Origin: an uncultured Alphaproteobacteria bacterium
GTDB taxonomy: Bacteria; Pseudomonadota; Alphaproteobacteria; RF32; CAG-239
Direction: 5' to 3'
DNA: 32,381 bases
NCBI GenBank assembly: GCA_905235385.1
Contig: CAJOLB010000021.1
Location: forward strand, 1-32,381
In this document: piece after piece, positions 1 through 32,381 of the stretch
Numbering within the stretch: the stretch's first letter is position 1
Layout: every line of letters starts with the position of its first letter
Program-made: the position numbers and the translations under genes
Notes under the pieces: generated by a model
Told to the model about the DNA's origin: nothing
Databases searched by the model: none
The model's input: the letters and a program-made list of their open reading frames with translations, nothing else

Positions 1-1
1 T

Positions 2-3000
2 GATGATTTTTATGAAGTTGTCGGCAGCGTTTTGTCTTCGGGTATTGTTTATAACGATGCGGGGCAGGCCATAGGAAGGCTCGCCGGAAACGGTTCGTAT
101 ATTAATTTTGAGGGGCAGAATATCGGTTTTGTTTCGCCTTCGGGTTATGCTTATCGTCAGGCAGACAGCGGTTATGTTTTGGAAGGAAAGCTGATTTCTT
201 CAAAAATGGTTGTTTCTCTTGAGGGAGCTTTTATCGGAAGCGTGGCGCCGGGTGGTCAGGTAACGGATTTTGACGGAGCGATGATCGGTCGCGTTCATGC
301 AAACGGTTATGTTTATGACGGATCGGCAAATATTATCGGACGGACAGTGAAAACAGCTTATGCCTTTGATAACAGCGGAGCGTATTTCGGGCTTGTCAGT
401 TATGACGGAGATGTTGTCTTAAACGGGAAATCGGTCGGAAAGCAGAGAGCTGACGGAAAAATCGTTAACTTAAAAGGCGAAGTTGTCGGTTTTAAGGTTG
501 AGCTTAATGCGGTTGCGGTTTCAACGGAAGGCAGATATTTAGGTTATTTGGCGCCGAACGGACAAATTTTGAAAAACAAAGGCGAGGTTGTCGGTTTTGT
601 GGGACCGCGTCGGACGGTGAAAAATAAATCAGGCGAGGTTATCGGTCAAATTGCCGAGAAAGGACCTATATTTGATTATTTAGGCAGAGTTAAGGCTGAA
701 GCAATGCCGAACGGACAGGTTGTTTCTTTTGAGGGTTCGACACTTGGATTTATGAAGGGCGGTCTTGCTTTTGATAATGCCGGATTTATGTTGGGCTCTG
801 TTATGGAACCTGCCTTGATTTTAGATTTAAATCAAAATGTTATAGGCTTGACAGGCGTTGGCAGTGAGTTTGTGTTAGGGGCTCAAAAATATGTGGTTTC
901 GCCGCTCGGATATGTTTTTTCGGCAGACGGAGTGGTTGTCGGTGAAACAGCAGGCTTTTCGCCTGCTTATACAGAGGAAGGCTCATTATTCGGCTATCTT
1001 GATGTGAACGGAAAGGTTAAAGCGCCTGACGGAGAGACTTTAAGAATTAAGAGTGCAGGCTTTATCGCTGATGCGCAAAATAAAGTTAAAGCTCGTCAAA
1101 TCAATCCTTCATATGCGCTTATGTATGGAGGTTCGGATAAGGCATTGGTTTCAGATACGAATGAAGTATATGATGTGCAAAATAAGGTTTTGGCGCGCGT
1201 TTTGCCTGAATATGAGCTGGTGTCGGCTAAAGATGAAAATATGATGATGCCGGTTGTGGGTGATGCCGGTGAAAATTATGGCGTTGCATCTAACGTTCGC
1301 GGCGAATTAATCGGTTATACGGATATCAGAGGCGATGTTTTAAGCGCCGGTAAAGAAGTCGGCAAGATGAGCGGCAAAAATATCGTGTTAAATAAAAAAG
1401 GTATTTATTTGGGTTCTAATTTGCCGTTTAAGGCGATTGTTAATTCAAACTGTGAAAGTTTGGGTGTTGTGGGCGTTAAAGGCGACGCAAGATCAGGAAG
1501 AGACAATGTTTTAGGTAAGGTTTTAATCAACGGACAGGTTGTTTCGGAAGTTGGTCAATATTTGGGATATATGGCTCAAACTGCACCTGTTTATGATTTT
1601 GAAGGAAAATTGCTCGGCTTTTCAAATGCAACAGGTAAAGTCATTGATGACCAAAGACAGGTTGTGGGATGTTTAAGCTGGGACGGCAGAATGTATGAAG
1701 ACGGTGTTGTTTTCAAGGGTTCCAAAGTTAATGATGGTTTTGTTATGAGCTTTGAAAGTGCGTTTGTCGGACGCGTCAATGTTCAAAATGAATTTATCAA
1801 TAATGACGGAGATGTTGCCGGTTTTGCAAGGCCTAACGGAACAGTCGTTAATGAAAATAACCGCAAGTTCGGTCTGGTTTTCAAATATAAGGTGGCTTTT
1901 GACAGGAACAACAATTTTGTGGGATATGTTGCGCCGGACGGTAAAGTTTTGGACGACCAAAACAGAGTTTTCGGGAATGTAACTTATGATGGATTAGTCG
2001 TTTCTAAAAATAAGGCTGTCGGATATGCCCTTTATGATTTATATGTGTATGATGAAAACGGGCATGTGATGGGTTATTTGATGAAAAACGGCTCGGTGAT
2101 GAGTTTTGGAGGTGTTAATCTCGGAAAAGCTGACAGAGGTTTCTTGGTTTCAAAAGAAGGTGTTCTGATCGGGCGCGGAAATCGTGATTATTTCATCAGA
2201 GATAAGAAAAACGAAGTTATCGGTGAGCTTAAACTCTCAGGCAAGGTTTATGATTCAAACGGTGAGGAAATTGCTGACGTTTCCGGCAATGGTGATGTGA
2301 GAGACCAAACAGGCAAATTGCTTGCTGTTGCAAGACCTTTGCAATATTATGCCGCTCAATATAAGTCAGGAGCGGGACTTTCTGTGCCGCAGACAGAACA
2401 AGAGAGTCCTTTTAAGGTCGGAGTAATTGATGAGCCGGAATATGATGAAGACGAAAAAGAAACCGAAGATGATATGCCTTCTTATCGTCAAAAAGTTATC
2501 GGGGTTGTCTTTTCGCCTGATGGAAAATATTTAGGACAAGTGCTCGAAACAGGTGAGATTGTTTCGGATAGCGGTGATGTTGTCGGACGGGCTCAAGACG
2601 GATTGGCTTTTGATAAGGATAATAATTTAATCGGAACAGTTGATGAGAAACCGGAAGAAGATGTTTCTTCAAGCAAGCCTGAGCCGGCTCAGGCGCAAAT
2701 GCCTTCGACAATCTTTTTGCCTAAAGATGCTTACGGAACATCTGATGTTCCTTCAGACTTGGGACCGGGCGGCGGTTTCGGACCGAATGAAAGATATGAT
2801 CCTGTCAGAGCGAGAATGCTTGCAGAAGCCCAGGCTGTCAGACAAAGCGAAATTAAAGTCGGTAAATTAACTTCAAATGTTAATCCTTCATCGATCACCG
2901 GTTGGCAGTCAAACTGGGATAATGCGAACTTTACGATCTCATCTTGGCGCGTGGATATGAGCGAGATGATTTTGGCAGACAAGCCGATTCCGGCGGTTTT

Positions 3001-3901
3001 GGCCAGAACAATTATGGACAGCGGACTTGCAGGTTCTGTGCCGATTACGGCAATCGTGGAGAGAAATGTTTATGCGGAAGACGGCAGAAATATTGTGATT
3101 CCGGCAGGAAGCCGTGTGATGGGACAATCTTCGGGCGGATCAACCGGCGGATCAACCGGAAGTGCGGTGCGTATGGATATCACATGGACGAGGCTTATCA
3201 GACCTGACGGGTCGGCGTTTGAGTTTTCACAGGCTCAGACAGGCGATGCACAAGGCAGAGGCGGTGCACTCGGATATTTGGATCAGCAGCTGTTGAAGAA
3301 ATATACGCTTCCGATGGCAACCTCTTTGATGAGCGATGCTTTGGCTTATGTGATGGCAAGAGGGCAGACAACAACATCATCAGACGGAGCTTCAACACAG
3401 GATTCAAGGTCGCAGGCGGCTGAAGATGCACGTCAGCATTTCTTGGATAATATGGATGAGATTTTCAGAGATATTATGAATGATAAGATGAATATTGCGG
3501 CAGTGACTTATGTGCCGGCAGGAACGCGTTTGATTATTTATCCGAAAGTTGATTTGTGGCTCAGAACGGCAGAAAGAGAGAAAGAAATGGAAGAAAAAAT
3601 AAGTTCTCTCGGCAAGCCTGAATCTTTGATTGATGATGGTCGTCCGATTGGAAGTTTGCATGAAGGAGGAACGGAGAGCAGCTCGGCAGCAACCGGAGGT
3701 TCTTCTTCAAGGGTGGTTTATAGCGGAAATGATGGTTCTATTCAGCCGACAAGTGCGCCTTTGATTGATGACGGAGCTTATGAGCCGAAGAGAAGAAGAG
3801 CTGTTGCACCGGGGGTAACACCGCCGCCGCCCTCAACAAATGCAACTGTGCCTTCAAGTTCAAATTCGTCATCGGACAGTTCGTCCGGAGCGCTCTTTTA
3901 G
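2..3901 (+). CDS. VirB10/TrbI-family (DotG/IcmE-like) type IV secretion channel protein with giant N-terminal repeat region, 5'-partial
   Basis: VirB10-type proteins form the core channel that spans both membranes in type IV secretion systems. The reading frame is open to the window edge (codons from position 2 before a TTG at 32), so the true start lies outside. Residues 1 to about 770 (counted from the TTG) are a diverged tandem repeat of roughly 20 residues, approximately G-x-V-x-x-x-(D/N)-x-x-G-x-x-(V/I/L)-G-x-(V/L); a few more copies follow at about 820-870 after an acidic stretch. The VirB10-like domain is at about 970-1180 (MSEMILADKPIPAVL, then a stretch with IPAGSRVMGQ, and YVPAGTRLIIYP). 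The tail is rich in Pro and Ser. A long repeat region before a VirB10 domain is the DotG/IcmE architecture. virB11 follows after 12 nt. The VirB10 call is firm; Dot/Icm kinship is inference. Confidence 0.85.
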   Translation, partial: DDFYEVVGSVLSSGIVYNDAGQAIGRLAGNGSYINFEGQNIGFVSPSGYAYRQADSGYVLEGKLISSKMVVSLEGAFIGSVAPGGQVTDFDGAMIGRVHANGYVYDGSANIIGRTVKTAYAFDNSGAYFGLVSYDGDVVLNGKSVGKQRADGKIVNLKGEVVGFKVELNAVAVSTEGRYLGYLAPNGQILKNKGEVVGFVGPRRTVKNKSGEVIGQIAEKGPIFDYLGRVKAEAMPNGQVVSFEGSTLGFMKGGLAFDNAGFMLGSVMEPALILDLNQNVIGLTGVGSEFVLGAQKYVVSPLGYVFSADGVVVGETAGFSPAYTEEGSLFGYLDVNGKVKAPDGETLRIKSAGFIADAQNKVKARQINPSYALMYGGSDKALVSDTNEVYDVQNKVLARVLPEYELVSAKDENMMMPVVGDAGENYGVASNVRGELIGYTDIRGDVLSAGKEVGKMSGKNIVLNKKGIYLGSNLPFKAIVNSNCESLGVVGVKGDARSGRDNVLGKVLINGQVVSEVGQYLGYMAQTAPVYDFEGKLLGFSNATGKVIDDQRQVVGCLSWDGRMYEDGVVFKGSKVNDGFVMSFESAFVGRVNVQNEFINNDGDVAGFARPNGTVVNENNRKFGLVFKYKVAFDRNNNFVGYVAPDGKVLDDQNRVFGNVTYDGLVVSKNKAVGYALYDLYVYDENGHVMGYLMKNGSVMSFGGVNLGKADRGFLVSKEGVLIGRGNRDYFIRDKKNEVIGELKLSGKVYDSNGEEIADVSGNGDVRDQTGKLLAVARPLQYYAAQYKSGAGLSVPQTEQESPFKVGVIDEPEYDEDEKETEDDMPSYRQKVIGVVFSPDGKYLGQVLETGEIVSDSGDVVGRAQDGLAFDKDNNLIGTVDEKPEEDVSSSKPEPAQAQMPSTIFLPKDAYGTSDVPSDLGPGGGFGPNERYDPVRARMLAEAQAVRQSEIKVGKLTSNVNPSSITGWQSNWDNANFTISSWRVDMSEMILADKPIPAVLARTIMDSGLAGSVPITAIVERNVYAEDGRNIVIPAGSRVMGQSSGGSTGGSTGSAVRMDITWTRLIRPDGSAFEFSQAQTGDAQGRGGALGYLDQQLLKKYTLPMATSLMSDALAYVMARGQTTTSSDGASTQDSRSQAAEDARQHFLDNMDEIFRDIMNDKMNIAAVTYVPAGTRLIIYPKVDLWLRTAEREKEMEEKISSLGKPESLIDDGRPIGSLHEGGTESSSAATGGSSSRVVYSGNDGSIQPTSAPLIDDGAYEPKRRRAVAPGVTPPPPSTNATVPSSSNSSSDSSSGALF

Positions 3902-3913
3902 AAAGGAAAAAGT

Positions 3914-4885
3914 ATGAGCTCTTTTACGGTTTTGGAATCTGTTTTACGCCCGCTTTCTTATTGGTATAATCAAGAAAATATCGAAGAAGTGGCTATCAAT
4001 CGCGCCGGTCAGGTTTGGCTGAGATTGCGCGGAAAACGTGCGTATCCGTGGGTGATGTATGAAGATGAAAAACTCTCTAAAGAATATTTGACGGACTTGC
4101 TTTATATTGTTGCCAATACATATGAATTGCCTTTTGATCCGGTTGCGGGTTCGCCGCTTGTGTTTACGGATATTCCGGGCGGACACCGTTTTTCGGCGGT
4201 TTCAGGTAAAAATGTGATGTATGATGAAAATGATTTAACCGGCGGTGTGGCTCTGACAATTCGTGTTCACAGCGAAGATGTGGCTTTCGGTTTGGCAGAT
4301 TATGGTTTGACGCAAGGTCAGGCACTTCATAAAATCAATCCCTTAAAAGATATTAAGGATCCGGAAGATCCGTATGAACGTTTGTTGTTATCCATTAAGC
4401 GAGGTGATCATATTTTGGTCAGCGGTGCGACGGCAACAGGTAAAACAACGTTTTTGAACAATCTTTTGAAGATTTTGGACATTCACAAACGCATTATTAC
4501 CATCGAAGATACGCGCGAATTGATGGTTCCGCACCCGAACCGCGTGCATCTGGTTTTATCTCGTACGGAACAAACTAACCAAATGGATTATGCAAAAATT
4601 ATTGACCTTGTGGTTCGTTTTACGCCTGATGCGATTATCGGCGGTGAAATTTCAACGTCAAATGCAGGTGCGCTTTGGGAGCTGATGGGCTCAGGTCACG
4701 ACAACTGTTTAGCAACCATTCACGCGGAAAGTTCAGAGGCAGCCTATCAAGCCTTTACGGACCGTATTCTTCATACCTATCCTGCTATTGATCGTGAGAA
4801 AACAATTGAAGAAATGCGCCACAAGTTGCGTGTGGTGCAAATAAATAGAGACGGGAACTTGCGCGCCATCACCGAAGTAACATAA
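3914..4885 (+). CDS. virB11: VirB11-family type IV secretion ATPase
   Basis: Hexameric cytoplasmic ATPase that powers type IV secretion at the inner membrane. The 323 residues show the family motifs in order: Walker A GATATGKT at 171-178, Asp box ITIEDTREL at 195-203, Walker B-like DAIIGGEIS at 239-247 and His box GHDNCLATIHAESS at 261-274. The N-terminal 150 residues fit the VirB11/PilT N-terminal domain (PLVFTDIPGGHRFSAVSG). Start: ATG preceded by AAAGGAAAAAGT, 12 nt after the VirB10-like gene, so the two are co-transcribed. It appears to be the last gene of the operon, because a hairpin element ending in a T-run follows its stop directly. DotB or another secretion ATPase is possible, but VirB11 fits best with the VirB10-type neighbour. 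Confidence 0.9.
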   Translation: MSSFTVLESVLRPLSYWYNQENIEEVAINRAGQVWLRLRGKRAYPWVMYEDEKLSKEYLTDLLYIVANTYELPFDPVAGSPLVFTDIPGGHRFSAVSGKNVMYDENDLTGGVALTIRVHSEDVAFGLADYGLTQGQALHKINPLKDIKDPEDPYERLLLSIKRGDHILVSGATATGKTTFLNNLLKILDIHKRIITIEDTRELMVPHPNRVHLVLSRTEQTNQMDYAKIIDLVVRFTPDAIIGGEISTSNAGALWELMGSGHDNCLATIHAESSEAAYQAFTDRILHTYPAIDREKTIEEMRHKLRVVQINRDGNLRAITEVT

Positions 4886-5008
4886 AAAAATGCGTATAAT
4901 GGCTAACTAATACAGACACCTTTCCTCATGCTCGGTCATGTACGTTCATGTACACTCCCTTCGCATTTTGTCAGGTGTCTTATTATTTAGTCATTCTCCG
5001 CGTTTTTT
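4885..5008 (+). repeat. Intergenic hairpin element, copy A (probable terminator of the virB operon)
   Basis: Imperfect inverted repeat. The 5' arm at 4901-4921 (ending AATACAGACACCT) pairs with the 3' arm at 4973-4992 (AGGTGTCTTATTATTTAG). It is closed by AAAAAATGCG (4885-4894) against CCGCGTTTTTT (4998-5008). Inside the loop is a small hairpin TGTAC-N6-GTACA (4939-4954) followed by CTCC. Related elements lie after the zapA/6S region (9449-9549) and after pgk (12035-12157), and a 3' half lies after ugd (24751-24788). All follow the 3' end of a plus-strand transcription unit. The T-run after the closing stem suits a terminator. Confidence 0.6.
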
Positions 5009-5080
5009 GTTTGTATGCGGCTAACTAATACAGACACCTTGTTTTTTTGTTTGTATGCGGCTAACTAATACAGGCGCCTT
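5001..5080 (+). repeat. Two tandem 40-bp units derived from the 5' arm of the hairpin element
   Basis: Positions 5001-5040 and 5041-5080 are direct repeats with four mismatches. Each contains TTGTATGCGGCTAACTAATA followed by CAGACACCTT or CAGGCGCCTT. They repeat the 5' arm of copy A without a 3' arm. They look like local duplication of half an element, or array growth by slippage. Confidence 0.7.
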
Positions 5081-5138
5081 TATTTTGAGCTTATCTGACA
5101 TGTTCTCCGAGCTTTTTGGGGGATATATGAGCTGTTCT

Positions 5139-5561
5139 TTAAGAAATAAATTTATGCCAAGCGGCGAGGGCTTTTTGTTTGAAAGTTTGAATGCGCTCTT
5201 TGCCATACATTTCTTCTAATTTTGCAAAATATTTTTGATAGTCTTCTTGATAAGTGTCTTCGCCGGGGATTTCATCAACCATGACGACTTCAACATCATA
5301 GGCTTGATTGACTTTATCGGCGGTGCATTCCATAATGGTAACGGTTTTAGCATTTTTAATTTTTTGGCGGATTATCGGAGCAATTGATTTTAAAAGGTAA
5401 AAATCTTTGTTGTTGCGGCCTAAAATGGCTTGATTGCGCCCGTCATAAAATAAGGCACCGCGAAAAACATAATCCGCTTCAAGCTGGATTTTGACGATGA
5501 CGCCTTGCTTGTCAAAGAAAAAATCAGATTGAAGTTTTTTAAAAGAACGCTCGTTTTCCAT
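5139..5561 (-). CDS. Hypothetical protein, second gene of an unknown two-gene unit
   Basis: About 140 residues with no family recognised. An upstream in-frame ATG at 5606 exists. The ATG at 5561 is preferred because it overlaps the stop codon of the upstream gene (TAATG), the usual sign of translational coupling; the longer form would overlap that gene by 46 nt. There is no signal peptide or membrane segment. The N-terminal half looks like alternating beta-strands (GVIVKIQLEADYVFRGALFY). The C-terminal third is charged and helical (YQEDYQKYFAKLEEMYGKER). It probably acts in the cytoplasm together with the 60-residue product encoded upstream. Coding status is supported by the coupling and by length. 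Function is unknown. Confidence 0.6.
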   Translation of the reverse strand: MENERSFKKLQSDFFFDKQGVIVKIQLEADYVFRGALFYDGRNQAILGRNNKDFYLLKSIAPIIRQKIKNAKTVTIMECTADKVNQAYDVEVVMVDEIPGEDTYQEDYQKYFAKLEEMYGKERIQTFKQKALAAWHKFIS

Positions 5562-5743
5562 TATCTTCCCATGCTCTGAGTAATGGATTTGCCAAGTTCG
5601 TCCCAATGCTCGTTTGAAACGGCAAACGCTAAACCGCCCATTGTGGCCGAGGCAACCGAATCAAGACGCGCCTGAGATGCCGTTTTACTCACCTGTTTGA
5701 CGGCATTTTGAATGAAGCTGAATATTTTTGAAAAAAACAACAT
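5561..5743 (-). CDS. Small hypothetical protein (60 aa), first gene of an unknown two-gene unit
   Basis: The start has a strong ribosome binding site (AAGGAGC, 7 nt before ATG), and its stop overlaps the next start as TAATG. The N-terminus MLFFSKIFSFIQNAVKQVSK could form an amphipathic helix. The C-terminus is a mild Gly/Ala stretch (ATMGGLAFAVSNEHWDELG) without a clear membrane span. The unit sits between the rpmE terminator and the hairpin elements, so it is its own transcription unit. A small gene coupled to a larger one recalls toxin-antitoxin or effector/chaperone pairs, but no motif supports either. Function unknown. Confidence 0.55.
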   Translation of the reverse strand: MLFFSKIFSFIQNAVKQVSKTASQARLDSVASATMGGLAFAVSNEHWDELGKSITQSMGR

Positions 5744-5799
5744 AATTTTGCTCCTTATATCTTTATTATATGCAATTTTTCAAATAATGGCAAGTAAAT

Positions 5800-5832
5800 A
5801 AAAAAAATCGCCGAACGAATCGACGATTTTGG
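5800..5832 (-). terminator. Rho-independent terminator of rpmE
   Basis: On the minus strand ATCGTCGA (5827-5820) pairs with TCGGCGAT (5814-5807), with one G-U pair and a 5-nt loop, followed by a run of seven T. It lies about 25 nt after the rpmE stop. Confidence 0.8.
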
Positions 5833-5852
5833 AAAACAAATTAAAATATATT

Positions 5853-6080
5853 TTATGCTTTTTTGATACCGAAAGCACCAAATTTGCTGTTGAATTTTGA
5901 AACTTGACCACCGGAGTCAACCATGCGGTGGATACCTGTCCATGCAGGATGAGACTTCGGATCAATTTCCAAATTCATTTTATCACCTTTCTTTCCCCAC
6001 GTGGTGCGGACTTTGCACTCTGTGCCATCTGTCATCACGTATGTGATTTCGTGGTAATCAGGATGAATGCCTTTTTTCAT
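5853..6080 (-). CDS. rpmE: 50S ribosomal protein L31
   Basis: L31 is a small protein of the large ribosomal subunit that bridges to the 30S head. The 75-residue sequence begins [20 protein letters not shown] and contains the family signature [10 protein letters not shown] at about 40-49. It has a single cysteine, so it belongs to the zinc-independent form lacking CxxC. Start: ATG preceded by GGAGAAATATA. It has a promoter-like sequence upstream and a strong terminator downstream, so it is probably monocistronic, although the IMPase-like gene upstream is on the same strand. Confidence 0.95.
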
Positions 6081-6126
6081 TATATTTCTCCAATAAAAAA
6101 CTCTTCTTTTTATAAAAATTTATGCT

Positions 6127-6155
6127 CTTATAACCTAATCAATTTGGATTTTCAA
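6127..6155 (-). promoter_or_regulatory. Likely sigma-70 promoter for rpmE
   Basis: On the minus strand a -35 box TTGAAA (6155-6150) and a -10 box TATAAG (6132-6127) are separated by 17 nt. They lie about 47 nt upstream of the rpmE start, in the short gap after the IMPase-like gene. Confidence 0.55.
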
Positions 6156-6170
6156 GTCTTTTTTTAAGAA

Positions 6171-6971
6171 TTATTTAAAAATTTCAAAAATCTTTTGATT
6201 CAAGTTAAAGTTTGTGGCAATTAAATCACCGGTTTTGCGGACTTCAGACATATCTTCAACGCGAATGTCTTTTTGATTTACGGAGCGAATCGAACCGCCG
6301 GCTTCAGTAATCATCAAGATGCCCGCATAAATCGAGCAGAGGTGATTTGAAAGGCTGATTGAAGCATCAAACTTTCCGCCTGCAAGATAAGCTAAATCAA
6401 GCGCTATTGAACCGCTGATGCGCAAATTTCCGGTCTTTTTTAAGATTTTAGAATGAAGATCGCTGATGTCTGACGACTTGTTTTTGAAAGACGAAGTTGA
6501 AGAAACAAGCGCCGACTCGATTTCTTTTAAAGAAGAAACGCGCAATCTCTCATGGTTTCGGTAACCTTCTTTGAACGCACCTTTGCCTTTTTGAGCAAAA
6601 AATGTTTCATCACGCGCCGGATTATAAATCACACCGCAAATGATTTCTTCATTTTCAATTAAGGCAACACTGACGGCAAAATCAGGATTTCCGTGTGCAA
6701 AGTTAATCAGCCCTTCAATCGGCGAAATTGCAAAATAGGACTTGCCGACAATCTTATCGGAGGGGGTAAAAACAGGGACATCCGGTCTGATTTTTGAAAG
6801 CTCGACCTTTAAGTTTTGTTCTAAACGGGTGTATGAATTCATTACAAAAGTTTTGATGCTTTTGATGGAGTTTTGAAGTTGTTCCAACTCGGCAAAGTCA
6901 CGATCAAGCGATGATGATGATTTTTTTGTGGCATCAACAATGCTTGTGAGTAAGGGCGAGATATATGGCAT
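6171..6971 (-). CDS. Inositol-monophosphatase-like protein lacking the catalytic metal ligands
   Basis: Overall this is an IMPase/SuhB-type fold: conserved stretches LINFAHGNPDFAVSVALIE, GVIYNPARDETFFAQKGKGA, GSIALDLAYLAGGKFDA and AGILMITEAGG align with the family, and 266 residues is normal. The Mg2+ ligands are gone. The usual DPLDGT reads S83-PIEGL (first Asp to Ser, second Asp to Glu86, Thr to Leu). The usual WDMAAG reads CSIYAG (Asp to Ser213). The GEE segment before the first motif is absent (FTPSDKIVG). Its ATG overlaps the efp stop by one base (TAATG), so the two are coupled. Inference: a non-catalytic binding or regulatory protein. SuhB is known to act in rRNA antitermination separately from catalysis, which makes a retained non-enzymatic role plausible but unproved. 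Confidence 0.8.
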   Translation of the reverse strand: MPYISPLLTSIVDATKKSSSSLDRDFAELEQLQNSIKSIKTFVMNSYTRLEQNLKVELSKIRPDVPVFTPSDKIVGKSYFAISPIEGLINFAHGNPDFAVSVALIENEEIICGVIYNPARDETFFAQKGKGAFKEGYRNHERLRVSSLKEIESALVSSTSSFKNKSSDISDLHSKILKKTGNLRISGSIALDLAYLAGGKFDASISLSNHLCSIYAGILMITEAGGSIRSVNQKDIRVEDMSEVRKTGDLIATNFNLNQKIFEIFK

Positions 6972-7534
6972 TATTTTGCTCTTTCAACATAGTTGACTTC
7001 AGTTGTGCCGACAACGATTTTTTCACCGACACCGATAAACGGCGGAACCATAATACGCACACCGTTATCTAAAATTGCAGGTTTGTAAGAAGAAGCTGCC
7101 GTTTGACCTTTGATGACAGGTTCTGTTTCAACAACCGTGCAGGTAACTTGAAGCGGTAATTCAACAGAAATCGGGCGACCGTTGATGTGAGAAATGCGAA
7201 CAATCATGCCGTCTGTTAAGAACGGACGAGAATCGCCTAAAATATCTGAGGGCATATTAAATTGTTCAAATGTTTCATTTTCCATAAATGTTAAACCGTT
7301 GCCGTCTTCAAATAAAAATTGGCAGTCTTTGTCTTCAACCATCATTTTTTCGATGGTGTCTTCCGTGCGGAAACGTTCGTTTGTTTTGGTGCCTTCTTCA
7401 ACAGATTTCATTTCGACCTGCATGAAAGCGCCGCCTTTGCCCGGTTTGATGTGTTGTGCTTTGGTGATTGTCCACGGTTTTCCCTTGTATTCAATAACCC
7501 AGCCGATACGGATAGAGCCTGCAAGTTGTTTCAT
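6971..7534 (-). CDS. efp: Translation elongation factor P
   Basis: EF-P binds between the P and E sites of the ribosome and relieves stalling at proline runs. At 187 residues it has full family length, with three beta domains: KOW-like N-terminus (1-65), middle OB domain (66-127), and C-terminal OB domain ending GEKIVVGTTEVNYVERAK. The modified lysine is K33 in the tip loop KPGKGGAF, the form used by EpmA-type beta-lysylation. No modification enzyme lies in this window. Start: ATG with GGAG about 7 nt upstream. The downstream IMPase-like gene overlaps its stop by one base, so they are co-translated. Confidence 0.97.
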   Translation of the reverse strand: MKQLAGSIRIGWVIEYKGKPWTITKAQHIKPGKGGAFMQVEMKSVEEGTKTNERFRTEDTIEKMMVEDKDCQFLFEDGNGLTFMENETFEQFNMPSDILGDSRPFLTDGMIVRISHINGRPISVELPLQVTCTVVETEPVIKGQTAASSYKPAILDNGVRIMVPPFIGVGEKIVVGTTEVNYVERAK

Positions 7535-7654
7535 ATTAAATTCTCCTATTTACAATTTTAAAAAGTGATTGTTTGTGAGCAAACATATACACGGCATTTT
7601 TTTATTTTGCAAGAGTTTTTTTTATTGCTTTTTATATTAGCTTTTGCTAATTTA

Positions 7655-7850
7655 TGGCATAGATATCTGACGGATGTCTCGGGAATGAGAAAAACCGTGA
7701 AATAAGTAAGTATTGGTATGCCTGAAGCATACGCCTGAAAGTCTAAAGGACCGGAAGGCGGCCAAATAAACGTTCGCGCCAATAAGCCGCAACTATTCTT
7801 GCTTATAGTTTTTCTACTTCCTGTCCGCTTTGATTTAAAGCGGATTTTTT
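7655..7850 (+). ncRNA. Candidate structured small RNA of unknown family, opposite to efp
   Basis: The 320-nt gap between efp and the next minus-strand gene holds a GC-richer island on the plus strand with nested hairpins: ACGG/CCGT enclosing TCTC/GAGA (about 7670-7698), GTATGC-CTGAA-GCATAC (about 7715-7732), GTC-TAAAG-GAC (about 7741-7751), GGCG/CGCC (about 7757-7780) and AACTAT/ATAGTT (about 7791-7810). A textbook terminator follows. A possible promoter is TTGCTT (7625-7630), 17 nt, then TAATTT (7648-7653). The sequence lacks motifs I know for SRP RNA, RNase P, tmRNA or common riboswitches. A minus-strand open frame through it looks accidental. The 5' end is approximate. Confidence 0.45.
7825..7850 (+). 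terminator. Rho-independent terminator of the small RNA candidate
   Basis: CCGCTTT (7825-7831), loop GATTT, AAAGCGG (7837-7843), then a run of six T (7845-7850). The T-run is on the plus side, while both flanking genes are on the minus strand, which indicates a plus-strand transcript. Confidence 0.75.
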
Positions 7851-7854
7851 AAAT

Positions 7855-8352
7855 TTAAGGTTTTAAACTTTCTAAAATGACAAAATCCGTTTGAAATGAT
7901 TGATAATCAATGTTTTCTTGAGGGTAGAGCGCAGATTGGATTAAGAACATTTCGTTATACCAAGAAGTGAGCTCTTTTATTTTATCTGATCCGTCTTGCC
8001 ATGCTTTGAAAATGATGAAATCAGGCTCACATTCGGAAGCAATCATTGCTTCGTGGCGGCGGTTTCGGCAGATGATACCGGTAAATTTATTTTTCAAATC
8101 TTTCGTTTGCGTTTTGAAATCCGTTTTGATATTTTTTGATTTTGAAAGGTCTAAAACAATGCCGTCAAGGTTATATGCCAGAACATCACTTAAGGATAAA
8201 CCCAAAACAAGTTTGTTTTTTGCTTTAGCTTTCAAAGTAAATTCGTTTTTGAAATGAGACGAAAGGTTTTCATCTAAGATGAAACATTCAAGTTTTTGAT
8301 CGTCTATTAAGCTCAAATCTTCATGAGATATTTTTAAGATAATCTTTTGCAT
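7855..8352 (-). CDS. Small degenerate thiamine-phosphate-synthase/TenI-like protein
   Basis: 165 residues, short for ThiE (usually around 200-220). The recognisable part is ICRNRRHEAMIASECEPDFI at about 94-113. It matches in position and pattern the late strand of ThiE/TenI-type TIM barrels, where a conserved segment reads roughly H(S/T)-x-x-E-A-x-x-A-x-x-x-G-A-D-Y-(V/I). Genes of this type near gap/pgk and efp are common in Alphaproteobacteria. The N-terminal half (MQKIILKISHEDLSLIDDQK) is hard to place, and I cannot see the phosphate- or pyrimidine-binding residues. An enzyme role is doubtful; it may be a divergent remnant. No signal peptide. The stop lies 4 nt after the terminator of the opposing RNA. 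Confidence 0.45.
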   Translation of the reverse strand: MQKIILKISHEDLSLIDDQKLECFILDENLSSHFKNEFTLKAKAKNKLVLGLSLSDVLAYNLDGIVLDLSKSKNIKTDFKTQTKDLKNKFTGIICRNRRHEAMIASECEPDFIIFKAWQDGSDKIKELTSWYNEMFLIQSALYPQENIDYQSFQTDFVILESLKP

Positions 8353-8436
8353 AATGTTTTATTGCTTCTTGTCAATTTGTAAAAAAATGTTATGATGAAT
8401 ACTAATTCATTTTTTTTGAAAAAGAAAGATAATTTT

Positions 8437-8700
8437 ATGGAAACGCAAAAATTAGAGCGGACAGAGCAGGCGATTAATCGCTTAAAGGAAAGTGTGGGTA
8501 CTTTGTCGCAAATTGTTGATGAGAAAAAGGCTGCATTTGCTCAGAAAAAAGAAACTTATAAAAATAATATGGCAGAAAAAACGCAACAAATCGAGGCCTT
8601 GCGTAAAGCATTGAGTATGGCCGCTCAGAAAATCAGCGACAGCGTTGAAAATATTGATGAGGTAATCAGAGAAAATGGCTCAGGTAACAATTCAAATTAA
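8437..8700 (+). CDS. Short coiled-coil protein preceding zapA (DUF4164-like position)
   Basis: 87 residues from the ATG at 8437; an upstream ATG at 8392 would add a Lys/Phe-rich leader and is less likely. The sequence is almost entirely a charged helix with heptad-like spacing (RLKESVGTLSQIVDEKKAAF, later KTQQIEALRKALSMAAQKIS). It ends in a polar Asn/Gly/Ser tail. The next gene, zapA, starts 26 nt inside it, so translation is coupled. A small coiled-coil gene directly before zapA is typical of Alphaproteobacteria and is often annotated DUF4164. A role with ZapA at the division site is inferred from position only. Confidence 0.65.
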   Translation: METQKLERTEQAINRLKESVGTLSQIVDEKKAAFAQKKETYKNNMAEKTQQIEALRKALSMAAQKISDSVENIDEVIRENGSGNNSN

Positions 8701-9265
8701 CGGGCGAGAATACGGCATTGCTTGCGGAGATGGTGAGGAAGCGCATATTATCGAGCTTTCAAGAATTTTAGATGAGAAAGCAAAGCTCCTTACTCAAAAC
8801 GGTGCGCAAATTAACGAGAATCAGCTATTGGCGATGATCGGGCTTTTGGTTGCAGATGAGATGCAAGATGCTCAAAAAGGGGTGAGTGTGCCGGAAGTGC
8901 GCGTAGAAACGGTGGAGAAAATCGTTGAGAAAACGGTAGAGGTTCCGGTAGAGAAAATTGTCGAAGTTGAAAAAATTGTTGAAGTCCCGGTTGAGAAAAT
9001 TGTTGAGAAAACGGTAGAGATTCCGGTCGAAAAGATTGTCGAAGTTGAAAAAATTGTTGAAGTACCAGTGGAGAAAATCGTTGAGAAAACGGTAGAAGTT
9101 CCGGTCGAAAAGATTGTCGAAGTTGAAAAAATTGTTGAAGTGCCTGTCGAAAAAGAGACGAATCCGAGCATAGATGTTATCGCCGTTGATGATGCTCTTT
9201 CAGGGGCAATAAAAGAGTTAACAACTCAAATAAATTTGCTTGCAACAGATATCGAAAAGTGGTAA
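8675..9265 (+). CDS. zapA: Cell division protein ZapA with an inserted Val/Glu/Lys/Pro repeat
   Basis: ZapA binds FtsZ and bundles its filaments at the division ring. Residues 1-70 are the ZapA domain: MAQVTIQINGREYGIACGDG, then HIIELSRILDEKAK and NQLLAMIGLLVADEM. Normal ZapA is about 100-130 residues; this one has 196. Residues 81-158 are three copies of a 26-residue unit built from VEKIVE, KTVEVPVE and VEKIVEVPVE blocks. A C-terminal helix follows (AIKELTTQINLLATDIEKW), resembling the normal coiled-coil end. The repeat therefore sits between head domain and C-terminal helix, as a spacer. Start ATG at 8675 overlaps the preceding gene. The 6S-RNA-like locus follows directly, a usual arrangement. 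Confidence 0.85.
   Translation: MAQVTIQINGREYGIACGDGEEAHIIELSRILDEKAKLLTQNGAQINENQLLAMIGLLVADEMQDAQKGVSVPEVRVETVEKIVEKTVEVPVEKIVEVEKIVEVPVEKIVEKTVEIPVEKIVEVEKIVEVPVEKIVEKTVEVPVEKIVEVEKIVEVPVEKETNPSIDVIAVDDALSGAIKELTTQINLLATDIEKW
8915..9148 (+). repeat. Three tandem 78-bp repeats inside zapA
   Basis: Units 8915-8992, 8993-9070 and 9071-9148. Each starts GAGAAAAT(C/T)GTTGAGAAAAC. Differences are few and mostly synonymous (for example GTCCCGGTT, GTACCAGTG and GTGCCTGTC all encode Val-Pro-Val). Length is a multiple of three, so copy-number change keeps the frame. Confidence 0.97.
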
Positions 9266-9279
9266 TATAAAATCATAGA

Positions 9280-9447
9280 GACGGAGCTGTCTGACGCGAT
9301 TAACCGCATAGTCTATCCGAGCCAACATTATATGATTTTAGGGAACCGTCTCTGTTCAGATCGTGGTCTGATTATATGGTGCCCACCTTGACGAAGCGGT
9401 TCGATATGAATGTTGAATTTATTGTTAAACGGTCAGACGGCTCTTCT
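9280..9447 (+). ncRNA. ssrS: Probable 6S RNA
   Basis: 6S RNA binds sigma-70 RNA polymerase and mimics an open promoter. The locus lies directly after zapA, the usual place for ssrS in many proteobacteria. A long closing stem is seen: GAGCTGTCTGAC (9284-9295) pairs with GTCAGACGGCTC (9432-9443), 12 pairs with one G-U. Nested inside are AACCGC pairing with GCGGTT (in GAAGCGGTTCGAT) and TCAGA-N6-TCTGA (about 9356-9371). About 160-170 nt between the stem ends is right for 6S. GGTGCCCACCTTGACG lies on the 3' side. Family assignment rests on position, length and stem pattern, not on a covariance search. Ends are approximate. Confidence 0.65.
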
Positions 9448-9448
9448 T

Positions 9449-9549
9449 TAATTATGTATAGCCGGTAACTAAACGCCCTTCCTTATGTGGCTCTATCTAC
9501 ACTGCGTCGAAAGGAGAGTATTTATTTACGCACACTCTCCACAATTTAA
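9449..9549 (+). repeat. Intergenic hairpin element, copy B (diverged)
   Basis: Same layout as copy A. TATAGCCGGTAACTAAA opens the 5' arm; GTAACTAAA (9465-9473) pairs with TTTATTTAC (9521-9529). CCTTCCTT (9477-9484) pairs with AAGGAGAG (9511-9518), with one mismatch and one G-U. The inner TACACTGCGTCG matches TACACTCCTGTCG of the pgk copy. Arm sequences differ from the other copies, but pairing is retained. It probably ends the zapA/6S transcript. Confidence 0.5.
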
Positions 9550-9624
9550 GATTAAAAGCTCACACCCTCTGAGTTTTTTATATTTTTTAAATATTAGAAA
9601 TTTGTGGTCATTAAAAAATTTCGC

Positions 9625-9652
9625 TTGAAAAATAAAAGTTTAATGATATATT
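9625..9652 (+). promoter_or_regulatory. Likely sigma-70 promoter for gap
   Basis: TTGAAA (9625-9630), 16 nt, TATATT (9647-9652), predicting a transcript start near 9659 and a leader of about 87 nt before the gap start codon. Confidence 0.55.
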
Positions 9653-9676
9653 GCGCGTGAGAAAATTTTATGCCCT

Positions 9677-9715
9677 GTGCGGGGGTGTCCGCACGACTCC
9701 GAAAAAAACTCGGAG
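9677..9715 (+). promoter_or_regulatory. Two tandem hairpins in the gap leader
   Basis: GTGCGG-N6-CCGCAC (9677-9694) and, two bases later, CTCCGA-N7-TCGGAG (9697-9715). Both have perfect 6-bp stems. They lie in the predicted 5' leader, about 30 nt before the gap start. There is no T-run after either, so they are not ordinary terminators. mRNA stabilisation or a protein- or ligand-binding leader is possible. Confidence 0.55.
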
Positions 9716-9745
9716 GTAACGTTTTATAAAAAAAGGAATTTAAAT

Positions 9746-10762
9746 ATGGTCGTTCGCGTCGCAATTAACGGATATGGTCGTATCGGTCGTTTGACACACC
9801 GCGCTATGGTCGAATCCGGCAGAAAAGATATTGAGCTTGTTGCTATCAATGATTTGGGTAAACCGGTTGATAATGCAAGACTTTTGAAGTATGATTCTGT
9901 TCATGGTCGTTTCAAAGGTGAAGTTAGCGCTGATGAGAATTCATTGACGGTTAATGGTCACAAAATTAAAGTGTTTGCAGAAAAAGATCCGCACAACTTG
10001 CCTTGGAAAGATTTGGATATTGATGTTGTGATGGAATGCACAGGTATTTTTGCTGACAAAGAAAAAGCTTCTGTTCACTTGGAAGCTGGTGCAAAACAAG
10101 TTTTGGTTTCTGCTCCGGCAAAAGGCGCTGATAAGACCATTGTGTATGGTGTGAATCAAAATACATTAACAGCCGAAGACAGAGTTGTTTCTAACGCTTC
10201 ATGCACAACAAACTGCTTAGCTCCGATTTGCAAAGTTTTGCAAGAAGTTTGCGGTATTGAAAAAGGTTATATGACAACTATTCACTCTTATACCGGCGAT
10301 CAAAGAACGCTTGATATTGTTCACCCGAAAGATCCTTACAGAGGTCGTGCTGCTGCGCTTAATATGATTCCGACATCTACAGGCGCTGCTAAAGCCATCG
10401 GTTTGGTTTTGCCCGAACTCGCAGGTAAATTGGAAGGTTCTGCCGTTCGCGTGCCGACACCGGATGTTTCTTTGGTTGATTTGACATTTGATGCAAGCCG
10501 CGCAACAACAGCCGAAGAAATTAATGCTGCGATGAAGAAAGCTTCTGAAGGTGAATTAAAAGGTATTTTGGAATACAACGACGAACCGCTCGTTTCACAA
10601 GATTTTGTAACAGATCCGCACACATCTGTTTTTGATGCCGGTCAAACAAAAGTGATTGACGGTAAGTTTGTTCGTGTTGTTTCTTGGTATGACAACGAGT
10701 GGGGCTTCTCTAACAAGATGTCTGACACAGCCGTTGCCATGGCAAAAGCTTACAAAAAATAA
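9746..10762 (+). CDS. gap: Type I glyceraldehyde-3-phosphate dehydrogenase
   Basis: Converts glyceraldehyde 3-phosphate, phosphate and NAD+ to 1,3-bisphosphoglycerate in glycolysis. From the ATG at 9746 it has 338 residues, the normal length. An in-frame ATG at 9677 is rejected because it lies inside the leader hairpin and adds a non-conserved tail, whereas 9746 has AAAGGAATTTAAAT before it. The N-terminal Rossmann motif is NGYGRIGR (8-15), with Asp36 in INDL favouring NAD. The catalytic site is SNASCTTNC with Cys153, and His180 lies in HSYTGDQ. The C-terminal signature [12 protein letters not shown] is present. It is followed by a strong terminator and then pgk. Confidence 0.98.
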
Positions 10763-10778
10763 AAACGATAAAAAAAAC

Positions 10779-10810
10779 GCCCTCTTGAGTTTGGCTCAAG
10801 GGGGCTTTTT
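10779..10810 (+). terminator. Rho-independent terminator between gap and pgk
   Basis: GCCCTCTTGAG (10779-10789), loop TTTGG, CTCAAGGGGGC (10795-10805): 11 pairs with one G-U, followed by TTTTT. It lies only 20 nt before the pgk start, so pgk is reached by read-through or by a promoter overlapping this region. It probably sets the gap:pgk ratio. Confidence 0.9.
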
Positions 10811-10830
10811 ATAAAGAAGGACAAAGAATT

Positions 10831-12036
10831 ATGGCTTATAGAACAATTGAAGATTTAGGTGATTTGAACGGTAAAGTTGTGATGCTCAGAGCCGATTTGA
10901 ATGTGCCGATGGATGAGAATTTTAAGGTAACAAACACAGCGCGAATCGACCGCACGGTGCCGACAATCAAACTTTTGATGAAAAAGGGCGCAAAGGTTGT
11001 CGTGATTTCGCACTTCGGTAGACCTGAAGGCAAAGGCGATATGAAAAATTCGCTTAGCCACATTGTGGCTGATTTGCAAAAAGCACTCGGCAGCAAGGTC
11101 GTTTTTGTTGAGGACTGCATCGGCGAAACGGTTTCGAAAGCTGTTCAAAATATGAAAAATGATGAGGTTTTGCTTCTTGAAAATCTGCGCTTTTATGATG
11201 AAGAAAAGAAGGGCAACGAGGCTTGGGCCAAAGAATTAACAAAAGTTGCCGATGTTTATGTTTCGGACGCTTTTTCGACCGCACACCGCGCACACGCTTC
11301 TATGGTTGCGGCGGCAAAAGAACTTCCTTCTGCCATGGGGCTTTTAATGGCCGAAGAAGTTGAGGCTTTGACCAAAGGCTTGAACAATCCTGAACGTCCG
11401 CTTATGGCTATTGTGGGTGGTTCTAAAGTTTCAACAAAGCTCGATTTGTTAAACAATTTAGTAAAAAAAGTTGATAAGCTCGTTATTTCCGGCGGTATGG
11501 CGCACACTTTCTTAAAGGCGCTCGGGTATGACGGTGTTAACGAAGAAAACTCACTTTTGCAGCCTGATATGGTTGAGACGGCAAAAGAAATTTTGCAAAC
11601 AGCAAAAAATGCCGGCTGTGAGATTCTTTTACCGCTTGATCTCGTTTGGGCAAAAGAATTTGCCGCCAATGCCGAACATAAAACGGTTGATTTGAACGCT
11701 ATTCCGGCAAACGGCACTTTGCTTGATGTCGGCGAAAAGACGATTGCTTTGATTAAAGAAAAAATGGCAACGTGCAAAACCGTTGTTTGGAACGGCCCTC
11801 TCGGTGCGTTTGAATTAAAGCCGTTTGATAACGCAACAAATGAAGTTGCGCAAGAGGCTGCACGTTTAACAAAGCAAGGCAAACTCACAACCGTTGCGGG
11901 TGGCGGTGATACCGTTTCAGCTTTAGAGAGCGCGGGAGTTGCCGCAGACTTTACATACATTTCAACCGCCGGCGGTGCGTTTTTGGAATGGATGGAAGGG
12001 AAAGAATTGCCGGGCGTTGCCGTATTAAAAAAATAA
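10831..12036 (+). CDS. pgk: Phosphoglycerate kinase
   Basis: Transfers phosphate from 1,3-bisphosphoglycerate to ADP, the step after gap. The 401 residues match family length. N-terminal substrate motif MLRADLNVPMDE (about 18-29) and HFGRPEGK (about 61-68) are intact. GGSKVSTKLDLL marks the nucleotide domain, and WNGPLGAFE and TVAGGGDT are the C-terminal ATP-site motifs. Start: ATG with GAAGGACAAAGAATT before it. A hairpin repeat (copy C) begins at its stop codon and is followed by a bidirectional terminator. fba, often next in Alphaproteobacteria, is not in this window. Confidence 0.98.
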   Translation: MAYRTIEDLGDLNGKVVMLRADLNVPMDENFKVTNTARIDRTVPTIKLLMKKGAKVVVISHFGRPEGKGDMKNSLSHIVADLQKALGSKVVFVEDCIGETVSKAVQNMKNDEVLLLENLRFYDEEKKGNEAWAKELTKVADVYVSDAFSTAHRAHASMVAAAKELPSAMGLLMAEEVEALTKGLNNPERPLMAIVGGSKVSTKLDLLNNLVKKVDKLVISGGMAHTFLKALGYDGVNEENSLLQPDMVETAKEILQTAKNAGCEILLPLDLVWAKEFAANAEHKTVDLNAIPANGTLLDVGEKTIALIKEKMATCKTVVWNGPLGAFELKPFDNATNEVAQEAARLTKQGKLTTVAGGGDTVSALESAGVAADFTYISTAGGAFLEWMEGKELPGVAVLKK

Positions 12037-12157
12037 AATGCGTATAGCTGGCAGCTAAATACAGAAACACTTCTTTAAGCTAAGTCATGTACCAAAACGT
12101 ACACTCCTGTCGCTTAAAAAAGTGTTTCTTATTATCTGCACACGCTCTTCGCATTTT
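12035..12157 (+). repeat. Intergenic hairpin element, copy C
   Basis: Closed by AAAATGCG (12035-12042) and CGCATTTT (12150-12157). The main arm AGAAACACTT (12063-12072) pairs perfectly with AAGTGTTTCT (12120-12129). Further outside GGCAGCTAAATA pairs with TATTATCTGC. Inside, TTTAAGC pairs with GCTTAAA around the core TGTAC-CAAAAC-GTACA (12088-12103), followed by CTCC as in copy A. The arm sequence differs from copy A, but both sides changed together. It overlaps the last A of the pgk stop region. Confidence 0.75.
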
Positions 12158-12191
12158 AGAAAAAAACAGGATATCTAAAGCTAAATTTTCA

Positions 12192-12246
12192 AAAGCGGAA
12201 AAATTCATTTACTATTTTGTAAACTAAAATTTTTCCGTTTCTTATT
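12192..12246. terminator. Bidirectional terminator between pgk and the DUF4956 operon
   Basis: CGGAAAAATT (12196-12205) pairs with AATTTTTCCG (12228-12237), extended inward by TTTAC/GTAAA. A- and T-rich flanks on both sides make it usable in both directions between convergent units. Confidence 0.65.
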
Positions 12247-12262
12247 TCTACTCTATTCAATA

Positions 12263-12955
12263 CTATTTTTTGCGTTGAGTTCTTCTTTCTCCGGTATGAG
12301 AGATAATATTAACGGATTTAACACTTTTTATTGATGTTAATTCATTCGCCAAAGCATTAAAATCTGAAGAGGTTAATTCATAAACGTATTGGAATTCACC
12401 GTCTTTTGCGGTCATTGAAGCCAATTCATTTTTCTTAGATGATTTTTTTATAATTTTTTCGACTTGTTTGATGTCTTCTTGGCGGGATATGTTAATGAAC
12501 AGCAAAGAAGATGTGTTAATTTCATAAGCGTAACCGAGTTCATATAAAATCAGCGTTACGGCAAGACATAACAAGACCGCTAAACTGTATAATCCCACAC
12601 CGCTTATAATGCCGACCGCGATAGCCCAAAAAAGATATAAAAGATCAATCGGGCTTTTAACAGCAGTTCTGAAACGGACAATGGACAGTGAACCGATCAT
12701 ACCTAAAGAAACCAATAAATTTGCCTGCATGGCAATCATGATGCAAGCGGTTATAACTGTCAGCGCAGGAAGCGTAATATTAAAATCCTTAGAGTAAAAT
12801 TCAGATTTTGCATGATGTTTATAAATCATAAAAATATATAATCCAAGCAGAAGTGTTATCACAAAAACGGCGACAATATCCAAAGAGGTTAATGACGTTT
12901 CTCCCGTTAAAGTCGGCTCAATATATTTGTTAACTATGTCAGTTATTTTTTCCAT
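12263..12955 (-). CDS. DUF4956-family integral membrane protein
   Basis: 230 residues with about four membrane segments between 26 and 140 (IVAVFVITLLLGLYIFMIY, ALTVITACIMIAMQANLLVS, then DLLYLFWAIAVGIISGVG and LAVLLCLAVTLILYELGYAY). The family signature SLGMIGSLSIVRFRTAVKSP lies between the second and third segments. The C-terminal 90 residues are a soluble, charged domain (ISRQEDIKQVEKIIKKSS). DUF4956 genes are often found beside VTC-domain and CotH genes, as here. The biochemical role of the family is not established. It is the third gene of the operon, 11 nt after the VTC gene. Confidence 0.85.
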   Translation of the reverse strand: MEKITDIVNKYIEPTLTGETSLTSLDIVAVFVITLLLGLYIFMIYKHHAKSEFYSKDFNITLPALTVITACIMIAMQANLLVSLGMIGSLSIVRFRTAVKSPIDLLYLFWAIAVGIISGVGLYSLAVLLCLAVTLILYELGYAYEINTSSLLFINISRQEDIKQVEKIIKKSSKKNELASMTAKDGEFQYVYELTSSDFNALANELTSIKSVKSVNIISHTGERRTQRKK

Positions 12956-12966
12956 TTTTTTAACCT

Positions 12967-13659
12967 TTATAAAAATGATTGATGAAATTCTCTAGAAATT
13001 CTGTATTTTGAATTGGCTGATTGCCACATGTTACCACATTCCAATAAATTTGCAATAAAATCAGGTAAAAACTCATCATATTTTACCTCAACAATTCTAA
13101 ACGGTTCCGGAGGTAATCGGTATAATATGTTACGATTGCCGAATTTTAAGAAATCATCACTTACTTGCAGATTTTCATCAAAGGTGATGCGGACATTTCC
13201 TTTGCTATATATAAATGCGGTTCTTTCATATGTAATGATAATTTTCGGCCTCAAGTTTTTTGTCAGCATTAAGTGATTAATCAAACACACAAGGTTATTA
13301 TCTGATAGGACGGGTTTTCCCTGTATTAATTGTGTTAATTCATGTTTCGTCAGCGGAGCGGAATCTTTGTGAATATATGAATATTTTTTTATTTTGTGTT
13401 CCAGTTTTATCGAATCCAAAGAATTGTTATAAATACGAATACGGAATTTTTCACGAATGGGTTGTCCGTTAATCGTATCTTCAAGGCAGGAGTCTTCATC
13501 ATCATCAAAATATAAACTTGATACGCAATAGGTTTTATTCCTATCAATAGGCAGGACATTTTTAAATATGGACAGAAGTTTTTCAAATTCGACTTTCGAA
13601 AGACGATATTTGTTTTCAACACGCCAAAAGACAGGTTCACAATCTGCTGATTTCATCAT
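12967..13659 (-). CDS. VTC-domain protein (polyphosphate-polymerase-like)
   Basis: The VTC fold is a tunnel that in yeast Vtc4 makes polyphosphate from ATP; bacterial relatives are mostly uncharacterised. Over 230 residues the family pattern is seen: RVENKYRLS near the start, SSLYFDDDEDSCLED at about 46-60, REKFRIRIYNN, IKLEHKIKKYSYIHKDSAP, ITYERTAFIYSKGNVRITFDE, and FRIVEVKYDEFLPDFI near the end. The basic residues of the tunnel (ENKY, KFRIRIY, LEHKIKK, YERTA) and the late acidic VEVKYDE are kept, so activity is plausible. The start overlaps the cotH-like gene by 23 nt; two adjacent ATGs (13659, 13656) cannot be separated. Coupled to the genes on both sides. Confidence 0.85.
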   Translation of the reverse strand: MMKSADCEPVFWRVENKYRLSKVEFEKLLSIFKNVLPIDRNKTYCVSSLYFDDDEDSCLEDTINGQPIREKFRIRIYNNSLDSIKLEHKIKKYSYIHKDSAPLTKHELTQLIQGKPVLSDNNLVCLINHLMLTKNLRPKIIITYERTAFIYSKGNVRITFDENLQVSDDFLKFGNRNILYRLPPEPFRIVEVKYDEFLPDFIANLLECGNMWQSANSKYRISREFHQSFL

Positions 13660-15139
13660 CTAAAAATATAATCCTTCTATGTAAATGCAACATTAAGTTT
13701 TCGATTTCAGAACGAATGGGTATATATTTATTTTTCCATATTTTTGAGTCAAGCTCACGACTTTTTTCTAAGCCCGGAATGTTCTGTACGGTATCTAATC
13801 TTATTCTCATTTTCTCTTCGAGCGATTTTGAAATTGAAAGATATTTTTGTTTATATACATTCCTGAACATGGGATTTCGCAACAAAAACGTAAAATATGA
13901 CATTTTTTCAGAATAAATTCTTGAGTGTTCATGGTCTTTCATTTGAAATAAAGTATCAAAATCCCACAGCGGTCCCATTTTTAATTTGTGTTTTTTGTTT
14001 ACGCTGTATTTGTAAAAATATATGTTTGATCCCGCCGAATCCCAAGTTCCCATGATTTCGTGCGCCAATCCCCATAAAGCGAATGTATCAATATCAATAA
14101 AATTATACATTTCCGGAGAATTTTGTTTCAGGAGCTTTTCAAAAGATTTTATTTGATCTTTGACAGCTAAAAATTGAGGATCGTATGGAGATGTGATTTC
14201 CGGATATTTGAAAGTGAATCCTAAATTTTTATCCAGCAAAGTGCTTTTAAAATAAAGTCCCTTCATGCTCCAAAAATAAGGATCATGTTCGATTAAGTAT
14301 CCGGTTTTGCTGATGCGGCAGCGTTTGGGGTGCGCTTTTATTGATTCGGACAACATATATACACCCATCCAATTACCGTTTAATATGAGATTTACAAAAC
14401 GCATACGCGGTTCCCAGCCTATTTTTAAAACGGCGGCGACCTGAAGAGCAAAATATGTTTTTAAATTATCTCCACCGGCTAATAAATACCAATCTCTGTC
14501 AGCATATTCATCGCCTAAATTCATAAGGTCCATTCTTTTTTTGAAGTGGATTTTATATGATTTTTTGGGTAATAAAGTGCTTGTGTTTCCTCTTACTCTT
14601 ATCTTTATCGGAATGTTGTTAAAAGTGGCTCGTTTATAGTTTTTTGTAATTGTTTCTCCGATATATATTTGAGGTTTGTGAATATATTTATATTCAAGAT
14701 CTTTGTGATCCAGCGTTTCAATGACAATGGTTGTTAAATTCGGCAATTGGTTAAAATCTAAAAAAATACGCTCCAACTGTTTTTTGATTTGTTTTCCCTT
14801 ATGGTCAATATAGGTCAATTCAAAAGCATATACCTCCGAATGTTTTCCTTTCGTAAAACGGTATTGCCCGATTGATTCCACGGTTTCTTCATATTCTATC
14901 GATGGGCCTGTTATTGATAAAACGGCTTGTTTTGCGGGAATCTTCCACTGAAGCGTTATGGCTTGATCTTCTATTCGGGCATCAAAAGATCCGGCATTGT
15001 TTTTTTGAAGCTGATTTGAAATTTCTGCTATTGAGAGCAATATGCAAGCGATAAGCAAAAAAGCATATAATATATATCGGAATTTTATTCTTAAAAATCG
15101 AGTTATGTGTTTTTTTTCTATCTTCATATTGCACGCCAT
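13637..15139 (-). CDS. CotH-family protein kinase-like protein, membrane anchored
   Basis: CotH proteins have an atypical kinase fold; Bacillus CotH phosphorylates spore-coat proteins. Here 500 residues begin with a membrane anchor (FRYILYAFLLIACILLSIAE, about 20-39), followed by a beta-rich domain to about 130. The CotH domain then shows IRVRGNTSTLLPKKSYKIHF (180-199), NGNWMGVYMLSES (254-266), YLIEHDPY (281-288) and the metal-site motif GPLWDFDTLF (389-398), preceded by IMGTWDSAGSNIYFYKY. The anchor puts the domain in the periplasm. It is the first gene of the CotH/VTC/DUF4956 operon. Two possible starts (15139, and Met5 at 15127) have no strong ribosome binding site. Substrate unknown. Confidence 0.85.
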   Translation of the reverse strand: MACNMKIEKKHITRFLRIKFRYILYAFLLIACILLSIAEISNQLQKNNAGSFDARIEDQAITLQWKIPAKQAVLSITGPSIEYEETVESIGQYRFTKGKHSEVYAFELTYIDHKGKQIKKQLERIFLDFNQLPNLTTIVIETLDHKDLEYKYIHKPQIYIGETITKNYKRATFNNIPIKIRVRGNTSTLLPKKSYKIHFKKRMDLMNLGDEYADRDWYLLAGGDNLKTYFALQVAAVLKIGWEPRMRFVNLILNGNWMGVYMLSESIKAHPKRCRISKTGYLIEHDPYFWSMKGLYFKSTLLDKNLGFTFKYPEITSPYDPQFLAVKDQIKSFEKLLKQNSPEMYNFIDIDTFALWGLAHEIMGTWDSAGSNIYFYKYSVNKKHKLKMGPLWDFDTLFQMKDHEHSRIYSEKMSYFTFLLRNPMFRNVYKQKYLSISKSLEEKMRIRLDTVQNIPGLEKSRELDSKIWKNKYIPIRSEIENLMLHLHRRIIFLDDEISRL

Positions 15140-15417
15140 TGTGATATTAAAATAAAGTATGCTCCGTTTTGTTAAAAAAGCAATAAATTTTTTCTTTTAA
15201 TCGGATTTTGGGGGCAAAATAAGATTTTCGGTGTCAAAGTTTGATGCGGCGAGGTCATAGATTTCGGATATATAAAAGCTTTGTAATTTTTAAGTTAAGA
15301 GAAAAAGTAAAAAGCCGTGGTCATCACAGTAATGACTTTGGTTTCGTTTAAGAAAGAAGTTTTGGTCGTTTTGTAATTAATGCTTGAAAAAGAAATCAAA
15401 AAAAATATGATGTAGGT

Positions 15418-16263
15418 ATGAAAAAAACATGTCATATTTCTTTTTTAATTTTGCTTGTTTTTGCGGCAGGTGTGTTTGTAACATATGCGCAAAAAAGAGT
15501 TTCTTTTAAGATTAGCGCGTATCATTGTTCGGAAAATTCTCCGGCGGAAGATTTTTTAATTGCGCATGCCGGCGGTGCAATTGATGAAAAGCTTTATTCG
15601 AATTCAAAAGAAGCAATTGAAAAGTCGATTTCAAAAGGTGTGAAATTTATAGAAATTGATTTACAAGAATCGTCAGACGGTTTTTTGGTCGGTGCGCATG
15701 ATTGGAAAAAATTTAATGAGCAGACAGGCTATGGCGGGCTTGGAGATCAAGTTCCGACACTTTCGGAATTTAAGAAAAGAAAAATATACGGACGCTATAC
15801 GCCGATAGATGAAGATTTTATCAGGAAAATAATGAATGAACATCAAAATCTTGTTTTGGTGACGGATAAAATAAATAATTTTGATAAAATTGTGAAGGCT
15901 TTTGATTTTCAGAACAGGATTATTGTTGAAGTTTTTTCTTTTGAGGATTATAGGGCGGCTAAAAAATACGGGATAAAGAATCCGGCATTGTGTGTTGAGC
16001 AAGGCTCGTTTGTTTTTGCCGAGAGTTATATCAAGCAGATATTTAAGGAGGGGGTTAATATGGTAACATTAGGTGAAGATACCTATTTAGCAAATAAAGA
16101 GCTCCTTTTAAAGCTGCGCCGAAAGGGGCTGACGGTTTTACTTTATGGTTCGCCTTTTCATCAAATTGTTAATAATGCAAAAGAGATTAAAGAAGGGGCG
16201 GGAAAATTTTTTGATTTTGTGTATACCGATTTTTGTGCGCCGGATATGGTTTGTAAGCCATAA
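15418..16263 (+). CDS. Exported glycerophosphodiester-phosphodiesterase-like protein
   Basis: The GDPD family hydrolyses glycerophosphodiesters in a TIM barrel. The 281 residues start with a signal peptide (hydrophobic SFLILLVFAAGVFVTYA, about 8-24), so the enzyme is periplasmic. Family motifs: LIAHAGGAIDEK with the first catalytic His, FIEIDLQESSDG with the metal-binding Glu/Asp, and VGAHDWKKF with the second His. The usual HRG is HAG here, a variant seen in some GDPD/PI-PLC-like subfamilies, so the substrate may not be a simple glycerophosphodiester. The C-terminal barrel end FFDFVYTDF is present. It converges with the LTA-synthase-like gene, whose stop lies 2 nt away. The 278 nt upstream hold no feature I can support. 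Confidence 0.8.
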   Translation: MKKTCHISFLILLVFAAGVFVTYAQKRVSFKISAYHCSENSPAEDFLIAHAGGAIDEKLYSNSKEAIEKSISKGVKFIEIDLQESSDGFLVGAHDWKKFNEQTGYGGLGDQVPTLSEFKKRKIYGRYTPIDEDFIRKIMNEHQNLVLVTDKINNFDKIVKAFDFQNRIIVEVFSFEDYRAAKKYGIKNPALCVEQGSFVFAESYIKQIFKEGVNMVTLGEDTYLANKELLLKLRRKGLTVLLYGSPFHQIVNNAKEIKEGAGKFFDFVYTDFCAPDMVCKP

Positions 16264-16265
16264 AA

Positions 16266-17807
16266 TTACCATAAGCCATCATATAAATCGTTTCTTTTAG
16301 AGAGTTCGTTTGCTAAAAATGTTGTTCCGAATTTTTCTTCGAGCGTTTGTTCGTTTGAAAACACAGAAACACCAAGACCTAATTTGTGATTTTGCCATGT
16401 GATACCGATTGATTCCATAACAGTCGGGAATAAATCTATTTGCGTCAGTGTGCGGTTTGTGGTTTCAGGTGTTTTGAGGGAATTGATAAATAAATTATAA
16501 ATTGTTCGTTTGTCGGGCATCGCTAGAGTATTGCCGTCTCTTAAGTGATCACCGATGATGATGATGGTTGTGTTTTCAAAAAATGTTTGTTTCTCAAACC
16601 AATTTACGAAATCGGCGATATGAGAAGAGGTGTTGTATATTAAATCGTATTCAGGTTTTGAGAAATGTTTTTCTGCTTCAATTTTCGGAAAGTAATATTG
16701 ATGGGTATCAATGGTGTTAACAATTGCAAAAAAGGGTTGTTTTGTTTTCGGTAATTCCTGCTTTGTGATTTCAAAGACATCTTTATCCTGATAACCCCAT
16801 TCGCCGGCTCTTTTAAAATTCGGATAAAATTCTCTGATAAATAAGGCGTCTATGTATTTTTCGTTAAATCCATGTGATTGTAAGAAAGGTTTTTGTCCTG
16901 CGAATGCGGTATCTATACCGCCGACAAATAATGTGTGGTAACCGTTGTCGCTTAAGATATCGGACAAAGTGTAAGCATTTTGGAGCTGAGGGGTGTTTTT
17001 GCCCCAAATGTTTATAATTTCTTTTGAAGCGATGGTTGTCGGAACACCGGCCGATAGCGCAAGAAAGAAGGGCTGGGTTGCGATGGTTGTGTAGCCGTTT
17101 GTATAGTTTTCAAAGCTGATGCCTTTGCTTTTTATTCGATCTAAAGGTTCAATCAGATTTGTTTCAAAGAAACGTTCGTTTGAAAAAGTTTTTTCAAGGG
17201 ATTCCGCAACAATGATAATTAAATTTTGTTTTTGTGCGGGAAATTTGAAAGTTTGATCTGACGGAGAAACATAATATTGCTCGTAGAAAGAGCTTTTGGG
17301 AGGAAATATTTTCGACCAGTTTGTAAAAAGAACAAATAAAAAAGAAACGTATATGACAAACAAAGAAGTGAAAAAGAGGGCGATTGTATGATTGTCATTG
17401 ATGTATCGAACCGTTTTTTTAAACAATTTTTTCTTCGTCAGGCGGATATATAAAGAACGGATTGTTTTAATAAGAGGAACAAAAAATGTTATAAGAAGAG
17501 CAAAAAAGACGGGCCAATAAACACACGAAACAATATATGTTTTTACAAAATTCGAATCGACACCCCTTATGTTATATTTTAAGAAGAAAATGATGTGGGA
17601 TAAAGAAACATTCGGAAAATAAATTTTAATAAAACTTATGCTTTTTATAAAGGTAAAAATAAAAAACACGAGAATAAAATTTAAGAAATAAAAAAAGACT
17701 TTATTTTGTTGTTTTTTCATTTTCGTTTCGACAATAATCATTTCTAGGGGATTATATATTTTTTGTTTTAAAAAATGTTTAATTGTCCGCCTTTTTTTAT
17801 TGCTCAC
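16266..17807 (-). CDS. LTA-synthase/MdoB-like sulfatase-fold phosphotransferase
   Basis: Membrane enzymes of this family transfer phosphoglycerol or phosphoethanolamine from lipid donors to glycans. The 513-residue form begins with GTG at 17807; ATGs at residues 23 and 30 are possible starts, and no ribosome binding site decides. Three or four membrane segments (about 37-60, 93-115, 141-163) precede a periplasmic sulfatase-type domain. Expected metal-site residues are visible: Glu202 in VAESLE, the nucleophile Thr region at 240-241 (NGYTTIATQPFF), His369 in DTHQYYF, and Asp420-His421 in IIGDHLRDG. In a Gram-negative this points to an OPG- or LPS-like phosphoglycerol (or phosphoethanolamine) transferase. 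Divergent from the nucleotidyltransferase operon by 47 nt. Confidence 0.8.
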   Translation of the reverse strand: MSNKKRRTIKHFLKQKIYNPLEMIIVETKMKKQQNKVFFYFLNFILVFFIFTFIKSISFIKIYFPNVSLSHIIFFLKYNIRGVDSNFVKTYIVSCVYWPVFFALLITFFVPLIKTIRSLYIRLTKKKLFKKTVRYINDNHTIALFFTSLFVIYVSFLFVLFTNWSKIFPPKSSFYEQYYVSPSDQTFKFPAQKQNLIIIVAESLEKTFSNERFFETNLIEPLDRIKSKGISFENYTNGYTTIATQPFFLALSAGVPTTIASKEIINIWGKNTPQLQNAYTLSDILSDNGYHTLFVGGIDTAFAGQKPFLQSHGFNEKYIDALFIREFYPNFKRAGEWGYQDKDVFEITKQELPKTKQPFFAIVNTIDTHQYYFPKIEAEKHFSKPEYDLIYNTSSHIADFVNWFEKQTFFENTTIIIIGDHLRDGNTLAMPDKRTIYNLFINSLKTPETTNRTLTQIDLFPTVMESIGITWQNHKLGLGVSVFSNEQTLEEKFGTTFLANELSKRNDLYDGLW

Positions 17808-17854
17808 AAAGAGTTTCTTGATTAGAATTCAAAAAAGGTTTATGCGAGATAAAT

Positions 17855-18301
17855 ATGAAAAAACAAAAAACATATTACATTGTTTCAGGAGGATTTGATC
17901 CGATACACGAAGGGCATATTCAGATGATTTCGGAATCAGCAAAAGCTTCTGACGGCGTTATTGTTTTAGCAAATTCAGATGATTGGTTGTGTCGAAAGAA
18001 AGGCAAAAATTTTTATAACATCAACACACGAAAAGTGATTTTGGAAAATATCAAAGGCGTTGTTGATGTTTTGGAATTTGATGATTCAGACGGCTCTGCG
18101 TCGGACGGGATTAGAATTGCCCGCGAAAAATATCCGAATACGCATTTGGTTTTTGCAAACGGCGGAGACAGAGGAAAGGATAATATCCCTGAAGGGCCGG
18201 TGTGCGAAAAATACGGTGTCGATTTAGCCTTTGGCGTCGGGGGAGATTATAAGGCCAATTCTTCATCGTGGATTTTAGAAAAATGGGAGACTAAAAAATG
18301 A
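17855..18301 (+). CDS. Cytidylyltransferase-like nucleotidyltransferase
   Basis: Enzymes of this small family join a sugar- or alcohol-phosphate to CMP or AMP (for example TagD, HldE C-terminal domain). The 148 residues show the N-terminal SGGFDPIHEGH with HxGH at 18-21, and a C-terminal VGGDYKANSSSWILEKW in the place of the usual ISSTxI/SSS motif. Between them FANGGDRG fits the family's phosphate-binding segment. The substrate cannot be read from sequence; glycerol-3-phosphate would fit with the GDPD-like and LTA-synthase-like neighbours, but that is inference. First gene of a four-gene operon; its stop overlaps the next start (ATGA). Confidence 0.8.
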   Translation: MKKQKTYYIVSGGFDPIHEGHIQMISESAKASDGVIVLANSDDWLCRKKGKNFYNINTRKVILENIKGVVDVLEFDDSDGSASDGIRIAREKYPNTHLVFANGGDRGKDNIPEGPVCEKYGVDLAFGVGGDYKANSSSWILEKWETKK

Positions 18302-19032
18302 AAAAGCTTATTGTTATTCCGACATATAATGAAATTAAGAACATCGAAGAACTTTTAAAGGAAATATATTCATTTTGTGAAGATGTAAACATTTTAATCG
18401 TTGATGATCATTCGCCGGACGGAACAGGAAAGCTCATTGATCAGCTGATTAAAGACGATGTTTTTGGCGGGCGGCTTTTCGTGATGCATCGTGCAGGAAA
18501 GCAAGGGCTTGGAACGGCTTATGTTCAAGGTTTTTCTTGGGGAATTGAAAAAGGGTATGATGTTTTTTTGAGTATGGATGCAGATTTTTCGCATGATCCG
18601 AAATATTTGCCTGAGATTTTTAAGGCGATGGAAGAAAATGATTTGGTTATCGGCTCGCGCTATATTAAGGGCGGCGGTGTTAAAGATTGGGGAATCGGAC
18701 GACGCTTTATTTCGCAAGGCGGCAATATATATGCCCAGATTGTTTTGCTTTCAAAGGTGCGTGATTTAACAGGCGGATTTAACTGTTACCATAAGTCGTT
18801 TTTGGAAAAAATCAGATTAAATGAGATTATGTCAAAAGGGTATTGTTTTCAGATTGAGATGAAGTTTCGGCATATTCTTTCGGGCTGTAAAATTAAAGAA
18901 ATCCCTATTGTCTTTTGTGATCGGGTGCTCGGTGTTTCAAAGATGAGCGGAAGCATTTTTAAAGAGGCTGTTTTGAATGTTTTAAAACTTTCATTGATGC
19001 GTTTTAAAATCAAAAAGCAGATGAGAGGTTAA
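18298..19032 (+). CDS. Polyprenol-phosphate mannosyltransferase-like GT2 (Dpm1-like)
   Basis: Makes a polyprenyl-phosphate-linked hexose (mannose or glucose) from a nucleotide sugar at the inner face of the membrane. The 244 residues show the GT2 fold: VIPTYNEIKNIEELL at the start, VDDHSPDGTG at 35-44, DADFSHDP with the DxD at 94-96, GSRYIKGG, LTGGFNCY and GYCFQIEMKFR, all close to Dpm1/polyprenol monophosphomannose synthases. There is no C-terminal membrane domain, like the single-domain form. ATGA overlap with the preceding gene and a 1-nt gap to the GT39-like gene make a lipid-linked sugar donor for that transferase the natural reading. Confidence 0.88.
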   Translation: MKKLIVIPTYNEIKNIEELLKEIYSFCEDVNILIVDDHSPDGTGKLIDQLIKDDVFGGRLFVMHRAGKQGLGTAYVQGFSWGIEKGYDVFLSMDADFSHDPKYLPEIFKAMEENDLVIGSRYIKGGGVKDWGIGRRFISQGGNIYAQIVLLSKVRDLTGGFNCYHKSFLEKIRLNEIMSKGYCFQIEMKFRHILSGCKIKEIPIVFCDRVLGVSKMSGSIFKEAVLNVLKLSLMRFKIKKQMRG

Positions 19033-19033
19033 A

Positions 19034-20596
19034 ATGTTCGATAATATAAAAAATTTTATTAAAGGCGGTTTTGAAGAAATTAACGAGGTTTTTGTTAAGC
19101 CTTTTATGGCACTTTCATTTTATCAAAAGTGTTTTTTCATTATTGTTGCGGGGTTGTTGCTTTATGTGCCTTATATGAACGGATTTAATGCAACGCACGA
19201 TGAACAGTATACAATGCTGATGTGTCGTTTTAATGTTTGGGATATGATTAAAACAATCAGCATCGAAGACGGACATCCTCCGTTTTCTTATCTTTATTCA
19301 AAATTTTGGATTGAGCTTTTCGGCGGCGATGTGCGCAATATTTTTGCGCTTCGGGTAGCAACGCTTTTTGAGTTTTTTATGATGAGTATGCTTGGTGTTT
19401 TTCCGATTAAAAGGTTGTTGAATGAGAAAGTTGCTCTGTTGTTTATTTGTTTTGTGTTTGTCTTGCCCTCGGCTTTCTATTTGGTGATGAATATGCGGAT
19501 GTATCCGCTTGCGGCTTTTTTAATGACGGGAGAATTTGTTTATGGAATGCTTGCAGTTTATAAGCCGAAAAAAAGCGATCTGTTTTTCTTTGGGCTTTTT
19601 TCTTTATTGGCACTCTATACCCATTATTATTGCGCCATTTTGTCGGCTGTTGTTTGGGGGATTGTTTTTATTGATTTTCTGAGGCTTAAAAGATACAAAG
19701 ATTTGCTGCCTTTGTTTGTTTGCGGAGGAATTGTTGCTGTTTTATTTGCGCCATGGCTTTATGCGTTTTTGCTGCAATATCAAAATATGAAAGACACATG
19801 GTATCCTGAGTTAAGGCATGCGTTTGCGGCTATTGACGGTGCATTCTTTTCTTACATATATATTTTAGATATATATTACCGTCTGTGTCTTCTTTTGGGT
19901 ATGCTTTGTTGGGCATTTGTGTTTGAGTTTTTGCTTGATGTTTCTAAAGAAAAACCGGAGCATATAATTGTTAAGCGTGCGACGATGGTCTTTTGGAGCA
20001 TTTATATTATTGCGCTTTTGATTTCACTGTTTATGAGACCAAACTTGGCAGCTATTTATCTAGCTATTCCCGTCGGGGTGTTTTATGTGGCAATTGCGGT
20101 CAGCGTTTTGTATTTTAAAAAATATCGCAGGCTGTTTTTGTGTTCGCTCTTTTTGGTTTTCGTTGTGGGTTACAGCGAAAATTATTTGAAGGTTCAAGAT
20201 GAAACTTATCAAAAAATATCTTCATATCTCAAAGAGGAGATGCCTCAAAATTCACTGGTTCTTTATAATCATACTTGGGGGCATTTGATGATGATGTTTT
20301 ATGCGTCCGAAAAAAATATTTATTTTGCGCCGGTCGAAAGATATATTGTTCTGTTCCAAGATGAGGTCAAGAAAGATGAACGTCTTGTTCAGAATTTGGA
20401 ACAATATGATAAAATATATTATCTTTTATCTGTTTGGGATTTGTTGGAATATAGCAATTGCGAACAGCAGTTTGTGAGCGAATATGACGGAATATCATAT
20501 TGTTTCAGGAATTTAAGTGTTGAAGATGCGGCATCTTTAATCAAAAGAACAAAAACACTCAGAAACTTGAGCTTTCATCAAAAGGAGCTGAAATAG
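19034..20596 (+). CDS. GT39/ArnT-like polytopic membrane glycosyltransferase
   Basis: Enzymes of this kind use a polyprenyl-phosphate sugar in the periplasm to modify lipid or protein. The 520 residues contain about 10-12 hydrophobic segments (for example CFFIIVAGLLLYVPYM and ALLFICFVFVLPSAFYLVMN). The first periplasmic loop carries NATHDEQYTML with the Asp-Glu pair expected of GT-C transferases, and YTHYYCAIL follows later. A soluble C-terminal part of about 150 residues (SYLKEEMPQNSLVLYNHTW...) ends the protein. Its donor is most likely made by the Dpm1-like protein encoded just upstream. Acceptor unknown. Confidence 0.8.
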   Translation: MFDNIKNFIKGGFEEINEVFVKPFMALSFYQKCFFIIVAGLLLYVPYMNGFNATHDEQYTMLMCRFNVWDMIKTISIEDGHPPFSYLYSKFWIELFGGDVRNIFALRVATLFEFFMMSMLGVFPIKRLLNEKVALLFICFVFVLPSAFYLVMNMRMYPLAAFLMTGEFVYGMLAVYKPKKSDLFFFGLFSLLALYTHYYCAILSAVVWGIVFIDFLRLKRYKDLLPLFVCGGIVAVLFAPWLYAFLLQYQNMKDTWYPELRHAFAAIDGAFFSYIYILDIYYRLCLLLGMLCWAFVFEFLLDVSKEKPEHIIVKRATMVFWSIYIIALLISLFMRPNLAAIYLAIPVGVFYVAIAVSVLYFKKYRRLFLCSLFLVFVVGYSENYLKVQDETYQKISSYLKEEMPQNSLVLYNHTWGHLMMMFYASEKNIYFAPVERYIVLFQDEVKKDERLVQNLEQYDKIYYLLSVWDLLEYSNCEQQFVSEYDGISYCFRNLSVEDAASLIKRTKTLRNLSFHQKELK

Positions 20597-20599
20597 AAA

Positions 20600-21232
20600 A
20601 TGAAAAAATTTTTGAGGGTTATGCTTTTTATTTGTTGCTTTCCGGTTGTCGCTTTATCTTTTGATGAGGTTGGCATAAGAGAATTTTTAAATGAGACCGG
20701 TGAGGGGTTTATTCAAACGCTCGGGCTTACCGATAAGGCTGAAAAATATGCGCGCATTGATGAGATGATTGATGAGCATATTGACAGCGAATATATGGCA
20801 CGTTTTTCTTTGGGGCAATATTGGCGCGGATTTGATGAAACACAAAAACAAACTTATCTTTCTTTGTTTAAGAGGTATTTAAAGTCGCTTTATAAAACCT
20901 ATCCGCTTGATTTTGAAACAGATGGAATCGGGTTTTCAATTTCAACAATAACACAAAAAGGAAATTTTTGGGATGCGACTTGTGTGATTGATTTGCCGGA
21001 ACAATACAGAATGGAAAATTTTGAAAAAGTTTCCGTCGTTTTTAAGATTGAGGAAAAAGAGGGCAAACTCTATTTTATCGATTTGAAAATCGGTGAGGCC
21101 AGTATGCTTTTAACACTGCGCGGCAGATTAGCAGATATGTTCAAAAATGCCGAAGAAGATATCGGTTGGTTTTTAGAAGATTTTGAAGATTTAATAAAAT
21201 CAAACGAACAGCGTCTAATACTCGAAAATTGA
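20600..21232 (+). CDS. MlaC-family periplasmic phospholipid-binding protein
   Basis: MlaC carries phospholipids between outer and inner membrane. The 210 residues start with a signal peptide (MKKFLRVMLFICCFPVVALS). The mature part follows the MlaC/Ttg2D pattern: EKYARIDEMIDEHIDSEYMARFSLGQYW, FDETQKQTYLSLFKRYLKSLY and the beta-rich FKIEEKEGKLYFIDLKIGEASM. The ribosome binding site (AAAGGAGCTGAAATAGAAA) lies at the end of the GT39-like gene. No mlaD/E/F gene is present here, so this is an MlaC gene outside an mla operon, attached to a glycosylation operon. Its 3' end overlaps the convergent lipoprotein gene by 18 nt. Confidence 0.8.
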   Translation: MKKFLRVMLFICCFPVVALSFDEVGIREFLNETGEGFIQTLGLTDKAEKYARIDEMIDEHIDSEYMARFSLGQYWRGFDETQKQTYLSLFKRYLKSLYKTYPLDFETDGIGFSISTITQKGNFWDATCVIDLPEQYRMENFEKVSVVFKIEEKEGKLYFIDLKIGEASMLLTLRGRLADMFKNAEEDIGWFLEDFEDLIKSNEQRLILEN

Positions 21233-21820
21233 TGTGCTGTCTTTAACATACATATTCAAGTATTGTTCAATATTTTGATACATTCTTGTGTTAAAGTCAG
21301 ACATCAGGTTTTGGACCATTTCATTCCAATATTTTTCTTTTTGATCAATCGTTGTGTCAGCCGGAATGCCTAATTCACGCCATGCTTCAATAGAGGTTTG
21401 AGCTGTTGAGCCGTTGGCTTCAATCACTTTTAAGACAACGTTTAAGGTTGCGCGATAGCGAAGCATATCTTTGCGGAAAAGCTCTTGGGCTTTTTCTTCA
21501 CGCTCGGTAACGCTGGCATCTTTGATGATAAACTGTGCCGTTCTGTTGGTGCTGAAATCGGTCGCTTCCAAGCGATCTGTCGCCCAAATGCGTGCGGCAC
21601 GTTCCAAAGAAATCGGAAACAGGTGTTCGACGTTCGGGCGTGTAAATGAAGGTGTAAACTCGGAAATTGTGTCTATTTTGCCGACAAGAAGTGAAATGGG
21701 TGCGTCTTGATTAAAACGCGGTTCGGCATAACGGCGCGGTTCTGCCGTTTCTTTTTGAGAGGCACAAGCACCAATGAAAAAAATCAAACAAAAAGCTAAG
21801 AGTTTATAAAATTTAGACAT
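21215..21820 (-). CDS. Predicted lipoprotein of unknown function
   Basis: 201 residues with a lipoprotein signal: MSKFYKLLAFCLIFFIGACA, lipidated Cys at 19 with Ala-Ser following, pointing to the outer membrane. The mature part is helical and charged (ISLERAARIWATDRLEATDF, VTEREEKAQELFRKDMLRYR). It looks like a conserved alphaproteobacterial lipoprotein, but I cannot name the family. Start: ATG with AGAGGATATTTTC before it. It ends inside the convergent MlaC-like gene. Confidence 0.7.
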   Translation of the reverse strand: MSKFYKLLAFCLIFFIGACASQKETAEPRRYAEPRFNQDAPISLLVGKIDTISEFTPSFTRPNVEHLFPISLERAARIWATDRLEATDFSTNRTAQFIIKDASVTEREEKAQELFRKDMLRYRATLNVVLKVIEANGSTAQTSIEAWRELGIPADTTIDQKEKYWNEMVQNLMSDFNTRMYQNIEQYLNMYVKDSTSIFEY

Positions 21821-21873
21821 GAAAATATCCTCTTATTGCAGACAACTTTTTTATATGTAAAACAAAAAAGAAG

Positions 21874-22815
21874 TTATTGCAAGTTTTTTTGATTATTTAC
21901 GAACTCTGTTTTTTTAAATGTGTATTTTTGAGAGCAAAAATGACAGGTTGCTTCAATATTTCCTTCGTCGTTGCACATCTCCTCAATTTCGGAAGGAGAA
22001 AATCCCGCAAGCGTTTTTTGTAATTTTTCACGAGAACAACGGCAGCCGAATTCAAAGTTTTTATGAGCTGTGATTTGTAAGTTGTTTTGATGGAAAAGCC
22101 TGTGCAAAATTTCTTGAGAAGAAAGGTTTGCGTCAAAAACCTCATCTTCTTTAAGGCTGTCAATAAATGCGGCGGCATCTTCCCATGTTTGAGCGATTTT
22201 TTCGGGTGATATGCTGTTTTCTTTTCCGCCTTTAAGGGGAACTTTTTGCAAGATGATTCCGGCAGATAAAAAGCTTTGGCTTTCGCCTTCGGGGTGCTTG
22301 ACAAAGAGTTTTAAGAGGGTTGGGACTTGTTCGGAGTTCGCGAAATAGCGCAAAGCCAATTCGCTTAAGGTTTTTCCCTGTAAATCAACAACACCCTGAT
22401 AGGGCGGGAGACCGTTTTGTTCATCAACCGTTAAGGCCATATAACCGCCGCCGACAAGATGCGGAAGTTGTTCAAAAATATCTTCTGTCTTGCGCAGGGT
22501 TTTTGCTTTTTCAAGTTTTTCTTCGTCAAATTTTGCACAAGATCTGATTTTGTTTTCGGCTGTAACATCGGTTACAAGGAGCGAAACCGGACCATTGCCC
22601 TGAATTTGGAGTGTGAAAAGACCGTTAAATTTCAGCATAGAAGCACAAAGAGCGGCTAAGGCGGTCGTTTCGGCAAGCGCGCCGGAAACATTTTGAGGGT
22701 ATTGATGATTTTTCAAAATTGTTTGTAAAACAGTATTTAAGCGCACAAAACGCCCCATGAATGCGCCGTTTTCAAGATAAAAAGATGCACAAGCATCAAA
22801 ATTATTATTGGTCAA
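21874..22815 (-). CDS. hslO: Redox-regulated chaperone Hsp33
   Basis: Hsp33 is a holdase switched on by oxidation and unfolding; in reduced form four cysteines bind zinc. All four are present: Cys258 and Cys260 (GCRCSREK) and Cys291 and Cys294 (ATCHFCSQKY). The N-terminal domain has GRFVRLN at 21-27, the ALAETTALAALCASMLKFNG helix region at 46-65 and LFTLQIQGNGPVSLLVTD. 313 residues, slightly longer than the E. coli protein. Divergent from recX, with 64 nt between the starts. The ORF continues past the last zinc ligands by only 19 residues. Confidence 0.95.
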   Translation of the reverse strand: MTNNNFDACASFYLENGAFMGRFVRLNTVLQTILKNHQYPQNVSGALAETTALAALCASMLKFNGLFTLQIQGNGPVSLLVTDVTAENKIRSCAKFDEEKLEKAKTLRKTEDIFEQLPHLVGGGYMALTVDEQNGLPPYQGVVDLQGKTLSELALRYFANSEQVPTLLKLFVKHPEGESQSFLSAGIILQKVPLKGGKENSISPEKIAQTWEDAAAFIDSLKEDEVFDANLSSQEILHRLFHQNNLQITAHKNFEFGCRCSREKLQKTLAGFSPSEIEEMCNDEGNIEATCHFCSQKYTFKKTEFVNNQKNLQ

Positions 22816-22879
22816 TTTGAGATATCCTTATATAATCTTTTTAAGGAAACTTAGTTTAATTTAAGAGATTTTTCAAGAG

Positions 22880-23415
22880 ATGACTTTTGACGCTCCACAA
22901 AATAAGAAAAAAGTTTTGAAAAAAATAACAAAAGCGCGGCTTAAAAATATCGGTCTTTATTATTTAGAGAGGTTCGAATCTTCGGTGCAGAATTTAAGAG
23001 ATGTTTTAAAGCGGAGAGTCGATAAATATGCCTATGAAAATAAAGATTTTGATAAAGCTCAGGCTTATCAATGGATTGAAGAAGTTTTGGAAGAATTTCA
23101 AAGCCTCAATTATGTTAATAAGATTATTTGAATGCCGGAAAGCCTGCAAGATATATTAAGACAAAGCTCAAAGCCAAGGGGGTTGATGAAAAAGAGGTTG
23201 AAGCACTGCTCGAAGATCAGAGTTATGATCCGAAAGAAATGGCTTTAAAATTTGCTAAAAAGAAAAAAATAGGCCCCTATCGAGCCGGTTTTGATGAACA
23301 AAAAGAGTTTAGGCAAAAAGATATGGGGACACTTTTAAGGGCAGGCTTTGATTATGAAATTGTTTGTGATATTTTGGGCCAAAATTTTGAACCAGAAGAG
23401 GACAAATCGGTATGA
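22880..23415 (+). pseudogene. recX: recX-like regulator of RecA, split by a -1 frame change
   Basis: RecX inhibits RecA filaments. The first frame (22880-23131, 83 residues) carries the N-terminal RecX helices: ARLKNIGLYYLERFESSVQN, then LRDVLKRRVDKY. The second frame (23128-23415) carries the rest: GKPARYIKTKLKAKGVDEKE, ALKFAKKKKIGPYR, RAGFDYEIVCDIL. The first frame stops at TGA 23129-23131, and the second lies one base back. One extra T in the TTT at about 23127-23129 would join them into a single RecX of normal length (about 180 residues). It could be a true lesion, a sequencing error, two separately translated halves (a TTG start overlaps the stop), or frameshifting; no canonical slippery heptamer is seen. 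ugd starts in the last codon (ATGA). Confidence 0.75.
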
Positions 23416-24710
23416 AGATAGCTATTGTCGGAACAGGTTATGTCGGGCTTCCGAGCGGGGTCGGGCTGGCATCGTTCGGGTATGATGTTGTTTGTGTTGA
23501 TAAAGATGAAACTAAAGTTCAAATGCTTCAAAACGGGAAATTAACTCTTTATGAAGACGGGTTGGGCGAACTTTTTGAAAAAGTTACAAAAGACGGAAAG
23601 CTCAAATTTACGACTTCAATGAAAGAAGGCGTTCAAGATGCTGATGTTGTGATTTTGGCTGTCGGAACACCGCCTCATCCCGAGACAAAAGAAGCCGATA
23701 TGCGCTATGTTTATGCGGCGGCGGAAGAGCTTGCGCAATATATTACGGGATATACGGTTATTGCCGACAAATCAACTGTTCCGGTCGGTACGGGCGATAT
23801 GGTTGAAAGCATTATCAAAAAAGTTAATTCTCAGGCAGATTTTGATGTTGTTTCGTTGCCGGAATTTTTAAGAGAGGGTTATGCGCTTTATGACTTTTTT
23901 AATCCGGACAGAGTTGTCGTCGGGGCGAATACAAAGCGTGCGGAAGATGTTTTAAGAAAGCTTTATGAACCTTTGGCAAATAAAACGCAGATGCTTTTTG
24001 TAAAACGAAAATCTGCCGAAACAATTAAATATGCTTCAAATGCGTTTTTGGCTATGAAAATCCACTATATCAACGAAATGGCTAATTTTTGCGAAAAGGC
24101 GGGTGCTGATATTGACGAAGTTGCAAAAGGTATGGGGCTTGATAAACGTATCGGCAACAGATTTTTGAATGCGGGTCCGGGATATGGCGGAAGCTGTTTT
24201 CCGAAAGACACCATGGCAATGGCTTTGATGGCTCAAAAATTCGGCGTGGATATGACCCTTATTAAACGCACGATTGAAGGAAATAAGGCGCGTAAAAAAG
24301 ATATGGCAGAGCGCATTTTGGCAATGGTTAATGATATCAAAGATGCTAAAATCGGTGTTTTGGGATTGGCGTTTAAGGACGGAACTGATGATGTGCGCGA
24401 AAGTCCGGCTTTGGAAATTGTGAGCCACTTGCTTGATAAAAATGCAAATATCGTTGCTTTTGATTATAAGGCAACCGAAAATGCACGCAAAGTTTTAGGT
24501 TCAAAGATTGAATATGCCGCAACGCCTGATAAAGTTTTTGAAAACACCGATGTTGTGGCAGTTTTGACGGAATGGAGTGATTTTAAGAAGTTAGATGTTG
24601 CAGATCTCGGGCAAAAAATGTGTCATAAACGATTGATTGATCTTAGAAATTTGTTTGACGGCGACAAATTAAAACAGGTTGGATTTATTTATAAAAAAAT
24701 AGGTATTTAA
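23412..24710 (+). CDS. ugd: UDP-glucose 6-dehydrogenase
   Basis: Oxidises UDP-glucose to UDP-glucuronate with two NAD+, feeding capsule, exopolysaccharide or lipid A modification. The 432 residues show the Rossmann motif GTGYVGL (7-13), then VGTPP, STVPVGT, EFLREGYALYDFFNPDRVVVG, and the catalytic GGSCFPKDT with Cys262. The C-terminal UDP-binding domain (VLGLAFKDGTDDVRESPAL; LTEWSDF) is complete. The start overlaps the recX stop by four bases (ATGA), so it is probably in the same transcript. A hairpin-element 3' half and a second inverted repeat follow. Confidence 0.96.
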   Translation: MKIAIVGTGYVGLPSGVGLASFGYDVVCVDKDETKVQMLQNGKLTLYEDGLGELFEKVTKDGKLKFTTSMKEGVQDADVVILAVGTPPHPETKEADMRYVYAAAEELAQYITGYTVIADKSTVPVGTGDMVESIIKKVNSQADFDVVSLPEFLREGYALYDFFNPDRVVVGANTKRAEDVLRKLYEPLANKTQMLFVKRKSAETIKYASNAFLAMKIHYINEMANFCEKAGADIDEVAKGMGLDKRIGNRFLNAGPGYGGSCFPKDTMAMALMAQKFGVDMTLIKRTIEGNKARKKDMAERILAMVNDIKDAKIGVLGLAFKDGTDDVRESPALEIVSHLLDKNANIVAFDYKATENARKVLGSKIEYAATPDKVFENTDVVAVLTEWSDFKKLDVADLGQKMCHKRLIDLRNLFDGDKLKQVGFIYKKIGI

Positions 24711-24745
24711 CCGAATATTTACAAATCATCCGCTATCATTTCTGA

Positions 24746-24788
24746 AATGAGTCTGTCTTATTATTTAGCTCATTCTCCGCGTTTTTTT
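24746..24788 (+). repeat. 3' half of the intergenic hairpin element (copy D), likely ugd terminator
   Basis: Positions 24754-24788 match the 3' end of copy A almost exactly: TGTCTTATTATTTAG, one extra C, then TCATTCTCCGCGTTTTTT. The 5' arm seen in copies A and C is missing. AATGAG (24746-24751) and CTCATT (24769-24774) form an alternative short hairpin before the T-run. Confidence 0.65.
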
Positions 24789-24833
24789 AAAGGTGTTATG
24801 TAGAGCTATTTTCTGCATTTTTAAAAATTTGAA

Positions 24834-24945
24834 GATCCCTTGACGCGTTCGCCTGACGGCGAAGCGAGGGATGACGGTTTAAAGGGGGATCCTCGGGACA
24901 TACCGATAGGTCAGCGGCTCGTCGAGCTACAGCCCAATGATGACG
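24834..24945. repeat. GC-rich intergenic inverted-repeat element
   Basis: GATCCCT...CGC.TTCGCC-TGAC-GGCGAA.GCG.AGGGAT at 24834-24873 forms a long imperfect hairpin. After GACGG comes a second structured block (24887-24945) with the palindromic core GGCTCGTCGAGCT and the ending CAATGATGACG, parallel to the GGGATGACGG end of the first block. Its composition differs sharply from the AT-rich surroundings. It looks like a dispersed intergenic repeat, but no second copy is in this window. It lies between the convergent ugd and autotransporter genes. Confidence 0.5.
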
Positions 24946-24960
24946 AAAATGAGGAGGGAT

Positions 24961-27900
24961 TTAAAAGGCGTATTTGAAGCCTAAGTCAGCTTTTGTATGA
25001 TAGTTTCGGTTGATGTAGGATAAGAATCCGCCGTAAATCGATATGTCGCCGATTTCATATGAGAGTTTTGAGCGCAAAACAAGGTAGTTGTCGTTTTGGT
25101 CTTCATTTCTGATTTTGAAGTTGCCGCTCATTTCATTCATTGACATTTTTAAATCATACGGATCTGAAAATTCATGATAAAGCATTGCCCCTGTCATAAA
25201 GCTCAAACGCTTTGTTTTAGAAAGTTGTTTTTCTTTTGAAAAGTAAGCACCAAAGCCAAATTCTGCCGAATATGTTTGTTGACGTTTGGCAGATAAGCTG
25301 AATTGCTTTGAGTCTTCTTTGAGCTTTGTTTGATAAGCTGATAGATTAAATTCTGCAGCAGGAGCTAACTCAAAATCGCCAGATAAAAGAGGATAGCGGA
25401 TTTGAGTTGAAATGCCTGCCATGCGTTTTTCAATTTTTCCGTCATAATTTTTGCCTTGGTATCCGTTTCGCTCGTATGTGCCATAGGTGTAGGCAAGTTT
25501 TGGATTGAAAAGGAACTGAAAAGCGTTTTTCTTTGTTTTAACCGGCATTTGTAATTCAAAGTTTTTGCTTGTGCGAGTATCTGAGCGGCGGCCGTTATCG
25601 GTGTGCATATCAGAAAGAGAAAGGGCGATGCCGAAATCCGTATTGTCGATTTTTTTGCCGGACAAAGCGTATCTTGTTTGAGAACGTTCTTTTGTGCTGA
25701 TTTGCGGCGAAAGATTGCCTGAAAGTGCAAAAGATGTTTCTTTGTTTTCAAGCATTTTTTCGCTGATGGTAAAATCAAGTTCTTTTTGCATAATAAGGTC
25801 TTCGCCTGAAATACGCGAGACAATGTTTTGACCGCTGAGAGTTTTTAAGGTTTGATTAAGTGCTTTTGTTGATGTCTTTTGTTTTAAGGTGTTAAAGAAA
25901 GCCTCATTGTTTAATGCTGCGTAGTTTTGTTCCAAAAAGTTTGCGAGAGATGAATTTGAAACAATTTTATCAAAACTTTTCTTGGTTAGAACAACATCGC
26001 TTCCGTTGAGGTTGGCATTAAACATTGCAGATTCAGAGCTTAAAGAAAGGTTTTCGGTGTTTTGCGCATTAATGGCATTTGAAAGGGTGTATGTCGAGTT
26101 AAAGCCGGAAGAGACAACATCGCTTGCAACGGATAAGTTGCCTTCAAGAGAAGAAGCGGTGAAATTTCCTCCGTTTGTTATTTGAACACCGCGTGAGCCG
26201 AGATTTAAGGAAGATGTTGAGGCAATTGTTCCGGCATTGACAAGTTTTGCGCCTTTTTCAAGATAAATTGCATGTTCGCCGTCCGGTGTTAAGCAACCTG
26301 TTGATGTGCAGGTGTAATCGTCATCCCAGTTAAGCTCATCACTGTTTATTCTAAATTGGAAAAAGCCTGTGTTTGTGACGGTGGCGTTATTTGTGGCAAA
26401 TATGCCGTATGTTTTGTTTGTTGAGGGGCCTGTAACGAAAATGCGCCCAGAATTGGCTACGCTTCCGCCATCACTATAAATGCCGTATGCATAACCGCTA
26501 TTTGAAGTAACGTTAATTTCATAACGCTGGGTTGAGTTGATGACTTCGCCGCCTTTGTTATAAATGCCGTATGCATCACCGCCGTAGCTTTCAACAGTTA
26601 AACCACTCGTGTTGGTGACTTTTGCTGTGCCGTCATTGGTTTGCTCTAAATAAATTCCGTAAGCATTTCCGTCTCCGGCTGTTGTTTTAGCAGAAATGAT
26701 TCGACCGTTTGTGATTTCACCGTCTTGAATGTATGCACCATATGCAGAGCCGTTGGTTGATTTTGCAACAACAGATTCAGTCGCAACGGTTTCATTTTCA
26801 TCCTTGACGTTTGTAATAGAACCACCTTTTGTGTATAAACCATATGCATCGCCGCTATCGGCTGTTGAATTAACTATACCTGAGTTTTCGAGCGTTCCGG
26901 CAGAATACAGACCATAGGTGTTTCCATATCCGCTTGTGTTAATAACCGTAGTAGTCGAAAACAGAGCAAAATAGTTTCCGCGTTTTGTTAAATGGTAAAC
27001 GGCGCCATCAGATGAACCGTTGTAAATTCCGTAGGCAGAACCGTTTCCAGTATTTGTGACAGTAATGTCTGATATCATTAGGGCAGAAGAATATTCTTCA
27101 GCTTTGCTTTCATCAAAATCGCCGCTATATATCTTGCTGTTGCCTAAAATACCAAAAACGCTTCCATTGCCTTTATTGTTGATGTTTATTGTTGAAATTG
27201 AGGTTCCGGCACCTTTGTTCGCAAGAGTATCAACAACAATACCGCTTTCATCTGTAATGACATAGTTATTATAAATTGTTTCCGCATTGCTTGAATATAA
27301 TCCATAAACTCTGCCGTCACTTTGATTTTCAATGTTGATTGAGGCATTGTTGTTTAAAAGTAAATATTTTTGAGTGGTGTCTTTAGTGCCAAGTTTTAAG
27401 GCTTCACCAAGGGCATTTCCGTTGTCATCATAAATAATGTCATCTTCTACGTGGCCGACAACATCTCCTGTGTTGTTGTAGGCAATCGAGCCATCTAAAT
27501 AACCTTTTAAAACACCGGAGGAACTATACCAGAGGATATGATTTTGATCATCATATTTGTAGTCCGCAATCGTGATTTGAACTTCAACGGCATTTAATTT
27601 TGAATAGTCATTTGCCATTTTATCTGAGGAAAGAAGGTAATTGTGAGGTGTTTGATCGGCATCGTAAAAAAGACCGTATACGTCTGTATATTCTGTATTC
27701 GAAAGGGAAATATAGCCGCCTTGATTGTAGTTAGAGTTAATATTTGGATTGCCGTATATATCTGTATCTTTCTTTTTCACACAAAGGCCGGTGCTGTCTT
27801 TGCCATAGCCGGTTGCGCAATCATTACAAAGAGCTGCAGTATAACCAACGTTGCAAACGCAGGCTCCGCCTTTTTGGTGACCGTGTTCGCAGGCAAGAGT

Positions 27901-28530
27901 TTCATAGCACTGTTTTGTGCCGTAGTTGCCGTAACTGGGGGCGCAGGTGTCGCATTTTTCGCCGCTGTAGCCGGTAGAGCAGGTGCAAACGCCGTCTGAC
28001 ATTGTTCCATGAACGCAGTTCGGATTTGTTTTTTTATCTGAGCCAGAGCCGCCGCCACCGCCGCCACCCGAAAGGGCAATCGCTGTTCCGGCAACAGCTG
28101 CGACAACACCGACACCGATTAAGGCTTTTGTGGTAAAACTCATGCCGGGTTTGCTATATTTTGCAACGGTTGCGGTGTCTATGTTTTTGACCGGATTTTC
28201 AATAACCGAGCGCGCAAAGTCTTGATAACCGCTGATTTTCCATGTGCAAGGGTGGGATGGATTGGCACCGGATTGTAAAAACGATTTGTAGGCTGTTTTG
28301 TTGCGCTTTTTGGCGGCAACGCACAGACCGGTGTCGCCGTTTGGGTTTGTGGCATCAATATTTAAGCCTCGGCTGACGGCATTATTCATGGCGCTGACCT
28401 GCCCTTTTGAGGCTAAATTATAAAGGGCATTGAAATTTTCGGGGGAGAGGCTTGAAAGATATGCTTCCGCTTTGGGTGAAAACAAGAAAAAACAAGCACC
28501 TAAGACATATACAAATCGTTTTAAAATCAT
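24961..28530 (-). CDS. Autotransporter-like surface protein with ankyrin-type N-terminus, EGF-like cysteines and YGIY repeats
   Basis: 1189 residues. Signal peptide 1-23 (ending SPKAEA). Ankyrin-like repeats about 30-95 (LYNLASKGQVSAMNNAVSRG; GDTGLCVAAKKRNKTAYKSF). A hydrophobic segment 136-154 is followed by seven Gly. A cysteine-rich EGF-like block lies at 172-250 (CTCSTGYSGEKCDTC and CVCNVGYTAALCNDC). About 338-376 resembles the repeats of the VirB10-like protein. At about 400-720 are roughly ten YG(I/L)Y-centred repeats typical of a beta-helix passenger. The last 260 residues look like an autotransporter beta-barrel, ending in aromatic Phe (ADLGFKYAF). The internal hydrophobic segment is odd for a classical autotransporter. 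A surface adhesin is likely. Start: ATG at 28530 with GGAAAAG upstream. Confidence 0.8.
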   Translation of the reverse strand: MILKRFVYVLGACFFLFSPKAEAYLSSLSPENFNALYNLASKGQVSAMNNAVSRGLNIDATNPNGDTGLCVAAKKRNKTAYKSFLQSGANPSHPCTWKISGYQDFARSVIENPVKNIDTATVAKYSKPGMSFTTKALIGVGVVAAVAGTAIALSGGGGGGGSGSDKKTNPNCVHGTMSDGVCTCSTGYSGEKCDTCAPSYGNYGTKQCYETLACEHGHQKGGACVCNVGYTAALCNDCATGYGKDSTGLCVKKKDTDIYGNPNINSNYNQGGYISLSNTEYTDVYGLFYDADQTPHNYLLSSDKMANDYSKLNAVEVQITIADYKYDDQNHILWYSSSGVLKGYLDGSIAYNNTGDVVGHVEDDIIYDDNGNALGEALKLGTKDTTQKYLLLNNNASINIENQSDGRVYGLYSSNAETIYNNYVITDESGIVVDTLANKGAGTSISTININNKGNGSVFGILGNSKIYSGDFDESKAEEYSSALMISDITVTNTGNGSAYGIYNGSSDGAVYHLTKRGNYFALFSTTTVINTSGYGNTYGLYSAGTLENSGIVNSTADSGDAYGLYTKGGSITNVKDENETVATESVVAKSTNGSAYGAYIQDGEITNGRIISAKTTAGDGNAYGIYLEQTNDGTAKVTNTSGLTVESYGGDAYGIYNKGGEVINSTQRYEINVTSNSGYAYGIYSDGGSVANSGRIFVTGPSTNKTYGIFATNNATVTNTGFFQFRINSDELNWDDDYTCTSTGCLTPDGEHAIYLEKGAKLVNAGTIASTSSLNLGSRGVQITNGGNFTASSLEGNLSVASDVVSSGFNSTYTLSNAINAQNTENLSLSSESAMFNANLNGSDVVLTKKSFDKIVSNSSLANFLEQNYAALNNEAFFNTLKQKTSTKALNQTLKTLSGQNIVSRISGEDLIMQKELDFTISEKMLENKETSFALSGNLSPQISTKERSQTRYALSGKKIDNTDFGIALSLSDMHTDNGRRSDTRTSKNFELQMPVKTKKNAFQFLFNPKLAYTYGTYERNGYQGKNYDGKIEKRMAGISTQIRYPLLSGDFELAPAAEFNLSAYQTKLKEDSKQFSLSAKRQQTYSAEFGFGAYFSKEKQLSKTKRLSFMTGAMLYHEFSDPYDLKMSMNEMSGNFKIRNEDQNDNYLVLRSKLSYEIGDISIYGGFLSYINRNYHTKADLGFKYAF

Positions 28531-28608
28531 CTTCTTTTCCTGATTTTAATTTAAAGATACTCTACTATATGATTTGATTTGTAAAAATAGAGTTAAAAAC
28601 GGCGATTT

Positions 28609-29088
28609 TTAGTGAGCCATTAAGCGTGATTTTGTACGCTGCCAATCGCGGTCTTTGATTGATTCGCGTTTGTCATAAAGTTTTTTTCCGGTTCCGAGCC
28701 CGATTTCAAGTTTTGCACGTCCGTTGTCATCAAAGAAAAGTTTGATTGCAACAAGGGTTGAGCCTTTTTTTTGCAAAGCATTGATGATTTTAATCATTTC
28801 TCTTTTGGTCAGCAAAAGCTTTCGGTCATGAACGGGCTGATGACTTTCGTAGCCTTTGTTGGCATATTCGGCAATAAACATATTGCTCATATAAAGTTCG
28901 CCCTCTTTTTCAACGCCGAAAGCATCGTTGATTTGGGCATGGCCTAAACGAAGCGATTTGACTTCTGTTCCGGTTAAAACAAGACCGGCGACGAATGTTT
29001 CTTGTATGTTATAATCAAAGCGCGCCCGACGATTGAACGCGACAGATCCTTTCGATATAAATTCTGATTTTTTGATTTTGGTTGCCAT
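28609..29088 (-). CDS. smpB: SsrA-binding protein SmpB
   Basis: SmpB binds tmRNA and carries it to stalled ribosomes. The 159 residues show family motifs: FISKGSVAFNRRARFDYNIQ at the start, GLVLTGTEVKSLRLGHAQIN at 36-55, YMSNMFIAEYANKG, RKLLLTKREMIKI, and the basic tail with KKLYDKRESIKDRDWQRTKS. The start ATG at 29088 lies 2 nt after the bactofilin stop, so it is in the same operon as bactofilin and the M23 peptidase. No tmRNA gene was recognised in the window. Confidence 0.97.
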   Translation of the reverse strand: MATKIKKSEFISKGSVAFNRRARFDYNIQETFVAGLVLTGTEVKSLRLGHAQINDAFGVEKEGELYMSNMFIAEYANKGYESHQPVHDRKLLLTKREMIKIINALQKKGSTLVAIKLFFDDNGRAKLEIGLGTGKKLYDKRESIKDRDWQRTKSRLMAH

Positions 29089-29090
29089 TT

Positions 29091-29513
29091 TTATGCTGAA
29101 GCTTTAGTTTTTGTCGGCATCGAAATGGTTTTTGCCGGTTCGCTTTTTTGTGCGCGGATACAATGTCCGTCAATGAAGGCACCGGGTTCTATGGCGATAG
29201 AATGGTGCATGATGTCGCCTATAATACGAGAACTTTTTGCAAGCACAACATTTTCAGCTTCGGCAGAGCCTTGAAGCAGACCGTATATGCTTAAATTTTT
29301 GGCTTTAACCTGACCGTAGACATGACCTCTTGAGCCGATAATTAATTCTTCACAGACAATATTGCCTTCAAGGCTTCCGTCAATATGAATGATGTCACCG
29401 CTTAAGATGTTGCCCTTTATTTTTGTGCCAAAGCTGATGATGCTCGGAACAGGGGTATTCGAACCGCGGCTCATACGCGCGATTTTAAGGTAAAGCATTC
29501 GTCTTAATTTCAT
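29091..29513 (-). CDS. Bactofilin (polymer-forming cytoskeletal protein)
   Basis: Bactofilins polymerise without nucleotide into filaments that place cell-wall enzymes. The 140 residues consist of the DUF583 beta-helix core from about 24 to 118, with the typical alternation of small and hydrophobic residues (ISFGTKIKGNILSGDIIHID, GSLEGNIVCEELIIGSRGHV, LLQGSAEAENVVLAKSSRII). The tails are short and polar. Start: ATG at 29513 with AGGAGAAAAAA before it. The M23 peptidase gene ends 9 nt upstream. Such bactofilin/M23 pairs are known to act together in shaping the cell wall in Alphaproteobacteria. Confidence 0.93.
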   Translation of the reverse strand: MKLRRMLYLKIARMSRGSNTPVPSIISFGTKIKGNILSGDIIHIDGSLEGNIVCEELIIGSRGHVYGQVKAKNLSIYGLLQGSAEAENVVLAKSSRIIGDIMHHSIAIEPGAFIDGHCIRAQKSEPAKTISMPTKTKASA

Positions 29514-29522
29514 TTTTTTCTC

Positions 29523-30737
29523 CTATTCTATGGCTGTTATAAACGCCATCGGGTCGACATTTTTGCCGTTGTATAATACTTCATAGTGAAGGTGGGGACC
29601 AGTTGAGCGGCCTGTCGAACCAACCTCGGCAATAGCTTGGCCTTGTTTAACGGTTTCGCCTTTTTTAACATATGCCTTGTTTAAGTGGGCATATTTTGTT
29701 TTAAAACCGTTTGCGTGGTCAATTTCGAGAAAATTTCCGTACCCGTTGACCCATTCCGAGCGCGTTACTTTTCCGTCGGCCATAACCTTAATGATATTAC
29801 CCTTATTTGAAGATAAGTCAACCCCTTTGTGCGAGGCGGATTTTTTATTGAACGGATCAGAGCGGCGTCCAAACGGTGAGCTGATGCGGTAATTCCATAT
29901 CGGCTTTCCCATCGGGACGGATTTAATTACCTCACGATAATATGTCAAATCATCAATTAAAGCGAAAACACTTTGCATTTTGTTTGAGAGCTCTTCGCTG
30001 TCAACGTCGAACGAAGGCTCAAACGTTCCGCCGGAACTGTCTTTTTTTCCGCCGGCAAGCGGATTGAAATATTGATTTTGCTTTTTAATCGACTTGTTGA
30101 TATTTGAGATGGCATCTTTAATTTTTTGGGCTTCTTCTTCAGAGATTTTTTCCACCTTGTTTAAGATTTCTATTTCGGAAACTTCAAGTTTTTGAACACT
30201 CGTTTCAAGTTCGCGAATTTTGGTAAGCAGGGCGTTTCGTTCGGCTAAAGCACGGTCACGCTCCAAAAGAGCTTCTTGAACCGTCATTTTATCATTGACT
30301 TCTTGGGTTTGGAGCCAACTTTCGTTGTCGGTGATTTTTTTGATTTTTTCTTCAACGGCTTGAGCTTGCTCTTTATATCTGTTGAGCTCATCTTCGTTTT
30401 GGATGTTTTCTTCGGAGATTAAGCTGAACATTGAATTAATGTTTTTATGAATCGCAACAAAGTCGCTCATCAATTCGGCATAAGCATCACGCGTTTTGTG
30501 GAGTTTTGAGCGGTATTTGTCGGATTTGTGATACATGTGATAAGAAATACCGCTCCATATGCCGATCAGCAAAACGATAATCAGCATGAAGATTTGCATT
30601 TTGGAAGATATGTTAAAAACCTTGGCACGCGCTCCGCTTCTGAATATGATTTCTTTAGTTGAAAAAAGAGGCTTCGAGGGAGCATAATGTAATTTGTGCG
30701 GTTTTCTTATCTTAAATTTTTGGGCATTCCTTCTCAT
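29523..30737 (-). CDS. Membrane-anchored M23 (LytM-type) peptidoglycan endopeptidase
   Basis: 404 residues: a cytoplasmic N-terminus rich in Lys/Arg/Pro, one membrane segment (about 48-68, IFMLIIVLLIGIWSGISYHM), a long periplasmic coiled coil (about 75-215, including KIRELETSVQKLEVSEIEIL), then the M23 domain from about 284. Zinc ligands are in place: His303 and Asp307 (SHKGVDLSS), His384 in GPHLHYEV, with the catalytic His382 in the same motif and YAH at 349-351. It should cut peptide cross-links in the wall and is probably positioned by the bactofilin encoded just downstream (LmdC/BacA-like pair). Start: ATG at 30737. Confidence 0.92.
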   Translation of the reverse strand: MRRNAQKFKIRKPHKLHYAPSKPLFSTKEIIFRSGARAKVFNISSKMQIFMLIIVLLIGIWSGISYHMYHKSDKYRSKLHKTRDAYAELMSDFVAIHKNINSMFSLISEENIQNEDELNRYKEQAQAVEEKIKKITDNESWLQTQEVNDKMTVQEALLERDRALAERNALLTKIRELETSVQKLEVSEIEILNKVEKISEEEAQKIKDAISNINKSIKKQNQYFNPLAGGKKDSSGGTFEPSFDVDSEELSNKMQSVFALIDDLTYYREVIKSVPMGKPIWNYRISSPFGRRSDPFNKKSASHKGVDLSSNKGNIIKVMADGKVTRSEWVNGYGNFLEIDHANGFKTKYAHLNKAYVKKGETVKQGQAIAEVGSTGRSTGPHLHYEVLYNGKNVDPMAFITAIE

Positions 30738-30832
30738 ATAATATTCCAGAAATTAAAAGCAATTTTTAATTTTTGCTTTCGGTGAGCGTGAGTATAACAA
30801 AAAATAAAAAAAAATAAAGACTTTTTTCTTTT

Positions 30833-31153
30833 CTATAAATCCGAATCGAGAATCACAAATTCTTTTTCGCCAACCATGTTTAAAACCAAATGGGCTTGTT
30901 CGTCAAGCAAATCAAGGTCTAGGCTCTCGGAGGACAAACGTTTGATTTTGTCATCCCAATGATTCTTTTCAAGTGTGTATTTTTCTTCCAAGGCGCGTGC
31001 TTTTTCAACTTCTTTGGTTAAATTAAGATAGCGAATCAGACCTCGTTCGCCGCGGACGGCATAAAAAGTAAAATATATAAAAACTAAGATAAGCATCATA
31101 AGCAAGCCTGATGAACTTTTCATTTTGGATAATATGTTTAAAAATCTGCTCAT
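30833..31153 (-). CDS. FtsB/DivIC-family septum protein
   Basis: 106 residues with one membrane segment (SSGLLMMLILVFIYFTFYAV, about 14-33), followed by RGERGLIRYLNLTKEVEKAR, a coiled coil to about 75, and a short conserved-type end (DLDLLDEQAHLVLNMVGEKE). This is the FtsB/DivIC layout; FtsB, with FtsL and FtsQ, activates septal wall synthesis. In Alphaproteobacteria this gene usually sits between eno and pdhA, neither of which is here. It is about 95 nt upstream of the M23 gene on the same strand, with an AT-rich gap between them. Confidence 0.85.
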   Translation of the reverse strand: MSRFLNILSKMKSSSGLLMMLILVFIYFTFYAVRGERGLIRYLNLTKEVEKARALEEKYTLEKNHWDDKIKRLSSESLDLDLLDEQAHLVLNMVGEKEFVILDSDL

Positions 31154-31220
31154 AATCGCTCCGTTAATAATGCTTGGAATCCATATAACAGATTTATTAT
31201 TAAAAATTGGTTATGAAAAT

Positions 31221-31257
31221 AAAAAAAATCAAGCCTCTTTTTAAATAAAGAGGCTTG
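31221..31257 (-). terminator. Rho-independent terminator of the beta-barrel protein gene
   Basis: Minus strand: CAAGCCTCTTT (31257-31247), 6-nt loop, AAAGAGGCTTG (31240-31230), 11 perfect pairs, followed by a run of eight T after one A. Confidence 0.92.
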
Positions 31258-31274
31258 CTCTAGTTGCGCGGGTT

Positions 31275-31841
31275 TTAGAACATGTAGCGAAGACCGGCGG
31301 TTACTTCTTTAAGGTTGTTTACGCGGTTCATGCCGAGATAAGTGTATCTGCCCATGACGCGCATTGCAAAATGTTCGTTGAAATCATATTGCATACCGAC
31401 ACCGGCGCGGTAACCTATGCGGTTTTGTTTTTTGGAGCTGACATCCGGATATTTGAAGTCAAAACGATAATTGGCAAGACCTAAAGAACCTAAAAGATTA
31501 AATTGGCTGCATCCGATAGGGGCATAACCATACATATCGGCACCGTAAGCTAAAAATTCTGTTGAATGCTTTTTCCCTTCAATATGTCTTTCACGTTTTC
31601 CGGCTTGTTGATAAAAGGCTTCTAAACCCCAATAGCCATACATTCTGGCACCAAGATTAACGGAGCCGGAATGATAACTTTCTTTCATGTGTCTTGCCGG
31701 ACCGCCGAATTTTATGTAAGAATAAATATAATCCGCGCCGACGTAAGGTTTCATTTCATTATACATATCCGACCAATAGCCGGCATGGGCATTCATCGAA
31801 ACAACACAGGCAACACCGGCCAATAATAAAGTTTTTTTCAT
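31275..31841 (-). CDS. Small outer-membrane beta-barrel protein
   Basis: 188 residues from the ATG at 31841. The frame extends upstream to 31916, but 31841 is preferred because a clean signal peptide begins there (MKKTLLLAGVACVVSMNAHA) with AGGAG about 13 nt upstream. The mature part alternates polar and aromatic residues (KPYVGADYIYSYIKFGG, LEAFYQQAG, NRIGYRAGVGMQYDF, RVMGRYTYLGM). It ends in GLRYMF, a C-terminal Phe as expected for BAM-inserted barrels. Eight strands would fit. It resembles opacity/OmpA-like porins; function not assignable. It has its own strong terminator. Confidence 0.8.
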   Translation of the reverse strand: MKKTLLLAGVACVVSMNAHAGYWSDMYNEMKPYVGADYIYSYIKFGGPARHMKESYHSGSVNLGARMYGYWGLEAFYQQAGKRERHIEGKKHSTEFLAYGADMYGYAPIGCSQFNLLGSLGLANYRFDFKYPDVSSKKQNRIGYRAGVGMQYDFNEHFAMRVMGRYTYLGMNRVNNLKEVTAGLRYMF

Positions 31842-31988
31842 ATTAAATATACTCCTATTTATAAATAGATTGGTTAAGTAAATTAACTTGACGTTCAGGA
31901 GGTATATATTCTGCAAAAACGAATTTTAAATAGTGCGTTTGAAATTTTTTTGTGATATTTTGTGATATTCAAAAAGAAAGAGAAAATA

Positions 31989-32381
31989 ATGAGCTTTTGT
32001 AATCCTTCAAAAAATTGCTTAAAATGTCAAAGATTGGTCGATTTTAGGACAGGGAATCGGATAAAATTTCCGAGTTATCATAACGGACCGGTTGAATCAT
32101 TCGGCGATTTGAAAGCAGAGATTTTGGTTGTGGGGTTGGCACCGGGGCTTCACGGGGCGAACCAAACGAATCGTCCGTTTACAAATGATTATGCCGGTGA
32201 TGTTTTATATCCGACTTTGAAAAGGTTCGGCTTTGCCAAAGGAGAATATAAAAAAAGAAAAGATGACGGGTTTGAGCTTTTAAATGTCAGAGTTACAAAT
32301 GCCGTCAGATGTGTGCCGCCTCAAAATAAAGTCAGCGGTGAAGAAACAAAAAATTGCAGAGCGTTTTTGATTGATGAAACT
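31989..32381 (+). CDS. Family-5-type (UDGb) uracil-DNA glycosylase, 3'-partial
   Basis: Removes uracil and related deaminated bases from DNA. 131 residues are visible and the gene runs off the window. The N-terminal cysteines Cys4, Cys10 and Cys13 (FCNPSKNCLKCQRLV) fit the iron-sulphur cluster of families 4 and 5. Motif 1 is VVGLAPGLHGANQTNRPFT (48-66), which lacks a catalytic Asp/Glu after GLAPG; this is characteristic of family 5 rather than family 4 (GEAPG). LLNVRVTNAVRCVPPQNKVS (97-116) gives another cluster Cys at 108. The product alignment is strong. The ribosome binding site is weak (AAAGAGAAAATA). Divergent from the beta-barrel gene. Confidence 0.9.
   Translation, partial: MSFCNPSKNCLKCQRLVDFRTGNRIKFPSYHNGPVESFGDLKAEILVVGLAPGLHGANQTNRPFTNDYAGDVLYPTLKRFGFAKGEYKKRKDDGFELLNVRVTNAVRCVPPQNKVSGEETKNCRAFLIDET

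Follow-up and report, generated by a model that had tools for sequence, protein, structure and literature searches.

The open reading frame at positions 6171-6971 (minus strand) of the window, by which we mean the whole stretch of 32,381 nucleotides analysed in this study, encodes a protein of 266 aa that has almost certainly been retained as a pseudoenzyme. The protein is the vertically inherited SuhB of its lineage with the catalytic site gone, as seen in its sequence. Its retention is probably best explained by a non-enzymatic role as a Nus-type factor in rRNA synthesis, a reading to which we give a probability of about 0.6, because E. coli SuhB is known to act independently of catalysis and the domain of its partner persists in these genomes.

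The gene starts with ATG. The protein matches the PF00459 (Inositol_P) profile with 105.7 bits (E 3.9e-30), over the cut-off of 27, while seven NCBIfam models match it with scores that each fall below their own cut-off, including the inositol-1-monophosphatase equivalog NF008027 (84.5 bits, curated cut-off 332). It lies directly after efp, encoding elongation factor P (6971..7534, minus strand; TIGR00038, 231.6 bits, cut-off 185.8), and on the same strand, which is the position by which alphaproteobacterial SuhB orthologues are recognized. The two genes share one base in the sequence TAATG, made up of the efp stop codon TAA and the ATG of the SuhB homologue. Downstream is rpmE, encoding ribosomal protein bL31 (5853..6080, minus strand; PF01197, E 2.4e-24). 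Upstream of efp, at 7855-8352 (minus strand), there is a gene for a 165-aa protein without a Pfam or NCBIfam match, for which tblastn gave matches in 91 of the 119 family loci introduced below. The source genome (1.33 Mb, 98.09% complete) has a single PF00459 match, which is this open reading frame. A second, intact suhB, which the first-pass annotation had suggested looking for, was not found in this PF00459 search, and the idea that the protein is a paralogue aiding an active enzyme is rejected for the source genome on the same grounds.

The metal ligands of human and M. tuberculosis IMPase are named as Glu/Asp/Asp/Asp in a study that lists E70, D90, D93, T95, E213, and D220 as the metal and substrate residues of the human enzyme (PMC2080633). 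These human residues were placed on the SuhB homologue by motif position. In the alignment, the side-chain ligand columns 70, 83, 86, and 213 (E, D, D, D) read P, S, E, and S, so that codon 70 (6762..6764), formerly the first Glu of GEE, is now Pro, codons 83 (6723..6725) and 86 (6714..6716), formerly the first and second Asp of DPxDG, are now Ser and Glu, and codon 213 (6333..6335), formerly the Asp of WDxAAG, is now Ser, all on the minus strand. SPIEG(L), which begins at residue 83, stands where DPxDG would be expected, CSIYAG, which begins at residue 212, stands for WDxAAG, and GEE is absent with TPSDK in its place. The replacement of DPLDGT and WDMAAG by SPIEGL and CSIYAG and the missing GEE, as read in the first-pass annotation, were therefore borne out by the alignment. 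Its further statement that all visible metal ligands are replaced holds as well (P70, S83, E86, and S213); the change at residue 86 is a conservative D-to-E, which leaves one acid among the four ligand positions. The columns of the substrate-binding Glu (human 213, column 206) and Thr (human 95, column 88) are occupied by Ser and Leu, and across the family the reference Glu and Thr are kept in 0% and 1% of sequences. Judged from these columns, the SuhB homologue lacks the set of four metal ligands that would mark an active inositol monophosphatase, and the set of residues lost in the family appears to match the metal- and substrate-binding residues of IMPases.

The family, which belongs to RF32, a group living in the rumen and gut, was searched with the SuhB homologue protein, giving matches in 122 of 126 genomes. 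The analysis used 119 orthologous loci, the source locus included, after three genomes (G011, G004, and G198) were left out as fragments or as having a paralogue only; two of the 119 are truncated and were excluded from the tables of 117 rows. The named near relatives go under Alphaproteobacteria bacterium, uncultured proteobacterium, or uncultured Azospirillum, and several come from the rumen, reticulum, cecum, colon, or rectum. The 32 loci of this set also include a 24% match in Prochlorococcus, which is no near relative. None of the 119 loci keeps the first Asp of DPxDG, which is replaced by Ser (84), Ala (13), Asn (13), Cys (5), Thr (3), or Glu (1). The Glu ligand is retained in 12 of 119 loci, the second Asp in 74 of 119, with Glu in 30 more, and the third Asp (WDxAAG) in 23 of 117 sequences. 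All four ligands are found together in none of the 119 family loci, vs. all 31 reference loci from other alphaproteobacterial families. As references, the 30 best PF00459 matches (L002-L031) were taken, which favors intact copies, and L193 from genome G101 was added. A further 37 proteins from lower-ranked matches in the class, one of which (L304) comes from the same genome as reference L027, are intact in 36 cases, including 27 of the 28 that are linked to efp, the class sample being part of the class genomes. Some family genomes have a second PF00459 match, and the eight such proteins that were aligned all keep DPIDG. By alignment, ligand loss characterizes the family throughout the sample and is not peculiar to this open reading frame.

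In all 119 family loci efp lies directly upstream on the same strand, at gaps of -1 to 108 bases, with the one-base TAATG overlap in 103, and rpmE lies downstream on the same strand in 111, six of the other eight ending too early to tell. However, efp is also upstream in 29 of the 31 reference loci, which encode ligand-intact proteins, and the linkage is therefore older than the ligand loss. On this comparison the efp-suhB order is ancestral, and the link to efp does not explain the loss of catalysis. The suggestion in the first-pass annotation that the overlap with efp ties the dosage of the protein to translation consequently finds no backing here, as an ancestral gene order offers no evidence on the pseudoenzyme.

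The loss is concentrated at the active site. Among 68 columns that are near-invariant in the references, the family keeps the majority residue at only one of nine active-site columns vs. 52 of 59 others, and mean entropy in the family is 2.11 bits at the active-site columns and 0.71 bits at the other conserved columns (permutation p 5e-5). The scaffold elements RDFxEIExLQ, GxGA, RLRV, GK/R, and EAGG are kept, and some non-catalytic columns have changed too (e.g., 10, 34, 41, 51, and 158). This pattern bears on the proposal that the protein remains catalytic through an altered active site, in which the residual acids support another metal, substrate, or chemistry. Acids do persist, given that 104 of 119 loci have D or E at column 86 (E86 in the SuhB homologue), with acidic residues at column 70 in 49 of 119 and at column 213 in 42 of 117, but Asp-1 is gone throughout, and the nine active-site columns vary too widely to resemble a newly fixed active site, making a changed enzyme improbable.

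Comparison of the SuhB homologue gene with 11 close relatives gave dN/dS values of 0.066-0.129 (Nei-Gojobori) from the eight comparisons with a defined dS, the other three being saturated. Over 66 pairs, median pN/pS is 0.27 for the SuhB homologue and 0.06 for efp. These ratios indicate that the gene is under purifying selection, less tight than that on efp. The faster evolution relative to efp is what might be expected if the gene were decaying and the ligands had been lost through relaxed selection, as is the lack of a PF00459 match in seven of eight genomes (69-88% complete) of the order of G118, discussed below. Against this stand the dN/dS of 0.07-0.13, the lack of internal stops among the family matches listed, the 16 invariant columns among 91 family sequences, and the conserved efp overlap, so that decay is very improbable and was rejected on the dN/dS, open frames, and invariant columns. 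Family-wide loss of Asp-1 with a kept scaffold and low dN/dS instead argues for a retained pseudoenzyme, as had been proposed from the single sequence, and the comparison of efp-side orthologues with a selection analysis, suggested at the same time, thus agrees with that proposal.

Structure prediction, a further check named in the first-pass annotation, also returned an intact fold. The AF2 model, built on an alignment of 91 of the 119 family sequences that remained after length and 88% identity filters, has a pLDDT of 92.4 and a pTM of 0.91. In the Foldseek comparison the ten best matches are all SuhB, from Bartonella, Pseudomonas, and E. coli. Chains from 6tqn, the rrn antitermination complex, and from 6ib8, the SuhB-NusA AR2 structure, are within the best 20, and the best 50 listed are SuhB, IMPase, and IMPase-like phosphatases. 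In the model the IMPase fold is intact, and the model is silent on activity.

A scaffold kept without its active site has a precedent in E. coli, where catalysis is not required for the role of SuhB as a Nus factor (PMC6614801; precedent also in PMC4807359). The first-pass annotation had drawn on SuhB's non-catalytic role, and the precedent is apt (PMC6614801). We propose that myo-inositol phosphatase activity may have been dispensable in these small genomes, so that the scaffold alone remained. The SuhB homologue would then bind NusA at its C-terminal repeats and also the rRNA leader, as E. coli SuhB does, and this docking may help NusB and S10 to join the rRNA transcription complex, thereby supporting rRNA maturation.

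The distribution of the partner domain is compatible with this proposal. NusA of the source genome, read as a 522-aa frame, has two TIGR01954 matches of 63.8 and 28.7 bits, the second being below the cut-off of 48.15. Two such matches were found in 105 of 107 family genomes, the exceptions being two genomes with a completeness of 59% and 61%. Such repeats do not occur everywhere, given that six of 14 control genomes have a match and two pass the cut-off. The contact of E. coli SuhB with NusA AR2 is mapped to K251 and L254 (PMC6614801). These residues align with columns 259 and 262, which are variable both in the family and in intact alphaproteobacterial SuhB, and as a test of the Nus role the AR2-contact residues are uninformative. 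Lys is present at column 260 in 92 of 119 family loci, which is only suggestive, and, as a point against the Nus role, the column of E. coli R184 (residue 185) has Arg in 94% of references and 1% of the family. Because the contact residues are unconserved even in intact alphaproteobacterial SuhB, the NusA/AR2 evidence is permissive for a Nus role and not decisive.

The family also carries a sequence motif of its own. Codons 134-141 (6549..6572, minus strand) read KEGYRNHE and are near-invariant in the family alignment; 30 of the 31 reference SuhBs lack residues 134-137, which form an insertion. The residues K134, E135, G136, R138, H140, and E141 occur in 93-100% of the 117 family sequences and in ≤6% of the 31 references, and D235 (92%) and R237 (90%) are family-typical as well. 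L193, the ligand-intact sister copy in G101, carries this insertion and also the second one at about residues 236-242. It has G136, R138, and D235 in common with the family, but is without K134, E135, H140, E141, and R237. The insertions therefore preceded the ligand loss, and the motif was fixed in part within the dead lineage. Within a Nus-type role, KEG(F/Y)RNHE may provide an additional or a substitute contact.

The same motif underlies the main rival to a Nus-type scaffold, namely that the pseudoenzyme scaffold has been re-used for a new partner, perhaps EF-P, bL31, or the ribosome, by way of KEG(F/Y)RNHE and RDFxEIExLQ. The near-invariance of the motif residues in the family and their rarity in the references are in keeping with this, as are the frequent TAATG overlap with efp and the position of rpmE. 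The linkage to efp is, however, ancestral and common to intact proteins, so that no new function is needed to explain it, and RDFxEIExLQ is conserved in the intact references too. A new partner is accordingly unlikely, though less so than a changed enzyme, and the Nus-type scaffold is preferred.

Ligand-poor SuhBs are found beyond this family as well. Weak PF00459 matches in other alphaproteobacteria revealed further examples in four other orders, and most of the cases checked adjoin efp or rpmE. All five homologues found directly after efp in the order of G158 are without ligands (six genomes searched, of which G283 has no such copy), as are all three in the order of G122. For the order of G168, L214 and 30 further loci were sampled out of 76 genomes with a match; 28 of the 31 loci read are without one or more ligands, and efp was found in none of the 31 examined stretches. 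All 20 loci read from family f69 of this order have rpmE, and not efp, as the neighbor of the dead SuhB (see also L214, 1216-1428), and one SuhB-like copy from the reading of this order is intact (L252, G202). A single dead copy immediately follows efp in genome G118, seven of the eight genomes of its order being those without a PF00459 match mentioned above. In G135 (2.8 Mb), the efp-linked SuhB (L317, 2462-3404, minus strand) has Glu replaced by Gly and the third Asp by Asn with DPLDGT intact, and this partial case is possibly an early stage of loss.

Whether these cases go back to one loss or several was addressed using two trees. In the rpoB tree five family genomes join G101 (support 99/97); the tree does not include the source genome, whose rpoB is partial, or G122, for which there was no rpoB match, the branches of G118 and G168 are very long, and the bootstrap had not settled. 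In its group table the three other dead rows form one side of a branch only when set against the five family rows, with 19 unlabelled rows uncounted. In the SuhB tree, which has long branches and leaves the intact copies of G139 and G202 unresolved, the family groups with the intact efp-linked copy of G101 (support 93/87, an unstarred branch). More than one loss is pointed to because the family groups with ligand-intact G101, and G139 is intact too; the independence of the losses rests on the rpoB tree, the intact efp-linked copy of G101, and the differing replacements. In AU tests on the SuhB tree, a single origin of all 19 dead sequences as one clade was not rejected (p 0.184), nor was one clade of the 12 dead sequences outside the family (p 0.189) or a clade of the family and the G122 order (p 0.091). 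Given these tests and the very long branches, recurrent ligand loss in the Alphaproteobacteria is considered likely and no more than that. For the wider reading the odds are about even: SuhB would have shed catalysis several times (in the family, in the G158, G122, and G168 orders, and in G118, with G135 partial) while keeping the scaffold and usually efp or rpmE, the non-enzymatic role being its core function, the phosphatase expendable, and a new interaction motif having been built on the dead enzyme.

The remainder of the window contains several other features. The gene at 32-4885 (plus strand) encodes 1289 aa, with beta-flower repeats and, at the C-terminal end, a TrbI-like domain (PF03743); a T2SSE-family ATPase follows, and together they look like part of a type IV secretion-like system. 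The protein encoded at 8675-9265 (plus strand) combines a ZapA domain at residues 4-78 and a long tail made up of VEKIVEVPVEKIV-type repeats, and directly after zapA there is a 6S RNA at 9281-9447 (plus strand; RF00013, 50 bits, gathering score 46.4). The protein encoded at 24961-28530 (minus strand) is 1189 aa long and matches EGF-laminin and beta-flower families weakly.

In E. coli, the phosphatase and rRNA-complex activities reside in one protein. Lineages with a dead site and a kept protein offer a natural separation of function and point to the surfaces that matter, and the retention of the SuhB homologue suggests that the non-enzymatic job can be the one that matters. Full-text searches of open-licence papers, the loosest of them judged by title and abstract start of the papers listed, gave no record of a naturally dead SuhB lineage. 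In practical terms, the automatic label “inositol monophosphatase” would mislead in more than 100 sampled family genomes.

Compared with known systems, the SuhB homologue has a fold like that of SuhB over its whole length, the counterparts being 3luz from Bartonella henselae, 9j90 and 8wip from Pseudomonas, and 2qfl and 6ib7 from E. coli. The best eight SuhB-type structures superpose with VIA Z of 33.0-34.2 and rmsd of 1.5-2.9 A over 233-254 residues at 26-33% identity. The other PF00459 paralogues in related genomes are presumably CysQ/HisN-like. Twelve of them were examined in the G158 and G122 orders, and although they belong to the same superfamily as the SuhB homologue, they keep the trio of catalytic Asp and have no efp in the examined stretch. 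Linkage to efp is shared with the alphaproteobacterial reference SuhBs, from 30 of 31 of which the homologue differs by a second insertion at about residues 236-242. The Nus factor SuhB of 6tqn and 6ib8 has a similar fold, and the source genome has the NusA C-terminal repeats, but the AR2-contact residues K251 and L254 of the E. coli protein are not conserved in the family. Unlike known SuhB, finally, the family is without the metal and substrate residues and has the near-invariant motif at residues 134-141.
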